DNA of 64,000 bases from Pirellulales bacterium. Lineage in GTDB: Bacteria; Planctomycetota; Planctomycetia; Pirellulales; Lacipirellulaceae. The stretch's first letter is position 1; every line of letters begins with the position of its first letter. A program made the translations under genes and the position numbers. Where the stretch lies: positions 1 to 64,000 of the forward strand of contig JAKVCC010000004.1 in NCBI GenBank assembly GCA_022448265.1. The letters are read 5' to 3'. The notes beneath the pieces were generated by a model. The model was not told the origin of the DNA, did no database searches, and saw only the letters and a program-made list of their open reading frames with translations. This document shows, one piece after another, positions 1-64,000 of the stretch.

Positions 1-297
1 GTCGCCCCGGCGAACTTCTAAGACGCCCATTCCTCGGCTCGCAATGATATCTATCTGCATGTTGCCATTGTCGATGGTGATCAGCTCGACGCCCTGTTGC
101 CTGCCGCCGTGCAGGGTGCGCTTGAACACCGACCAGGGGACATCGCCCGGGAGCCCCACCGTGGCGGGTGTAATGCGGACTGACGCGTCAGCGTCGCCAC
201 TGGTAGCACCACGGGTCGCATTGATGACCGTACTACGCCACTGGGCAGTGGCGGTTGGCTTGGCGAGACCTTCTTGTCGTGACGGAAACTGTGTCAT
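1..297 (-). CDS. DUF4432 / aldose-1-epimerase-like protein, N-terminal 99 residues (cut by window edge)
   Basis: An open leftward frame starts with ATG at 297 and runs off the left edge. The visible 99 residues contain WSVFKRTLHGGRQQGVELI followed by IDNGNMQIDIIASRGMG, the N-terminal signature of the DUF4432 family. These are galactose-mutarotase-like beta-sandwich proteins thought to bind or epimerise a sugar; the exact substrate is unknown. It lies 56 bases downstream of aroE on the same strand, so the two may be cotranscribed. The first 50 residues or so are low in conserved features. The family call is from motif recognition; the catalytic part lies outside the window. Confidence 0.75.
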   Translation of the reverse strand, partial: MTQFPSRQEGLAKPTATAQWRSTVINATRGATSGDADASVRITPATVGLPGDVPWSVFKRTLHGGRQQGVELITIDNGNMQIDIIASRGMGVLEVRRGD

Positions 298-353
298 GGC
301 GATCCCATTCAAAACGGAGGCTTTCTTGGCATCTGTTCGCGGTTGGCCTGAAC

Positions 354-1217
354 TTAGGCGCCGAATATTTCTTCCAGTTTGGCCCGCATGACCCGAGCGT
401 CCGGGCGGATCCCCGACCAATAATTGATCCCCACAACACCCTGGTTCACTAGCATTCCAAGGCCATCGAGTACACGGCAACCGCGCGACGAGGCGTCTTG
501 AAGCAGGTGAGTATTGGGCGGATTGGGAATCACGTCGGCTACGATCATGGATTCGGTAAGTGAGTTGACGTCGAGTGCCAGACGCGCATCAATATTAGGC
601 GGGAGTCCAATGGACGTGCCGTTGATGACAATATCGGTATCGGAAGAAACTGCGTAATCGCCGGTCCACGGTACGAATGCTGCTGAAAAGTTGCCACCGG
701 TTTGCTGTCGGACCGGACCGTTGAGCAAATCGGTGAGCTCTTGGCCCCGCTCATTTCCCCGATTGATGACAGTGATCTGTTCGGCGCCCGCCAGTGCTAA
801 CTCAACCGTGATCGCTCGGGCTGCGCCGCCGGCGCCGAAAATCGCGACGCGCGTTCCGGCCGGATCGACTAGCTCTTTGAGCGAAGTGAGAAATCCTACG
901 CCGTCGGTATTCTCTCCAATCCACTGGCCGTCGCGGGCGACCGCGCAATTAACTGCGCCCATCAAACGGGCTGACTGGCCCAATCCGTCCAGGTGTTCAA
1001 TGACGGCAACCTTGTGCGGCAGTGAGCAATTGAATCCGGCCCAGCCCATGGCCCGCGCTCCAGCCACCGCGCCGCCCAGTAATTCAGGTGGAACTTCGCA
1101 ATTGAGGTAGCGCCAGTCGAGGCCGTGGTGCTGGTAGGCGGCTTCTACCATGGCCACTGTGGGGTTGTCAGCGGCGGGAATCGAGAAACTGCCCGTGAGT
1201 CGGCTGAGGAAGTTCAT
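354..1217 (-). CDS. aroE: Shikimate dehydrogenase (NADP+)
   Basis: AroE reduces 3-dehydroshikimate to shikimate with NADPH in aromatic amino acid synthesis. The 287-residue protein has the usual length and both domains. NCSLPHK holds the catalytic Lys69, GAVN holds shikimate-binding Asn90, and NTDG holds the catalytic Asp105. The nucleotide-binding loop GAGGAARA follows near residue 127. The N-terminal substrate loop is not the classical SxSP form but reads DNPT, a variant shared with the second AroE-like gene at 7471-8313, so the two belong to the same subfamily. The ATG start at 1217 precedes the first beta strand. The key residues are intact, so this copy is the likely working shikimate dehydrogenase. 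Confidence 0.92.
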   Translation of the reverse strand: MNFLSRLTGSFSIPAADNPTVAMVEAAYQHHGLDWRYLNCEVPPELLGGAVAGARAMGWAGFNCSLPHKVAVIEHLDGLGQSARLMGAVNCAVARDGQWIGENTDGVGFLTSLKELVDPAGTRVAIFGAGGAARAITVELALAGAEQITVINRGNERGQELTDLLNGPVRQQTGGNFSAAFVPWTGDYAVSSDTDIVINGTSIGLPPNIDARLALDVNSLTESMIVADVIPNPPNTHLLQDASSRGCRVLDGLGMLVNQGVVGINYWSGIRPDARVMRAKLEEIFGA

Positions 1218-1593
1218 CCGGTAGTCGCTAGGTAGCCGTAAGGGACGCGAGTTATTTTTTGTAAAAAGCCGGCTTGATTTTAGTCGCTGACAGCCTCCGC
1301 TTACAAGCGCCTGTGGGGCCGAATCTGGAGAACAGAAAAGCTAGTTTATTCCTCTTAGCGTTGTCACCAATGTAGTTGTTCCCCACAATACAGCGGGAAT
1401 AGGAAACTTGCCGTTTGATATGCCGGGACCGGCGGGAGCATTACACGCCCCAATGGGTCATTTGACCAGCCAGCGCCCCGCTGCAACACTCTACTTGTGT
1501 CCTATGCGCACGACCCTGGCGTACAACCGGAGCTAAAATATTTAGAACGGCCCGGTCCTTAAGATAGCTGTCTGCAGACGAGGTATTCCTTCG
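1218..1593. other. Intergenic region between divergent aroE and the giant cytochrome gene
   Basis: No reading frame with recognisable protein similarity and no RNA gene is seen. The region should carry promoters for both divergent neighbours, but no convincing -35/-10 pair stood out. Confidence 0.5.
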
Positions 1594-4500
1594 ATGAAAA
1601 TTTGCGCCGTCATCCACGGGCCCTTCATTACTCTCTTGACTGTCCTCTTTTGGACTAGCTCTTGGTCATGGCCACGCGGCGCGCAGGGGGCCGAAACCCA
1701 CCCGATTTTCCAGCCTGGAGATCATATTGCGATCATTGGCAACACCATGGCCGATCGGATGCAGCATGCCGGTTGGCTGGAAAGCTATTTGCACGCGCTC
1801 CACCCGCGACACGAGTTGACGTTCCGCAATCTGGGCTTCGCTGCCGACCAGGTCGCCCTGAGGCAACGTTCGGCCAATTTTGGCGATTCGGATCAATGGC
1901 TGAAAAAATGTAAGGCGGACGTGGTGTTTTGTTTTTTTGGCTACAATGAGGCGATTCTCGGCCCCTCAGCGTTACCAAAATTCGAAGCGGATTTGGTCAC
2001 GATGATCAGGGGAATGCGATCCCAGAATTACAACGGCGACTGCCCGCCCCGCCTGGTGATCTTTTCACCGATCGCCCACGAGAATTTGCGCAGTCGCCAT
2101 CTGCCCGACGGAAAGCAGAATAACGAAAAATTGGCCCTGTATACGGGTGCCATGCGCCGCGTATGCGATGAGCAGCAAGTAGTGTTCGTCGATCTGTTCG
2201 CGCCGACGCGCGCCTTATATGCGGCGCGCACGCAGCCGCTCACCATCAACGGAATTCACCTTTCAGCGGATGGTAACAAGCTAGTCGCCGAAGTAATTTT
2301 GCGCCAATTAGTTCCTAAGAGGCCCCTGCCGAACACCGCTGATTTGGCCAAGCTGCGAAGAGCCGTACTCGAGAAAAACTACTACTGGTTTAGTCGTTAC
2401 CGGGTGGTCGACGGATATAACGTATTCGGCGGACGTTCCACGCTCGCTTGGCACGGCCAGTCGAATGCCGACGTGATGCGCCGCGAGATGGAGATATTCG
2501 ACATTCTCACTGCCAACCGCGACAAGCGGATTTGGGCCATTGCCCAGGGAAACGATCCGCAAGTGTCCGACGACAATCTGCCTCAGGTGTTGGAGGTCAA
2601 GACGAACAAGCCTGGCCCCCTGGAAGGAGATGCGTTCCCTTATCTGAGCGGCCAGGAGGCGATTGGAAAAATGGACGTGGCTGCGGGAATGCAAGTCAAT
2701 CTCTTTGCGTCCGAAGAGCGTTTTGGGCGATTGGTAAATCCGGTACAAATTTCCGTGGATACCGATAGCCGCCTTTGGGCTTCTGTTTGGGCCTCCTATC
2801 CACATTGGAATCCGGCCGAGCCACGGCGAGATGCTTTGGTCATCCTGCCTGACCACAATGCCGACGGCGAGGCCGACGAATGCATTGTCTTTGCCGACGA
2901 GCTCAATAGTGTTACTGGATTCGAGTTCTGGGGCGGCGGAGTCTTGGTCGCGACGCCACCGGAGATCTGGTTCTTGAAGGATACCGATGGCGACGACAGG
3001 GCCGACGTGAAGATCCGCATGTTGCAAGGGGTTTCCAGTGCCGACACGCACCATTCGGCCAACGCCATGGTGATGGGCCCCGATGGATGGCTCTACTGGT
3101 CGCGCGGCATTTTCAATGTCGCTAGTTTTGAAACGCCGACCCGGACCTACCGCTCTGGAGATTCCGGCGTGTATCGGTTTAATCCCCGTACCTTTGAGGT
3201 CGAGTTTCACTTCCCAATTGGCCCCAATCCACATGGCAACGTTTTTGATCGTTGGGGATACCAATTCGCCAACGATGGCACTGGAGGTACGGGCAGCTAT
3301 GTCAACATCGGCAAGGGACTCGGCAATAAACCGTGGTTCAAAAAGCGGGTGCGCCCGGTTGCCGCGACGGGGATTCTTTCGAGCAGCCACTTTCCGGAGG
3401 AAAACCAGGGTAATTTTCTGATCTGCAACACGATCGGCTTCCTTGGCGTGTTGCAGCATAGGGTTTACGTTGACGGCGCTGACATTTTTGCCACTGAGAT
3501 TGACCCGATCTTGGTTTCTTCCGATCAGAATTTTCGACCGGTCGACGTAGAGGTTGGCGGAGATGGCGCGCTCTACGTGGCCGACTGGCACAATGTGCTA
3601 ATCGGTCATATGCAGCACAACATGCGAGATCCCAACAGGGATCATGAGCATGGCCGGATCTATCGCGTAACGTATCCCGGCCGCGCACTGCTTCGACCAG
3701 CAAAGATGAAAGGCAAGCCGATCACCAGGGTGTGTGAACAATTTTTCGCCAGTGAGAATGCGACTCGCTATCGCGCGCGGCTCGAGCTTAGTGGGCGAGA
3801 TTCGGAAGAAATAGCGGCGGCAGTGGGTGCCTTTGCTGCCCGTTTGGACCCAAGTAGAGCCGCTGGCGACCGTGATGAGGCACAAGCACTATTGGAATGT
3901 TTGTGGGTCTTTGCCGAACATCGCCTGCCCAATATGGATCTGGTGAAACGGGTATTCCAGGCTGAGGAGCCGCGCGTGCGCGCAGCGGCCCTGCGGACTC
4001 TTGGCCAATGGGGCCGCCAAACAGTCGATTGGGAGTCGACGCTGCTTGCCGGGGCCTGCGACGAATCGCCGCTGGTGCGCGCCGAGGCGGTCAAGGCAGC
4101 AGTTGCATTTGGCGGGTCAACTGCCGCCGAGGTTGTATTTGAAGTAGCCACGCGCACCACCGATCCAGAGCTCGTTGTTGTGCTCAACTACGCCAGGAAT
4201 CAGATTGATGTGGAGGCTGCCATCGACGACGCGTTGAGTTCCAGCGCGGGCCCTTCGCCGGCTGCCCGGAGATTCATTTTGGCGCACGGCGACGTGGGCT
4301 ATGTGCAGAAACTCGGAAAAAACGAATCCGTGTATCGCGCCATCCTGAGCCGTAAAGCGAATGCGAACCAACTCGGTAATGCAATTACTCATTTGGCTGA
4401 GATTACGCATGCGAGCGAGCTGGAACTGTTGCTCGATTTGATCGAAGGGTCCGAGCGGATGGTGGGTGGGAATCTGGCTGAGCTGGGCAATCTTCTCGTC

Positions 4501-6552
4501 CAACAATCGCGGGCTGCCTGGCAAGCATTTGGAAAGCGCATCGAGCGATTTGCAACTCAAGGTGAAACTGCCCAGCTCAGGCGAATTGGATACGCAGTCT
4601 GGATCACCGCGGCCGGCCCCGACGAACCCTTTCTGGCAGCGTCGCGCAGCAAAGATTTTTTGTACGACTTCTTGGAAGCAGCGCAAACAGTCGATCTCGA
4701 TGTTCGCGGCAAGCTGTACTCTAAAATTCGACCACTGGTCTTCCAGCTTCCTCCCCACTTGAGGACTATCGACCCCACTTTGAGTCGACCCGGACTCAAA
4801 GTCGATTGCTTTTTTCCGCATGACTCCAGTGTCGAGCTGTATAAACTAGCCAAACTATTACCGCAGTCCAGCAAAATTGTCAGGCAGATTTCGCTCGACG
4901 CAGCGCCAAAGAGCGAAGCGTTGGGATACGCGTTGCGATACACCGGGTTCGTCCAGGTCCCCAGCGCTGGCGAATACACATTTTACACCACCTCCGCTGA
5001 CGGATCACGACTCTATATTGGGAACCATCAGGTCGTGAACAACGACGATGGCATGATGAAAAAAAGCATGGTGGAAAAAAACGGCACGATCGAGTTGTCT
5101 GCAGGGTCGCATCCGATCGTCGTCACGTATGGCAACCACGGTGGCGAGGGCGGCTTGCGGGTTGCCTGGCGGGGACCCGGATTCGAAAAAGGTGAAATTC
5201 CTGCAGAGTATTTGACCACTGGTGAAGGCCATTCGCTTCACGACGTGGCGATTAGTGCCTTGGCGTCGATTCCGGGTCGTGAGGAAGACAAGTTTTTGGC
5301 ATGGGCGTCGGTACTGTCAGCAGGGCGAAATCGCTCGGCTGCCATCAAGGCATTGCACGGTCTGCCCGAGCGGCGCTGGCCGCCGCACCAGGCGCGCCCC
5401 CTCGTCGACAACCTATTGGACTACCTCAGCAGCTTGCCTCCGCGTCTACGCACCTGTGACTCGGCGCGGAGGGCGATCATCCTGGCGCAGTCGTTAGCGG
5501 CCGCACTGCCGACCGAACAGGCGGTCGCCGTACGAGGTCGTCTGGAGAGCCTGGATGTGCGCGTGATTGCCATCGGCACCATTCCACAGCGGATGGTTTT
5601 TGACAAAGAGCGCATTGTGGTTGCGGCAGGCAAGCCGGTCGAATTCCGTTTTGCCAACATCGACGCGATGCCGCATAATTTTGCGATTCTTCATCCAGGA
5701 GCCTTGCAGGAAGTTGGCGAGTTGGCCGAAGCTACCGGAATAGACCCAAGCGCCGCAGCAAGAGATTATATCCCTGCTTCTGATAAGATCTTGCTAGCCA
5801 GCCGCTTACTGCAACCGGGTGAGAACCAGACGCTCAATTTCACCGCACCAGAGGAACCGGGCGTTTATCCCTATGTTTGCACCTACCCGGGCCATTGGCG
5901 GCGGATGTACGGGATGCTGCTGGTCCTGGAAGATTTTGAAGCGTACCAGTCTGATCCTGAGTCGTATCTGGCGGCCCACCCATTGCCGATCAAAGACCCA
6001 CTTTTGCAACAGAGCATGCGCAATCACACTTGGACGTTTGGAGAGCTGGTAAGCGACCTGCGCGTGCTTCCGCCCGGGCGATCGTTTGGCGTCGGGAAGC
6101 AATTGTTTAGCGTGGCCAGCTGCGCGGGCTGCCACAAGTTGGACAATGAGGGACACGCCTTTGGACCCGACCTAGCAAAACTTGACGCCAAGAAACGCTC
6201 ACTGGAATATATCCTGAGGTCCATTGTAGAGCCGTCCCACGAGATTGACCCCAAGTACAAGGCACACGTATTTCAGCTCGATACAGGAACGACTGTGACG
6301 GGCATGATTGTCGATTCCCCGTCTTCCGATGAAGTACAGGTGCTGGTTGATCCGCTTGCTAAGGCAGATCCCATGTCGATCAAAAAAAACGAGATCGAAG
6401 CGAGGAAGGTGTCGGATATCTCGCCAATGCCAACTGGACTTCTTAATCGATTGACCCGCGAAGAGATCCTTGACCTGGTTGCATTTGTACTTTCCGGGGG
6501 GGACAGCAAACACGAATTATATGGCGAGGCCCATCACCATCATCACCAGTGA
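1594..6552 (+). CDS. Giant secreted PVC-type cytochrome: SGNH, beta-propeller, HEAT, PA14, blue-copper and cytochrome c domains
   Basis: This 1652-residue protein starts with a signal peptide (about 1-32). Residues about 44-240 resemble an SGNH hydrolase with a modified first block (IIGNTMADR instead of GDSL), GYNE near 116 and NGIHLS near 219. Residues about 350-710 form the PVC-type membrane-bound dehydrogenase propeller (HHSANAMVMGPDGWLYWSRG, NPHGNVFDRWG). HEAT-like helices follow (about 720-960), then a PA14 domain (about 1066-1207), which usually binds carbohydrate. Residues about 1320-1450 are a plastocyanin/azurin-like domain with a complete type 1 copper set: His1361, Cys1429, His1434 and Met1438. 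A cytochrome c domain has CAGCH at 1510-1514, and the chain ends in five consecutive His plus Gln. Known family members are periplasmic or surface redox proteins of polymer breakdown in Planctomycetes; the real substrate is unknown. The gene stands alone, divergent from aroE and convergent with bioD. Confidence 0.88.
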   Translation: MKICAVIHGPFITLLTVLFWTSSWSWPRGAQGAETHPIFQPGDHIAIIGNTMADRMQHAGWLESYLHALHPRHELTFRNLGFAADQVALRQRSANFGDSDQWLKKCKADVVFCFFGYNEAILGPSALPKFEADLVTMIRGMRSQNYNGDCPPRLVIFSPIAHENLRSRHLPDGKQNNEKLALYTGAMRRVCDEQQVVFVDLFAPTRALYAARTQPLTINGIHLSADGNKLVAEVILRQLVPKRPLPNTADLAKLRRAVLEKNYYWFSRYRVVDGYNVFGGRSTLAWHGQSNADVMRREMEIFDILTANRDKRIWAIAQGNDPQVSDDNLPQVLEVKTNKPGPLEGDAFPYLSGQEAIGKMDVAAGMQVNLFASEERFGRLVNPVQISVDTDSRLWASVWASYPHWNPAEPRRDALVILPDHNADGEADECIVFADELNSVTGFEFWGGGVLVATPPEIWFLKDTDGDDRADVKIRMLQGVSSADTHHSANAMVMGPDGWLYWSRGIFNVASFETPTRTYRSGDSGVYRFNPRTFEVEFHFPIGPNPHGNVFDRWGYQFANDGTGGTGSYVNIGKGLGNKPWFKKRVRPVAATGILSSSHFPEENQGNFLICNTIGFLGVLQHRVYVDGADIFATEIDPILVSSDQNFRPVDVEVGGDGALYVADWHNVLIGHMQHNMRDPNRDHEHGRIYRVTYPGRALLRPAKMKGKPITRVCEQFFASENATRYRARLELSGRDSEEIAAAVGAFAARLDPSRAAGDRDEAQALLECLWVFAEHRLPNMDLVKRVFQAEEPRVRAAALRTLGQWGRQTVDWESTLLAGACDESPLVRAEAVKAAVAFGGSTAAEVVFEVATRTTDPELVVVLNYARNQIDVEAAIDDALSSSAGPSPAARRFILAHGDVGYVQKLGKNESVYRAILSRKANANQLGNAITHLAEITHASELELLLDLIEGSERMVGGNLAELGNLLVQQSRAAWQAFGKRIERFATQGETAQLRRIGYAVWITAAGPDEPFLAASRSKDFLYDFLEAAQTVDLDVRGKLYSKIRPLVFQLPPHLRTIDPTLSRPGLKVDCFFPHDSSVELYKLAKLLPQSSKIVRQISLDAAPKSEALGYALRYTGFVQVPSAGEYTFYTTSADGSRLYIGNHQVVNNDDGMMKKSMVEKNGTIELSAGSHPIVVTYGNHGGEGGLRVAWRGPGFEKGEIPAEYLTTGEGHSLHDVAISALASIPGREEDKFLAWASVLSAGRNRSAAIKALHGLPERRWPPHQARPLVDNLLDYLSSLPPRLRTCDSARRAIILAQSLAAALPTEQAVAVRGRLESLDVRVIAIGTIPQRMVFDKERIVVAAGKPVEFRFANIDAMPHNFAILHPGALQEVGELAEATGIDPSAAARDYIPASDKILLASRLLQPGENQTLNFTAPEEPGVYPYVCTYPGHWRRMYGMLLVLEDFEAYQSDPESYLAAHPLPIKDPLLQQSMRNHTWTFGELVSDLRVLPPGRSFGVGKQLFSVASCAGCHKLDNEGHAFGPDLAKLDAKKRSLEYILRSIVEPSHEIDPKYKAHVFQLDTGTTVTGMIVDSPSSDEVQVLVDPLAKADPMSIKKNEIEARKVSDISPMPTGLLNRLTREEILDLVAFVLSGGDSKHELYGEAHHHHHQ

Positions 6553-6670
6553 CAGCAAGTCCTATGGGTAGTCGCTCGCGCGCAGCTAGGCAGTACAAGA
6601 TCTCTTGCCGCTGATCCCCTTCTAGCAATGCAACCCGGGCAAAGATCCGTCAGATGACCAAAGCCGCCAA

Positions 6671-7402
6671 TTACGGCGACGCGGCCGACGCATCAGTTAG
6701 GCCCTTGGCCAGGGCCAGCCAAGCTGTGTTCGTTTCGAACGCCTGCTGACCGTGTGCTACCGTGGCTAGTAGGGGTACATCGCAGCGGCGGGCCAGCTCG
6801 ACTCCATTACCGTTGGTGCTGTGGTCATCGGGGCGCTGCTGCGACTGATTCAGCACCACGCCAGCTACGGGTAAGCCGGGTGCAAGCGCACGGCTGGTGA
6901 TCAGCGATTGCAGTGTCGCATTGATGACGCCCAGCTCGTTTGCCGCAACGATCAACAGGGGCAGTCCCAAATCCTTAGCCAAATCGATGTTGTAGTCTGC
7001 TTCGCTTAACGGCGACATGAGACCGCCTGCCCCCTCGACCAGAACGATATCGCTACGCTCACGCCAGTAGTCCAGCCCACCGCGCAGCAGAGCGGCATCA
7101 ACCTGGTGTCCTGCCAAGGCGGCCGCTTGCGGGGGAGCCAGCGCCGCTTCATACCGTTGGGGACATACGTGCCGAAGTTCTCCAGGCCGGCCCGCTGCTA
7201 TCCACAGTTGTTGTGCATCGGCGGCAATCAGCGCGTCGCCATCGCGTGCGCAGCCGCTTTCCACGGGTTTGTAGACGCCCACACGCACACCGGTGTCGAC
7301 AAGGGTCCGGGCAATCATCGCACCCACATACGATTTGCCCACGGCGGTACTCGTGCCGGTGATAAAGATTCCGCCCGCCGTATATTTGCCCCTTAGTCCC
7401 AT
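6671..7402 (-). CDS. bioD: ATP-dependent dethiobiotin synthetase
   Basis: BioD closes the ureido ring of 7,8-diaminopelargonic acid with CO2 and ATP to make dethiobiotin, the penultimate step of biotin synthesis. The 243-residue protein has the P-loop GTSTAVGKS near residue 16 (canonical form GTDTGVGKT), substrate-binding YKPVESG near 44, and EGAGGLMSPL near 123. ATG start at 7402. It lies 68 bases downstream of the AroE-like gene on the same strand, so the two may form a small operon. No other biotin gene is visible here. The family assignment is secure, although the P-loop Asp is replaced by Ser. Confidence 0.92.
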   Translation of the reverse strand: MGLRGKYTAGGIFITGTSTAVGKSYVGAMIARTLVDTGVRVGVYKPVESGCARDGDALIAADAQQLWIAAGRPGELRHVCPQRYEAALAPPQAAALAGHQVDAALLRGGLDYWRERSDIVLVEGAGGLMSPLSEADYNIDLAKDLGLPLLIVAANELGVINATLQSLITSRALAPGLPVAGVVLNQSQQRPDDHSTNGNGVELARRCDVPLLATVAHGQQAFETNTAWLALAKGLTDASAASP

Positions 7403-7470
7403 CGTCGCTCCGTTGCCAATTTCCTCCCTCGGTTTCTTCGACCCCCAGTTTCTAAACCTCTCAGTTTAAT

Positions 7471-8313
7471 TTATAGCACCAGAAATTCTTCCACCGCGTC
7501 GCGCATGGCCTGCCGATTCGCCGATGCGCCGGTCCAGATTTCAAAGGCAAGGGCGGCCTGCTCGATCAGCAAGGTAAGGCCGTCGATCGTCGGACAATCG
7601 CATTCTTCAGCCTGATCCATGAGCCAGGTTTTCGGAGGGTTGTAAACCACATCGGCCACGACTGCCCGCCTGGGGAAACTTTCGGTAACGATTTTCAGGG
7701 GGGTGCTTACCGGCGTGGCATTGACGATGGCCTGACAATCGTCGTCGATTGCCAACGGCGTTTCGGCGGCCAGCGATTCTAATCGGCACTGGGTGAGAGG
7801 CGTATGATCGACGAGCGTATCCCGAAGCTCCTGGGCGGCCTCGGTTCGTCGGCAAGCCAGCACCAGTTCTCCCGCGCCGGCAAGGGCAAGTTCTGCGCCA
7901 ATGGCCCGCGCCAGACGGCCCGCGCCTAGGATAGTTACCTTGGCGTTTTTAACAGCTCCTGCTTGTTCAAGCAGTTGCCGTAGCGCACGGCCTTCGGTGT
8001 TGTAGCCGTGTAAGCGCCCGTGTTGTTGTTTGATACAGTTAACCTGTCCACTGATGCGCGCAGCGTCGCCGACTTCTTCCAGGTAGGGCATCACCTGCGA
8101 CCGGTGTGGCGGGGCGAGCATCACTCCGTGGAAGGAGAAGATCCGCGCACCACGCAGGGCGTCCTCAAATTCCAGGGGCGGGACCTCGAAGGTGAGAAAG
8201 CGCCAATCGAGGCGAGCCGCATCGAAGGCTTTTTGTAGCATGTACTGCGTGGGATTGCCCGCAATGGGATCTCCCATTAGACAACAAACATCTTGTTGCG
8301 GGTGGCTGGTCAA
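7471..8313 (-). CDS. Shikimate dehydrogenase-like paralogue with altered catalytic residues
   Basis: This 280-residue protein has the full AroE fold and resembles the aroE product at 354-1217, sharing NPT near residue 20 and LDWR-x-L-x2-EVPP near 35-46. The catalytic positions differ. PHK is PHR (Arg71), NTDG is NTEG (Glu107), the Asn-x-Thr before PHK is lost (VMLAPPH) and the nucleotide loop is GAGRLARA instead of GAGGAARA. Substrate Asn92 is kept. Because the Lys-Asp pair is essential in known AroE enzymes, this is probably not a normal shikimate dehydrogenase; it may use another substrate or have a non-catalytic role. The frame opens with TTG at 8313; the only other candidate start (ATG at 8277) would remove the first strand. 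It precedes bioD by 68 bases. Confidence 0.85.
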   Translation of the reverse strand: MTSHPQQDVCCLMGDPIAGNPTQYMLQKAFDAARLDWRFLTFEVPPLEFEDALRGARIFSFHGVMLAPPHRSQVMPYLEEVGDAARISGQVNCIKQQHGRLHGYNTEGRALRQLLEQAGAVKNAKVTILGAGRLARAIGAELALAGAGELVLACRRTEAAQELRDTLVDHTPLTQCRLESLAAETPLAIDDDCQAIVNATPVSTPLKIVTESFPRRAVVADVVYNPPKTWLMDQAEECDCPTIDGLTLLIEQAALAFEIWTGASANRQAMRDAVEEFLVL

Positions 8314-8521
8314 GTGGAGCTCTCAGGGGCAAAAGTCGCGGGCCGGCGGATCTACGCAATCTGGAGACTTCCATTTTGACCGTGTCCTGCCCTGTTGACA
8401 ACGGTTGCTCCAAAACTCCTCTGAAGGCACTTCGCGGAGGCATGGTATCGCAGGGCCACGAGCCCGCGTATGCCCCATTGTAGTTGAGCACGCATCATTC
8501 ACGGGTTCTTGTAATTATTTT

Positions 8522-8902
8522 ATGTTTCGAAAACACCCTTTAACTGGGCTGTTTGTCACCGCCACGATAACTGTTGCTATTGGGCTGGTTGCTTTGGGCG
8601 ATGATAGCTCCGATTTGCAAAAACAAGGATTCTTGCTCGTTCAGGCGGTTGTATTGGGTGCTTGGCTAGCATGTGGCACGCCACATCGGCCTCCACGGGG
8701 TGCCACATTTGTCGGCGGCCTAGCCTTTCTGGCGATTATCGTCTGCATCTGGAATGAAGGAAAAGTGATTCTAAAATGTTGGCAATACATACTTCCAAGA
8801 GTTCCATTTTTGGGTGATTCATTCTGTTATGCATTCCTGGTGGGCAAGCGGCTGAAGCTTCATGTGATTCGAAACGAGATCACCCCCCCCGTTTCCCCTT
8901 GA
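8522..8902 (+). CDS. Membrane protein, N-terminal part of an apparently split gene
   Basis: The product is 126 residues from ATG 8522, with about three hydrophobic stretches (residues about 10-24, 38-50 and 63-80). I do not recognise the family. The frame stops eleven bases after a run of eight C (8883-8890). Adding one C to the run would join it directly to the next small frame (8899-9150) and give a protein of about 210 residues with continuous membrane character. This suggests one gene broken by a frameshift, either a sequence error, a real mutation or slippage-based phase variation. It diverges from the AroE-like gene. Confidence 0.5.
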   Translation: MFRKHPLTGLFVTATITVAIGLVALGDDSSDLQKQGFLLVQAVVLGAWLACGTPHRPPRGATFVGGLAFLAIIVCIWNEGKVILKCWQYILPRVPFLGDSFCYAFLVGKRLKLHVIRNEITPPVSP

Positions 8903-9150
8903 TTGAGCGATTTGGTTGGACCATTGTTGTGGCTGTCGGCTGTGTTTTATTCCGCAACGCAGCAATTTCTGAGTTGGCGAAAGACTGGCACTTTCACATG
9001 CCACTCCTGCTTGAGACTGTCGTTCCAGGCATGCTAGCAGGATTGTTTGAAGTTGGTCATCGCTCCAATGGGTTAGCGCATGTCATTGTAGCCATTGGAG
9101 TCAGCGGAGTTCGTCTGCTTGCGACTCTCCTCGGCATTCCTGCGTTGTGA
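8899..9150 (+). CDS. Membrane protein, C-terminal part of the split gene
   Basis: The frame encodes about 83 residues with hydrophobic segments near residues 7-25, 36-52 and 61-80. Its only start is a TTG that overlaps the stop of the previous frame (TTGA). Translational coupling of two small proteins is possible, but the run of eight C just upstream makes a frameshifted single gene more likely. No domain is recognised. No ribosome binding site is visible ahead of the TTG, which also argues against independent translation. Confidence 0.4.
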   Translation: MIERFGWTIVVAVGCVLFRNAAISELAKDWHFHMPLLLETVVPGMLAGLFEVGHRSNGLAHVIVAIGVSGVRLLATLLGIPAL

Positions 9151-9284
9151 ATCCTGGTCAGTCTCATAATATCTACGCGATAATGTGGATCGTCGTCCTT
9201 AGGCTTGATGTGGTCTCCCTCAGTCAGGTTTAACCAGAAGCAGACGAGGCACCTCTGTCCCGACTACTGGCCGAATAGGCGCCA

Positions 9285-10082
9285 CTAGACGACGATTGAT
9301 TGTTTGTCGTGACCAGGATTTGTGCACATCTTACGGGCTTTCACGCGCACATAAGGCGCCACGAAGCGAGAGCGATGACCAAACGTGCCGAACTCGGCCG
9401 TGGAGTCCGCGTGCAGCGGTTCGATGAGGTCTTCAATTACAAATCCTGCGCGGCAAAGACCGCCTAGTAGCTCTTCCCAGCGATGTAGAAACTCCAGTGT
9501 GCCTGGCTCCCGCAGACGGCTCGGATCAGTCGCAGGCAGCGGACCATCGCGGTAGTAGGCCTCGTGGAGCTGATAACCTGTGCCTTCTGGACGTAGCCCC
9601 GTTTGCAAACTCGCGGGCGATTTGTGCTGGCTCACATAGAGGCCGCCGCCGCGAGTCACGCGGGCCACCTCCCGAAATACGGGCCCCACTTCCGCCACGT
9701 AGCAGGTACTCACCGGGTGAACGGTGATATCGAACTCGGCGTCGGCCAGCATTGGCAGCGCCTCCATCGACGCCTGAATTGTGCGCACCGCCAAATTCCG
9801 CTCGGTGGCCACCTGGCGGTCCAATGCCAGCATTTCGGTGCTGATGTCGACTACAGTTACCTTCGCCCCGGCTGCCGCGTAAAGGGCCGACTGGCGGCCT
9901 CCGCCGGCCGCTAGGCAGAGTACACTCCGGCCGGAAATTGTGGCGCCTAACCAGCCGAGCGGGTCGACCGTTTTTAGCGGATCACCAAAATCTTCGTCCC
10001 GGGCCGGCTTTGCCAGCTCGGCCTGCCGCCGTGCGAGCGCATCCCAAGCCCGCGCATTTTGTTCATTGGTTGCATCGGTCAT
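9285..10082 (-). CDS. Class I SAM-dependent methyltransferase
   Basis: A 265-residue protein with a Rossmann-type SAM-binding domain: motif I VLCLAAGGGRQSALYAAAGA near residue 54, VTVVDIS with the acidic residue that contacts the SAM ribose, then the post-motif segments ALPMLADAEFDITVHPVS and EVARVTRGGGLYVSQHK. The C-terminal third (PGTLEFLHRWEELLGGLCRAGF) is typical of small-molecule methyltransferases of the Methyltransf_11 type. The substrate cannot be read from sequence. It starts 80 bases after the PEP-CTERM gene on the same strand with no obvious terminator between, so it could belong to the cobalamin-controlled transcript, although it also makes sense alone. Confidence 0.8.
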   Translation of the reverse strand: MTDATNEQNARAWDALARRQAELAKPARDEDFGDPLKTVDPLGWLGATISGRSVLCLAAGGGRQSALYAAAGAKVTVVDISTEMLALDRQVATERNLAVRTIQASMEALPMLADAEFDITVHPVSTCYVAEVGPVFREVARVTRGGGLYVSQHKSPASLQTGLRPEGTGYQLHEAYYRDGPLPATDPSRLREPGTLEFLHRWEELLGGLCRAGFVIEDLIEPLHADSTAEFGTFGHRSRFVAPYVRVKARKMCTNPGHDKQSIVV

Positions 10083-10162
10083 AAAAAATTGGCCCGAGAA
10101 GGGGGGCGATTGCCGAGGGGCATTCTATTGAACCATTCCGGAGGCCCGCCTGTTAGCCGAAA

Positions 10163-11419
10163 TTAGGATTTTCGATTGGGCAGCAGTTTTCTTCGTCGTA
10201 TGCCTATCAGGGACCCAGCGATACAAGCCCATAAGCTGCTGGTTGTTGGTTCGGGAACCGGGTAGGCGGCCATGTTGATTGTGGTTTCCCATTGACGCTG
10301 CCAGTTCAGGAAATCGCAGCCATCCACATCGAAGTCTCCATCGGCATCGCCTTGGCTATTCGCAGCGGTGACCGTCGCGCCAAAATGCGATTTCCAAATA
10401 TCTAAATCAGCAGCGTTGACCGCGCCCGAGTCGTTAAAGTCAGCGTCGATTGGCGGCGCGGGCCGGATCAGAGTTACAAATGCATTGACGGGCCCAAATC
10501 CAAAGTCAGCCATCAGCGCCAGTCGTCCGGCATCGGCGCCTGCAAAGGGCTCAAACGGCAGCGTACCGGGGTCAAAGGCGATTGCCGTAGCGAATTGTCC
10601 TGGATTGCCGTTGCTGTCAAAAGATGTTTCGCTTAGGGGCGCTCCCCCGATCGAAAACAGCCCACCGCTTCCAGTGGCAAAGATATCGTCCTCGCTATCC
10701 AGGGCTAGGCCGGCACCAGACTGCATATTGTCTATTTGTAGCGACAAGGCTCCAAACTCCAGTCCGGACGGGCCCTCGGTGATGGGCAAATGGTGTAGCC
10801 GCCCGGCGAAGGTCGTAGCGTCGGCATCTTGCACGAGCAAGTCACCCGTTGCGTCAAAGGCTAGCCCGGCGCCATAGTCGATCCCCGTTACCACCGCGGT
10901 TGCATTGCCGGTGGCTCGGTCTATTTGCAGTACTTCGCCCAGGTTGTCGCCAAGCGCGGTCGAGACAAAGATCTCGCCTCCCGAGCGCACGGCCACACCG
11001 GCGATACTGGCAAGCCCACTGGCGAGCGTTTGCTGTACCCCAGTCTTGCTGACCGCGTAAAGTCGACCGTCGGAAGTATTGTCTGTAATGAGAAACCCAT
11101 CACTTACCGGATCGTAGGCCATCCCGCCAACGAAAAAGTTTGTGGGATCACTTCCGGAAACCGGGATGTTGGTGCCAAACGTGTTGTCGGGTTGAATCAC
11201 ACGAATTGTTGTGACATTGCTTTGAAAAGGTGCAGATTCCAAGGCATAGAGAACACCTCCGGCGTCGAAGGCTAGTCCGGTGGGGGCTGCGCTCAACGGG
11301 ATTGTGTAAGGCACATATCCATTTGGAACTGCCAGGGTTATATGGGGGGCCAGTATCCAGACGAGTATCATCAGGATTTGGCTCACTGGCCGAATTTTTT
11401 TTAGCGCGCGACTAATCAT
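10163..11419 (-). CDS. Secreted PEP-CTERM beta-propeller protein with dockerin-like segment
   Basis: The 418-residue protein has a signal peptide (about 1-30), then about six NHL-like repeats of the form x-GLAFD-x2-G-x-L (PTGLAFDAGGVLYALE, GGMAYDPVSDGFLITD, AGVAVRSGGEIFVST, GAGLAFDATGDLLVQD, SGAGLALDSEDDIFATG, ATAIAFDPG), predicting a beta-propeller. Around 325-380 two Asp-rich loops (DFNDSGAVNAADLDIW and DADGDFDVDGCDFLNW) resemble a type I dockerin. The tail has VPEPTT, a hydrophobic helix and an Arg-rich end, the PEP-CTERM sorting signal, so the protein is likely exported and processed at the cell surface. It lies 42 bases downstream of the DUF1559 gene and should share its cobalamin riboswitch leader. 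The ligand is unknown; a role in binding cobalamin is only a hypothesis. Confidence 0.85.
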   Translation of the reverse strand: MISRALKKIRPVSQILMILVWILAPHITLAVPNGYVPYTIPLSAAPTGLAFDAGGVLYALESAPFQSNVTTIRVIQPDNTFGTNIPVSGSDPTNFFVGGMAYDPVSDGFLITDNTSDGRLYAVSKTGVQQTLASGLASIAGVAVRSGGEIFVSTALGDNLGEVLQIDRATGNATAVVTGIDYGAGLAFDATGDLLVQDADATTFAGRLHHLPITEGPSGLEFGALSLQIDNMQSGAGLALDSEDDIFATGSGGLFSIGGAPLSETSFDSNGNPGQFATAIAFDPGTLPFEPFAGADAGRLALMADFGFGPVNAFVTLIRPAPPIDADFNDSGAVNAADLDIWKSHFGATVTAANSQGDADGDFDVDGCDFLNWQRQWETTINMAAYPVPEPTTSSLWACIAGSLIGIRRRKLLPNRKS

Positions 11420-11461
11420 GTAAAAAATCCTCCGAGAGCGTATTAACCTGGCTTTAGTTTT

Positions 11462-12343
11462 TCACCGCGTGGCGATTGTATGGGCGGGTTCTTCGCCGCT
11501 TCGAGTACAGCGAGCCTTCAAGACCTCAATGTCCACTGACTCACCTAAAAACAGCACGCTGCCGTCGCAATGAACTGCCAGTGCGCCGCCAAGATGATCG
11601 CTCCACAGCTCATTGTTCTGCTGTACGTTCGCGGGAAATTGTAGGTCAAAGACGTTTTCACCATTGATCCACTCGCCATCCATTGTCCGGCCCCGTCCGG
11701 TATCTTCGGCGATAGCAATCGTTTTACTCGTGCCGTCGGTGATCTCGCGGAACATGATGCTGCGATCGTAGAGTAGAACGCCGTTGGCCGATGGCGATAC
11801 GAAAGCGGCTCCGTAGTTCCCACCGTAATCAATCGCGGCAAGGGCAGAGTTGCCTGGAGTTGCCGTGGTCATAAAGCGATTCGCACGGCTTTGGGCCAGT
11901 CGTGTAGTGCTGGGGCACAAGTAAATCGCCAGAGGTGTGGCGCCAGCGATGGCGTTGGCTTGGCTGTCGTACGCGGACATAAAATCCAACTGTTCCCAAA
12001 GTGACACCTGCTCCAGGTACGGCAGCACGGCAGCCGACCAAGACAACTGCCGTCCGGTCGGATTTCGGGAATGCCGCTTATCGATGCAGCCGACCGGAAG
12101 CGAACCGTTTGCGTTGTGATAGAAGCACAGTGCCAGGCCTACTTGCCGCAGATTATTCTGGCAAGTGGTCCGCCGCGCTGTTTCGCGCGCAGCTTGGACA
12201 GCTGGTAATAGCAAGCTGGCCAGTGTGCCAACGATCGCGACGACAACTAGCAGTTCGACTAAAGAGAAACCACACAGATCGCGTCGTTTGAAGCGATGAA
12301 TTTTTGGATGGAACACGTTTGCAGTGCCTGCGCTCGGCGCCAC
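11462..12343 (-). CDS. DUF1559 prepilin-like protein, first gene after a cobalamin riboswitch
   Basis: This is a typical planctomycetal DUF1559 protein (293 residues). After a short basic leader it has the type IV prepilin cleavage and methylation motif GFSLVELLVVVAIVG (about 26-40), a hydrophobic helix and LLPAVQAARETARRTTCQNN, followed by the DUF1559 body and the C-terminal H-x9-DG signature HLGGALAVHCDG. Such proteins are exported and cut by a prepilin peptidase; their function is not established. The frame opens with GTG at 12343; a second GTG nine codons later is possible and no good ribosome site decides between them. Transcription very probably starts near 12721 and passes through the cobalamin riboswitch, which is unusual for this family. 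Confidence 0.88.
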   Translation of the reverse strand: MAPSAGTANVFHPKIHRFKRRDLCGFSLVELLVVVAIVGTLASLLLPAVQAARETARRTTCQNNLRQVGLALCFYHNANGSLPVGCIDKRHSRNPTGRQLSWSAAVLPYLEQVSLWEQLDFMSAYDSQANAIAGATPLAIYLCPSTTRLAQSRANRFMTTATPGNSALAAIDYGGNYGAAFVSPSANGVLLYDRSIMFREITDGTSKTIAIAEDTGRGRTMDGEWINGENVFDLQFPANVQQNNELWSDHLGGALAVHCDGSVLFLGESVDIEVLKARCTRSGEEPAHTIATR

Positions 12344-12485
12344 TCAGCAAGGCTGCGCCCCAAGGGGCAACCGATTCCCAGCACCCGATTATGAGCCTCT
12401 TGCGGGTGCCGATAATCGCTGAACTCTACAGAGCTCCGGAAATGGCTTGCGTGACTGCCGACCCTCGCAGCGTGCCACTCAAAAA

Positions 12486-12691
12486 CGTGTTGGTAGGTCT
12501 TCTGACTCCCAGGCTCAACAAAGCTGCCTTCTCGCCGCTGGAAACCGTAGGTTCCACCTCGGGCAATGGCTGATAGGAATTGCTTTGCTGATCCTTACCT
12601 GGTCACAGCGGCGGGGCCGTCCCGGAATTGCACCGGAGTTCCCTGTTGGTCGGCTCCAAAGCAGCAGCTTGGGACGCCAATTACCAACACA
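12486..12691 (-). promoter_or_regulatory. Cobalamin (AdoCbl-type) riboswitch
   Basis: Read leftward, this 206-base leader has the hallmarks of the cobalamin riboswitch. The outer P1 stem pairs 12682-12690 with 12487-12495 (9 bp). Conserved blocks follow in order: GGTGCAATTCCGGGACGG and CCCCGCCGCTGTGACC (about 12600-12633), GCCATTGCCCGAGG (about 12556-12569) and the 3' block GAGTCAGAAGACCTACC (12491-12507). It lies 142 bases ahead of the DUF1559 gene. A possible 7-bp hairpin (12381-12387 with 12403-12409) sits between aptamer and gene but lacks a U-run, so control could be at translation or by another route. Confidence 0.93.
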
Positions 12692-12727
12692 CGAATAATC
12701 AACTGTATCTGGTAACGATAGGTAGGA

Positions 12728-12756
12728 AATCTATCGCGAAGCGAGCCCCCTGTCAA
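12728..12756 (-). promoter_or_regulatory. Sigma-70-type promoter of the cobalamin-riboswitch transcript
   Basis: On the minus strand a perfect -35 TTGACA (12751-12756) is separated by 17 bases from TAGATT (12728-12733, four of six matches to TATAAT). Transcription would begin near 12721, about 30 bases before the riboswitch P1 stem, which fits the leader geometry. Confidence 0.75.
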
Positions 12757-12774
12757 TCAGCTGCTTTGCCCAAC

Positions 12775-12808
12775 GAAAAAACCTCGTTGTGCCGAAACAC
12801 AACGAGGT
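12775..12808 (-). terminator. Rho-independent terminator of the sigma factor gene
   Basis: An 11-bp perfect stem (12781-12791 with 12798-12808), a six-base loop and a run of six T on the minus strand follow the sigma factor stop codon by about 115 bases. It separates the sigma factor gene from the cobalamin-controlled unit. Confidence 0.88.
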
Positions 12809-12924
12809 AGATTAACCACTTGAAAGCAAAGTCACATTTTTTGCGACCACGCGGGCCGCCCGGTCTCAGAAGTCAGCTCTACAAGCCATTCCAACAAACC
12901 GGACCAATTAGCCAATTTTTAGAG

Positions 12925-14559
12925 CTAGTCCAAAAAGCCGGACAGCTCCTGGCTACGGCTAGGTTGCTGCAGCTTTCGCACGGCTTTGGCCTCGATCTGC
13001 CGGATGCGTTCTCGAGTCACTTTGAAAATGTGGCCCACTTCTTCCAGCGTGTAGCTATAGCCGTCGCCCAGGCCGTAGCGAAGTTTGATGATCTCGCGTT
13101 CACGGTAACTGAGGGTCTTGAGCACCTGCGTAATCCGTGTTCGCAACATCTCATGGGCTGCGCCGGTGGCGGGACTCTCGGCACCTGCGTCGGGTAATAA
13201 ATCGCCAAAGTGGCTGTCTTCGCTATTACCCACAGGTCGGTCGAGACTGATTGGATAGCGGCTCATTGCGAGCACGCGACGCGCTTCATCAACTGCGCAT
13301 TCGGCTGCTCTGGCTGTTTCTTCGATCGTCGGCTCCCGGCCTAGTTTCTGCAGCAGGGCACGGGACACGTTCCGTACGCGGCTCATTGTTTCGACCATGT
13401 GGACCGGAATTCGAATCGTCCGGCTTTGATCGGCTACGGCCCGCGTGATTGCCTGACGAATCCACCAGGTCGCATAGGTGCAGAATTTGAATCCGCGACG
13501 GTATTCAAACTTGTCAACAGCTCGCATGAGGCCCGCGTTGCCTTCTTGAATCAGATCCAAGAAGCTGAGGCCGCGATTGCGGTACTTTTTGGCAATGGAG
13601 ACAACCAGACGTAAATTACCTTCCGATAAGCCTCGCTTGGCACGCTGATACGTGGAGTAGGTGCGACGTAAGTATGCAATGCGATTGCGAAGGCTCAATG
13701 GTGTTTCTTGAGTGATCCGAAGAATATTGCGATACTCCACGATCAATGGCTTGCGCTCGGAAAGAGGCCGGCGATCCCTTTTCATTTTCTTTAGCCGCTG
13801 TTGTAATTCATCAACACGCTCGCTGAAGTCTTCTACCGCACTGATCATCGGTTCAATGCGCTGAGTGCGCAAACCCAATTCTTCAATCAACATAACCGCC
13901 CGGCGTCGGCGATTGGCTAGGCGATCCCAAGCGTTGCGGCGTTGCGACATCTTTACCGATTTGCTGGTAGCGATACGGTAATCTTCCTCATTTCGTTCCA
14001 GCAGGATCTCGAGCGTACCCAAGTTATGCGGCAATCGACCAAGAATCTGCTCTTTTTCTAAGCGATCGGTAACCGAAACCTGCACGGTGCGGTCAAACGG
14101 CAATTCGCCCCGATGGACACGATTGAGAATCTTATAGGCAGCGCGGATAACAAAGTCGCAGGCGAGCAGACGGCGCCGGAACGCCGTACGGGTCGTTTCG
14201 ATGCGTCGGGCGAGATTGATTTCTTCCTGGCGGGTGAGAAGGGGAATTTCGCCCATTTGGGTCAGATACATGCGTACCGGATCGTCCGACCATGATTCAA
14301 GTTCGACCGTTTCCTCTTCTACTTCGGCCGTGTCATTAGGCGCTGCGCTAATATCTACGGGCACGCTTTCGCTGTCGTCGCTGTCCGCAGCGCTTACGTT
14401 TGACTTGGCGCCCAACTCCTTTTCCACGTCCACTGCGACAGAGGCTTCGTCCAGTTCGTGATCTAGAATAGATTCGTACAAGGTTTGAGGCTCCTCAGCT
14501 GTATTGGTCAATAACCGCAGCGAACAGAAAAGTCCCCTCGGTTCTTCAGCTATAGACAA
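12925..14559 (-). CDS. rpoD: RNA polymerase sigma factor, primary (RpoD/SigA) type
   Basis: A 544-residue sigma-70 protein. An acidic N-terminal stretch precedes region 1.2 ([20 protein letters not shown], near 93), then a long non-conserved helical spacer, then region 2 ([60 protein letters not shown]), the region 3.2 finger (SHFGDLLPD) and region 4 with the helix-turn-helix [20 protein letters not shown]. The DNA-contacting residues of the primary class are present, so promoters should be of the TTGACA/TATAAT kind, as the promoters at 12728 and 31702 suggest. The start is uncertain: the frame opens with TTG at 14559, and in-frame TTG codons lie 16 and 26 codons later. A strong terminator follows. 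Confidence 0.9.
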
Positions 14560-15432
14560 CTAATTTTAACACCAATGTTTCTACAGGGCTTCCAGCATTC
14601 TCCATTTGGCAAAAGATTACGTTTGTGTTAGCAGCACGGGGCGCCGCTCAGCCTAATTGCCACATCTTTTCTTACCCAGGGCGCACAATCCGCTAGTGCC
14701 ATCAGGGCTGTTGGTGCTCGGGCGGTTCGTGCTGCTACGAACTGTGCCAGGGCGCTTCAAGTCTTCCGGATGTTGGGGAGAGAGGGGCGGCAGACCTGTC
14801 CTGCTGTGTTGCACATCTCTCAGAAGGCCCTTTTTCCGCGGAACTGACGGGCACTCCCGGGACCGGTTTACCCCGAGGCCAAATCAATAGGTGAAAATTA
14901 ATAACGCACGCGTCTGCTTGGCCAATACGCAGCCAATGCCAAAAACCACCAAATCCGCATTCGGTCGACATTGTCAGAAAAGTTTGCCATAAGGCGAAGG
15001 GCCACTTAGGCGTCTACACCCGCACCGCTTAGAATCCGAGATTCGCAACAGAATTGATCGTACGTTGCGTGCCGGCAGAAGGGGGGAGTGTATTTCAGCT
15101 AAGTCGAGCCACTTGTTATTGCGTGCGTCTGACGAATTGCGACTTCACAGTTTCAGGATTCAGTTTCAGGATTCAACTCTGGAACGAGCCTAGGGGGCGT
15201 CCAGCGGGAAGAACCTGCTTAATCTCAGCCCTCTAATTGTATTCACCGGTACAGGCCGGTCCATAGAAAAATCGCTGAAATACGCCCAAATCGTTTTTGC
15301 TGGGCGACCTGGCCTTGTGGAAGCCGGTCATGTCAGGCTGGCCAATTATGTCGCATTGTGTTGTAGGCAATAGATTTGCGCAATGTTAACCGGTAGGCCA
15401 GCAGCACATCGAGGCAACCGGCTGTCCTTGAG
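14560..15432. other. 870-base intergenic region upstream of the sigma factor gene
   Basis: No convincing gene is visible on either strand. A perfect tandem duplication of 13 bases lies at 15148-15173. The stretch around 14780-14830 has GGAGAG and CTCTC segments that could pair, but no known RNA family could be assigned. It should contain the sigma factor promoter. Confidence 0.4.
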
Positions 15433-16803
15433 CTAGTGGAGCAGTTCGTTTTGGGCTGCTGGGGCGACTGGTATCCAGCCGGCGATTAATCGGCTGGTGG
15501 TTGCTAGATGCCGGACCGCCAGGGTTTCTTTGTCGACGACAATCAGTAGTCGTTTCAGCCGGCGGCTTGCTTCGGCAATGTAAACGTACTGGGTCTCGGC
15601 AAGCCGCCAGGTCTTCCAGCGGTGAAGCCCCGGATGTTCACCGAGGATCCACATCAGCCGGGGGTCGTCTTTATTTGTCCTTCCGAGCCCGCGGCAAGCG
15701 CCACAAATGTTCGCCTCGAGAACCACCTGACTCACGCGCTGCTGGCAGACTGTGCAAACTCCGAATTTGGTGTCGAGTGCCGCCTGGCCCGAAACGGGGC
15801 AGGATTCCGTAAACTCGGCTAGGACCCATTTTCCCGTGACACTGCAACAAACCAGATCTTGACGCAGCACGTGGCGGCCCGATTGCTCGCACGTCACGAT
15901 CTCATCAAACGCATCGACGCAGCCATCGTCAGTAGCAGCTAGATGAAATGTGCTGGCCCCCGATTTTTCAGCGACGAAGGGCTGCGCCTGGAGGAGCTTG
16001 GCCCAACCCGAGAAAGGCAAAGCCGTTGTGGACTCGCCGATTGTAAATTGGAGTTGTCCACTAGCGTGTTTTATCCATACAACCGATATCAGAAAAGGTT
16101 CGACCACCGCAGCTTCCGGATCGCGTTGCGTAGTTGCCTTTGCTGCCGTGTGACGTCCGGCCGCGGTGAGCATACCGAGTGTCGTTGCGTCAATTCGCGG
16201 CGGCCGTTTTTCGATTCGCTGCAGCTTATCCAAACAAAGATCTGCTACAAGGCTGCTGGAGACACTGGAGCCATCATGCGCTACGAACAAATGGCGCAGG
16301 GTGGGCCGGCCGTTTTCGTTGGCCGCAAAGCTAAGGCGGAGGAAGGGGAAGTCGGTAAGCCGGCAGCCACCCAGGTGCACTTTTCCACGTTCGACGTGGT
16401 AGGCGTGGAGTAATCGATCGGAAAGGTCCTTCACTGCGGTCGGTTGTTCGCCCGGGCAAACGTGCATTGCGGACTCACCGGCGCAGAGACGGTTCCTTAG
16501 CCAGCGAGAAAAGCGCCCTTCCCAATCGAGGGGTTCCAGCAATTGCTGAGCCTCTAGTTTATCCAGGGGCAGCCAGATCTCGGCCTGGCCCCCAAATGCA
16601 CTTCGATCTCTGGCTGGGAGTCGCACGTGTCCAATTCCATGCACCTCGCTGAAATCAATATGCAATTGCTCAAGCGCCCAGCGGACAAAGTCCGATCTGT
16701 CTTCGCACACCTCTGATTCAGGGGCAGAAAGTTCAGGGAAGGTGGGGGATGAAGGGCCCAATGGCCGTTGCATCGAACCAATGTTTTTTGCTAAGGCTGC
16801 CAC
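15433..16803 (-). CDS. Uncharacterised Cys-rich protein with tandem Cys-x2-(S/T)-Gly motifs
   Basis: A 456-residue protein I cannot assign to a named family. No signal peptide or membrane segment is seen. The N-terminal half is mixed alpha/beta; from about residue 305 there is a dense series of putative metal-binding motifs, CEQSGR, CSVTGK, CPVSGQ, CTVCQQ and CGAC, suggesting consecutive small zinc knuckles. The C-terminus after about 385 is free of Cys and has an alternating beta pattern (ETQYVYIAEASRRLKRLLIV). The frame opens with GTG at 16803; an ATG ten codons on (16773) is an equal candidate. It overlaps nothing and starts 10 bases after the methyltransferase gene on the same strand, so the two are likely cotranscribed. 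Confidence 0.6.
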   Translation of the reverse strand: MAALAKNIGSMQRPLGPSSPTFPELSAPESEVCEDRSDFVRWALEQLHIDFSEVHGIGHVRLPARDRSAFGGQAEIWLPLDKLEAQQLLEPLDWEGRFSRWLRNRLCAGESAMHVCPGEQPTAVKDLSDRLLHAYHVERGKVHLGGCRLTDFPFLRLSFAANENGRPTLRHLFVAHDGSSVSSSLVADLCLDKLQRIEKRPPRIDATTLGMLTAAGRHTAAKATTQRDPEAAVVEPFLISVVWIKHASGQLQFTIGESTTALPFSGWAKLLQAQPFVAEKSGASTFHLAATDDGCVDAFDEIVTCEQSGRHVLRQDLVCCSVTGKWVLAEFTESCPVSGQAALDTKFGVCTVCQQRVSQVVLEANICGACRGLGRTNKDDPRLMWILGEHPGLHRWKTWRLAETQYVYIAEASRRLKRLLIVVDKETLAVRHLATTSRLIAGWIPVAPAAQNELLH

Positions 16804-16812
16804 GGCTAGGGA

Positions 16813-17601
16813 TCACTTGACGCGCTTTTTAAGGATATAGATAACGTCCTCAGTTTCCGGACCGACACTGACCGGATTGTCAATGTCGTAACTGAAGTCG
16901 TAAACTGCAGTCATCTCCAATTCTGCAACCTTCTCAAGCAGTGTTTCAAGCTGGTGGGCTGTGTAGGTGCGGAAGGCACATTGGTCCTCGATTCGGAACT
17001 GTTCGGTCGGGGTGTAGACATCAAAGCTCATGCCGACGCGTTCCTGACGTCGCTGCCGGTCATGGCCGGTGACCCACATCCGCGAGAGTACCGCGAGGTT
17101 GCCCCGTCGGGCCGCCCAACTCTCCTCGGTTAACGGCTGGCCGGTGGTTGGTGTGAGGTGCAGGCCTAGCACATAAAGCCCGCCCGGCCGAAGTGCCGCC
17201 GCAACGGCGCGCAGATGGTTGCGTGCTTGCTCTTCGCCGGTAAGATGCCGAAAGCTGTTAATCGTATTGAAGGCGGCATCGACAGGTTCTTCGCACTCGA
17301 AATCACACATGTCGCCCACAACGGCCGTTGGGGCGAAGCCTGCTCGCTGCAAGCGATCGTTGCAGTAGTCAATCGCATGTTGATTCAGGTCGACACCCGC
17401 GACCTGGTAATCAGCTTTCGCAAAACGAATTAATAGTCGTCCCGTGCCACAGGCAGGTTCGTAGATGTTCCGCACTTCCAGGTCGGCATGCTTCTCGAAG
17501 CACGCCTCCAGAAAATCGAACTCGGCCTTCCAGTCAGAGCCGTAGACTAGATCGTAGTACTTGGGATAGTCGTAAAGATTGCCTTGTTTAGTTGCGAGCA
17601 T
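16813..17601 (-). CDS. Class I SAM-dependent methyltransferase
   Basis: From the ATG at 17601 the protein has 262 residues. It opens with DYPKYYDLVYGSDWKAEFDF, the usual lead-in of Methyltransf_25-type enzymes, then SAM motif I IYEPACGTGRLLIRFAKADY, VAGVDLN and AALRPGGLYVLGLHL. The C-terminal part (CAFRTYTAHQLETLLEK) matches the family. The substrate is unknown. An upstream in-frame start at 17721 would add 40 poorly conserved residues and is not preferred. It is followed after 10 bases by the Cys-rich orphan, hinting at a joint role. Confidence 0.8.
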   Translation of the reverse strand: MLATKQGNLYDYPKYYDLVYGSDWKAEFDFLEACFEKHADLEVRNIYEPACGTGRLLIRFAKADYQVAGVDLNQHAIDYCNDRLQRAGFAPTAVVGDMCDFECEEPVDAAFNTINSFRHLTGEEQARNHLRAVAAALRPGGLYVLGLHLTPTTGQPLTEESWAARRGNLAVLSRMWVTGHDRQRRQERVGMSFDVYTPTEQFRIEDQCAFRTYTAHQLETLLEKVAELEMTAVYDFSYDIDNPVSVGPETEDVIYILKKRVK

Positions 17602-17809
17602 GATGGATTTGAGTCTACAGGCCAGTACAGCGAAAGGATAGCCTGTTGGTAGCACAGTCCATTGAGTACTTGATCTTGTTGCGACGGCGGGTCCGATTGC
17701 CGATCCGACGCGACGCCGCACAGCAGGGTTTGCAAATCATGGGGGCCTCCTGGGGTAGGCATTTGTGTTGCCTAAAGTCGCGCCCCATTGATTGCGAGTC
17801 TACAAGATC

Positions 17810-19813
17810 ATGCCTACCATGCTAAGGTCTCTGGCAACCAATAGTGATTCTACTTTAGTGATTGGGACGAACATGGCTGGTAATAACATCGCTCCTGGCA
17901 ACAGCGTTTTTGGGAAGAAAGTTGCTGGCGATGGGGCAAACAGGCCGTCGCTCAAGTCAGTCCGGGTGTTGGTGCAGCGAGACTGGGGCTTTGGTGCGTT
18001 TCGACCTCTCCAAGAGGAAGCGATAGAGTGCATACTCGCTGGGCGCGATTCGGTGGTGGTGCTGCCAACTGGCGGTGGCAAGTCGCTTTGCTTTCAAGCG
18101 CCGGCGTGCGCCTTAGACGGCTTGGCTGTGGTCGTGTCGCCGCTGATTTCATTAATGAAAGACCAGGTCGATGCGCTGCGGGCAGTGGGTGTGGCGGCGG
18201 CAGTTTACAATAGCTCGCTTATGAGGAGCGAGCGAGACGCGGTTGTCGAGGCGATTCGCTCCGACTCGCTCAAGCTCCTTTATTTGGCGCCCGAGAGCCT
18301 GCTCAACGAAAACATGATGGCGCTGCTGGCGAGCGTGCCCTTGTCGCTCTTCGCCATTGACGAAGCTCATTGCATTAGCTCTTGGGGCCATGATTTTCGC
18401 CCCGAGTATCGCGGGTTGCGCCAGTTGAAGGATCGCTACGCCGGGATCGCCTTGCACGCCTACACGGCGACCGCCACAGGCGAGGTTCGACGAGATATCG
18501 CCGAGCAGCTTGGTCTGGAAGATCCGGTAGTACTTGTGGGTTCGTTCGATCGCCCCAATCTCCGCTACCGCGTCGAGCGCCGTTCCGCGGGAATGGAGCA
18601 AATTGTCGAGGTGGCCGATAAGCACCGCGCCGAGTCGGGAATAGTTTACTGTATCTCTAGAAAAGAGGTTGAGCAAACCTCTGCGGCGCTCAACGCATTG
18701 GGCTACAACACGGCCCCGTACCACGCAGGCTTGTCTGGCCTGGAGCGGCGCGAGCATCAAGAGGCGTTTTTGCAAGAAAGAATCGACATTATTGTTGCTA
18801 CGGTTGCGTTTGGCATGGGCATCGACAAGTCGAATGTACGATTTGTTATTCACACCGGTATGCCGAAGTCGCTCGAAGCTTATCAACAGGAGAGCGGCCG
18901 TGCCGGCCGCGACGGGCTTGAAGCAGACTGCTGTCTGTTTTTTAGCAGTCGTGACTTTCATACTTGGAAGCGTTTGATGGCCGACTCCGAAGAGGCAAGT
19001 CAAGGGGCTATGGAGTCACTCCATGCCATCGACCAGTTTTGCAAGTCGGTTAGTTGCCGGCACCGAGCACTCGTCGAACATTTTGGACAATCGCTTGAAC
19101 GCGACAATTGCGGAGCCTGCGACATTTGTCTCGGTCAGGTAGAGCAGGTCGAGGAGCCGCTGATAATAGCTCAAAAAATACTCTCCTGCGTGGCGCGGCT
19201 TCAGCAGCAGTTTGGCGCGGACTATACAGCCCAAGTTCTGGTTGGGTCCCGCGAGAAGAGGATTCTCGCTAGGGGGCATGACCAGATCAGTACGCACGGC
19301 ATCTTGTCGGAATACGCTAAAACAACAATTCGCGACTGGATAGAACAATTGGTGGGGCAGGGGTGTGCTGTAAAGACCACTGAATACAACTTGGTTCAGC
19401 TTACAGAGCAGGGGTGGCAAGTGCTCCGCGGCGAGCACACGCCAGTGTTGCTCAAGGCAGTTCCAAAAAAATTGGCCCGTTTGCGGCGCCCCGGCAAAGT
19501 AGGGTCCTGGGATGGAGTCGATCGCGAATTGTTCGAGTCACTTCGCAGCTTTCGCAGCCAACTGGCCGCTGAGCAAGGGGTGCCCGCTTATATCGTCTTT
19601 GGCGACGCCAGCTTGCGCGATATGGCCCGCCGCCGACCAACCAGTCCGGAGAGTTTTCTAGAAGTACACGGTGTCGGCCACAAAAAACTGGCCGACTACG
19701 GCGAGCAGTTTCTTGCCCATATTATGGAAAGACACAACGCCACCGATGCGACGACGATGGGCGCAGAGGGAGAAAGCGCCGCAGCAAGAAGAGACTGCAC
19801 CAAACGCGACTGA
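17810..19813 (+). CDS. recQ: ATP-dependent DNA helicase RecQ (C-terminal HTH module lost by frameshift)
   Basis: RecQ unwinds DNA 3' to 5' in recombination and fork repair. Walker A PTGGGKSLCF lies near residue 86, DEAH with the aromatic-rich loop CISSWGHDFRPEY near 182, and helicase motif VI QESGRAGRDG near 360. The RQC zinc cluster Cys is at CRHR and CGACDIC (about 415-438), and an HRDC domain (SFRSQLAAEQGVPAYIVFGD to HGVGHKKLADYG) covers about 570-637. All core residues are intact, so activity is expected. The frame ends in an unlikely tail after HIMERHN. The next frame carries a helix-turn-helix typical of longer RecQ proteins (see 19814-20111), so the gene seems truncated. The start is taken at ATG 17810; TTG 17792 is possible. 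Confidence 0.93.
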   Translation: MPTMLRSLATNSDSTLVIGTNMAGNNIAPGNSVFGKKVAGDGANRPSLKSVRVLVQRDWGFGAFRPLQEEAIECILAGRDSVVVLPTGGGKSLCFQAPACALDGLAVVVSPLISLMKDQVDALRAVGVAAAVYNSSLMRSERDAVVEAIRSDSLKLLYLAPESLLNENMMALLASVPLSLFAIDEAHCISSWGHDFRPEYRGLRQLKDRYAGIALHAYTATATGEVRRDIAEQLGLEDPVVLVGSFDRPNLRYRVERRSAGMEQIVEVADKHRAESGIVYCISRKEVEQTSAALNALGYNTAPYHAGLSGLERREHQEAFLQERIDIIVATVAFGMGIDKSNVRFVIHTGMPKSLEAYQQESGRAGRDGLEADCCLFFSSRDFHTWKRLMADSEEASQGAMESLHAIDQFCKSVSCRHRALVEHFGQSLERDNCGACDICLGQVEQVEEPLIIAQKILSCVARLQQQFGADYTAQVLVGSREKRILARGHDQISTHGILSEYAKTTIRDWIEQLVGQGCAVKTTEYNLVQLTEQGWQVLRGEHTPVLLKAVPKKLARLRRPGKVGSWDGVDRELFESLRSFRSQLAAEQGVPAYIVFGDASLRDMARRRPTSPESFLEVHGVGHKKLADYGEQFLAHIMERHNATDATTMGAEGESAAARRDCTKRD

Positions 19814-20111
19814 AAATACAGCGTTTTCGCTATTCAAAGCGGACCGGTCGGTCTCAGAGGTGGCCGCAGAACTAGACTGCGCGGAGTCGACCATTCGCGG
19901 CTATCTCAGACGATTTTTGTCTTGCGAGTAAATTACCAATCCATCGCCTTGGGTGGATGAAGCCACCGCAGCCAGCGTGCGCACCGCAATTGAAGAACTG
20001 AAAGGTAATCGCCTGAAGCTAATATTCGAACAGCTTGACAAGCAGGTTTCCTATGAAAAGATTCGCATCGTGGGCAAGTGTTTGGAAAATGCTGAAGCAG
20101 ACGTGGGATAA
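19814..20111 (+). pseudogene. Detached C-terminal helix-turn-helix extension of RecQ
   Basis: In the frame shifted relative to recQ, the sequence reads AFSLFKADRSVSEVAAELDC and then AESTIRGYLRRFL, a clear helix-turn-helix as found at the C-terminus of long RecQ helicases. It ends at TAA 19929-19931, but the same frame continues with WVDEATAASVRTAIEELKGN and QVSYEKIRIVGKCLE up to TAA 20109-20111, which matches the rest of such a module. Thus one frameshift (roughly 19740-19810) and one in-frame stop separate it from recQ. The decay seems real because two independent lesions are needed. Confidence 0.65.
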
Positions 20112-20510
20112 GTGTTCCCGCTGGCTTCGTCCTGCCCCAGCGCAATCACACGCATGGGTGCTACGGGACTGGCGACTTCCGCTTTGGCGCTCTGTGTTGG
20201 TCTTCGGAGGTGGTATGGGAGCACCCTGTCGGCACCGATGTCGAACCGCAGTCGGTGGAAAGGCCCCGAGAAACATGACCCCAAACTGGGCTTTAAATGG
20301 GGTTCTAGATCTTCGGTGTCGCCTTAGTATAGTAATTCATTGCCAATGGTCGTCGCGCGGCAATTCAATCCCTTCTAGCGCTGCGAAAAATCGTAGTCGC
20401 TCGCCAATAGGAGATTGTGGCGGTAGTATGTTGGCGGCGCAAAGTTCAATTAATCCTATCACGTTGGCGCACCTTATGTCGCCGCACCTAACATTTGGAG
20501 CCCTGGCCAT
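20112..20510 (+). other. Intergenic region between the RecQ remnant and the DinB gene
   Basis: About 400 bases with only short, unconvincing open frames on both strands. No domain, RNA gene or repeat is recognised; it may be decayed coding sequence like the neighbouring RecQ tail. Confidence 0.35.
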
Positions 20511-20999
20511 ATGAGTATTGCATCCCAAGATATCCTGTTTTCTTATCAGTGGGGCGCCGAGACCATGCAAAAACTAGTTTCGGATGTAGACGACGAGCAG
20601 TTCGCCTCGCAGCCAATTGACACGATCAATCACCCTGCCTGGCTGTTCGGGCACCTCTCTATCTATAATGACATCATTGCGGCCCTCCTGTGTGGTAAGC
20701 CATTCGACAATCCTTGGGATTTGCCGTGCGGAAAAAAAAGCCAGCCCACATCTGACCGGTCAGCTTACCCGTCCAAGGAGGAGATCCTCTCGCGATTTGC
20801 CGTGGGAGTCACAAACGCGTGCGACGCAATCGGCGCTGCGCCTCCAGATGCGTGGTCCGCGGCGCTCGAACACGACACATGGGGCAAGCAGTTTGAGACG
20901 ACTTCGTCGGCGGTTATTTTTTTGGCAACCACGCACCTCGCGCTGCACCTTGGCCAACTTAGTGGCTGGCGGCGGGCTATGAAATTGCCACGCATTTGA
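20511..20999 (+). CDS. DinB superfamily protein
   Basis: A 162-residue protein with the four-helix DinB fold. The metal-binding His triad is visible: His48 in NHPAWLFGHLSIYN, and His142 and His146 in THLALHLGQLSGWRR. This family binds a divalent metal and includes thiol transferases (bacillithiol or mycothiol dependent) and many damage-induced proteins of unknown reaction. No thiol-pathway gene is nearby, so the substrate stays open. ATG at 20511. It is convergent with the VWA/amidotransferase-like gene 47 bases away. Confidence 0.8.
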   Translation: MSIASQDILFSYQWGAETMQKLVSDVDDEQFASQPIDTINHPAWLFGHLSIYNDIIAALLCGKPFDNPWDLPCGKKSQPTSDRSAYPSKEEILSRFAVGVTNACDAIGAAPPDAWSAALEHDTWGKQFETTSSAVIFLATTHLALHLGQLSGWRRAMKLPRI

Positions 21000-21046
21000 A
21001 GTTGCGAAAATTGCATCGGAGCGATGAAATAGGACCGTATGCTTCC

Positions 21047-23326
21047 TTACACCAAACCCCAACGTTTGCGCAAATACCATTCGCAGACCAGGAGGCCGAC
21101 TAGCGATAGCAGTGTGGGCCAGGTGTCCCAGAGCGACTGCTCTTGCTTAATTTCCTCTTGAAATTCCAGCTTGCGCTCTAGAAGTTGTTCCAATAGCTCC
21201 GGCAATTCTTCTGGAGCCAATCCCTCGCCGCCTGCTTCGGCCGTGAGGCCGGCTAGCCCCTTCAGTAGCGTGGGCTCGGCAGCCGGTTGATCCAGCTCCA
21301 TATCAAGATCAGGAACGATGAACCTTGCTTCTGCCGATCCAAGCAGCTGGCCGTTTTCGGTGGCGACGACCGATACCCGATAGTCGCCCGCCAGCACGGT
21401 CTCCTCAAAAAAGCCCACCAGTTTTTTTCCGCGCCGTTTGGCGGTTGTAGGTTTCTTTGATCCGTCGGGAAGATGTACATTGATATCAAAATTGGCCGAG
21501 CCGAATGTTTCGCGCTGCTTGTCCAGAGCACCCAGGGAAAACTCGACGCGGCTACCGCGCTGGTAGCGGCGTCCGTCCAAACGGACCCAGACCGATTCGC
21601 TATCCGTCCCATCTTTGCGGGCCAGCCACATAATCAGTTGTCTCCAGAAGCGGCGGTGGGTATCTCCAAAGCCCTCCATCTGCCAGTGCCAGGTTGAATC
21701 GACGGCAAATGCAAGTGTGCGGCCATTGCCCCAGGCCCCCGCTACCAGCAAGGGCCAGCTGGCGGTATTTGCCGAGGTAGCGATTACCTGAGCATTAGGC
21801 TTGAGTTGCGACCGCTCAAAACGGTTTGCCCCGTCGAGTAAGGGGAGCTTCGCCCAATCGATATCGTTGTCGCTGGAATCCGTGATTCGAACGATCGGAT
21901 GCAGGGCGTCGCCCATGGGAACGGGGACCATGCGCAATGGCCCAGCAATGTGCACATCGGGCCTGGGCGCTTCGCCAAAATTTTGTCGTTCGGCAGGGCC
22001 TATGGCCAGTGGCAGGACGGGCGCCAATGGTGAACCGCGAAAACCACCCGGACCAAAGCTGTGAAAACCTCCCAGCATGACTAAGCCCGCGCCGCGATCC
22101 ACTTCTTCGGCAATAAAATTCCATGTCGGGCGGTCCAGTGCATTCACGTCGACGTCGCCTAGTACGTAAACGTCATAGTTGCCTTCTTCGAGCGAGGCCC
22201 GAAAATCGATTTTTTTCTTTCGGTAATTAAGCACCTCATAACGCAGATTGAGATCGGCGTGGGCGGCCAGCGCGGCGCGAACGAAGCGAGGTTCGATACC
22301 CGGATGCCCCCCAATGCGCGAGGCGCCGGTCAAATAGAGTACGTTGATTCCCCCTTTTCGCACTGCAACAAAGGTGCTTTGAAGATTGTTGGAAGCAGCC
22401 AATTCTCCCTCTGGCGATTCAATCTGTACCGAGACTTTATATTCGCCTGGATGCCGAGGAGTATAGGTTAGGGACACGGGCTTGCGATTTTTCTGACTAT
22501 CGACCAGGACCTGCCGCGTATCGACAACCTCCATGTCGCCTTCAGGCGTTTCCCAAAGCAAATGGACTTTGTGCGTTTGGTTTGTGTATCCGTCAGCGCC
22601 GATGGTTACCTGGACTGACACCGGAGTTTCGGCGAAGACAACATCGTTCAAGAGTAGGCCTTCGACGCGCAGGTCCGATTGGAGGCCGAGCGCCGGTTTT
22701 CCGAAGGCGAACGTATAAAGTGGAATGTTGTCGGTCGCCAGGCGCCGAGCGACTGTCTGCGGCGGTACGTCGTGAGGGGCCAAGGCGCGCTGCGCCCCAT
22801 CACTGAGCAGTAAAACGGCTACGACCCGCTGCTGCGATTCGTGTTCCAGCACATTTTCCAGGCAGGATCCGATCGCCGTTTGAGGGCCGTCGGGATGAAG
22901 CGGCAAGTGCAATAGATCGTTCGTCAGCGTTACCGCTCGGGTCGACTCATCGAACTGGTAAATCTTTAGGTCCCAGGTGGCGGCTAGCGTGGCAAGCTGA
23001 TCACTGGCCGACGCGAGTACGGACTTCATAGCATTCCATCGCGAATCATTTCCGAGTGAGTCGCCAATTTGCATGCTGCGCGAGCTGTCGAGCAGAAACA
23101 CGAGCGATCCGGGAAGTTGGCGTGTTTCAGTTGCCACAAGTGTTGGGCGCCACATGACCAGTAGTAGTAGCAGCGCGGTGCTAGCGCGGAGCAACAAGAG
23201 TCCCAAACGCTGTTGGCGCGAAAGGCGGCTTCCTGCTGGTCCAACCAGCATCGTGAGTACTAGCAAGGCGGCGACCAAAGTCGCAAACCATGGGCCCCCG
23301 ACAGGCGTGAAGCTCAAAGAACTCAC
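21047..23326 (-). CDS. Membrane-anchored VWA / glutamine amidotransferase-like protein
   Basis: The start is set at GTG 23326, which overlaps the stop of the upstream BatA-like gene (GTGA), giving 759 residues and implying translational coupling. Two N-terminal membrane helices (about residues 10-30 and 38-57) precede a von Willebrand A domain with an intact MIDAS motif DSSRSM near 80. A class I glutamine amidotransferase-like fold begins near GGINVLYLTGASRIGG (about 328) and runs to about 570; no classical catalytic Cys nucleophile is evident, so it is likely structural. A Glu-rich helix and a last membrane segment (LLSLVGLLVCEWYL) end the protein. It is the last gene of the leftward MoxR cluster. 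Such clusters are common in Planctomycetes; a role in envelope protein assembly or chaperoning is inferred. Confidence 0.82.
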   Translation of the reverse strand: MSSLSFTPVGGPWFATLVAALLVLTMLVGPAGSRLSRQQRLGLLLLRASTALLLLLVMWRPTLVATETRQLPGSLVFLLDSSRSMQIGDSLGNDSRWNAMKSVLASASDQLATLAATWDLKIYQFDESTRAVTLTNDLLHLPLHPDGPQTAIGSCLENVLEHESQQRVVAVLLLSDGAQRALAPHDVPPQTVARRLATDNIPLYTFAFGKPALGLQSDLRVEGLLLNDVVFAETPVSVQVTIGADGYTNQTHKVHLLWETPEGDMEVVDTRQVLVDSQKNRKPVSLTYTPRHPGEYKVSVQIESPEGELAASNNLQSTFVAVRKGGINVLYLTGASRIGGHPGIEPRFVRAALAAHADLNLRYEVLNYRKKKIDFRASLEEGNYDVYVLGDVDVNALDRPTWNFIAEEVDRGAGLVMLGGFHSFGPGGFRGSPLAPVLPLAIGPAERQNFGEAPRPDVHIAGPLRMVPVPMGDALHPIVRITDSSDNDIDWAKLPLLDGANRFERSQLKPNAQVIATSANTASWPLLVAGAWGNGRTLAFAVDSTWHWQMEGFGDTHRRFWRQLIMWLARKDGTDSESVWVRLDGRRYQRGSRVEFSLGALDKQRETFGSANFDINVHLPDGSKKPTTAKRRGKKLVGFFEETVLAGDYRVSVVATENGQLLGSAEARFIVPDLDMELDQPAAEPTLLKGLAGLTAEAGGEGLAPEELPELLEQLLERKLEFQEEIKQEQSLWDTWPTLLSLVGLLVCEWYLRKRWGLV

Positions 23327-25473
23327 TTCGTGCTCCGATAAAAACGATTGGCGAGCAAATGCTCTGTGCTCCACACCAGCGCAACCAGGGTAATTGCCCA
23401 AGAAAACAATTCGTGGCCGCTGCGCCCGACATCAACATAGATTTCGATGTCTTCCAAAGTTTCAGCGAGCTGGACTCGGTTCGCTGGAAAGGCACTGGCA
23501 AGCTGGGTGGGATCGATGCGCTCCAAGCGACTTTGGTCCTCCCCGCCGTTGACGCTGAAGCCAAGATTGACTTGGGTCAAAGTGCCGCCCGAGGTGAGTT
23601 TGTAATTTCCCAATGAGCGTGTGGTACTGATACGAATCGTGTTCTCGCCAGGTGGCAGCTTGCGGCGCATAGGCTCGCCATCGGGTGGAACCAGGACATA
23701 GATCGACGGTGGCTGCAACGTGGCCAGTTGCAGGACCACGGTCTCACCGGACGAAAACGTGAAAGAAGCGTTGTCATGCTGGGCCAGATAGCCCACGATT
23801 TGGTTCGACAGTGCCACGAAAGGCCACGGCTCTGGCCCGGTCGGCAAGAGATTCCACGTTTTACGGCCGGGTGGCTCAAGCGGATCTGACACAGGCGTTG
23901 TCAGGGTGACGACCCGCCCGCGGCCTAGCGGTCGCTCCAAGATTGCCGGTTGATTGTTGGCAAAGCGCATGACGACATATGCGTCGGTAGCTAGGTCGCC
24001 GAGCTCCCAGTATTTCCACACGGGATAAATCTCCCATGGAATACTGGCTGCGTAGTCTTTGATGCTAGACAGGGCAGGGTGGGCCAAAGACCGGGGGCGC
24101 AGGTGTGTGGCCTGACGCGACTGAATTTTCAATTTTCCGGGAAGCAACTGCTCTGCAACGGGTTCGTTGAAGGCGCTCATTCGGGCGCGATGTCCGAGAA
24201 AAATCCCCGTCCCGCCACCGCTATGGGTGTAGTCGGCCAGGGCCTGCCATAACTTGTCGTCCAGTGGTGGCGGATCACATAGACAAACGACGGCGTAGGG
24301 CTTTAGCGCCAGGGAAACAGCTTCGGAAAACTGCTTCGCCTCACATTCGAATCGCACTACATGCAAGCCACCCATAGAAGGGCTTAATGCTTCGCGCAAG
24401 AAGAGCGTGTCGCGGCGATTCTCTCCGAGCAATAAGACCCGCACCGGTGGCCGAACGTCTACCGTGAAATAGCGAGTGTTGTCGACCTCCAGTGGGTCGT
24501 CGGCAGCAAGGCGCACGTAACCCTGATGTATACCGAGAGGCAGATCGGCCAATTCAAAAGTTGCCTGCCCAGTTGTGGTCAAGTTGGACCCCGCCGGGCT
24601 GGCTGTTAATTCCACATGATGCTGCCCACGTTTTACCGCTTCTGTAGAGGATCCCTCCAAAAAGAGTTCCACGAGCTGCGCTTCGTCCGATCCTATGCAG
24701 CGAACCGACACATCCATGTGCAGTGGCTGACCTGGTCGCAGTATACTGCTCCGCAGCTTCAGTTGTCCGAGTGATATGTTGCGCGGATGCGTTACACCAA
24801 CATCCACTACAAAAATGCGCACGTCTGGCGATTTGTCGAGCACTTCTTTGATGGATTTCAGCGCCTGTTTGGTCCAGTCGACAGCACTCAGGTCACTAAA
24901 CAAGAAGACTTCCTGGCGGTGATCAGGGCGGTCGGTTACGAGCTGGATGGCTCCGCGCACGGCGTCCTCCAGCGGACGGGGACTGCCTTCCGGCTCGAGA
25001 TGTCGCAACCGCGCTTCAGCAGTCTTTTTGTCGACGACAAAGCCTGTCGCGGCCCGACTGCGGTCCACGACAGCAATCTCGGTATCTGAGGGAAATTGCT
25101 CAACGAGCCACTCGGCCATCTCGACCGCTTGTCGCTGGCGGGTTTTGTTCTCGTGGACATATTGCATGCGGTGCGAATTGTCGACAACCAGTGCGACCGC
25201 CAAGGGAGCCCCTTCTTTGCCGTGCAAACCGCTCCTTCTGAGTGTGGGGCGAGCCAGGGCAACGGCCAGGCCGGCCACGAGCAGGCAACGCAGTGCCAGC
25301 AAGAGCCAATTGCGAAGATTCATTCGCCGGCGGTTGGCCTGCTGGCGGCGGCGCACGAATTGCAAAGCGGGAAACGCTAATTTGCGAGGTTGTCGGCGCA
25401 TTACCAGATGCAGAAGAACTGGTAGTGCGACCAGCGCCACGCCTCCCAACAACACTGGTGTCAGAAACCCCAT
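23323..25473 (-). CDS. BatA N-terminal domain / VWA-like membrane protein
   Basis: A 716-residue protein beginning with the BatA signature: a membrane helix (LLGGVALVALPVLLHLVMRR), the basic segment RKLAFPALQFVRRRQQANRR and a second helix (WLLLALRCLLVAGLAVALAR). A VWA-like domain follows (about 85-260), but its MIDAS is degenerate: DNSHR replaces D-x-S-x-S, so metal binding is doubtful. The remainder has beta-rich segments and an amidotransferase-like region (VRVLLLGENRRDTLFL onwards). The C-terminal end has a membrane helix (ELFSWAITLVALVWS). It overlaps the next gene by four bases and lies 18 bases after the DUF58 gene, so the unit is a tight operon. Related Bat proteins act with MoxR ATPases in the cell envelope; function here is inferred from context. 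Confidence 0.85.
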   Translation of the reverse strand: MGFLTPVLLGGVALVALPVLLHLVMRRQPRKLAFPALQFVRRRQQANRRRMNLRNWLLLALRCLLVAGLAVALARPTLRRSGLHGKEGAPLAVALVVDNSHRMQYVHENKTRQRQAVEMAEWLVEQFPSDTEIAVVDRSRAATGFVVDKKTAEARLRHLEPEGSPRPLEDAVRGAIQLVTDRPDHRQEVFLFSDLSAVDWTKQALKSIKEVLDKSPDVRIFVVDVGVTHPRNISLGQLKLRSSILRPGQPLHMDVSVRCIGSDEAQLVELFLEGSSTEAVKRGQHHVELTASPAGSNLTTTGQATFELADLPLGIHQGYVRLAADDPLEVDNTRYFTVDVRPPVRVLLLGENRRDTLFLREALSPSMGGLHVVRFECEAKQFSEAVSLALKPYAVVCLCDPPPLDDKLWQALADYTHSGGGTGIFLGHRARMSAFNEPVAEQLLPGKLKIQSRQATHLRPRSLAHPALSSIKDYAASIPWEIYPVWKYWELGDLATDAYVVMRFANNQPAILERPLGRGRVVTLTTPVSDPLEPPGRKTWNLLPTGPEPWPFVALSNQIVGYLAQHDNASFTFSSGETVVLQLATLQPPSIYVLVPPDGEPMRRKLPPGENTIRISTTRSLGNYKLTSGGTLTQVNLGFSVNGGEDQSRLERIDPTQLASAFPANRVQLAETLEDIEIYVDVGRSGHELFSWAITLVALVWSTEHLLANRFYRSTK

Positions 25474-25491
25474 TCGTCTTTTACTGCTGAT

Positions 25492-26388
25492 CTATCCACA
25501 GTTGCGGCGATTGACCAAGTACTCGGTAAGCGCCCGATCGAAGGGCATGCTGGTATCGAGCGGAACATAGTCGATGCCAATTTGATGACATTCACGATCA
25601 TAGCGTGTGCGAAACTCGCCAAGCTCTTCGAGATAGTCGCTACGGTAGGCGTCTGCATTGACTTCGAGGCTCGCCCGTGATTCCGGGTCTTCTAGTTCGA
25701 CAAGGCCTTCGAACGGAAAATCGACCTCGGCTTTGTCGAGTACGTGAAACAAGATAATGTCGTGCCCACCATGCCGCAGCCGGCGCAGAGCGGAAATTAC
25801 CTCGTCGGGGTCGCCCAGTAAATCACTGAACAGCATGACTAGGCTGCTGTGGCGAAGCATCGCTGCCAGTTGGTTTAAGCTGCGGCCGATATCGGTCTTG
25901 TCGCGAGGCTCGAGTCTGGCTAAATGCGACAAGATATTGCCAATTTGTTGGCGTTTTGATTTAGGCGACAGGCTATCAGCAATTTTTTCTCCAAACGTAA
26001 TCAGACCCACCGGATCGTTTTGGTGGATCATCAGGTAGCAGAGAGCGGCTGCCAGGCATATCGAGTACTCAAACTTGGAAAGCTCTTGCTCGTAGCTGTA
26101 GGCCATCGAAGCGCTCAGGTCCATCACCAGATATCCCGTAAGATTTGTTTCCGCTTCAAACTTTTTGATGTAGTACTTATCGGTTTTGGCATAGACCAGC
26201 CAGTCGATGTCGTCAGGATTGTCTCCGGGAGCGTATTTGCGATGTTCACTGAACTCAACGGAAAAACCGTGAAACGGGCTGGCGTGCAGCCCTTGCAAAA
26301 AGCCTTTGACGATGAATTGTGCCCGCAGATCAAGCCGGGAGATTTTCCGAATGATTTCGGGTTTCAGATATTTTTCGACCGTAGACAT
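25492..26388 (-). CDS. DUF58 domain protein (VWA-like)
   Basis: A 298-residue soluble protein. The DUF58 signature lies at FSVEFSEHRKYAPGDNPDDI and DWLVYAKTDKYYIKKFEAET (about 42-82), followed by a VWA-like fold with an intact MIDAS (MDLSASMAYS near 89) and FSDLLGDPDEVISALRRL. DUF58 proteins are almost always encoded next to MoxR AAA ATPases, as here, and are thought to be their adaptor or client. ATG start at 26388. It lies between moxR (113 bases upstream) and the BatA gene (18 bases downstream). Confidence 0.92.
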   Translation of the reverse strand: MSTVEKYLKPEIIRKISRLDLRAQFIVKGFLQGLHASPFHGFSVEFSEHRKYAPGDNPDDIDWLVYAKTDKYYIKKFEAETNLTGYLVMDLSASMAYSYEQELSKFEYSICLAAALCYLMIHQNDPVGLITFGEKIADSLSPKSKRQQIGNILSHLARLEPRDKTDIGRSLNQLAAMLRHSSLVMLFSDLLGDPDEVISALRRLRHGGHDIILFHVLDKAEVDFPFEGLVELEDPESRASLEVNADAYRSDYLEELGEFRTRYDRECHQIGIDYVPLDTSMPFDRALTEYLVNRRNCG

Positions 26389-26500
26389 CTGGGAGCAGAT
26401 TGGAAAATTCGGATTGTGGATCGTGGATTATAAAGACCGAAGCCCCCGTTCTTTTTTGGGGAAATCGCTCCCGATGCGCCGTGCGTTACCAGGGGGCCTA

Positions 26501-27511
26501 CTACTCATTGTATTTTGGGATTTCTGGAACCGGGATGGCTTCAAGTAGTTGCGCAATCACATCTTCCTTCGTCATTCCTTCGGCTTGCGCTTGAAAATTG
26601 GTGCTGACACGATGGCGAAGTACGGGGACGGCAACTTCTTGTATGTCTTCGATCGCCACGGTAAATCGCCCATCCATCGCGGCCAGCGCTTTGCCGCCGT
26701 GGATGAGGAACTGACCGGCGCGTGGACCGGCACCCCAATCCACGAGTTCCTTGACAAAATCAGGTGCCGACGCGTCTCTCGGTCGCGTGGACCGAACTAA
26801 AGCGGCGACGTACTTGATGATGTACTCACTTACCGCTACCGAGCCAACCAACTTCTGTAAATTCAAAATTGCGCGGGCGGACAACACTTGCGTTACCTTT
26901 GGGTGTTCGTGGCGGGTAGTTGCGGCAAGTATCTGCTCCTCCTCAGACGCGGAAGGATAATCAACCTTGATATTGAACATGAACCGGTCCAACTGCGCTT
27001 CGGGCAGCGGATAGGTACCTTCTTGCTCGATGGGGTTTTGGGTGGCGATCGTAAAAAACGGATCAGGAAGCGGATAGGTGGTTTGGCCGACCGTAACTTC
27101 GCGCTCCTGCATGGCCTGGAGCAGTGCCGCTTGGGTCTTCGGAGGCGTGCGGTTGATTTCGTCGGCCAGCAAAATGTTGGTGAACACGGGCCCTTCGACA
27201 AAGCGAAAGCTGCGCCGTCCATGTTCATCTTCGTCGAGCACATTGGTCCCCGTGATATCGGAAGGCATCAAATCCGGAGTAAATTGGATTCGCTTGAAAC
27301 CGAGATCGAGGATTTGCGAGAGCGTGCTCACCATTAAAGTCTTGGCCAGACCTGGTACGCCTTCCAGTAAACAATGACCGCGAGTGAAGATGGCGGCGAA
27401 GATCTGCTGGATGACTTCGTCCTGGCCGACGATCACCTTTTGCAGCTCTTGCTTCATGACCAGCCGATGTTGGCGAAACTCTTTCAGGATGTCGCCGAGG
27501 TTGCGTGTCAA
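26501..27511 (-). CDS. MoxR-family AAA+ ATPase
   Basis: A MoxR ATPase of the kind paired with DUF58 and BatA proteins. After [11 protein letters not shown] come Walker [13 protein letters not shown], the MoxR insert [20 protein letters not shown], Walker [21 protein letters not shown], sensor 1 [20 protein letters not shown] and the C-terminal lid with the [13 protein letters not shown] motif. MoxR enzymes act as chaperones that help cofactor insertion or complex assembly. The start is uncertain: TTG at 27511 is chosen because family members usually begin 15-30 residues before VGQ; TTG 27598 and ATG 27457 are alternatives. It is the first gene of the leftward operon and is divergent from the DUF4159 gene. 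Confidence 0.92.
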
Positions 27512-27904
27512 TGGATTGCTATCCTTGCTAAGGTAGGGAGGGGCGGAACGATCCTGGCAGGCCAATGGTGGGGCAACGAAGTACGTCCAAAACGACAAAA
27601 CGCCTATCGCGAAAAAATGCGTGACGCACCCGATCGACGTATTGGGTTTCTCCCGCCAGGCAACACCTTCAGGGGATACCTGGGCGGAGCGAGCATCGAT
27701 TCATAGGCCATCCCGGCGCTTCACAGCGAGGCGCGTCTTCGGCATCGGCAGTGTGTCTGTCAAGGAAGGGCATCTTTGGTCCTTCCCGCAATTCTATAGC
27801 CGACCCCTCCCAGGGACAATGTACGCTCGATTGCATTGTTCCCCTAGCTATCGCAGCTTACGATAAAGGCAGACTTAGTCTTTACCGCTTGCGAGGCCCC
27901 TGCG

Positions 27905-30259
27905 ATGGGACGATGCCGAACGACAAGATTTTCTGCCTGCTGCGTCCTGACGCTATTGCTCGTGTCCACCCCTGTGCGAGCACAGGGGGAAGGTGCCGTG
28001 ACAGCCGTGCAGGTGCGGGCGGCCATTGAAGGGGGCGTCAAGTACTTGCTCGATGAGCAAGACGCGGGAGGAGGTTGGAATGATATGGGTGAGTACACGG
28101 GTGGAGTGACTGCCCTTTGTACGTTGGCCCTTCTCAATGCAGGTGTCGATCGGGACCATAAGCAAATCGAGTTAGCCCTTGGCTACTTGCGCAAAATTGA
28201 GCCTCAGAAAACCTATAGCGTGGCCTTGCAAACGATAGCCTTTGCTGCCGCGTATCCTCGGCGCGATATGCCTTTAATCCAGCGCAATGTACGGTGGCTG
28301 GAGTCGGTTCAGATGAAGGGCGGTCAATGGTCGTATCCGCAGCGCGGCCGCGGCGACAATAGCAATTCCCAATTTGCCGTACTGGCGTTGCATGAAGCCG
28401 AGCGTGTTGGAGCGATCATCCAGCAGGACACCTGGAAAAAAGCGTTGGAGTACTGGAAGGACGGCCAGAATCAGAGCCGGTCGTGGGGGTACCACGCCCA
28501 ATCGGAAGACGGCTCCGGCAGCATGACCTGTGCAGGGATCGCCGCCACGATCATTTGCGCGGGACATGTTAACAAGCCGAACGCCAGTATTAAGGATGGC
28601 TTTGTGCAGTGTTGCCAGCCCCAAGTGGATGATGAAGCACTGGAGAAGGCGCTGAATTGGCTCGCGAGGAATTTTTCTGTTCGCCGCAATCCTGGTCGGC
28701 TTGGTATGGCAGGCTCGTGGCACTACTACTATTTGTACGGACTGGAGCGCGTCGGCCGGCTGACCGCCCGTCGCTTTATTGGAGAACACGATTGGTATCG
28801 CGAAGGGGCGGAATTTCTTGTGCAGCAGCAAGATCGATTTAGTCACCGGTGGGTCGGTGCCGGTCACGCCGAGAACAATCCGCACGTCGCCACTGCATTT
28901 AGTCTATTGTTCCTTGCCAAGGGTCGCCGGCCCGTGCTAATGGCCAAGTTGGAGTACGGGCCAGGAGACGATTGGAATAACCACAAGAGTGATGTCGCCA
29001 ACTTGACTGCCCAAGCCGAAGAGCTTTGGGAACTCGACCTTACCTGGCAGGTTGTGAATCCGGGTTCTGCCACGGTCGACGATTTGCTCCAAGCGCCGGT
29101 ACTCTATCTGTCGGGCAGTCGTGCGCCCGATCTGGCTGGTAGCGAAAAAAAAATACGCGACTACCTGGATCGCGGAGGATTTTTGTTTGCCGAGGCTTGT
29201 TGCATCGGCGGCAATGATTTTGGCACGGGTTTTCGGAAGTTCTTGGATAAGGTTTTCCCAGAGCAGGAATACAAACTTCGCCGCGCTGGTCCGGAGCATC
29301 CTCTCTGGCGTGTCGAGCAGCTTGTAAGGCCGGAGTCCCCCTATGCAGGCAGGCTTTGGACGGTGGAATATGGTTGCCGAACGTGCGTCGTGTTTAGCGA
29401 AATCGATCTCTCCTGCTATTGGGAACTTTATGCAGAAGGACGGCGGCGCGACCTGCCGGAATCGGTTGCCGGCCGCATGGCCGATGCCAATGCGGTAGGG
29501 CTGAATATTTTGGCCTATGCCACCAACAGGGAGCCCAAAGGGAAGGAAGCCCGCTTTGTGGGCGCAAACGATTTGGCGGCCCTCAATGCTACGGGCGGTC
29601 GCGGTACGATTCGAATCGCAAAACTATTGCATGGCGGCGGTTGCAACGATGCTCCCGGTGCGCTGGTCAACCTGCTCCGCACCGCAGCACAGGGCGATTT
29701 GCAACTATCGATTCATACCAATGAGATTTCGATGCGGGCCGATCACAAGAGCTTGCCCCGCTTTCACCTGGCATTCATGCACGGTCGGCACGACTTCCGC
29801 TTTACTGCGGGGGAGCGCGAAGCCTTGCGTGGCTACTTGAAGAATGGCGGCACCCTGTTTGCAGATTCTATCTGCGCGAGCGAAAAATTTTCGGCCACTT
29901 TTCGCCGGGAGATGCAAGCCGTGTGGCCGGAGTCTAGTTTACGGCGCATCCCCGTTACTGATTCCCTGTTTGGCTCCGCCGGCGGTGGCTACGACATTCG
30001 GCAGGTGAGCCGCCGAGACCCGGTTCAGCAGCGGGCTGATGAGCCTCTGCGGACGCGTGTCCGGCGGGTAGAGCCTGAGGTAGAAGGCATCTCCATCAAT
30101 GGCCGCTGGGCCGTGTTGTTTTCGCCTTACGACATAAGCTGCGCACTCGAGCAGCACGAGTCACTTGAATGCCGGGGATACACTCGCGAGGACGCTGCCA
30201 GGATTGGGTTGAATGTCTTAATGTATACATTGAATCCCGATGTAGACGCGGTGCCGTAG
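27905..30259 (+). CDS. Secreted prenyltransferase-like alpha/alpha toroid plus duplicated DUF4159 protein
   Basis: A 784-residue protein with a signal peptide (about 1-26). Residues about 35-320 form a squalene-cyclase/prenyltransferase-like alpha/alpha barrel (GGVKYLLDEQDAGGGWNDMG, NVRWLESVQMKGGQWSYPQ), but the DxDD catalytic motif of cyclases is not seen, so it is probably a binding scaffold. Two DUF4159 modules follow, about 340-545 (YLSGSRAPDLAGSEKKIRDY, LDRGGFLFAEACC) and about 560-770 (LAFMHGRHDFRFTAGEREAL, RGYLKNGGTLFADSICA), the second ending in GLNVLMYTLNP. DUF4159 has an amidotransferase-like fold. In Planctomycetes this gene accompanies MoxR/DUF58/BatA clusters, and here it is divergent from them by about 300 bases. 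Confidence 0.85.
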   Translation: MGRCRTTRFSACCVLTLLLVSTPVRAQGEGAVTAVQVRAAIEGGVKYLLDEQDAGGGWNDMGEYTGGVTALCTLALLNAGVDRDHKQIELALGYLRKIEPQKTYSVALQTIAFAAAYPRRDMPLIQRNVRWLESVQMKGGQWSYPQRGRGDNSNSQFAVLALHEAERVGAIIQQDTWKKALEYWKDGQNQSRSWGYHAQSEDGSGSMTCAGIAATIICAGHVNKPNASIKDGFVQCCQPQVDDEALEKALNWLARNFSVRRNPGRLGMAGSWHYYYLYGLERVGRLTARRFIGEHDWYREGAEFLVQQQDRFSHRWVGAGHAENNPHVATAFSLLFLAKGRRPVLMAKLEYGPGDDWNNHKSDVANLTAQAEELWELDLTWQVVNPGSATVDDLLQAPVLYLSGSRAPDLAGSEKKIRDYLDRGGFLFAEACCIGGNDFGTGFRKFLDKVFPEQEYKLRRAGPEHPLWRVEQLVRPESPYAGRLWTVEYGCRTCVVFSEIDLSCYWELYAEGRRRDLPESVAGRMADANAVGLNILAYATNREPKGKEARFVGANDLAALNATGGRGTIRIAKLLHGGGCNDAPGALVNLLRTAAQGDLQLSIHTNEISMRADHKSLPRFHLAFMHGRHDFRFTAGEREALRGYLKNGGTLFADSICASEKFSATFRREMQAVWPESSLRRIPVTDSLFGSAGGGYDIRQVSRRDPVQQRADEPLRTRVRRVEPEVEGISINGRWAVLFSPYDISCALEQHESLECRGYTREDAARIGLNVLMYTLNPDVDAVP

Positions 30260-30741
30260 TGTACGCTTCGAATTCACTTCAAGATGACCAGCCGCGGCAA
30301 TCCGCCAAATCACACGGATTCCTGTGGTGTTTTTAATTCTCCGCTCAGTCTCAATTCTGGCAGCACGCTCGACACCATGATTTTTCTCGGCTCCTTCTCA
30401 GAGAGCTCGTTTTTCTCTTCTCTTGTGACTGCGCTGTTAAGCGTGTTGGGGGCGCGCCGTGTTTTTCTGGGGAACAGGATGAGGCAGTTCGGCAGGCGTT
30501 TTGGCAACCCATGACGGCCAGCATGTGACTTAGCCAAACTTGCGGCTTCTCGCAATCGGTCGTTTGCGACGCAATGTACGAAATACCAAGTGGCCGGTGG
30601 GGCTTCCATGCGAAGTCACCACCGTGGAGTTCTTTGGCCGGTTCGATGTCGAATATTAGATATTTGCGAGCCTCGGGCATGAACGTCTTCTAGAGCCCCT
30701 GTCATTTATGCCCACAGCCGCCTGTGACACTGATTGATGCG
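30260..30741. other. Intergenic region containing a decayed fragment
   Basis: Apart from the short exonuclease-like fragment at 30528-30680, no gene is recognised here. Confidence 0.4.
30528..30680 (-). pseudogene. N-terminal fragment resembling a DEDD-type 3'-5' exonuclease
   Basis: From ATG 30680 the minus strand reads KYLIFDIEPAKELHGG, then WKPHRPLGISYIASQT, about 51 residues. This looks like the first strand and motif I (DIE) of a ribonuclease-H-fold 3'-5' exonuclease. The following residues lose any family resemblance and no downstream exonuclease motifs (II, III) are seen before the methyltransferase gene, so it is probably a remnant. The recognition is from one motif only. Confidence 0.35.
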
Positions 30742-31350
30742 TTAGCCCTTGTTAAAGCGAACTAGCTCTACCCCTTCGCGCGCGTCGTAGCTCAACAGGA
30801 GTGCATCGCATCGGCCGCAGTCGCGCATGATGTTGTGGTAGAACGTGCGTTCATCGGGCCAGGGGTAGGCATAGACCAAATCAAAATCTTGCAGCTCCAT
30901 ATCCCATTGGCCGTAGGCGCCTGGCGTGTCGATCATCGTGCGTATTGCTTCGTCTCCGCTGGAGGGATTCCACACAAAGTCGTCAGGGACAAAGCTCCCC
31001 TGCGCAAATTGCGCCTGGTTGCCGTAGGCCTCCGCGAATTGCTTGGCATACTCAACCAGTTGTGGTTCGACTTCAATGCCGTAGGCCTCGAAACCCATGC
31101 GACTAGCCATGATTGTCACAACTCCCAGGCCCGAACCCCATTCAAGGACAGTATGCACTTGGCCGCGCAGTTCCGCTAACGACTCATAAACGGCCTCGTA
31201 ATCGGCGCTGACGTAGGCATGAAATGCCGGAGTATCACATTTCTCAGTCCAAAGCTGTTCCGCTTCATCCGTGAGTTGCTTAAATTCTGGAGGGAGTGTC
31301 TTGTCGGGGGCCTGTAAGCGTTTCGTGTAGGGCTTGTGATTGGGGAACAT
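30742..31350 (-). CDS. SAM-dependent methyltransferase-like protein
   Basis: A 202-residue protein with a SAM-binding core: VLEWGSGLGVVTIMASRMGF (motif I, about 72-91), AYGIEVEPQLVEYAKQF with the ribose-binding Glu, and FDLVYAYPWPDERTFYH where motif IV would lie. The first 60 residues are helical and charged. The overall form resembles protein or nucleic acid methyltransferases with an N-terminal helical cap, but no substrate motif such as NPPY is present. ATG start at 31350. It is divergent from the LptD-like gene across a 430-base spacer. Confidence 0.7.
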   Translation of the reverse strand: MFPNHKPYTKRLQAPDKTLPPEFKQLTDEAEQLWTEKCDTPAFHAYVSADYEAVYESLAELRGQVHTVLEWGSGLGVVTIMASRMGFEAYGIEVEPQLVEYAKQFAEAYGNQAQFAQGSFVPDDFVWNPSSGDEAIRTMIDTPGAYGQWDMELQDFDLVYAYPWPDERTFYHNIMRDCGRCDALLLSYDAREGVELVRFNKG

Positions 31351-31778
31351 GGCGCCGCGCTTGAGTGTGATAGCTCGAGCTGTCAGTTAGAAGTGCCAGT
31401 AAGGAGAGCAACAGCCAGCAGTAGGAGATAAGTACTGTGCCTTGAGTGTACAGTGACCGGCAGCCTATGGACACTCTTCGCCGGTCATCGAACGACCGGT
31501 TGTGCGCATAACCGAAAAAAAATTCCCGCAAGCGCGCCGACGTCCTGGTCTGAAAACTTGGCGGCGCAGGCGGGTCGAGCCCGTGAAATCCTAGAGCCGA
31601 TCATGGCGAACCGCTGCTAGCAATCGAAAATTGCCTGAATGAACGACGCAAGTGCTTGAATTATAAGAACTTGTGTTGCCAATCCGAGGGCACAAAGTAC
31701 CTTGACCGGCGGTTGAGGCTGGGCCTATACTCTGCCGCCCCTGTGAGAGGGCAAACTTTTCGTAACTCTTAGTCCCGC
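31351..31778. other. Intergenic region with the promoter of the LptD-like gene
   Basis: No gene is recognised. An imperfect palindrome occurs around 31450-31500 (ACCGG/CCGGT segments). The promoter at 31702-31731 lies in it. Confidence 0.4.
31702..31731 (+). promoter_or_regulatory. Sigma-70-type promoter of the LptD-like gene
   Basis: TTGACC (31702-31707), an 18-base spacer and TATACT (31726-31731) match the primary sigma consensus at five of six positions each. Transcription would start near 31738, upstream of the candidate starts at 31779 and 31821. Confidence 0.65.
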
Positions 31779-31820
31779 TTGTTGTTGGGCGCAGCGTGGG
31801 CCCTTTTCGGGTCATGCCAG

Positions 31821-34800
31821 ATGCGTGGCCCGGCTGGGGGTAAGCGCGCACAGAAGGTGAAACGGCTGATTTCTCAGAGCAGTCCATCCCGTTCGAGGTG
31901 CGGTTTCCGCAATTTGCGAAACGAGAGATGCTGCGCGCCGTTTGCTCTTCGACTGCCGGCCGCTTGGTTTTTTCTGCTGGTGATATGCGAGCCCTGGGCC
32001 CAGCTTGTGTGGGCCCAAGATGTTGGCGTTGCGAAACCGGATGCAGCGCAGCCCATCACGATTGCTGCCGATTGGTGCACCCGCTGGCAACAAGGCATCT
32101 ACCAGGTGTACCATTTGCGAGGCAATTGCTACCTCAATCAGGGGCTGACATACGCCCGCGCACCCGAAGGGGTGCTGTGGGTGCACACGCCCCGATCACC
32201 GGGCGAGCCAACGAAGATTGTTGCCTACCTGGAGAGTGATTCAGGTGCCACGGTGGCGGTGGACTATCAGCCGGAAGGGGCCCAGCACAGCAGAAATGCC
32301 CTGGGCCGGGAAGAAGCGAGCACCTGGTTCCGACGGTTTAGTACCACCGCTCCACTGCGCTGGCGAGTTCCCAAACCCGCACGGGCTGCAGCGGCGCGCC
32401 CGGCGATTTACGAGCGCGGCTTGGGCCAATTCGATCCCCAGCACCGCCGCCAACTTCTGTTGGCCCAGTATGCGGAATTTGCCTCAGTGCCGGGCGCAGC
32501 ACAGCCACTGCCGCCAGGAATGCGCAGTTTCCGAATTATTGGTCGGAGTGATGTGGCGCCCAATTTGGAATGGCGGGAGCTTCCCAGCGGTGAGCGGGTG
32601 ATCCTAGCTTCGGGCGGAATTCAAATCTTTGTGGAGGGGATGTCTACCGGCAATGTACCGGGAATTCTTGGACCGGTGGACTCGATTGAAATAAGTACCG
32701 ATCGTGCGGTGGTGTGGACGGCCGGTGGTGGGCTGGGCGTTGCGGCGCAGTCGTTGCAGTCGCAAGATACGCCGCTTGAGGTCTACATGGAAGGAAACAT
32801 CGAGTTTCGGCAAGGCGATCGAGTCGTCTACGCAGATCGGATGTTCTACGATGTCCGTCGCCAGGTTGGCGTCCTTCTCGACGCGGAGCTCATCACGCCG
32901 CTTCCTAAAACCGAAGAACTGGAATACCAGGGGCTGGTGCGACTGCGCGCATCGGTGATCCGGCAGCTCGACACGTCGCATTTTTCCGCCACGGGCGCCC
33001 AAGTGACAACCAGCCGCTTGGAAGAACCAGCCTACCACTTTGGCGCCAGCGAGATTTACTTTGAAGACATCCAAACCCCAACTTTCAATCCACGTACGGG
33101 CGAACCGGAAATAGATCATCGACAACTCGCCGAAAGCCGCAGCAATACGGTTTATATTCGTGGCATTCCCGTCTTGGTCTGGCCAACGATCGCCACCGAT
33201 TTGAGCAAGCCCTCGTTTTTTATCGATGGCCTTCGGGTAGGTAACGACAGTGTGTTCGGCACGCAGGTAATCACCGACCTGGACCCCTATCAGCTCCTGG
33301 GCATCCGCGATGCGCCGCAAGGCACCGACTGGGGACTAAGTGTCGACTATTTGAGCGACCGGGGCATCGGGCACGGTACGGATTACCAGTACAGTCGAAC
33401 GGACATCTTTGGCCATGCCGGCCCGGCCAAGGGGCTGTGGGGGTTCTGGGGAATCAAGGACGATGGATTCGACAACCTCGGTCTCGGAAGACGCACAATC
33501 GCCCCCGAAAAGGATTATCGTTTTCGCCTGTTTGGCCGGCATCGACAGCGACTGCAAAGCGGCTGGGAAGTTACGGCTGAAGCCGGCTGGATCAGCGACC
33601 GCACGTTTTTGGAGCAATTCTACGAAACGGATTGGGACCAGGAAAAAGATCCGCGGACCGGCGTACGCCTTAAGCGGCTGGCCAACAATCGAGCCCTCTC
33701 GATCGAAGCGAATGGGCAAGTGAACGATTTTTTTACTGAGACCCAGTGGTTACCGCGCGCAGACCACTACTGGCTCGGTGAGTCGTTGTTAGGCGATCGC
33801 CTAACCTGGTTTGAGCATTCTCAGGCCGCATATGCCAACCTGAATAATGCGACGACGCCTGCCAATGCAACCTTGGCTGCCTTGGTCAGCGATGGTTTGC
33901 CGTGGGAGGTTGGCGGTGGCCAGGCGGGCGAGCGGCTGGTAACCCGTCAGGAAATTGATTTGCCGTTAGCCATTGGCCCGGTCAAGGTAGTTCCCTTTGC
34001 CTTGGGCGAATTGGCCCATTGGGGCCAGGCAGTCAATGGGGCTGACTTGCAGCGGGCGTTTGTCCACACGGGCGTGCGTGCCAGTGTTCCCTTCTGGGCC
34101 ACGTTTCCCAATTTTCATGACCCGCTGTTCAACCTACATGGACTGGCGCATAAAGTCGTCTTTGAAGTGGAGGCGGCTTATGCGGACGCCAGCCAGAATT
34201 TTGCGGCGCTGCCACTCTATGATCCGCTCGACGATATCGCGATTACCGAAATGCGGCGGCGCGTGTTTGACGCGACCTTGGCTCCTACGATTACCAATCC
34301 TAAGTTTTTGCCCACCACCTACGCGCTGCGTTCCGGTTTGCAGGGGTGGGTCACCTCGCCCTCCACGGAGATTGCCGATGACCTGATGACGCTGCGGATG
34401 GGCATGCGGCACCGCTGGCAAACCAAGCGCGGCATCCCTGGGCAGCAGCACATTGTTGATTGGCTCACCATCGATTCAAACGTCACGTGGTTTCCGGACC
34501 CAAATCGCGACAACTTTGGGCAGGAGTTCGGCTTATTTGATTACGATGTTCGCTGGCATCTGGGCGACCGTTTTACCATTCTCTCAGACGGGGTGGCCGA
34601 CTTTTTTGGTGGTGGCCTGAGAACAGTTTCCGGCGGAGTGCTCCTCAATCGGCCCTCACGGGGGAAGGCCTATTTGGGGGTTCGCTCAATCAGTGGGCCG
34701 ATTAAAAGCAACGTGCTATTGGCCAGCTACAGTTACCGTTTCAGTCCCAAGTGGATTTCTACTGCTGGTACAGCAGTCGACTTTAGTGCTGCGGGGAATA

Positions 34801-34988
34801 TTGGGCAATCGTTCTCGATCACCCGGATTGGCGAGTCACTCCTGGTGACAGCTGGCTTCAATGTGGATGAGGGAAAAAACAACGTTGGCGCAAAGCTATC
34901 GGTGGAACCCCGTTTTCTTTCCCAGCTTCGGATGACCAACCTTACGGGCATCGAAGTCCCGCCCGCCGGAGCGTTTGGATTGGAATGA
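31821..34988 (+). CDS. LptD/OstA-like outer-membrane beta-barrel protein
   Basis: About 1055 residues from ATG 31821 (TTG 31779 would add 14). A basic N-terminus precedes a hydrophobic export segment (about residues 45-75) ending near AQLVWAQD. The next part has LptA/OstA-like beta-taco strands (NIEFRQGDRVVYADRMFYDV, EAPAYHFGAS-type and NTVYIRGIPVLVWP repeats), then a long beta-barrel half with alternating strands and Asp/Gly turns (GWEVTAEAGWISDRTFLEQF onwards). This matches the LPS assembly protein LptD, which inserts lipopolysaccharide at the outer membrane, though Planctomycetes versions are divergent and the conserved Cys pairs of proteobacterial LptD are not seen. It stands alone behind a good promoter. 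Confidence 0.72.
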   Translation: MRGPAGGKRAQKVKRLISQSSPSRSRCGFRNLRNERCCAPFALRLPAAWFFLLVICEPWAQLVWAQDVGVAKPDAAQPITIAADWCTRWQQGIYQVYHLRGNCYLNQGLTYARAPEGVLWVHTPRSPGEPTKIVAYLESDSGATVAVDYQPEGAQHSRNALGREEASTWFRRFSTTAPLRWRVPKPARAAAARPAIYERGLGQFDPQHRRQLLLAQYAEFASVPGAAQPLPPGMRSFRIIGRSDVAPNLEWRELPSGERVILASGGIQIFVEGMSTGNVPGILGPVDSIEISTDRAVVWTAGGGLGVAAQSLQSQDTPLEVYMEGNIEFRQGDRVVYADRMFYDVRRQVGVLLDAELITPLPKTEELEYQGLVRLRASVIRQLDTSHFSATGAQVTTSRLEEPAYHFGASEIYFEDIQTPTFNPRTGEPEIDHRQLAESRSNTVYIRGIPVLVWPTIATDLSKPSFFIDGLRVGNDSVFGTQVITDLDPYQLLGIRDAPQGTDWGLSVDYLSDRGIGHGTDYQYSRTDIFGHAGPAKGLWGFWGIKDDGFDNLGLGRRTIAPEKDYRFRLFGRHRQRLQSGWEVTAEAGWISDRTFLEQFYETDWDQEKDPRTGVRLKRLANNRALSIEANGQVNDFFTETQWLPRADHYWLGESLLGDRLTWFEHSQAAYANLNNATTPANATLAALVSDGLPWEVGGGQAGERLVTRQEIDLPLAIGPVKVVPFALGELAHWGQAVNGADLQRAFVHTGVRASVPFWATFPNFHDPLFNLHGLAHKVVFEVEAAYADASQNFAALPLYDPLDDIAITEMRRRVFDATLAPTITNPKFLPTTYALRSGLQGWVTSPSTEIADDLMTLRMGMRHRWQTKRGIPGQQHIVDWLTIDSNVTWFPDPNRDNFGQEFGLFDYDVRWHLGDRFTILSDGVADFFGGGLRTVSGGVLLNRPSRGKAYLGVRSISGPIKSNVLLASYSYRFSPKWISTAGTAVDFSAAGNIGQSFSITRIGESLLVTAGFNVDEGKNNVGAKLSVEPRFLSQLRMTNLTGIEVPPAGAFGLE

Positions 34989-35186
34989 GCGGCGACAATG
35001 CCATCAGTGATGGATGCGAAACGGGCGTGCAGAGGCCCAATCCGCCCAGTTGGAATCAAAATTTTTCATGGTCGGGCGCAGCCTAGTTGTTGCCATGAGC
35101 CAGCAGAAAAGCCTCTGTTTTGTGGCCGGCTTACAGCCACTGCGATTTTCGGTCTCTTTCGCGACGAGGCTGATGAAATGCCTGGG

Positions 35187-36338
35187 CTAGTCTAGCCAAT
35201 CCCGGGCACTGAGCCGTTCTGGCACGTAGACTTCCGTGACGTAGCTGATGTCTTTGGAGATGAGCGACTCGACTTCCAGCTTGAAATCGTTTTTGAGCAT
35301 CCTTTGGATTTCAGATTGCCAGGGGCGCTTCTTTGCGAACCAGGGGTAGTTGGCGATTTGTTTGGCGCGCTTGCGATCGTTGTCATTCATTGCAAGTATC
35401 ACGTCGTCGGACAGTTCGCAACGATCGTAATCGATACTTCTAAGCCCAAGAAACTTGGCCTCAGGGACGGCCATCCGCTGGCTCTCAAACGCCAAATTAA
35501 TTGATCCTTGCTTAATGACACTGTAAATATAATATCCCCAAGGGTCATTATCCAACACGCAGTAGATTGGTAATTTCAACTCGTTGTGCAAGCGGTGCAG
35601 CAGTCTCCGAATTCCTCGCGTCGGTTGCCCTCCGCCATGAGTAAGTATGCAATTGTGCTTTTCCCAAAAGCGGTCTTCATTGAATCGCTGCCAAACCGTA
35701 TCTTTTTCGACATGCAATACGAATTTGGCATGGCACTTTTTTCGGTCAAGCTTTATTACTTCTGGCTCGACAATTGAGGGGATGCCATATCCGCCTGAGC
35801 CCATGCGAGAACAGTCGATATCGAAGCCGCTATCATTGATGGTGATATTGCCGACAAGATCACCCTTCTTTTGTGCATAAAGGTGAAGCTCTTCGCGCAA
35901 GGATCCGAGCATTACCTCGACATCTTCGATAATCGTGTCGCTTTCATTCTGAGTATCAAAGGTGTTTTCTCTTGAGCCTTCAATTGTATGCTTGAGCATG
36001 TAGTACATGCCCCGGAGGCTAGTCGTCTTTCCTTGGTCGAGCAGTCGTTTGCAGCCGCTGGATACAAGTACGGTACGCATGTAAGCCTTGGCTTGCGAAA
36101 GATCAAATAGCTTTCGGCGATTCTTGTTATTGCCCATCTCGATGATCTTTTTTCGAGCGCTATAGTGAACGTTGGACAATGTGCGCGAGGGAATGTCAAC
36201 ATGAGGGTCCCGCCTCGCTTTAGCAGCTCTAACTACGCGATCGGCCACATCGGTAAGCCGGGCCATCGTTTTCTTGTCGCGCGGGCTGAGTTTGACTTTG
36301 GGTTTGCGCGCAGTGGCAACAGGTCGTTTTTTGGCCAT
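35187..36338 (-). CDS. top6A: DNA topoisomerase VI subunit A (Spo11/Top6A)
   Basis: Top6A is the DNA-cleaving subunit of the type IIB topoisomerase. The 383-residue protein has a basic N-terminus, the winged-helix catalytic motif SLRGMYYMLKH with the Tyr112-Tyr113 pair, and a Toprim domain with Glu211 (HVEKDTVWQ) and the Asp263-x-Asp265 pair (VLDNDPWGYYIYS). THGGGQPTRGIRRLL is another family hallmark. Length fits archaeal subunits. It follows top6B by 39 bases on the same strand, so both subunits come from one operon. Topoisomerase VI is typical of archaea and plants and is sparse in bacteria, so lateral acquisition in the lineage is plausible. The identification is strong because two partner genes agree. 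Confidence 0.96.
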   Translation of the reverse strand: MAKKRPVATARKPKVKLSPRDKKTMARLTDVADRVVRAAKARRDPHVDIPSRTLSNVHYSARKKIIEMGNNKNRRKLFDLSQAKAYMRTVLVSSGCKRLLDQGKTTSLRGMYYMLKHTIEGSRENTFDTQNESDTIIEDVEVMLGSLREELHLYAQKKGDLVGNITINDSGFDIDCSRMGSGGYGIPSIVEPEVIKLDRKKCHAKFVLHVEKDTVWQRFNEDRFWEKHNCILTHGGGQPTRGIRRLLHRLHNELKLPIYCVLDNDPWGYYIYSVIKQGSINLAFESQRMAVPEAKFLGLRSIDYDRCELSDDVILAMNDNDRKRAKQIANYPWFAKKRPWQSEIQRMLKNDFKLEVESLISKDISYVTEVYVPERLSARDWLD

Positions 36339-36377
36339 GGGTTTGCTTTCGCTATCGCGCCAGGTTTCCTCTTGAAA

Positions 36378-38477
36378 CTACTGGTCGTCTTCCAATTCTT
36401 CGGGTTCCAGAGCAACACGATTGATTGCCGCCTTGTGTGTGCTGGGATCGACGATTAGGACATTGTCGCCCAGGTTCAATTCTTCACCTTTATCCTCGAT
36501 CGGTCGGCCCCGATCGTCGAGTTTCATATCGGCTTCTGTCGTTTGTCTTTTAGCAACCTTAACTAATTGTTCGTAAAGCTCTTTTTGCTTGGCACCGTTG
36601 ATCTCGCTGACTGCGCTGGACACCTCCTTGAGGTAACGCAGGAAGATTTCACGGCGATCAGATTGTTGTCTCACTTTCAGGCGGCGGCGCAAGTACATGC
36701 CCAACTTGCGACCCACCGCCTGGAGGCCCAAGCGAATTTCTTTTTGGATCTCAGGATAGTTGGCAATTGCTTCTTTGGATTCGCTGGTGAACGGAACCCA
36801 AACGCTGGCAATGTGGACCATCAGTGAGACGGGGCCCTTGGGCATCGCCCCTCGTGATTGGCTTAGGCCATATCCGCGCCAATTGGTGCCCAGTACGGTT
36901 TGTGTGACGGCGCAGGCCGATTGCTGAAACTGGAGCGGCACGCGGTTGGCGTAGCGGAGGACCTCCATCTGTTGGCCCTCGGCCACATTGACTTTTTTCA
37001 TGGCTTCGTACAGTCGGTGGCGTTCTTTGGGCTGGAGTTTTCCCGGAGTTTGCCGCGTTTTTAGGGCTGCCTCTTTGACGAGTTTGTCGGCCGCTTCGCC
37101 ACCGAGGCCGTTGAAGGTGTGAATCAAGAACTGGCGGACGGTGCGGGTGTCGGTCTCTTCCAGCAATTCGAGAAGCAGGTCTTCGGTCACGTTTTGTGTG
37201 GGGGCGCTTCCGCCGTAGGCAAGTCCCACTTCGATCTGAAAGGGGTTGCCCCGATAGACGCTCGGCGGGCGGGTCGCGGCCGCGTAAAACTCACCGGGCA
37301 CCACCTGATGCAAACCCTTAAGAACCAAGTCCTCGCCGATCGGGCAGATGCAGTCGGTCGCCGGCGGACTGATTTTGGTTTGTTGGATCGTTTGGTACAG
37401 GCGGTCGGCGTGGGTGCGGTCGAGTTTACGCACATTGGAGCGGGTGCTGACCTTGGCTCCATCGCAAATGCGTTTAGCCATCGTCGAAGTCACGCGCGAA
37501 AACTTAGTGCGGAAAAACTCGCTGGCGCTCATCGCCTCCGATTCCTCAAGCATTTGGGCGAGGCGGCCCAGTTCGATGCCGTAGGGGTGTGGCTTGATCT
37601 CTTTGGGTTCGGCGGGAAGGGATTTGGCCGAGCGATCGTAGGCGTATTCGTAGTCATCAGGGTCGATGTAGTGCAGTGAAACGTGCGGGTTGGCAATCGC
37701 GGTTTGCTCGAGATACTCACCAACGCTGCCGCGGCCGCGGATGAATTTGGCCTGCAGTTCGATGGTGACGCGCGTGCCGTGCGGCTGTTCGACCCATTCA
37801 ATGCCGTGTTTTTCAATATACGCGGCCCCCTTGTCGCCAGGCGGAATGTCGACTCCGTCGCCGCGGCCGTTCAGGATTTTTGGCTGGTTCTTCTTGGTGT
37901 CGATTTGGATTTCGTAGTAGTGAGCCGGTTTGCGAGAAGAAATCTTGGAGATGATCTTCACCGGTTTTCCGGTGGTTTGCACGCCGTACATGCCGGCGGC
38001 ACTGATGCCGATGCCCTGCTGCCCGCGGCTTTGGCGAAGCCGGTGGAACTTGGAGCCATAGAGCAGCTTGCCAAAAATGAGCGGAATTTGCTTCTTGAGA
38101 ATGCCAGGGCCGTTGTCCTGGATGCCAACTTTGAAGCGGTCGCCCGTGGTTGGCTCGATGTGCACCCAAATCTCTGGCAAAATGCCCGCCTCTTCGCACG
38201 CGTCCAGCGAATTGTCGACGGCTTCCTTGACTGTAGTGAGAAGCGCCTTGCGCGGATTGTCGAAACCCAAGAGATGGCGATTCTTGGCGAAGAACTCGCT
38301 GACGGAAATATCGCGCTGGCTGGCCGCCATCGCTTGGGCGGTACTCCGCCGTTTGACTGGTGTGGCGTCACTGGCAGATGGCTTGGACCTGGGGGCCGGC
38401 CGTTTTTTCTTTTTGGTTTTTTTGCCGACAGCCGGCTCGCTGGCCGATCGTTTTTTCTTTCGTTTTGTGGTCGCCAA
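36378..38477 (-). CDS. top6B: DNA topoisomerase VI subunit B (Top6B, GHKL ATPase)
   Basis: Top6B binds ATP and drives the strand-passage gate. Of 699 residues, the first 50 or so are a Lys/Arg/Ser/Pro-rich extension. Then comes the Bergerat fold: N-box [15 protein letters not shown] (Glu85, Asn89), G1 box GIQDNGPGI and G2 box [17 protein letters not shown]. The helix-two-turn-helix and transducer domains follow ([20 protein letters not shown] near 540). The basic N-terminal tail is an extra compared with archaeal homologues and could bind DNA. The start is TTG at 38477. It is the first gene of the top6B-top6A operon; a region of nested inverted repeats lies about 240 bases upstream. Confidence 0.96.
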
Positions 38478-38986
38478 GGGGGCGTCTCCGTGTACTCAGC
38501 CGCGCGGGAGAAGGATTAGAAGCTATAGGGATTGTGCGGATTATAGCGACAAAGTCGCATTCTGGTACAGCAAAGCTTTGAGCGGCTCCATCTCTCGGTG
38601 ACGGGCTTGAGATCTAAGGCAGCTTCTTCACAGGCCATTGTTCTCCAGGCGAATTGCCGGGCTCCGGAGCTGCCTGCTTTGCGCCGGATGTCGTTATAAC
38701 ATGAATTTCCCGAACATAAAAACTGGTCGTCACGACCCGGCTTGGCCGACTTCCTACGGTAGACACCCCCGTTGCCAAGCCACAGCCCTGACGGGCTCCC
38801 ACCTGGCTGGGCTAACTTAATGACCCACCGAAGGAGTGCTCCAAGGTCGTCATCGCGACAGGGAATTAATAATCCCAAAGATGATCTTGCAGTTCCGTTT
38901 GGACTCAATCTCTTTGTGGCACGATCGTGTGTAGGCGGGCAGGCCATTGCCGATCGTAGCTGCGGGGAATCGCATGGAGGCGACTC
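38478..38986. other. Intergenic region between divergent top6B and a secreted-protein gene
   Basis: About 500 bases with no convincing gene. It holds the nested inverted repeats described at 38725-38813. Just before the gene at 38987 a good ribosome site GGAGG lies seven bases ahead of the ATG. Confidence 0.45.
38725..38813. other. Nested inverted repeats, possible structured RNA or attenuator
   Basis: Three stems are directly visible. 38725-38729 pairs with 38733-38737, and on the minus strand this hairpin is followed by five T, like a weak terminator. GGCTTGGC at 38739-38746 pairs with GCCAAGCC at 38774-38781 (8 bp). AGCCC at 38784-38788 can pair with GGGCT at 38793-38797 or, alternatively, at 38809-38813. 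On the minus strand it would form part of the leader of top6BA, on the plus strand that of the secreted protein. I could not match it to a known riboswitch. Confidence 0.45.
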
Positions 38987-39391
38987 ATGTTCGTTCGAAC
39001 TGGTATTGCTAGTATGGCCCGCATGGGGCTTGCCGTCTGTTTGATCGTCGGGTTTTGGCACAGCGCGTCGGAGGCTCAAGGTGTGGACGGCCGTTGGAAG
39101 CGGGTCATTAGCTACCAGAACAAAAAAGACTTATTTGCCAATTACCAGGTTGGTCCGAATACAAGCGGTGCCGCCGCTCGCATGTACGTCTCGCCACAGC
39201 CTGTTCCACCGCACGTCGGGCACACCTACACGACTTACCAACCGCTGATGCCGCACGAATATCTCTACAAGCACATGCGGTCGCACTATGCCTACGCACC
39301 CGGATGCGGTTGGACGCGTTCTAAGGTGCGATACCGCACCTCAGGGCTTCGCTTGCAGGATTTGATGCACAATCTTAGTGGTCGCTATTAA
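38987..39391 (+). CDS. Small secreted protein of unknown function
   Basis: A 134-residue protein with a signal peptide (about 1-31, cleavage near SEAQG). The mature part is rich in Tyr, His and Pro (YVSPQPVPPHVGHTYTTYQP, YLYKHMRSHYAYAPGCGW) and has no recognised domain. The start is supported by a GGAGG ribosome site, which is rare in this window. A similar Tyr/His/Pro-rich exported protein is encoded next, 117 bases downstream, so the two may be related cell-wall or extracellular matrix components. Confidence 0.65.
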   Translation: MFVRTGIASMARMGLAVCLIVGFWHSASEAQGVDGRWKRVISYQNKKDLFANYQVGPNTSGAAARMYVSPQPVPPHVGHTYTTYQPLMPHEYLYKHMRSHYAYAPGCGWTRSKVRYRTSGLRLQDLMHNLSGRY

Positions 39392-39508
39392 GGACTCAGC
39401 AGTTGCTGCTGCGGGATTTGTGGTTGTTATTGAGGGTGGCTGTCGGTTCGCGGCGGGCCGGCTTCTAAAGAGTTTCCACAAGCATTTGTACCGAAAAGGA
39501 TTTGTACC

Positions 39509-39886
39509 GTGCTTAAAAATATTTCCATGGTTTTCAGCGTGGCCCTGTTAATGGCGGCTCAAGTCGAAACGGCTGCTTATGCGGAAGCAGGTTATTTGAA
39601 ACCCTTGCGGCGAGCGCAGCAGCACAATTGGCATGCCAACTATGCGCATTCGGCCTACGGGCAACCGGTGGCGCTGATCGTCCCTCCAACGGTACAGTTG
39701 CAGACGAATTGGAGTTGGGGCTCCCCCAGCGCCCATTTCTCTCGGGTCGATCATCAATTCGGCCGCAACTGCCCAGGTCCAGGGCAGTTTGGCAGTGATT
39801 TTCGGCGCACTCCCCGTTGGCCCAACAACACGCATCAGCTTGGTGTCTATTACGTGCGTGGGCCGTGGTATCCGACGCAGCCCTAG
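39509..39886 (+). CDS. Small secreted protein of unknown function
   Basis: A 125-residue product starting with GTG at 39509, preceded by AAGGA. A signal peptide (about 1-26, ending near AAYAEA) leads into a mature region rich in His, Trp, Asn and Tyr (AQQHNWHANYAHSAYG, RWPNNTHQLGVYYVRGPWYP). No domain is recognised. In composition and placement it resembles the 38987-39391 product, so it may be a diverged duplicate or a functional partner. Confidence 0.55.
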   Translation: MLKNISMVFSVALLMAAQVETAAYAEAGYLKPLRRAQQHNWHANYAHSAYGQPVALIVPPTVQLQTNWSWGSPSAHFSRVDHQFGRNCPGPGQFGSDFRRTPRWPNNTHQLGVYYVRGPWYPTQP

Positions 39887-40081
39887 TCGACATTGGGCTC
39901 CAACTCGTGCGTATTAACATAGACATATTGGCCCTGGGTCGCACGCGCAAGTTGTACCAGGAAGTTTCGCTGCGGCCGGTGCGCCACGACGCCGAACTCG
40001 ATCGTGTGGATGGCCGTTTGTTCGTGCCGGGCCTGTTCTGGATGATCTCTATTTCTCGCATCAGGTCCATCATGTTTGCCG

Positions 40082-40315
40082 TTAGAGGGGTCTTGAAGAT
40101 TGCTTCACCCTCTTGGGCGCATCATAGAGGTCGTCCCATGGTTGCAGTACGAAGTCGGCGCGACTTGTTTGCTGCTGGTTCGCATTGTCGGCACCGGGTA
40201 AACGGAGCAGATAGAATATGCTGGCCAGCAGACACGCGTGGAGGACAGTCGAAATAAACCAGGTGAGCCCAGCGTGGCGTGCTGAGGAGGATTGGCGAGA
40301 CAGGCGGCCGCCCAT
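40082..40315 (-). CDS. Possible small single-pass membrane protein
   Basis: A 77-residue frame from ATG 40315 with one strong hydrophobic helix (LTWFISTVLHACLLASIFYL) after a short basic segment. The W-x-IS-x-VLHA-x-LL pattern is like the N-terminal anchors of several large planctomycetal membrane proteins, so it may be a truncated relic of one. No ribosome site or neighbour supports it. It could be non-coding. Confidence 0.3.
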   Translation of the reverse strand: MGGRLSRQSSSARHAGLTWFISTVLHACLLASIFYLLRLPGADNANQQQTSRADFVLQPWDDLYDAPKRVKQSSRPL

Positions 40316-40514
40316 GTTATTGCCTTATGCGCCACAGTCTTGTGTTGTGTACCTGCGGTCAAACCTGTTGAGCGGAAGCAAGGCCCGATTCTAGTTCGAT
40401 TACACAGAAAATTCCTACCTACGCCGCTACGGAAGGAGGCCCTATAATTACCATTCTCAGTCCATCGTCCATCACTTCCAAGTCCCGATCATCGACCCCC
40501 TGGCAGGACTCGCG

Positions 40515-41102
40515 TTGAAAATTGAAATCGTCCACTATCCGCATCCTACACTGCGGCATGTATCCAAACCGGTAAGACGGGTCGATGCTGAGTTGCGCGA
40601 TATGATTGCGCAAATGTTTGACATCATGTACGAGCATGAAGGCGTTGGCTTGGCGGCCAATCAAGTGGATTTGCCTTATCGACTATTTGTCGCCAATCCA
40701 TCCGGCGATCCAGACAATAGCGATAGCGAACATGTTTTTATCAACCCAGTGTTGCGGGCTGGCAAGGGGCAGGTCCAAGGAGACGAGGGTTGTTTAAGCA
40801 TTCCGGGCATAACCGGTCCGGTAGTCCGCAAGGAAAAGATTACGATTCACGCTTACAATTTGCAGGGCGAGGAGTTCGTAGGTGAACTTGAAGATTTGTT
40901 TGCCCGCATTGTGCAGCATGAGACCGACCACCTCGACGGCACACTATTTATCGATCGTCTGGCGACTGCAACCATGGCCGACTTGCGCGCCCAGCTGGAA
41001 GAATTTGAAATCGACTTCCAAAGCCGACGGGATTGTGGCGAGATCCTCAGCGACCAGCAAATGGCCGCGCGGCTCCTGGAGCTCGAGAAGATAAGGACCT
41101 AG
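40515..41102 (+). CDS. def: Peptide deformylase
   Basis: Removes the N-formyl group from nascent proteins using a metal ion, usually Fe2+. The three family motifs are present: GVGLAANQ near residue 43, EGCLS near 91 with the metal-binding Cys, and QHETDHLDG near 134 with two metal-binding His and the catalytic Glu. The 195-residue length is normal, with a C-terminal extension after 155. The start is TTG 40515, directly before KIEIVHYP. It lies 255 bases ahead of fmt, which adds the formyl group, so substrate-linked genes sit together as in many bacteria. Confidence 0.96.
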   Translation: MKIEIVHYPHPTLRHVSKPVRRVDAELRDMIAQMFDIMYEHEGVGLAANQVDLPYRLFVANPSGDPDNSDSEHVFINPVLRAGKGQVQGDEGCLSIPGITGPVVRKEKITIHAYNLQGEEFVGELEDLFARIVQHETDHLDGTLFIDRLATATMADLRAQLEEFEIDFQSRRDCGEILSDQQMAARLLELEKIRT

Positions 41103-41357
41103 GGCGCAAGACTTGTTTTCCCAATGCTGTGGCGAAGGGCCCCGCTGTCTAAACCTTCGCAAAAGACTCACAAGTAATTAGTCGTTTTGCCTTTTGCATC
41201 GAACAACCACCTCTTCTTTAAATCAGCGTTCCACGAGAGCAAGATTTGGCAGTAGCATGTGCCCGCAACGCTCTTTCGTCCATCTGTGTCGGCAGTGTTC
41301 CGCCCCAGTTAGTGTTTCGCCTGTCCCAACTCCTACCAGCTGTGATAAGATTTTGAG

Positions 41358-42293
41358 ATGCGAATTGCTGTGTTGGGAACAGGTCCGTTTGCCGTGCCCT
41401 CGATGCGGGCTTTGCACGCTTCGCCGCATGAGGTGGTTTGCGCGGTGTCGCGATCTCCGAGTGGGCGGCGGGCGCAGCCGGCGCCCGTTTTTCTGGCAGC
41501 GACTGAGTTGGGAATCGAAACCTGGCTTCCTGAGACGGTGAACTGCGAGGCGTCTCATCAGAAACTTTCTGCAATGGCGGTCGACCTGTTAGTGGTGTGC
41601 GACTACGGCGAGATTTTAAAACCCCAGGCGTTGTCGGTTGCTGGGCTGGGAGCGATCAATCTTCACGGATCGCTATTGCCCAAGTATCGCGGTGCGGCGC
41701 CGGTGCAATGGGCTGTGCTGTGTGGCGAAGTGGAAACGGGAAATACGGTCATCCAAATGACGCCAGGCCTTGACGCTGGCCCTTGCTTGGGGACCCAGCG
41801 GGTGGCGATCGACCTGGATGAAACGGCGGGCCAGTTGGAGGCCCGCATGGCCCAGATAGGCGCCCAGCTTGTGCTGAAAGTCGTCGATTCCCTCGCAGAC
41901 GGGTCGGCCCAATTGTTGGAACAAGATACACGCCAGGCTACCCAAGCTCCTCGACTGACCAAGGAGCATGGTCTTATCGATTGGTCGCGCTCAGCCCAAC
42001 AGGTCAAAGATCAGGTGCGCGGGCTCCAACCCTGGCCGCGAGCGTTCACGTCTTGGCAGCGAGATGCGGGTGAGCCACTCCGATTGATTGTGCACCGTGC
42101 CTCGGTGAGTCGCTCCAAGGCACCAGGCCCTGTTGCGCCGGGCACGGTGGTTGCTGTGGAGGACGAGCTTTTGGTGGCGACCGGCGACGGCTTGCTTGGT
42201 TTGGAGCAGGTCCAGCCAGCAGGTAAGCGCAAGATGTCGGCCGCTGAATTTGGGCGAGGGTATCCCGTTCAAATGGGGCAGGTTTTGAGGTGA
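41358..42293 (+). CDS. fmt: Methionyl-tRNA formyltransferase
   Basis: Transfers a formyl group from 10-formyl-THF to Met-tRNA(fMet) for initiation. The 311-residue protein has the formyltransferase domain with the catalytic stretch INLHGSLLPKYRGAAPVQWA (Asn, His) near 99-118 and the Asp in MTPGLDAGP near 143. The C-terminal OB-like domain begins near 205 and recognises the tRNA (LQPWPRAF). ATG at 41358. It follows def by 255 bases. Confidence 0.96.
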   Translation: MRIAVLGTGPFAVPSMRALHASPHEVVCAVSRSPSGRRAQPAPVFLAATELGIETWLPETVNCEASHQKLSAMAVDLLVVCDYGEILKPQALSVAGLGAINLHGSLLPKYRGAAPVQWAVLCGEVETGNTVIQMTPGLDAGPCLGTQRVAIDLDETAGQLEARMAQIGAQLVLKVVDSLADGSAQLLEQDTRQATQAPRLTKEHGLIDWSRSAQQVKDQVRGLQPWPRAFTSWQRDAGEPLRLIVHRASVSRSKAPGPVAPGTVVAVEDELLVATGDGLLGLEQVQPAGKRKMSAAEFGRGYPVQMGQVLR

Positions 42294-42547
42294 CAGATAT
42301 AACGTAGGACGTGAATAGGCGCGAACTCTGCAGATAGCGGCGGATTTGGTCTGCTATAGGGAGGGCAACACATTTCCAATTTTCATCCGCTGCCGCTTCC
42401 CTTCGTCAACTGCTGCCGTTGAAACCATTGACGGCCACCAAGGTTGCATGGCGACTCAGAGAGACCTATTGCCATGGGCAGGGTTTTTTGACGTCGCCGC
42501 TGTTGCTAATATGGCAGGCAAATAGCCCTCTGCTGGAGAACTGTCCG

Positions 42548-43252
42548 ATGCCGCACGCCAAGCATCCTTCTGACGGCCGGCCTGATTTTATGGTCCTCTT
42601 GGGACTTGCGCCGCCCTACGCCGTCGAAGATGTGAAGGCTGCCTTTCTGGCAAAAGCCAAGGAAGCACATCCCGACCACGGGGGTTCTCCTGGCCAATTC
42701 GACATATTGCAAAAGGCCTTTGAGCAGGCGCAGCAGTATCTCGATTTTCGTAGCGATCGGCGCGGTTGGATTGCCAACCAAATGGCCGGATACCTGAGCG
42801 TGCAAGAGGTAATTGAGACGCTGGAAGAATATGGCGCCGAGGTGACGAGCGACGCGATTGACGGGTTCAAGAAATCGTTTGGCGATTTTGCGCAGCTTAC
42901 CGAAAAAATTATTGGCATTCGGCTGGAAGGTGCAGACAAGGCCGACGAAGTGATTTGCTACATGGTGAGGCACGCCGCAGACCTGGGAGGACTCATCCGG
43001 CTGGAGTTGCCGCATTGCCACCTGACCGACGCGGCCGTACTCGAGCTGGACGCCTTTCAGCAATTGCTGCACCTTGATTTAACCGGTACGCCTGTCACCA
43101 AGGATGCCACTTGGATTGTCGACGCGATTCTGGGTCTGGAAACTCTTAATCTCAAGGGGACCCGTGTGAGCTGGTGGATGAAACGCAAAGTCCAGGGCGT
43201 CCTGAATCGTCGTACGGAGTCGCGGCCTCTTTCCCCCTTCGCGCAAGAGTAG
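42548..43252 (+). CDS. J-domain protein with C-terminal leucine-rich segment
   Basis: From ATG 42548 the protein has 234 residues. Residues about 10-65 are a J domain (VEDVKAAFLAKAKEAHPDHG) with HPD intact, so it should stimulate a DnaK-type ATPase. A helical middle part follows. From about 150 there are two to three leucine-rich-repeat-like units (LIRLELPHCHLTDAAVLELD, LLHLDLTGTPVTKDATWIVD, LETLNLKGTRVSWWM), a likely client-binding surface. No Cys-rich zinc domain of DnaJ is present. The chimera is specific for its own clients, unknown. An upstream in-frame start at 42419 would add 43 poorly conserved residues. Confidence 0.8.
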   Translation: MPHAKHPSDGRPDFMVLLGLAPPYAVEDVKAAFLAKAKEAHPDHGGSPGQFDILQKAFEQAQQYLDFRSDRRGWIANQMAGYLSVQEVIETLEEYGAEVTSDAIDGFKKSFGDFAQLTEKIIGIRLEGADKADEVICYMVRHAADLGGLIRLELPHCHLTDAAVLELDAFQQLLHLDLTGTPVTKDATWIVDAILGLETLNLKGTRVSWWMKRKVQGVLNRRTESRPLSPFAQE

Positions 43253-43578
43253 CCTAGCAGTCGGTGATAGTATTTTTTTCACCTCGCGGCCAATGCCCGC
43301 TGCGATGTATGATGGAAGGCCCGTTTGGACTTGATGACGCGCTGCGTGGTTTGGCGGGATACACCCAGCCCATGAATGAGGGGGGCGCCTGCATGGGGCG
43401 CTGGGACGTAGGCATCATTTTGGTGGCCGACTACGTGACCAATTGGTTAGCCAGATCCAGAGCCAGATTAGGGAGCAGCGTTAGAAGAAACAGCAGGCGG
43501 CAGAAAAGACCGCGGAAGCCGAGGGCCGCGATGTGGCTTGGATAGCAATTCGTGACATGGTGGTAGACGGAAAGAAGC
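43253..43578. other. Intergenic region upstream of miaB
   Basis: About 325 bases with no recognisable gene, RNA or repeat. A purine-rich stretch (GGAAAGAAG) directly before the miaB ATG may act as ribosome site. Confidence 0.4.
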
Positions 43579-45003
43579 ATGGCCAAAAAGCTGTACATTG
43601 AAACGGTTGGCTGTCAAATGAACGTGCTCGACAGTGAGCTCGTTGTGGCCAGCCTGCGCAAACAAGATTATGAGTTGACCCACACGGTCGCCGACGCCGA
43701 CACTATTCTCTTCAATACGTGCAGCGTGCGCCAGCACGCTGAAGACAAGATCTACAGTGCGCTAGGCCGTTTGAAAAATGCGAAAGCAACCCATCCCCAC
43801 AAGATTATCGGTGTGCTTGGTTGCATGGCCCAAAAAGACCAGCGCCTCATTTTTGAACGAGCGCCTTACGTCGATTTGATTGTCGGACCCGGCCAACTCC
43901 ACCAGATTCCCGATCTGATTGCCGACATAGCTGCCGGCGGTGGGCCCAAGCTGGAGGTGAGCCTGGGGCGGAAAGAGGGGACGCGCGAATCCATTGAGCG
44001 GAGTCACGAAAGTTATGATCCCTTGCGAGATCCATCGATGCGACCAACACCGCATCAGGCGTATGTCCGTATTCAAATTGGCTGCGATAAGTTTTGTACG
44101 TATTGTATTGTGCCGAGCGTGCGGGGTCCGGAGCAAAGTCGCCCGCCGCAGCAAATCGTGGCCGAGGCGAGGCAACTTGCCGACGAAGGTTGTAAAGAGC
44201 TCACGCTCCTGGGGCAAACCGTCAATAGCTACCGATATGCCGACGAGCGGGGCCAAACGCGATTGAGCGACTTGCTGGTCCAGCTGCATGACATTGAGGG
44301 GATCAAAAGGATCAAGTTTGTTACCAACTACCCCAAGGACATGACCGACGATCTTTTGCTCGCCGTGCGTGACTTACCTAAGTGTGCCAAATATTTGCAT
44401 GTGCCGATCCAGTCAGGATCGGATCAGATTTTGCAGCGCATGAAACGTGGATACACCGTGGGCGAGTACCGGGACATGATGGAACGTATCCGCGATTGGT
44501 TGCCGGCGGCCGCGGTTACCAGCGATTTTATCGTCGGATTTTGCGGTGAAACGGAGAAGGATTTCCAGCTCAGTTGTGAACTGCTCCGCGAACAGCGTTT
44601 CAAAAACAGTTTTATCTTTAAATACAGTGAGCGACCTGGAACCAAGGGGGCCGAACGCTACCCTGACGATATTTCTGAGGAGGTCAAAAAGCGCCGCAAC
44701 AATGAGCTTCTGGCGATACAAAATGCCATTAGTGAAGCGGACAACCTTCCGTTCCTCGGCCGTGAGTGCGAGGTGTTGGTCGAGGGGCCCAGTAAAGCCA
44801 GTATCAAAAATCGTGCGGAACGAGGCGAACAACTGCAGTTGACCGGGCGTACAATGTGCGACCGGATTGTAGTGTTTGACGGTAATCGCCGGCAGATTGG
44901 CCAAACGCTACCGATTGCCATTTACGACGCCAACGCGCACACGCTATTTGGCACGGTCGTCACCCAGCACGTCGGCCCGGAGCTTTTTTTGCTGGGGACG
45001 TGA
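43579..45003 (+). CDS. miaB: tRNA-2-methylthio-N6-dimethylallyladenosine-37 synthase MiaB
   Basis: A radical-SAM methylthiotransferase that converts i6A37 to ms2i6A37 in tRNAs reading UNN codons. The N-terminal UPF0004 domain has the three Cys for the second cluster (ETVGCQMN, NTCSVR, LGCMAQ). The radical SAM cluster ligands are Cys169, Cys173 and Cys176 in CDKFCTYC. The TRAM domain is near 385-450. The 474-residue length is normal. It precedes glnE by 12 bases, so both may be on one transcript. Confidence 0.96.
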   Translation: MAKKLYIETVGCQMNVLDSELVVASLRKQDYELTHTVADADTILFNTCSVRQHAEDKIYSALGRLKNAKATHPHKIIGVLGCMAQKDQRLIFERAPYVDLIVGPGQLHQIPDLIADIAAGGGPKLEVSLGRKEGTRESIERSHESYDPLRDPSMRPTPHQAYVRIQIGCDKFCTYCIVPSVRGPEQSRPPQQIVAEARQLADEGCKELTLLGQTVNSYRYADERGQTRLSDLLVQLHDIEGIKRIKFVTNYPKDMTDDLLLAVRDLPKCAKYLHVPIQSGSDQILQRMKRGYTVGEYRDMMERIRDWLPAAAVTSDFIVGFCGETEKDFQLSCELLREQRFKNSFIFKYSERPGTKGAERYPDDISEEVKKRRNNELLAIQNAISEADNLPFLGRECEVLVEGPSKASIKNRAERGEQLQLTGRTMCDRIVVFDGNRRQIGQTLPIAIYDANAHTLFGTVVTQHVGPELFLLGT

Positions 45004-45015
45004 AAGTAGTCCACG

Positions 45016-48000
45016 ATGCAATCCGATCGTATCCATTCATTCCTCGATTCTCTGGAGGAAGCTACGCGCTGGTTTGCTTCTCTAGGACTTTCTAGTCCGC
45101 ACACTGCCCATGCAATCTTGAAGCGCCTGGCGAGCCGTGGCATACCGCTCGATTTAATTGGCACCATTTGTGAGCAATTCGAAGAAACGGCCCCGCATCT
45201 GGCCGACCCCGACATGGCGCTCAATAATCTGGAGCGATATATTTTCGCAGCGCGCAACCCCCTGTCGACTACGGCGCTGTTCGAGCGAGACAAGGCCGCG
45301 CTGCCGAATCTGTTGTTGATGCTAAATTGCAGCCAGAAATTTAGCGATCAATTGTGTGTCGACCCGGAAAGTTATGATTTGCTGCGCATGACTGAAGGGC
45401 TCCCAGTGGCACGGCAGCCACTTGTCGAAGAGTTGCTCGACGAGGTGGGTGTGCTAGGTGACCGGCAGGACGTACTAATTGCCTTGCGGCGTTTTAAACG
45501 TCGCGAAACACTGCGTATCGCCTATGGCGACCTCGTTCAAAATCTGCCCGTGGCACAGATCGTCCGACAGATCTCCTATGTGGCCGACGCAGTCGTCGAA
45601 GCAGCCTTGGCATTTGCGGAGCGAGAAGTGCGGGAGAAACACTACCCGGTGCAAAGAAAAAATTTCGTGCCACCACGTTTTGTCGTCTTGGCCTTAGGAA
45701 AGCTTGGTGGATTGGAGCTGAACTACTCAAGCGATATTGACCTGGTCTTTCTCTGGCAGGTCGCGGATGCGGATCAGGGATTGAGCGAAACGGAGCCCCA
45801 AGAGTATGTGAATCGCGTTTCACAACTGCTGATTCACTTGCTCACAGAGAACACCGAGCTAGGCAATCCCTACCGGGTCGATATGCGGCTGCGACCGGAC
45901 GGGGAGCAGGGGGCCATCTGCGCAGGTGTGGATAGTGCTCTGGCCTATTACGATCTGCGTGGTCGCACCTGGGAACGGCAGGCCTACGTGAAGGCTCGAC
46001 CCATCGCCGGAGCTGTTGAATTGGGGCAAGATTTTCTTGCACGATTGGAACCCTGGGTCTATCGGCACTATTTGTCGCTCGCCGACATCAGCGGCATCAA
46101 GGCCCTCAAGCGTCGGATTGAGACCCGCGCCACCAAGTCCGGAAAGTCAGCCAGTGATGTGAAGACAGGCCATGGCGGCATCCGCGATATCGAGTTCGTA
46201 ATTCAGTTTTTGCAATTGCTCAACGGTGTTGTTGAACCAGGCATACGTACAGGAAACACGCTTGAAGCAATTGAGCGTTTGGGCCAGGTGGGTGTGCTGA
46301 CGCAGCAAGAGCGTAGTTTGCTTGAGGAAAATTATTGTTTTTTGCGCCAACTCGAGCATCGACTACAGATCATGTACGATTTGCAGACCCACGATTTGCC
46401 AACGAACCCAAATGAATTGGTGAAAGTGGCCCGGCGGATGGGATTCACCTCATCGTCCTCGCAAACTGCGCTGGCGGCTTTTCAGGCAGACCATCAACAG
46501 CGCAGGTCGGTGAACCGCAAGATATTGGAGCATTTGCTGCACGACGCGTTTGGCGACGATGGCGAGACAGAGCCCGAGGTAGATCTGATCAATGATCCTA
46601 ACCCTGAGTCTGATACAATTTTGCGGGTACTTGGGCGCTATCCATTCGTCGCTCCCGAAGCGGCCTATAGGAATTTGATGACCTTGGCCGAGGAACGGAT
46701 CCCGTTTCTTTCAACGCGGCGGTGCCGGCTCTTCCTGGCTTCGGTTGTCCCTCGCTTGCTGGCGGCGATTGCTAAGACGCCCGACCCCGACGCGACGCTG
46801 GTAAGTTTGAGCCGGGTGAGTGATTCCGTGGGAGGAAAAGCCGCGCTTTGGGAGCTGTTCAGCACGAATCATCCTACCTTGAATCTTTACGTAACGCTCT
46901 GCGCTGCCTGTCCGTATTTGTCGGGCATTCTCACGAGTAATCCAGGGATGATTGATGAATTGCTGGATAGTTTATTAATCGACCAGTTGTCGGGGGTGGC
47001 GACACTTGAAGATTCGCTTGCAGAGCTGATGCGCGGTGCGGAAGACCCCGAGCCCATTCTGCACAGCTTCAAGTATGCCCACCATTTGCGGATCGGTGTG
47101 CGCGACATATTGAGCAAGGACGATATCGAGGTCACCCATGCCGAGCTTTCTGATATCGCCGAGGTGCTGCTCCGTCAGATCATCTTTGGCGAGAACAAGC
47201 GGTTGATTGAAAAATGGGGTGAGCCGCAGATTGGGGAGTTGCCCGAACCGGTCGCCCAGAGCGATGTCTCCCCGTGGCAAGTGGGCGCCGACCAAGTGGG
47301 CCAGCCGTGCGAGTTTATCGTACTAGCGTTAGGCAAGCTGGGTGGACGCGAGCCGAATTACCATAGCGATCTTGATCTGGTGTTTCTCTACGAGAGCGAT
47401 GGCCAGACGGTTTCGTGTCCCAGGGGTGATTCCCGTGTGACGGCCAATAGCCATTTTTTCAGCGAATTGGGGCAGCGGATTATCAAGCGCGCGAACCATT
47501 TTGGCCCGCATGGGCGATTATACGAAGTGGATCCGCGACTGCGTCCGACCGGCCGCAGTGGGGCGCTTGCGGTCTCGTTAGACGCGTTTGTCCGCTACTT
47601 TCACACGGGGGGTGGCCAGCTGTGGGAACGGTTGTCGCTGTGCAAGGCTCGGATCGTGACAGGTTCGCCGGGCGCCGCCATGAGGGCCATGAGGGCCGTC
47701 GCGGAGGCGACTTATTGCAAGCCCTGGCAACGGAGCTTTGCCAGCGAAATCCGCCACATGAGGCTGAAATTGCAGGAGTCCGCCTCCCCAAGAAATCTGA
47801 AGCGTAGCGCGGGCGGAACGATGGATACCGAGTTCATCGTGCAAATGTTGCAGCTACAGCATGGGCAGCAGATGCCAGAACTGCGCGTGCCGGGAACCCT
47901 TGCGGCGCTGAAAGCACTTGCCAGCAGTGGCGTCTTGTCGTCGACAGACGCAGAGTTTTTGCGAGGTGCTTATCGATTTCAGCGCAGCATCGAGGCGAGA

Positions 48001-48177
48001 ATTCGGTTGATGAATTCTAGCGGTCGACATGAATACCCCGAGGACCCCTTGGAGCAGGCGAAGCTGGCCTTTCTATTGGGCTACTCCGACTCGCAGCAGC
48101 TGGGCCAGGAAGTTGCAGAGATGCTCGAAAATATTCGCGCCACGTTTCTTAGGGTGTTTTCTGCCGCGGAGCGGTGA
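45016..48177 (+). CDS. glnE: Glutamine synthetase adenylyltransferase / adenylyl-removing enzyme
   Basis: GlnE attaches AMP to glutamine synthetase and removes it, under control of PII and glutamine. The 1053-residue protein has two nucleotidyltransferase domains. The N-terminal removase domain carries LALGKLGGLELNYSSDIDLV (about 226-245) and the C-terminal transferase domain LALGKLGGREPNYHSDLDLV (about 770-789), both with the metal-binding D-x-D. A helical linker (about 440-720) and C-terminal helix complete it. Length is about 100 residues more than in E. coli. A PII gene is encoded on the other strand about 1 kb downstream, which fits the regulatory role. It ends just before a strong hairpin. 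Confidence 0.96.
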   Translation: MQSDRIHSFLDSLEEATRWFASLGLSSPHTAHAILKRLASRGIPLDLIGTICEQFEETAPHLADPDMALNNLERYIFAARNPLSTTALFERDKAALPNLLLMLNCSQKFSDQLCVDPESYDLLRMTEGLPVARQPLVEELLDEVGVLGDRQDVLIALRRFKRRETLRIAYGDLVQNLPVAQIVRQISYVADAVVEAALAFAEREVREKHYPVQRKNFVPPRFVVLALGKLGGLELNYSSDIDLVFLWQVADADQGLSETEPQEYVNRVSQLLIHLLTENTELGNPYRVDMRLRPDGEQGAICAGVDSALAYYDLRGRTWERQAYVKARPIAGAVELGQDFLARLEPWVYRHYLSLADISGIKALKRRIETRATKSGKSASDVKTGHGGIRDIEFVIQFLQLLNGVVEPGIRTGNTLEAIERLGQVGVLTQQERSLLEENYCFLRQLEHRLQIMYDLQTHDLPTNPNELVKVARRMGFTSSSSQTALAAFQADHQQRRSVNRKILEHLLHDAFGDDGETEPEVDLINDPNPESDTILRVLGRYPFVAPEAAYRNLMTLAEERIPFLSTRRCRLFLASVVPRLLAAIAKTPDPDATLVSLSRVSDSVGGKAALWELFSTNHPTLNLYVTLCAACPYLSGILTSNPGMIDELLDSLLIDQLSGVATLEDSLAELMRGAEDPEPILHSFKYAHHLRIGVRDILSKDDIEVTHAELSDIAEVLLRQIIFGENKRLIEKWGEPQIGELPEPVAQSDVSPWQVGADQVGQPCEFIVLALGKLGGREPNYHSDLDLVFLYESDGQTVSCPRGDSRVTANSHFFSELGQRIIKRANHFGPHGRLYEVDPRLRPTGRSGALAVSLDAFVRYFHTGGGQLWERLSLCKARIVTGSPGAAMRAMRAVAEATYCKPWQRSFASEIRHMRLKLQESASPRNLKRSAGGTMDTEFIVQMLQLQHGQQMPELRVPGTLAALKALASSGVLSSTDAEFLRGAYRFQRSIEARIRLMNSSGRHEYPEDPLEQAKLAFLLGYSDSQQLGQEVAEMLENIRATFLRVFSAAER

Positions 48178-48178
48178 C

Positions 48179-48218
48179 AAAAAAACCCTTCAACCGCCGG
48201 CGCGGTTCAAGGGTTTGG
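48179..48218 (-). terminator. Rho-independent terminator between glnE and the HU gene
   Basis: Stem AAACCCTT (48183-48190) plus AACCG (48192-48196) pairs with CGGTT (48203-48207) plus AAGGGTTT (48209-48216), with one internal mismatch. Seven A on the plus strand (48179-48185) give a U-run for leftward transcripts, so it ends the HU transcript; it may also stop glnE transcription. Confidence 0.85.
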
Positions 48219-48310
48219 ATGGAGCGAGGCAATCCGGATGTGTCCAGGGGACTTGCCGCGAGCCTATTTTCGTGAGACCGTTCAGCAGGCCGTGCCCGCT
48301 GCATGTCGTC

Positions 48311-48634
48311 TTATACCATGTCTTTCAGCGCTTTTAGTGGCAGAACTTTAACGACGTTGCGCGCCGGTTTGGCCTTAAATATAGTTTCTTCTTTAGTGAA
48401 GGGATTGATGCCCTTGCGTGCTTTGGTCGCCGGTTTGCGCACGACTTTAACCTTCATCAGGCTCGGGATGCTGAAGACTCCAGGGCCACTCTTCTTCAGA
48501 TTCTTGGCGATGAGTTTCGATAGATCTTCGAGCAGGCCAGCCACTTCCTTCTTAGTAAACCCGCTGGAATCGGAAAGTGCACTCAGCACTTCGGATTTGG
48601 TCATAGGCTTATTTGCTGCTTTTTTCTTTGCCAT
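48311..48634 (-). CDS. hup: HU-family DNA-binding protein
   Basis: A 107-residue nucleoid protein of the HU/IHF family. After a Lys-rich N-terminus (AKKKAANK), KSEVLSALSDSSGFTKKEVA and LLEDLSKLIAKNL form the helical dimerisation part; the DNA-binding beta arm has GVFSIPSLMKVKVVRKPATK and the RKGINPFTKEE motif close to the canonical RxGxNPxTGE. It is slightly longer than HU (about 90). A ribosome site GAAGGA is seven bases before the ATG. It is convergent with glnE and ends in a terminator. Confidence 0.9.
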   Translation of the reverse strand: MAKKKAANKPMTKSEVLSALSDSSGFTKKEVAGLLEDLSKLIAKNLKKSGPGVFSIPSLMKVKVVRKPATKARKGINPFTKEETIFKAKPARNVVKVLPLKALKDMV

Positions 48635-49120
48635 TTTTCATTCCTTCTTCTTAAACGAGTTGTGAAACAAATAAAGTAAGGCTTGCACGGTGCGCGATCC
48701 GTGGGCACGCCGACGGGGCCTTGAAATCCCTAAAAACAAGGCATAACAGAGTACGTATTGTCCTCAGCTTGACTACCATGGCAAGTCCGAAAGGCCAGGA
48801 AACCTGGAGAACGATCCAAGAAATTTGGGTCCTCTGGGGACTCCTCTTTGCGGGGGATTTGGCCTCCGGTGTGCCGCACAACACTGGGACCCCGTGACAG
48901 GCCCGCGCGCCAGGGGGCATTTTGTGCGTTGCCAATAGCGAAAACAAGCAGGTCACCCAGCGACCAGGGCGACGGGTAGACCCGTATTTGAGGACAGCAT
49001 CTCCCGGGGGCCGCTACTGGGGGCGGTGGGGCTGGGCGACGAAATCAAAGCGATTTCGAAAAATTAGCGGCGTCCTCCCCGGCACGTGTAGTCCGCTGGT
49101 GGAGCGCGCCAGGCGGCGAC
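48635..49120. other. Intergenic region between HU and PII genes
   Basis: About 485 bases without a recognisable gene on either strand. It should hold the HU promoter. No consensus promoter or RNA motif was found. Confidence 0.4.
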
Positions 49121-49447
49121 TCAGAGTCCTGCCGCGAGGGGCGCGCCTTCATGCGATTCCGCCGCGAGCACAAAGATTTTTCCGTCGCCGATCCGTCCGG
49201 TCCGCGCAATTTCGACGACTTTGCGAACCACCTCATCCACACGCACGTCTTCGACCCAAGCCGTGATCTGCACTTTGGGAAGGAAAGCCAACTGGTACTC
49301 ATTTTCAGTGTATTGGTCGAGGTAACTTTTTTGGCGACCCATGCCCTTGACTTCACAAACTTCAACGGCTTCCAGGGGAGCCCGGCGGAGGCCATCCAGA
49401 ATGGATTCAGCCAGGTAGGGTTTTACGATGGCGATGACTTGTTTCAT
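49121..49447 (-). CDS. glnB: Nitrogen regulatory protein PII family
   Basis: A 108-residue PII trimer subunit. The N-terminal strand MKQVIAIVKPYLAESILDGL and the signature TGRIGDGKIFVL (B-loop with ATP-binding residues) are intact. The T-loop is atypical: it reads GRQKSYLDQYTENEYQLAFL rather than GRQKGHTELYRGAEY, and the tail ends HEGAPLAAGL instead of RIRTGE. The Tyr equivalent to Tyr51 seems kept, so uridylylation is possible but not certain. No amtB or uridylyltransferase is beside it; glnE lies about 1 kb to the left, and the ferredoxin gene is immediately upstream on the same strand. Confidence 0.9.
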   Translation of the reverse strand: MKQVIAIVKPYLAESILDGLRRAPLEAVEVCEVKGMGRQKSYLDQYTENEYQLAFLPKVQITAWVEDVRVDEVVRKVVEIARTGRIGDGKIFVLAAESHEGAPLAAGL

Positions 49448-49506
49448 GGATGAGAAGCCAGGGGTGACAAGCTAAAGGCTTGGGCCGAGGAAGAAGCCAT
49501 TGCTTG

Positions 49507-49920
49507 TCAGCTAAAAAAGTTTTCGCCAAAAAGGTCGAGTTCGGGGCCCGTTTCTACTTCCATATCCCCCTGGATAGTGACCTGGCAAGACAAACGCATC
49601 GTGTCTTCGTTACCGACGAAAGCTAGGCAGGGCAGCGGATCGAGACCACCCGGGGTGACAGGCGTTGGGACGGGCAACCGAAAGCGAGTTTTTTCCACTA
49701 GGCCCATCTTGCTGGCGTTTTCCATGCCGCTGACAATTCGCACACGGCACGTACCGCACTGGGCGAAACCGTGACAATTGATAAGCTTGTTTAGCCCGGC
49801 GCCAAGTCCATTGACGCCTTGGTGCGTATTGATGCCCGCCTTGATCGCTTCCTTTCGCAGGTTGGCGCCGAGCGGGACTTCGATTTCTTTTTTCTCGTTG
49901 ATAAATTTGACAACCGGCAT
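49507..49920 (-). CDS. 2Fe-2S ferredoxin
   Basis: From ATG 49920 this is a 137-residue plant-type ferredoxin-fold protein. The cluster Cys are in NCHGFAQCGTCRV (C-x5-C-x2-C) and a later Cys near LSCQVTI. N-terminal PVVKFINEKKEIEVPLGANL gives the beta-grasp first strands. An upstream in-frame start at 50088 would add 56 residues with no family match and is not used. Electron partner unknown. It precedes the PII gene by 59 bases on the same strand and is divergent from a small unknown gene. Confidence 0.85.
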   Translation of the reverse strand: MPVVKFINEKKEIEVPLGANLRKEAIKAGINTHQGVNGLGAGLNKLINCHGFAQCGTCRVRIVSGMENASKMGLVEKTRFRLPVPTPVTPGGLDPLPCLAFVGNEDTMRLSCQVTIQGDMEVETGPELDLFGENFFS

Positions 49921-50087
49921 TTTGGGAAATACCTTTCGCTGAAAACCCTGGTGAAGGGGGGCTCCGTGACTACCGCCCAGGCTGGCGAACCTGTACGATA
50001 CTACCGCGCCTGCCCGTTGGCGAAAAGTGGAAAGCGTGCGGGCAAAGTTGGCTACCCGTGGATCAATGGGCAGAAAGATAAGGCACA

Positions 50088-50357
50088 ATGGACAAGGGTT
50101 ATTCCAAGCACCAGCAGCGGATCATCAGGAACTACTACGACAACAAGGACGCGATCTCCCTGCAGCGTTTGAGCGAGCTGGTTACCGACCTCTACTTGGC
50201 CGAGGGCAAAGCCCGAGCCATCAAGTGGAAGCAGGCAATCGGTGCCCTGGAAAAACTTGGTGTGAGCCGCAAGCGTATCGAGCAGCTTCACCAGCAGGAC
50301 AATCCGGCTCAGTTGGCCAGGGTTGTGGAAGAGATGATGGCTAAGGATGGAGCTTGA
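50088..50357 (+). CDS. Small uncharacterised helical protein
   Basis: An 89-residue, highly charged helical protein (SKHQQRIIRNYYDNKDAISL, LYLAEGKARAIKWKQAIGAL, LGVSRKRIEQLHQQDNPAQL). No signal or membrane segment and no recognised domain. The ATG at 50088 follows ACA and the reading frame is clean, with codon use like its neighbours. It is divergent from the ferredoxin gene and 92 bases ahead of thyA, so it may belong to the thyA-folA unit or be regulated separately. Confidence 0.6.
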   Translation: MDKGYSKHQQRIIRNYYDNKDAISLQRLSELVTDLYLAEGKARAIKWKQAIGALEKLGVSRKRIEQLHQQDNPAQLARVVEEMMAKDGA

Positions 50358-50449
50358 GAATCCAGGAGCGAGGAATAGGAAACACGAAAGAGGGAGTAAG
50401 GAACGCGAGGTGGACGGACCAGATCTGCAGCCAATAGCCAAAAGCCGAC

Positions 50450-51244
50450 ATGAAACAATATCTTGACCTGCTGAATCATGTTCTGGAAAACGGCGCCTCG
50501 AGGTCCGATCGTACGGGTACGGGCACGCGGAGCGTGTTTGGGTATCAGATGCGATTTGATTTAGCGGCTGGTTTTCCGCTGTTGACGACCAAGAAGCTGC
50601 ACTTGCGGTCGATTGTATACGAATTGCTTTGGATGTTGCGGGGTGAGACGAATGTCAAGTTTTTGCATGATAATAGCGTGACTATTTGGGACGAATGGGC
50701 CGATGGGCAGGGTGAACTTGGCCCGGTCTACGGCAAACAGTGGCGTAGCTGGTCCGCGCCTGGCGGGAGTTCGATCGATCAAATTGCCGAAGTTGCGAAT
50801 ACGATTCGAAATAATCCCAACTCGCGACGCATGGTGGTGAGTGCGTGGAACGTGGCAGATCTGCCTCAAATGGTTCTACCACCCTGTCATTTGTTGTTTC
50901 AGTTTTATGTGGCTGGAGGCCGTCTCTCATGCCAGCTTTATCAGCGGAGTGCCGACATCTTTCTGGGTGTGCCCTTTAATATCGCGTCGTACGCCTTGCT
51001 GACCCAAATGATGGCGCAGGTCACCCGGTTGCAGCCCGGGGAATTTATCCACACGTTGGGCGACGCGCACCTGTACGACAATCATTTGCAGCAAGCCCGT
51101 CAACAGCTTGATCGCGAGCCGCGTCCGCTGCCAAGGATGCAGATCAACCCGGATGTCGACGACTTGTTTGCGTTTGTTTTTGAGGACTTTGAACTTGTAA
51201 ATTACCAGCCCCATCCCCACATTTCGGCTCCGATAGCCGTATGA
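50450..51244 (+). CDS. thyA: Thymidylate synthase
   Basis: Makes dTMP from dUMP with methylene-THF, which is converted to dihydrofolate. The 264-residue protein has [15 protein letters not shown], the catalytic [11 protein letters not shown] with the nucleophilic Cys near 147, [20 protein letters not shown] and the C-terminal [10 protein letters not shown]. It is a normal ThyA of full length. DHFR is encoded next on the same strand, the classic pairing because ThyA uses up reduced folate. Confidence 0.97.
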
Positions 51245-51451
51245 TGGAAATAGGGGTTGAGAAGCACTGGCAGGGACATTGGGCTGTGGGCCGGGGAAAT
51301 GCTGCCTGCGGTTGGGGACTGTGGGGCGAATCGGTCTGTGGTCTTTGGTCCTGCTGAGGCCGGGGTAACGCGACAGAAAGCTTCGAGTTCTAATATCCCC
51401 ATTCACTTATCCTTCTCGCTCTCGCCCCTGACTTACTCCTCGTTGGCAATT

Positions 51452-51949
51452 ATGTCGCTTTCCATCATTGTCGCGTTTGCAGAAAACGGCGTCATCGGCC
51501 GGGATGGAGCCTTGCCTTGGCATTTGTCGGCGGATCTGCAACGGTTCAAACGGCTGACGATGGGCCACACTATTATTATGGGCCGCAGGACCTGGGAGTC
51601 GATTGGTAGGCCGTTGCCGGGGCGGACGTCGATGGTGATTTCGCGGCAGGCTCATTCGCGGCCCGAGCAGGACAAGGTGCTGTGGGCCAGCTCGTTGGAC
51701 GCGGCCCTCGCTGACCCGCGGTGCGCTCGCGAGGCTGAAGCGTTTGTCATTGGTGGTGCGATGCTCTACGAAGAGGCCTTGCCGATCGCCGATCGGCTGT
51801 ACGTGACCCGTGTGCGGGCCCAAGTACCGGGCGAAACGTACTTTCCCGAGGTCGTGTGGAATATGTGGCAACTGGTTGAGGAACAAACCTACCCGCCCGA
51901 TGCTCGCAACGATTATTCTTACAGCTTTCAGGTATACCAGCGAGCATAA
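51452..51949 (+). CDS. folA: Dihydrofolate reductase
   Basis: Reduces dihydrofolate with NADPH. The 165-residue protein from ATG 51452 has SIIVAFAENGVIGRDGALPW, the active-site acidic residue in LPWHLSADLQRFKRL, MGRRTWESIGRPLPGR for NADPH binding and VIGGAMLYEEAL. An in-frame start at 51257 would add 65 residues with no family match. It lies about 200 bases after thyA. Confidence 0.95.
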   Translation: MSLSIIVAFAENGVIGRDGALPWHLSADLQRFKRLTMGHTIIMGRRTWESIGRPLPGRTSMVISRQAHSRPEQDKVLWASSLDAALADPRCAREAEAFVIGGAMLYEEALPIADRLYVTRVRAQVPGETYFPEVVWNMWQLVEEQTYPPDARNDYSYSFQVYQRA

Positions 51950-52317
51950 CCTCAGACGGCTTGCCATTTTTTCCGCTACGAATTTGCAAGCAGCGGGAAA
52001 CTGATGCGCAGTGCGGGTGGGAGACATACGGACCATGCATCTACGGATCTTGCACGATAATTGTGTGGCAAACGTCGACGATCTACTCGACCACGTTGGG
52101 TTCACACAGTAGGCCGATCTTTGTCTGGCGAGAGGGGAGGGTGTCAAGCTGCTCCCGGTGTTTGTCGCGGACATCCTGAAGATGGCGCATCCAGTTGTTG
52201 ATCATCCGTACGGGTTTGGCCCCATTTTTCTAGCGTGTTTCTTGGTAGTTCGTCATCTAGGTCTGGCGCCCAGCGGCTGAGGGGCTATTCTGATGTGGGT
52301 AACTTTGTGCCCGCTCT
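51950..52317. other. Intergenic region with a beta-carbonic anhydrase remnant
   Basis: Between convergent folA and epmA, no intact gene is present. The minus strand carries the degraded carbonic anhydrase fragment listed at 51985-52217. Confidence 0.5.
51985..52217 (-). pseudogene. Remnant of a beta-class carbonic anhydrase
   Basis: Read leftward from 52217, one frame gives MINNWMRHLQDVRDKHREQL, then IGLLCEPNVVE, a TAG stop, IVDVCHTIIVQDP, a second TAG and MHGPYVSH. This matches the C-terminal third of beta-carbonic anhydrases, where the same order is INNWLLHIRD, LCELNVMEQV, STIMQSAW and IHGWAYGIHDG in the E. coli enzyme. Two in-frame stops and the loss of the N-terminal zinc-binding half show that it is dead. 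It lies between folA and epmA, beside the 3' end of epmA. Confidence 0.7.
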
Positions 52318-53265
52318 TCATTCTCGGCCAAAGGCTCTTGCCTCGGCCAGACTGGGCAGGCCCATGGCCAACATGGCCAGTCGATCGAAACCCAGGGCAC
52401 ACCCGCTGCAGTCGGGAAGCCCCTGGTCCATTGCGGCCAGTAGTGACTCGGGTATTGGTAGCGACGAACGCCCTGCAGCCTCGCGCTGCCGGTTGACATC
52501 GTTCAGACGTCGCCGAAGTTCCGCCGCATCGGTGAGTTCATCATATCCGTTGGCTACCTCAACGCCTCGCCAAATCATTTCAAAACGCGCCGCAACCTGG
52601 TGGCCCTCGCTGCATTGGGTTACCTTTGCCAAAGCGGCCTGGCTGGCGGGGTAATGGTATAGTATTTCTGGCTCGTCGCAACCAATTTGCGGTTGGACCC
52701 GCAAGGCGAAGAGCAAATTCAAGAATCCATCCCGGTCATCTTTTTGCATGCCGTCGGGTAGGGTAATCTCAAGTTCCGCAGCCCGTTTGTTCAATTGGTC
52801 CACCGTCGCGGAGTGTGGACAAATGGCGGCGTGGGTTCGCATCGCTTCGCCATAGCTGGTTCGTTTCGCCGGCGGCGTCTTGGCGACCGTCTGGCACAAT
52901 TGATCGAGCAGGGCCATTCCGGTTTGCATGTCATCGCCGACCCGATACCACTCGACAATTGTGAATTCCGGGTTATGCAGGGGGCCCCGCTCGTTGCCGC
53001 GAAAAGAACGGGTGACCTGGTAGATAGCTGGCATCCCCGCAGCAACCAGTCGCTTCATATGCAGTTCGGGCGAAGCTTGCAGCCACTGCTTTGAGCGATC
53101 GTGCACTGTACACGGCGGCTCAATATGAATTTCGGGAATAACCTCCTTTGCAAGCAGTGGTGTTTCTACCTCTAGAAAGCCGTGGTGTCCGAAGAACTGT
53201 CGCAGTGCTACAAGTAGAGAGCTCCGCTGGCTGAGTGTGGTTGGTGTTGCGCCAGTTTGATCCAC
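52318..53265 (-). CDS. epmA: EF-P lysyl-lysine/beta-lysine ligase EpmA (GenX/PoxA)
   Basis: A 315-residue class II lysyl-tRNA-synthetase paralogue that attaches (R)-beta-lysine to Lys34 of EF-P. It lacks the tRNA-binding domain of LysRS. Motif 1 FLEVETPLLAKEVIPEIHIE, motif 2 RSFRGNERGPLHNPEFTIVE and motif 3 GCALGFDRLAMLAMGLPSLA are present. GVEVANGYDELTD matches EpmA. The start is GTG 53265. EF-P and the aminomutase EpmB are encoded 3-4.5 kb to the right, so the modification set is dispersed but complete. Confidence 0.95.
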   Translation of the reverse strand: MDQTGATPTTLSQRSSLLVALRQFFGHHGFLEVETPLLAKEVIPEIHIEPPCTVHDRSKQWLQASPELHMKRLVAAGMPAIYQVTRSFRGNERGPLHNPEFTIVEWYRVGDDMQTGMALLDQLCQTVAKTPPAKRTSYGEAMRTHAAICPHSATVDQLNKRAAELEITLPDGMQKDDRDGFLNLLFALRVQPQIGCDEPEILYHYPASQAALAKVTQCSEGHQVAARFEMIWRGVEVANGYDELTDAAELRRRLNDVNRQREAAGRSSLPIPESLLAAMDQGLPDCSGCALGFDRLAMLAMGLPSLAEARAFGRE

Positions 53266-53349
53266 GCCAGCCTCCCGTGTTTTCTTCGCAAGAATGAGCC
53301 CCCATTTTCAAAAATTGGTTTGGGAGCAGACTATTCGTAAATCTTGCCG

Positions 53350-55311
53350 CTAACTCATGGTTGTAAAAGGGGCTCTAGGCATTTTTTGTCCGGCCAATAG
53401 GGGAGGCATGGGGCAATTCAGCATGTCGGAGATGCCGCGGAGCAGCTCCACTTCGCGCACTTTGACTTTTCTGTCGGCGCAGATAGCTGCGGCACACGCG
53501 TCGATCAGTCGCTGGCGATGCTTGGTAGCTACCGCGGCCAGTTGAGCGAGCGCGTGATCCAATTTTGCCAGGCTACACTTGGTTGATGGAGACAGATGGA
53601 GGTCGACTTCCGGAAGATGTTTGGTGGCCTCGGCAAACGCACTTTCGGCCTCTTTCAGAGTATTGCCGGCATGCGCTAGGGTCGAAAGCAACACTGTACA
53701 AGGTGCGGCCAGGCGATGTAATCCGTAGTAGGCGATGTGCGGCGCCGCGGTTTTCTCAAACTGTGGTTGCAGATTTCGCAGGAGTACACGATGCAACATC
53801 CATTCAAATAACGAAAGCCGGTCGTCGGCTCGCACCATTTCCTGAAACGCTTGCGAAAATTCCACGTATTGCGGACGGACCATTGATCGCAGTGCAGGCA
53901 TCGCCATATCCACTAGCGGCAAGCGGAGGCGGGTGTCGAGCTGGTCGATAGTGGGCGTGAGTCGGTCCGTCAGGGCAACGATATCAGGAGTTGTTAGCTC
54001 GCGGAGCCGTTTCATCTGCCGACCGCGAATCTCGTCGTCCCGATCCAGCAGGAGCGAAAAAACTACCGCCCGTGACCCGTAAGGCTCGTGGACCGCCGCA
54101 ATAACTTCTTCAGGAATCTCTTCCACCAATTGTCGGGCGTAGGTACTGTGGATTTCGGTAGGATGCCCAACCTGCTCGCCGGCATTTTTCAAGGCGGCAA
54201 AGGGCACGTGTGGATCTATTTGCGTGTCGCCTGCCAGGCTACTCGCTTGAGAGATTTCGGTGAGCGCTGCAGGAGTTGCGGGGAGTGCGGGAAACTTGCC
54301 ATCCCAGCGCGGTTCGAGAGCAAGGATTCTTTTGCCGAGCGGCGGATGCGTTGCCATCAGACCAGTGAAGCCTTCCCATACCCCCTGACTAAGATACATG
54401 TGGCTAATCTCCGCCGCATTTGAATGTTGGAGCCGCGAGCCAAACACTGCGGCACCGATCCGTTTCAGCGCGCCGGCAATTCCGTGCGGATTGCGGGTGA
54501 ATTGCACTGCCGAAGCGTCGGCCAGGTATTCGCGTTGTCGGGAAACGGACGCTTTGATGATGTTTCCCATTAGCGTACCGACCAATCCAAGTACAATCAG
54601 TAGCAGGCCTACCAGGACAAATATCATTGCGATGTCATTCCTTGATCGACTACGTCCGCTATGGCCCGCTATCCGGAAGAGAACGCGTCCTAGGAGTCCC
54701 ATGAGTAAGATGCCATGCAGCACGCCGATTAGCCGAATGTTCAGCCGCATGTCCCCGTTTAGAATATGACTGAACTCGTGCGCGACAACGCCCTGCAACT
54801 GGTCTCGCGAGAGCTGCTCGGCCGTACCCCGCGTGACAGCGACGACGGCATCGCTCGGGGAATAGCCGGCGGCAAAAGCATTGATGCCTTCCTCATCCGC
54901 CAGCAGATAGATCGGTGGAACTGGCAGCCCAGAGGCCAGCGCCATCTCTTCAACCACGTTGACCAGTCGCCGTTCGACCAGATCGGTCGTGTTGGGCATT
55001 ACCCGGCGCCCGCCAATGTTTTCTGCCACGCTCGTTCCACCGCCGCGGAGTTGTCTGATCTTATACACACTGCCGCCGCCGATAAGCACCAGGGTCGCAA
55101 GGCTTGCACTCATTGCGATCGCCCAACGGGCTTCAGGATCGGTGCGCCGCAAGTTGCCTGCGTCGTACGTTTCGCAAATCGCATTGGTGGCAGTCGCAGT
55201 AACGAAAAACACTAGTCCCACGATACTCACCACCGCCAACAAAAAGAACCATACCAGCCACTTGGTTGAGCGGTGTGCCTGCGACTGACGTTCGTAAAAG
55301 TCGGTGGGCAT
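53350..55311 (-). CDS. HtpX-like M48 family membrane metallopeptidase
   Basis: From ATG 55311 the protein has 653 residues and opens with MPTDFYERQ, as in related planctomycetal proteases. Two membrane helices (about 17-40 and 68-85) precede the peptidase domain with the zinc motif HEFSH near 180 and the third-ligand region NGDMRLNIR and EYLADASAV. Two further helices (about 205-225 and 235-255) follow. The C-terminal part (from about 350) is a long helical region with no recognised domain. Family members degrade misfolded membrane proteins. It lies 198 bases downstream of a lemA gene, a frequent pairing. GTG 55335 is an alternative start. Confidence 0.9.
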   Translation of the reverse strand: MPTDFYERQSQAHRSTKWLVWFFLLAVVSIVGLVFFVTATATNAICETYDAGNLRRTDPEARWAIAMSASLATLVLIGGGSVYKIRQLRGGGTSVAENIGGRRVMPNTTDLVERRLVNVVEEMALASGLPVPPIYLLADEEGINAFAAGYSPSDAVVAVTRGTAEQLSRDQLQGVVAHEFSHILNGDMRLNIRLIGVLHGILLMGLLGRVLFRIAGHSGRSRSRNDIAMIFVLVGLLLIVLGLVGTLMGNIIKASVSRQREYLADASAVQFTRNPHGIAGALKRIGAAVFGSRLQHSNAAEISHMYLSQGVWEGFTGLMATHPPLGKRILALEPRWDGKFPALPATPAALTEISQASSLAGDTQIDPHVPFAALKNAGEQVGHPTEIHSTYARQLVEEIPEEVIAAVHEPYGSRAVVFSLLLDRDDEIRGRQMKRLRELTTPDIVALTDRLTPTIDQLDTRLRLPLVDMAMPALRSMVRPQYVEFSQAFQEMVRADDRLSLFEWMLHRVLLRNLQPQFEKTAAPHIAYYGLHRLAAPCTVLLSTLAHAGNTLKEAESAFAEATKHLPEVDLHLSPSTKCSLAKLDHALAQLAAVATKHRQRLIDACAAAICADRKVKVREVELLRGISDMLNCPMPPLLAGQKMPRAPFTTMS

Positions 55312-55508
55312 GGCGGAAGCGGGGAAGGTAGACACGCAGAGTGTGTGGAGATCGTAGTGGGTAGAAGGTAGCGGGTAGCGTGAAACTGGGCAGCGGAGGA
55401 CCTTATGGATGATGGTCCACGATTTTCAGGGCCTTACAAATAGCCCTGGAGTTTCCGGTTTCCCGGCGGCTGACAACTCGCGCTAGGTGCCATGCTTTTG
55501 GCGCCTTG

Positions 55509-56108
55509 TTAAAACTCTACCTTTGGTGCTTCGGCAATCATTTCACTGTCGAATTCCAGGAGCTCGGCGTCTTCATTGTGGCCGAACATGCCGGCAAAGA
55601 TGACCGGTGGAAAGGTTTGCCGGTATGTGTTGTAGGAGGTGACCGAGTCATTATAGGCCTGGCGGGAAAATGCGACACGGTTTTCGGTGGAAGTGAGTTC
55701 TTCGGTGAGCTGAGCCATGTTTTGGTTGGCCTTGAGGTCTGGATAGGCCTCGGAGAGCGCAAACAGTCGGCCCAATGCTCCCGACAAGCCTTGTTCGGCG
55801 CTCATCAGTTGCTGCATGGCTGCCGCATCGCCCGGATTGGACGACGCCTCCTGCAATCCGCTCATTGCTTGGTTGCGCGAGTTGATCACCGCCTCGAGCG
55901 TTTCCTTTTCGTGCGCCATGTAGCCTTTGACGGTCTCGACTAGGTTGGGGATGAGATCGTAGCGCCGCTTGAGCTGTACTTCGATTTGCGAAAATGCATT
56001 CTCAATGCGGTTGCGGAGCGTAACGAGCCGGTTGTAAATCGCAACTCCGTAAAAAACCAGCAACAGACCGACGACGGATGCAATGGCAAGGATTACCCAG
56101 AATGGCAT
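55509..56108 (-). CDS. lemA: LemA family protein
   Basis: From ATG 56108 this 199-residue protein has one N-terminal membrane helix (VILAIASVVGLLLVFYGVAI) and the LemA core IENAFSQIEVQLKRRYDLIP and NLVETVKGYMAHEKETLEAV, a long coiled-coil/helical bundle ending in FSRQAYNDSVTSYNTYRQTF. Function is not firmly known; it often accompanies an HtpX-like M48 protease or TPM proteins in envelope stress. It is followed by the M48 gene and lies downstream of efp on the same strand. Confidence 0.92.
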   Translation of the reverse strand: MPFWVILAIASVVGLLLVFYGVAIYNRLVTLRNRIENAFSQIEVQLKRRYDLIPNLVETVKGYMAHEKETLEAVINSRNQAMSGLQEASSNPGDAAAMQQLMSAEQGLSGALGRLFALSEAYPDLKANQNMAQLTEELTSTENRVAFSRQAYNDSVTSYNTYRQTFPPVIFAGMFGHNEDAELLEFDSEMIAEAPKVEF

Positions 56109-56147
56109 GACCAAGTTCCTTGTCGAGGTGCGATTGTGAATCTGGAT

Positions 56148-56726
56148 TTACGAACCGGGGTTTTTCGATCGTTCGATGTAATCACCTGTGCGCGTATCGA
56201 CTCGCAACCAGTCGCCAATGTTGATAAAAGCGGGCGCTAGAATCTCGGCGCCCGTCTCTAGCTTGACCGGTTTTTGGACGTTTGTCGCCGTATTGCCCTT
56301 GGCTGCCGGTTCACAGTACTCAACCTGGAGGACGACATGGTTGGGCGGAGTGACGGCAATAGGGTTGTCATTGTAGACGACCAACTGACAGTCCAAACCT
56401 TCCTTCAAAAACCTGCTTGCCTCGCCCACTTGTTCCGCGGTCAATTCGTATTGCTCGTAGGATTCGTTGTCCATGAACACGTAGCTGTCATTTTGGCCGT
56501 ACAAGTATTGGGCAGTAAATTCCGAGACATCAGCAGCTTCGAGGCTTTGTCCCGCTCGGTAAGTCTTGTCGGTGACGGTGCCGCGGATGAGATTTTTTAG
56601 CTTGCACTCGTATAAGGCTGCGCCCTTGCCTGGCTTGCGGAAATTCATCTCAATCATCTGGTACGGCGTGCCGTCGATCTGAATCTTGAGACCCTTCTTA
56701 AACTCATTGGTACTATAAGTAGCCAC
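56148..56726 (-). CDS. efp: Elongation factor P
   Basis: EF-P rescues ribosomes stalled on polyproline. The 192-residue protein has the KOW-like first domain with KPGKGAAL, where Lys34 is the modification site, and two OB domains (VTPPNHVVLQVEYCEP and LETGAEILAPAFINIGDWLR). Start GTG at 56726. Lys34, together with EpmA and EpmB in the same window, strongly implies beta-lysylation. It is divergent from epmB, 68 bases away, and upstream of lemA. Confidence 0.97.
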   Translation of the reverse strand: MATYSTNEFKKGLKIQIDGTPYQMIEMNFRKPGKGAALYECKLKNLIRGTVTDKTYRAGQSLEAADVSEFTAQYLYGQNDSYVFMDNESYEQYELTAEQVGEASRFLKEGLDCQLVVYNDNPIAVTPPNHVVLQVEYCEPAAKGNTATNVQKPVKLETGAEILAPAFINIGDWLRVDTRTGDYIERSKNPGS

Positions 56727-56794
56727 TGGGGTTCATCCTGTTGTGCGGGTATCTTTGAATCCATCCGTCCCTGTCAAATCACTATTCGAATGGA

Positions 56795-57889
56795 ATGAGC
56801 ATTCTACCCAATTCTCCACAACTTGTCCGCCCCGGTTCTGCCGTAGCCTCTTCGTGGCAAGAGGAGGCCAGCGCGGCGGTGCGCGATCCGGGTGAATTGT
56901 GCCGCCGCTTGGGCTTGCCTGCCTCGATGGCCGACGCCGCCCAAGGCGGTGCGCGGCAATTTCCGGTTTTTGTACCGCCTGGATTTCTCAACCGTATACG
57001 CCCCGGCGATCCACACGATCCGCTGCTCCGCCAAGTATTGCCTGGCTTGGCAGAAACGATAACGGTTTCCGGTTTTGAGAAAGACCCGGTGGGTGACACG
57101 GCGGCAACCCTGCGCCCGGGCGTATTGCAAAAATACGCGGGCCGCGCGCTGCTGATTGCCACCGGCTCATGTGCCGTCCATTGCCGCTACTGCTTTCGCC
57201 GCCATTTTCCGTACCAGGAAGTATTGCACAGCGATGCGGCTTGGGACAGCGCACTGATGGCCCTTGCCGACGATCCTTCGATAACCGAGGTGATCCTCAG
57301 CGGTGGGGATCCCCTCATGTTGGTGGATCAAAGTCTGGGTGCGCTGGTAGAAAAAATTGTGGCGATCAAGTCTATCACCCGATTACGTGTACACACGCGC
57401 GTTCCAGTCATGATCCCAGCGCGGGTGACCGACGAACTGTTGCGATTGTTGACCGAGAGTCGGCTCCAGTCGATTGTTGTTCTCCATGCCAACCATGCCC
57501 AGGAGCTGGACGACAGCGTCGCCCAGGCAATCGCTCGATTGCGGGGCGCGGGATTGATCGTCTTAAATCAGGCAGTGCTACTCCGCGGGGTCAACGATTC
57601 GGTAGCCGCACAGGTTGCACTCAGCGAGCGGTTGATCGAAGCCGGCGTGTTGCCCTATTACCTGCACCAACTCGATCGCGTTGACGGGGCCGCCCATTTC
57701 GAGGTGCCGATGAGTACGGGAAAAGAGATTCTTGCAGGGATGCAGGCACAGCTCCCTGGCTACCTGGTCCCCAAGTATGTCCAGGAAATCCCTGGCGAGA
57801 CCAGCAAGACATCTATTCCGTCTGCCGATGCGCTGGAACAGAAAGGTCCTGTCCCAAATTCGACTCGGATTCGGGACCGGACCCTTTGA
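56795..57889 (+). CDS. epmB: EF-P lysine 2,3-aminomutase EpmB
   Basis: A radical-SAM, PLP-dependent enzyme that converts lysine to (R)-beta-lysine for EF-P. The 364-residue protein has Cys126, Cys130 and Cys133 in CAVHCRYCFRRHFPY, the aminomutase stretch EVILSGGDPLMLVD, and the PLP Lys in LPGYLVPKYVQEIPGE. It lacks the extra C-terminal zinc and oligomerisation domains of lysine-catabolic aminomutases, which fits EpmB. ATG at 56795; divergent from efp by 68 bases. Confidence 0.95.
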   Translation: MSILPNSPQLVRPGSAVASSWQEEASAAVRDPGELCRRLGLPASMADAAQGGARQFPVFVPPGFLNRIRPGDPHDPLLRQVLPGLAETITVSGFEKDPVGDTAATLRPGVLQKYAGRALLIATGSCAVHCRYCFRRHFPYQEVLHSDAAWDSALMALADDPSITEVILSGGDPLMLVDQSLGALVEKIVAIKSITRLRVHTRVPVMIPARVTDELLRLLTESRLQSIVVLHANHAQELDDSVAQAIARLRGAGLIVLNQAVLLRGVNDSVAAQVALSERLIEAGVLPYYLHQLDRVDGAAHFEVPMSTGKEILAGMQAQLPGYLVPKYVQEIPGETSKTSIPSADALEQKGPVPNSTRIRDRTL

Positions 57890-58120
57890 TCATCGGTGGC
57901 ACGGAGATCAAGTAGAGTAGATTATTCCTTGAGAGCACGGCCGGTTGACCAGAGTTGCAACGTTTGTAGAAGGCCTCGACGGCCAAGCCGTTGCGCGGCT
58001 TGGGTTCATCATGCAGATCATGATGGCTACAATGCTATCACACGCGCTATGGTGATGGTGTAGCTGTTACGCTCCGCACGCCGTTGTGCAGCACCTTTCA
58101 GTCGCCCCATTATTCACCCT

Positions 58121-59173
58121 ATGGCCATCAGCATTTACGACACATCCGCGCTGGAGCAACTGCGCCGTGAGCTGCGATTTGATCCTCAACAGTTGCGCCG
58201 GCTCCATAACGATCTGTTGAAGCGATTTGTTCCAGATGAAAAGGCCCTCGCGATCTTTCCTGCTCGTGATCGAATTGCCAGCCATTTTTTGCACCTTGAT
58301 CGCAAGTGCGATTCGCGGTGCGACGGTGCGACGAAGTTGCTCTTTCGCACTGCCTCGCTAGGGATGTTGATCGAGTCGGTTATTTTGCGCATTACCAGCG
58401 GACGCACGACCTTGTGTGTGTCGAGCCAAGTCGGCTGTGCGGCGGCGTGCGAGTTCTGCGCGACGGGAAAAATGGGAGTTGCGAAAAACTTGTCGGCGGA
58501 TGAGATTCTCGACCAGGTCTTGCAGGCGGGCCAGTTATTGGCGGGCGACGGACCTGGTGTACGGAATATTGTCTTTATGGGCATGGGCGAGCCGTTCCAC
58601 AACGAGGAGAACCTCTACGCAGCCCTCGCCACTTTGATTGCGCCTCGTATGTTTCATCATCCGCCAACTAAGATACTTGTTTCAACCGTTGGTATTCCAG
58701 ACGCCATGATACGATTCGCGAGGCGCTTTCCGCGGATGAACCTTGCGCTGAGCTTGCATAGCGTACGGCAAGCGGTTCGACAAAAACTAATTCCTCTGGC
58801 AGCGAAATATCCGCTTGATCACTTGCGGGAAACCGTGCGGGTAGTTAATCGCCTCCAGCGCCGTCCCGTGATGATTGAGTATTTGCTGCTATTAGGTATC
58901 AACGACGGAATGGACGATGCGCGGGAGCTAATCGAATGGCTTGAGGGTCTAAATGTGCATGTCAATTTAATTCCATACAACTCGATCGATGATGCTCCGC
59001 AGCTAATCGGGACAAAGCGCCCCGAGCGGGAGGCATTTGCGAAGTGTCTCAAGCGAGGTGGTTTGCAGACGACCATTCGGTATTCGTTGGGGGGCGACAT
59101 CGCTGCAGCATGTGGCCAACTTGTGAAAAAAGAGACCTCTTTAATTTCTCGGCCGTATCTTCAACGCAGGTAA
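58121..59173 (+). CDS. rlmN: 23S rRNA (adenine2503-C2)/tRNA methyltransferase RlmN family
   Basis: A radical-SAM enzyme that methylates C2 of A2503 in 23S rRNA and A37 in tRNA. The 350-residue protein has Cys106, Cys110 and Cys113 in CAAACEFCATGKMG, the lead-in TLCVSSQVG, MGMGEPFHNEEN and the methyl-transfer Cys in GGDIAAACGQLV. The second catalytic Cys is present, so both RlmN-type steps are possible. A Cfr-like specificity (C8) cannot be excluded from sequence alone. ATG at 58121. Confidence 0.88.
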   Translation: MAISIYDTSALEQLRRELRFDPQQLRRLHNDLLKRFVPDEKALAIFPARDRIASHFLHLDRKCDSRCDGATKLLFRTASLGMLIESVILRITSGRTTLCVSSQVGCAAACEFCATGKMGVAKNLSADEILDQVLQAGQLLAGDGPGVRNIVFMGMGEPFHNEENLYAALATLIAPRMFHHPPTKILVSTVGIPDAMIRFARRFPRMNLALSLHSVRQAVRQKLIPLAAKYPLDHLRETVRVVNRLQRRPVMIEYLLLLGINDGMDDARELIEWLEGLNVHVNLIPYNSIDDAPQLIGTKRPEREAFAKCLKRGGLQTTIRYSLGGDIAAACGQLVKKETSLISRPYLQRR

Positions 59174-59345
59174 GGTGTTACCGAGAGTGGCAGCAATAAT
59201 TTGCGTGTTGCAGATTGAAAAAACAGTAACACTTATCGCCAACTCTTGCTTACTCTTGTAGTAGGCACTGGCGGGATCGCTGGGCCTTCTTGAACGCTTT
59301 CGGCACCGATGCCGCTTTTCAATTTCTTGTGCCGACGAGGTTGGG

Positions 59346-59948
59346 ATGGTTCCTGCAAAGTATGTTGTTGCGCTATTGATGCTGGCGATCCCGCTTGTCT
59401 TCGCCGTGTTAAACGTCCGGCACCGCCAAGATTGCCACTGCCACAAGGAGCGCGCTTTGCATCCGGATCTTGTCAGGCAAGTGACTTGGGATGCTAGTGA
59501 ATCTGCAATGCGCGTGATTGGCCCTGTCGTCACGCTTCGGGAGCTGGAAAGCGAGCTTGAATTCGTTGCCCGCGTCGACACGGGGGCTAAGATCAGCTCT
59601 CTTCATGCGGTCGAAAAAACCGTGGTCGATGGCGCACCCAATATGGAGAAGAACGTAGGTAAGACAATTCGTTTTCGGGTAGAAAATCGTCGCGGTGAAT
59701 CACGATGGTTGACCCGGACGATTATTGAGGTCCGCAATGTGCGCACTTCCGAAGGCGAGGAAGTTTGTTACCTAGTGCCGATGTGGATTGCCTGTGAGGG
59801 TGTTGAGCGGGAGGTGCTGGTGTCGCTCAATGACCGCTCGCACATGACTTGTTCAACATTGCTGGGCCGAAATTTCCTGCAGGGCCAGTTTGTCGTCGAT
59901 GTGACGCGGTCCGACGCGTCGTTGGAGCTACTGGTGGGCGAGTTGTAA
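59346..59948 (+). CDS. Membrane-anchored retropepsin-like protein (ATP-dependent zinc protease family)
   Basis: A 200-residue protein with an N-terminal hydrophobic helix (about 5-22), probably an uncleaved anchor. The rest matches the retropepsin-like family often called putative ATP-dependent zinc protease (Pfam PF05618): ARVDTGAKISSLHAVEK with the active Asp near 78 and MTCSTLLGRNFLQGQFVVDV. These proteins are usually linked to RimK-type ATP-grasp ligases, but none is seen here. The substrate is unknown. The start is ATG 59346. Confidence 0.8.
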   Translation: MVPAKYVVALLMLAIPLVFAVLNVRHRQDCHCHKERALHPDLVRQVTWDASESAMRVIGPVVTLRELESELEFVARVDTGAKISSLHAVEKTVVDGAPNMEKNVGKTIRFRVENRRGESRWLTRTIIEVRNVRTSEGEEVCYLVPMWIACEGVEREVLVSLNDRSHMTCSTLLGRNFLQGQFVVDVTRSDASLELLVGEL

Positions 59949-60093
59949 GCAGATAGCATCAGCACCGAGCAGCGACATGCACCACAAGTCGTGCTGGGAT
60001 CCGCACCGTCCAATTCCCCAGCGATTTTTCCGTGCGCACATGCGCCCAGCGCGATGGCAGTACGGAGATCTGTTAGCCATTGCCCGTTTAGCT

Positions 60094-61044
60094 TCAACGG
60101 CGGGATGCGAGTGTCGTCCCATTCTGGGTACTCGGTGCACTCGCTATGGGATCGGCCGGGCCGTCGAGCGCATCCCCTGGGCTAACGCGATCGATTCGAT
60201 CGATCGCGTAATTTTTGTAATCCTCCGACAGTTCGCAGCCCAAAAAAACTCGGCCTAGTTTTTTTGCTACTGCCAGTGTCGTCCCGCTTCCGCTGAAGGG
60301 ATCAAATATCAGGTCGTCTTCGTTGCTGCAGGCGCGGATGATGCGCCCCAGAAGTTGCTCGGGCATTTGGCAGCCATGGAAACCCTGGCGCTCTTTGAAC
60401 GTGCCAGCGACCCTAGAGAAGAACCAAGTGTCTTGCTCGGGGGTGAAGCCGTAGGCATCGGACTGGAAATCCTGGGGACGTAGAATCCAGGTGTCGTCGG
60501 GTAGGCGGCCCTTGGGGTTAGCCCGTTTGTCACCGTAGACAAGCGCCCGTGCCGAAGGAACCCGAATTGCCGGGTCGTCGGCGTTGAACGTATAGTTGTT
60601 GGCGTCTTTCACAAAGTGGAATAGATGCGCGTGCGAGCGGCTGAATTTTTTTTTGCAATTGACGCCAAACGTATAGTACCAAATGACCCAGCTTCGCGTG
60701 GTAAAACCAACTTCGCGCTGCGCCGCAACTTTGAGTTCAGCAGCATACTCGTCGCCGATGGCGAGCCAGAAGGTGCCATTGGGTTTTAAGATCCGGTGGA
60801 TCTCGGTCATCCACGTGCGGCACCAGTCAAGATACTTCTCGTCATCCTGACGGTCGTCGTACTGGTCGTACTCGTATCCAATGTTGAACGGTGGATCGGC
60901 GAAGGCAAGGTCGATAGAGCCATCGTCAATCTTGCGCATGGACTGGATGCAGTCACCTTGATGAATCGTCCCTGATTGAAGCATGTGAAGCTCGCCGATG
61001 GGAGACGCGTCCTTCTTCGCCTGGGCTTCGAAGGGCGGACGCAT
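60094..61044 (-). CDS. Solitary beta-class DNA N6-adenine or N4-cytosine methyltransferase
   Basis: About 316 residues from ATG 61044 (GTG 61050 also possible). Motif [13 protein letters not shown] lies near residue 48 and the SAM-binding motif [19 protein letters not shown] near residue 263; this order (IV before I) defines the beta class. Motif X-like segments and the target-recognition part with [14 protein letters not shown] lie between. No restriction endonuclease gene is visible nearby, so it is orphan, perhaps epigenetic. The DPPF motif fits adenine or N4-cytosine methylation; the recognition sequence cannot be predicted. Confidence 0.9.
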
Positions 61045-61337
61045 ATTCACTTCTCATCTATGCAATTGATTCTATCGGATCTGATCATGTGGTGCCAGAT
61101 TTCTCTTGAAATTTGCGTGGGTCCTCCAAGGTGGTGCTGCGAAGTAGAAGTGTCGCGGAGTACCGGTCTTGCACCAAACAACTATCCTTTAAGTGAGGGT
61201 TTCGCGCAGTGCACGGCAGGGTAGAGCGCCTTCTCGAGAGCTGGAGCTTCGGCCCTGCAATGGACCCAGCCGCGGCTATTTTTGGTAGACTTCTTTTGCG
61301 ACAATTGGCTCACGAGTGACTTTTTGGAACCGGTGGC

Positions 61338-62177
61338 ATGAAATACGCAATTTGCAACGAACTGTTCGGCGACCAGCCATTTGCTGAGGCTTGGGCGCTG
61401 GCCCGAAAAATCGGTTACACAGGGATCGAAATTGCGCCGTTTACGCTTATTCCAGGGTCTGAAACTGTCGACGTACGCGAGGTTTCGGTATCGCGGCGCG
61501 CCGAGATCCGACGGCAGGCCGCTGATACGGGCCTGGACGTGGTGGGCCTCCACTGGCTGCTTGCAAAGACCGACGGGTTTTATCTGACGAGCCCGGAGTC
61601 GGCGGTTCGGGCGGCAACTGCCGAGTACTTCAGGCATCTGGCTCAACTGTGTGCTGACTTGGGCGGTCGGCTGATGGTGCTCGGTTCGCCACAGCATCGC
61701 AACTTATTGCCAGGTGTTTCCCACGCGGATGCCGAGCGGTACGCAGCAGAAGTGTTGCGCGCGGTTATGAGCGTGTGCGCTGACCTGGACGTGACGATTG
61801 TTTTGGAGCCACTAGGGATGGCAGAAGGAAATTTTTTATTGACCGCCGAGTCCGCTATCCGCCTCATCCGTCTCGTCGACTCGCCGCAATGCCGATTGCA
61901 CCTAGATGTGAAGGCGATGTCGAGCGAAAGCCAGCCTGTTGCCGACATTATCCGTGCTAGTTGTGACTGGACGGTGCATTTTCATGCCAACGATCCTAAT
62001 TTGCTTGGTCCCGGTATGGGCGCGGTGGACTTCGCGCCGATCTTCACTGCCCTGCAAGAGACCAGCTACGATGGCTGGGTATCGGTCGAAGTGTTCAAAT
62101 ACGAACCCAGTCCAGAGGAAATTGCTCGGCGGAGCCTGGAGTACCTAGTGCAAACCGAATCAGGTCGCCGCCCGTAG
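61338..62177 (+). CDS. Sugar phosphate isomerase/epimerase-like TIM-barrel protein
   Basis: A 279-residue xylose-isomerase-like barrel (AP_endonuc_2 family). ARKIGYTGIEIAPFTLIPGS, GLDVVGLHWLLAKTD, VTIVLEPLGMAEGNFLLTAE and CRLHLDVKAM are characteristic, with Glu, Asp, His and a C-terminal Glu (DGWVSVEVFKYEPSPEEIAR) forming the usual metal site. The family includes inosose, hydroxypyruvate and hexulose epimerases; which sugar is used is unknown. Its 3' end overlaps the ferredoxin gene by 18 bases (convergent). Confidence 0.85.
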   Translation: MKYAICNELFGDQPFAEAWALARKIGYTGIEIAPFTLIPGSETVDVREVSVSRRAEIRRQAADTGLDVVGLHWLLAKTDGFYLTSPESAVRAATAEYFRHLAQLCADLGGRLMVLGSPQHRNLLPGVSHADAERYAAEVLRAVMSVCADLDVTIVLEPLGMAEGNFLLTAESAIRLIRLVDSPQCRLHLDVKAMSSESQPVADIIRASCDWTVHFHANDPNLLGPGMGAVDFAPIFTALQETSYDGWVSVEVFKYEPSPEEIARRSLEYLVQTESGRRP

Positions 62178-62555
62178 TTCAGCCAGATTTTGCGCGGTGC
62201 CGACTAGGCGATCCCAGTTTTTTGAAATGTATTCCGGCGGGCCGCCCACTTGGGCCATGACCTGTGCTGCGTTTTCAGTGGGCACCATTTCAATCGCGTC
62301 CCAGGGGCAGACCAACAGCTCATAGGGGTTCGACTTTTTGCCCGGGATGTGTACGCAAACTTCGCAGCCTACGCATCGTTCGAGGTCGATTTCGCACCAC
62401 TGCTGCGTGCCCTTGAGCACCCCCCGATCAATCCTGTTCATAAAGATACAATCAACCGGACACACCTCTAGGCACGATTCGCACCCCGTGCAATTGTCGG
62501 CGTTGATAATTGCCAACTCCTTCGGCACTTTTTTGCGGGGGCCTTTTTTTGCCAT
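62160..62555 (-). CDS. 4Fe-4S dicluster ferredoxin
   Basis: From ATG 62555 the protein has 131 residues. Two cluster motifs are visible: CTGCESCLEVCPVDCI near the start, then CVGCEVCVHIPGKKSN leading to LLVCPWDAIEM, with a larger spacing before the last Cys of the second motif. It is a soluble electron carrier of the bacterial ferredoxin type; the partner enzyme is not visible. ATG 62555 is chosen over the upstream in-frame start at 62594 because MAKKGPRKK begins the conserved part. It overlaps the sugar isomerase gene tail by 18 bases. Confidence 0.85.
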   Translation of the reverse strand: MAKKGPRKKVPKELAIINADNCTGCESCLEVCPVDCIFMNRIDRGVLKGTQQWCEIDLERCVGCEVCVHIPGKKSNPYELLVCPWDAIEMVPTENAAQVMAQVGGPPEYISKNWDRLVGTAQNLAELRAAT

Positions 62556-62964
62556 GGTGAACGCGTTGCTCGTTGTCAAGACGCCGGGCGCCAATTACCA
62601 AGTGGGTGTCTATAGATACTGCGGTGTCCGGTCTGGGCCTTCGCCGGAGATTGCAAAACCTATCACAATCTTACTTTAACATCGGCCTTTGGCCAAGCAA
62701 GGCTGAGCCGGTTTCGGGCGTGAATGCGTTTGCCAATCCGGGAAGGCCAACTGGGAGTGGCGCGGGCGCCGAAAGAGGGTCGCCAAAACAGCGATCTTGC
62801 CAGTGATCACCGGAAGCGGGGACAACGAGCGCCAAAATTGGCCCCGTTGACCGTAGCGTTACCCAATCCAATCAAAAGGCCCCTTTGATCGAAAGGCTCA
62901 GGCGCTTGCCCACCGTGGTCGATGGCGGGGGAGTCGACGACCTGATTTTGCGTCGTCGAGTGGG
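62556..62964. other. Intergenic region between the ferredoxin and the right-edge gene
   Basis: About 410 bases with no recognised gene, RNA or repeat. It should contain the ferredoxin promoter. Confidence 0.4.
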
Positions 62965-64000
62965 TTAAAATAGGGTCGCCTCGGATGCTTCCGTCTCTGC
63001 TTGCTCCACGGCCATCCCAATGGCGCGCAGCACACCCTCTTCAGCTTCGATGCGGGCCCGGCCCCCATGGGCAATCGGTTGTATAACGAACCGTACATGG
63101 TCCCGGCCGTCGGCGCTATTGGCCAACATCTCAGCGACCATTTTGATCTGTGGCTTGTCGACGTCGTCGGCCAGAGAGGCCGCCACGTCCATAATTTGTT
63201 TCAAAGCAAACGTCATCTCCATCGGGGCGACTGATTTTTCCGGATTGGCGGCCGAGGTATCAATGATGCCTTTCACGCCTTCCAGGCAGTCGCGACCAAA
63301 GGCAAAAAAGACCGAATTTTCGCCAATACCCACGGCTACATCCACCGAATCTCCAAATAACTGACGCGATTCCTCTTCCTGGTCGGGAACTGGAAGGCTC
63401 AGAGTATGGAAGTTCACGCCGGCATGCTTGTGGGAGTTCCAGGCAACGCCAGGGAGCTTGGAATCCTTTATCGAGTCCAGATCGGCCAGTTTTTGCAAGC
63501 CAGATTCCACCTTGTCGGGATCACTTACTAGGCCGCCGGCGATCAGGACAGCCGAGGTGGGCGACAGATTCAGGACAGCACCCCCATCCATGACGCCATT
63601 TTGCAAGGTTGACATGGACGCATCGAGAAAGTCGTCCATCGCGCTTTTGACAATCGCGCGTTCTTCGTCGCTGGCGAAGTCAGATGCTTCGTCAATTGTG
63701 GTCCTCAACTGTTTACGTATCGCCGCAAACGTCTGTTCGACCTGGGCGATATCTGACTTGGTGGACCGGGAAGCAAACGACAACATCATGGCAGCATCTG
63801 GCTGAAAGAAACCTGCAAAGTTCGTCTTGGGATCACTATTGAGCGACATCTGTTCGGCAAGCGGGGTGCCGGGAACAGCCGTGTAGACAATATCCAAGAA
63901 GGACCGCAGTTTTTCGGCGTCGACCGCAAGGCCAAATGTTAACTCGTCGAGCTCATTGATCCCCCGCTTAAGTTGCTCGATCTGCACTTGGGAAAGTTCT
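62965..64000 (-). CDS. Uncharacterised protein, C-terminal part (start beyond the right edge)
   Basis: A leftward frame stays open to the right edge, so the N-terminus is missing. The visible 344 residues or so are alpha/beta with a long helical stretch (STKSDIAQVEQTFAAIRKQL, DEERAIVKSAMDDFLDASMS) and short hydrophobic strands (GGAVLNLSPTSAVLIAGGLV, DVAVGIGENSVFFAFGRD). I do not recognise a family. Similar secreted proteins of this size are frequent in Planctomycetes, but a signal peptide cannot be seen. The GTG at 63987 is probably an internal Val. Confidence 0.55.
   Translation of the reverse strand, partial: ELSQVQIEQLKRGINELDELTFGLAVDAEKLRSFLDIVYTAVPGTPLAEQMSLNSDPKTNFAGFFQPDAAMMLSFASRSTKSDIAQVEQTFAAIRKQLRTTIDEASDFASDEERAIVKSAMDDFLDASMSTLQNGVMDGGAVLNLSPTSAVLIAGGLVSDPDKVESGLQKLADLDSIKDSKLPGVAWNSHKHAGVNFHTLSLPVPDQEEESRQLFGDSVDVAVGIGENSVFFAFGRDCLEGVKGIIDTSAANPEKSVAPMEMTFALKQIMDVAASLADDVDKPQIKMVAEMLANSADGRDHVRFVIQPIAHGGRARIEAEEGVLRAIGMAVEQAETEASEATLF

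Follow-up and report, generated by a model that had tools for sequence, protein, structure and literature searches.

DNA topoisomerase VI (topo VI) of Pirellulales has been described before (Allen & Maxwell 2024, PMC11302465). The available sections of that paper, which samples 17 bacteria, report both subunits in the order, no topo IV in the Pirellulales listed and a 'unique alpha-helical bundle' at the transducer, in the central cavity, in models of the Pirellula staleyi and dinoflagellate enzymes. The bundle is called unique and is not named there as an H2TH domain, and these sections report no reciprocal exchange with topo IV within the order. They propose an archaeal source for bacterial topo VI, by an older transfer, and pose the role of the enzyme in bacteria as open. 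The enzyme family, its occurrence in Pirellulales that lack topo IV and the transducer bundle are therefore already published. The H2TH identity of the insert described below and its companion result, the reciprocal exchange with topo IV, were not found in the literature searched, supplements aside.

Among the solved enzymes, that of M. mazei (2Q2E, 9O0G) shares the GHKL domain, the H2TH domain and the transducer with a long stalk helix. Its Top6B is the closest solved structure to the B subunit studied here (E = 1.6e-139), but it has a published C-terminal Ig-like domain and lacks the insert, and its Top6A is less like ours than that of Saccharolobus shibatae (2ZBK, 1Z59), the closest solved A subunit (E = 2e-76). 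S. shibatae Top6B is more distant (E = 1.4e-78) and has no insert either. In the available parts of the structural reports, the M. mazei H2TH domain grips the arms of the bent G-segment via R263, K268 and K308, while a cavity loop, KGRR, senses a second DNA segment (PMC13040014, PMC5922973). Bacterial topo IV (ParC/ParE) would share the task of decatenation beside gyrase, but it is a type IIA enzyme with another subunit arrangement. Spo11/topo VIB-like systems have a B-like partner published as lacking the H2TH domain, whereas the B subunit described here has two.

The window, a stretch of 64,000 nucleotides at the start of a contig from a 3.64-Mb draft genome that is 97% complete, encodes a complete pair of topo VI subunits (Table 1). 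Profile searches against Pfam and NCBIfam gave matches above the cut-offs for both Top6A (PF21180, E = 2.9e-59; PF04406, E = 5.2e-16) and Top6B (NF003218, E = 2.3e-203; TIGR01052, E = 9.8e-150; PF09239, E = 2.3e-52). Alignment to solved proteins located Y112-Y113 and the Toprim residues E211 and D263/D265 in Top6A, and a complete GHKL ATP site in Top6B (E85/N89, DNGPGI from 121 and GQQGIG from 152). We take these residues to be the catalytic ones, an assignment that also draws on PMC11302465. The features of a type IIB enzyme are present in both subunits, namely the winged-helix tyrosine and the Toprim E/DxD residues in A and the GHKL ATP site in B. An H2TH domain lies between the GHKL domain and the transducer of Top6B, and the transducer keeps its long stalk helix, although its PF09239 match is split by an insert. 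The sequences thus identify the pair as DNA topoisomerase VI, A2B2, type IIB. The original prediction of an archaeal-type topo VI operon in a bacterium is borne out as complete: coordinates and profiles agree with an intact pair in the order B then A with the short gap, and the tyrosine pair, the Toprim acidic residues and the Bergerat ATP site that it named are all present on alignment, so it is not overturned by missing residues.

Table 1. Features of the topo VI locus. Positions are those of the window; residues are numbered within each protein.
Feature	Positions	Strand	Basis
Top6A (topo VI subunit A), 383 aa, winged-helix and Toprim domains	35187..36338	minus	ATG start; Pfam/NCBIfam profiles
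B–A intergenic gap, 39 bases	36339..36377	minus	ORF coordinates
Tyr112-Tyr113 codons of Top6A (catalytic Tyr pair)	36000..36005	minus	motif position; alignment to 2q2e_A and 2zbk_A
Top6B (topo VI subunit B), 699 aa	36378..38477	minus	TTG start; profiles; fold match to 9o0g_B, Z 34.8
Long transducer stalk helix of Top6B, residues 575-627	36597..36755	minus	secondary structure of predicted model
Second H2TH domain within the transducer of Top6B, residues ~431-503	36969..37187	minus	profile, fold and distribution evidence
Canonical H2TH domain of Top6B, residues ~303-369	37371..37571	minus	alignment to M. mazei and S. shibatae Top6B
N-terminal low-complexity basic tail of Top6B, residues 1-55	38313..38477	minus	variable across the order; pLDDT <50
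Small ORF with hydrophobic N-terminal stretch, divergent from Top6B; conserved neighbour, outside the enzyme	38987..39391	plus	no Pfam match
Second small conserved neighbour ORF, outside the enzyme	39509..39886	plus	no Pfam match; homologue retained in genome G330, which is without topo VI

With a probability of roughly 0.7, we read the system as a topo VI inherited within Pirellulales that replaces topo IV as the general decatenase beside gyrase, and that carries in its transducer an H2TH domain, duplicated on the stem of the order, as a DNA contact in the cavity.

The insert comprises about 70 residues between a strand ending in AYGG and the strand RYANR. At this site there is only a short loop in M. 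mazei, in S. shibatae and in many other Planctomycetota. The insert had gone unmentioned in the original prediction. When compared by hhalign, it aligned without gaps to the H2TH domain of the same protein over 66 columns (E = 4.2e-15) and to the H2TH domains of ten insert-free Planctomycetota loci over 65 columns (E = 8.9e-16), while control segments of Top6B overlapping neither domain gave E = 0.059 or weaker. When the insert profile was run over the full set of PDB sequences, S. shibatae topo VI-B (residues 237-301) came first with E = 4.7e-7. M. mazei residues 241-309 followed (E = 1.6e-4), and the lower ranks held ribosomal uS13 (E = 0.01) and Fpg (E = 0.055), both H2TH proteins.

Structure prediction agreed with these matches. 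The AlphaFold model of the insert alone had a pLDDT of 84.9, and Foldseek returned topo VI-B at all of ranks 1-14, with an rmsd of 1.1 Å for the first. The insert model matched residues 235-314 of 9o0g_B with Z 14.2; MutM reached 9.6 at most. In the full-length Top6B model (pLDDT 71.8), the four helices of the insert nearly match those of the first H2TH domain in length and spacing. Profiles and models together identify the insert as a second H2TH domain, homologous to that of topo VI. As the order is the same and a helix bundle lies in the transducer in both cases, we take the insert to be the published Pirellulales bundle.

The residues of the second domain bear on what it may do. In the first H2TH domain, the equivalents of M. 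mazei R263, K268 and K308 are R323, R328 and K368, which are basic in 30%, 98% and 100% of 43 rows. In the second domain of the window they are I452, G457, which is invariant, and N497; none of the three canonical DNA-contact residues is kept. The net charge is about +1 (12 Lys/Arg, 11 Asp/Glu), against +6 for the first domain. The lost contacts and the lower net charge weaken the case for DNA binding. The replacements indicate that the domain has moved away from the known mode of contact; its homology stands. The residues D443, R445, T446, R448 and R475 are invariant in all 43 rows, and seven further positions are Lys or Arg in 65-95%.

We favour the reading in which the second H2TH domain makes a new contact with DNA inside the cavity. 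Facing the central cavity, as is reported, the domain would bring D443, R445, T446, R448 and R475 up against transported or strongly bent DNA, and this contact might tune strand passage. A structural role is only slightly less probable, at somewhat under even odds. Having given up DNA binding, the domain would be a spacer or a dimer contact, shaping the cavity or stiffening the transducer between the ATP and DNA gates. The replacement of the contact residues by I452, G457 and N497 and a net charge near zero suit such a role, as does a site in the transducer, which the available text of PMC13040014 reports to couple the gates. Nevertheless, R445, R448 and R475, invariant in 43 of 43 rows, and the seven positions with 65-95% Lys/Arg exceed the needs of a spacer. 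The duplicated H2TH domain offers a defined, removable module with which topo VI recognition of DNA crossings and bends may be studied.

The original prediction had asked whether gyrase and topo IV are also encoded. The genome contains one GyrA and one GyrB-type gene, with no further copies and no second topo IV-type gene at 97% completeness. The GyrA carries a GyrA-box motif. Among 217 genomes of the order, 34 are without Top6B. Two PF00521 genes were found in 30 of these, all from family f15, and in all 30 ParC takes the place of topo VI. These ParC proteins are 70-77% identical to that of G330 (itself included), while in ten other order genomes included in the search G330 ParC has matches of 36-41% only, as GyrA does. 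No second full-length GyrA/ParC (PF00521) was found in any of the 183 topo VI-positive genomes of the order. Three of them (G354, G433 and G449) give two PF00521 matches each, with a best E of 1e-101 to 8e-70, far weaker than for a full gene; each pair is probably a single gene split between contigs. G374, topo VI-positive and with no PF00521 match, was left out of the contingency table. The exclusion has a Fisher p of ~5e-29, from genomes that are not independent, and no genome among the 217 was seen to contain both complete enzymes. Neither topo VI nor ParC was detected by the same searches in G351, G357, G464 and G489, so that either genes are missing from these drafts or a cell can do without both enzymes.

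Such an exclusion might reflect one ancestral event and shared descent instead of equal function. The 30 ParC proteins form one lineage with respect to two ParC of a sister family, and their groups partly follow the GyrA tree, so that one arrival followed by sorting would be possible; the dependence among genomes points the same way. However, the GyrA tree, built from 43 chosen genomes (22 topo VI-positive ones and 21 of the 34 topo VI-negative ones), has supported branches that force at least five changes of state. Both states occur within the genera g284 and g286, and each of the 43 genomes has topo VI or topo IV. Shared descent is thus an improbable account of the whole pattern. The comparison of genomes instead provides strong evidence that the two enzymes, topo VI and topo IV, have the same task in Pirellulales, with topo VI probably replacing topo IV as the general decatenase beside gyrase. 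Decatenation by topo VI in vivo would follow from this reading. Single genera in which some species pair gyrase with topo VI and others with topo IV would amount to a natural swap of type IIB for type IIA enzymes, and the role of topo VI in bacteria, posed as open in the available sections of PMC11302465, becomes testable in Pirellulales. A bolder proposal is tentative and, on balance, doubtful: that the duplicated H2TH domain is a new sensor of transported or crossing DNA in the transport cavity, which turned an archaeal-type enzyme into a dedicated bacterial decatenase that can be swapped one-for-one with topo IV.

The topo IV state was inspected in G330, which retains homologues of both neighbour genes of the topo VI locus. 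No topo VI genes were found in this genome. A possible topo VI remnant at the locus was rejected, as the best match (E = 3e-4) lies more than 5 kb from the expected site and in another ORF. The ParC gene of G330 has no ParE next to it; a second gene of GyrB/ParE type (PF00986) is on another contig. Across the phylum the exclusion is loose, a tendency only. Among 163 genomes at least 90% complete, the 86 with topo VI comprise 76 with a single PF00521 gene and 10 with two or more; the 77 without it comprise 28 with one, 48 with two or more and one with none.

The original prediction treated topo VI as exceptional in a bacterium, and this did not survive the genome counts. Top6B is present in 183 of the 217 Pirellulales genomes (at least 90% complete) and in all 59 genomes from the relatives search; both sets count the source genome. 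In the phylum Planctomycetota it is found in 136 of 294 genomes, and in f21, another family of the same class, in none of 16. The subunit phylogeny that had been proposed could be answered in part. Among the Top6B of Planctomycetota, those of Pirellulales group as a single clade (100/100), and their Top6A likewise (96/88); the trees include only three archaeal rows, and long branches underlie the position of S. shibatae. The named records closest to the window's Top6B are Pirellulales around Lacipirellulaceae (Aeoliella, Botrimarina, Bythopirellula and Lacipirellula), and Top6B of another genome of the same genus (locus L009, G004) is identical to a Bythopirellula polymerisocia record (L073), which makes Bythopirellula the probable genus of the source genome. 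Of 67 named loci whose upstream sequence is long enough, 60 keep the two small divergent ORFs beside Top6B.

The presence across the order, the single clade and the conserved neighbours indicate vertical inheritance of topo VI within Pirellulales. Wide vertical inheritance in bacteria had been named as grounds against the original prediction, and at the level of the order it is what was found. An older transfer from archaea is still likely; it is proposed in the available text of PMC11302465, and the present data do not contradict it. Recent transfer and contamination were rejected in view of the 59 of 59 relatives, the single clade and the neighbour genes. That topo VI is a recently acquired or mobile accessory pair with no housekeeping role is very improbable. 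The published archaeal origin and the patchy presence in the phylum (136 of 294) lend this idea something, but it is refuted for the order by the order-wide presence and single clade seen in the sequences. The conserved neighbours and the reciprocal presence with topo IV tell against it as well, and the phage collection gave no topo VI match. Plasmid matches were three haloarchaeal topo VI-B and two weak partial ones.

The second H2TH domain was detected in 105 of 106 Pirellulales loci, with an i-E of 2.2e-30 or better and a second, weaker match in each. The 105 loci represent 92 clusters at 98.5% identity, and the sole miss, L016, is on a contig that starts after the insert site. In the other Planctomycetota the domain was found in none of 27 loci, where the site is occupied by either a short loop or a low-complexity insert; two of the 27 (L032 and L057) are one gene and another (L044) is cut. 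Among Planctomycetota examined, the second H2TH domain is restricted to Pirellulales. The insert of family f66 (L041-L046) had been suspected to be the same domain, as PF09239 is split in some of these loci. It is low-complexity and not H2TH; the L044 sequence breaks off within it.

In an H2TH tree the 16 rows of second-H2TH sequences group as a single clade (100/100). A tree with both Pirellulales H2TH sets as one clade is not rejected (p-AU 0.55, from 70 columns only), which allows duplication within the gene and does not prove it. The simplest history would be a single duplication of the H2TH domain inside the B gene on the stem of Pirellulales, the copy having settled in the transducer at a loop whose length varies in relatives.

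An HMM built from the insert only recovered the canonical H2TH domain in 25 of the 27 insert-free loci (best E = 2e-12), with no match in L053 and L056. Convergence of an unrelated helical bundle on an H2TH-like form is extremely unlikely: helical bundles can inflate fold scores, and single-sequence BLASTP between the two H2TH segments of the window found no match, profiles being needed, but the profile evidence runs in both directions, is gapless over 65 residues and ranks topo VI-B above other H2TH proteins. A weak Pfam NFACT_N match on the insert was read as a similar helical motif and not as kinship.

The original prediction had also singled out a Lys-rich N-terminal tail of Top6B as a possible DNA-binding addition. 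The tail is there: 56 residues precede ISVSEFF, with 34% Lys/Arg and a net charge of +16. Its standing as a distinctive, conserved DNA-binding addition was not upheld, as the charge varies across the order. In the 50 residues before ISVSEFF the net charge is +14 in the window against an order median of +5, with 21 of 95 order loci neutral or acidic. Other Planctomycetota are similar (median +4; 4 of 25 loci at or below zero). Given this variability, the second H2TH domain, and not the tail, is the distinctive addition to the enzyme. The model has a pLDDT below 50 for residues 1-73 of Top6B, and the tail is probably disordered.

The trees of the two subunits differ in how they place the Planctomycetota. 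In the subunit A tree, the Pirellulales proteins cluster with S. shibatae (support 100/99), while the Planctomycetota loci L031, L048 and L049, from families f78, f50 and f75, cluster with M. mazei and a haloarchaeon. In the subunit B tree, all of the Planctomycetota proteins fall into one group (support 80/79). Because the A groups are split between archaeal partners while Planctomycetota B stay together, the two subunits seem, from trees holding only three archaeal rows, to have had separate histories. Among named loci with room for the neighboring gene, Top6B was not followed by Top6A in 10 of 61. Genome G261 has a split operon, with Top6B on one long contig (C37) and Top6A on another (C38).

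Topo VI of Pirellulales type was also present in records titled Chthonomonadales and Candidatus Nealsonbacteria (L098 and L105), which are probably misbinned or mislabelled contigs; L098 is among the rows of the Top6B tree.

Outside Pirellulales, ten Planctomycetota genomes (G077, G083, G108, G158, G174, G177, G242, G248, G259 and G301) carry topo VI and at least two PF00521 genes, and may possess three type II topoisomerases each. In PMC11302465, sets of this kind are described only for Pseudomonadota and Terrabacteria.

A pair of small ORFs is kept next to Top6B in 60 of the 67 named Pirellulales loci with room. A Pfam search with both gave no matches. Homologues of both are still found in G330, a Pirellulales genome lacking topo VI.

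Small ORFs beside Top6B in the window
Feature	Position	Relation
Small ORF, hydrophobic N-terminus	38987-39391	Adjoins Top6B; partner of 39509-39886
Small ORF, hydrophobic N-terminus	39509-39886	In the pair next to Top6B; partner of 38987-39391

Partial, weak Top6B-like matches occur on plasmids of Synechococcus elongatus PCC 11801 (CP143530, 377-1036) and Halapricum (NZ_CP064792, 118844-119218), at positions where the plasmid collection's incomplete gene table lists no gene. On a Natrinema plasmid (L152), the H2TH domain of a haloarchaeal Top6B is interrupted by a large Asp/Glu-rich insert.
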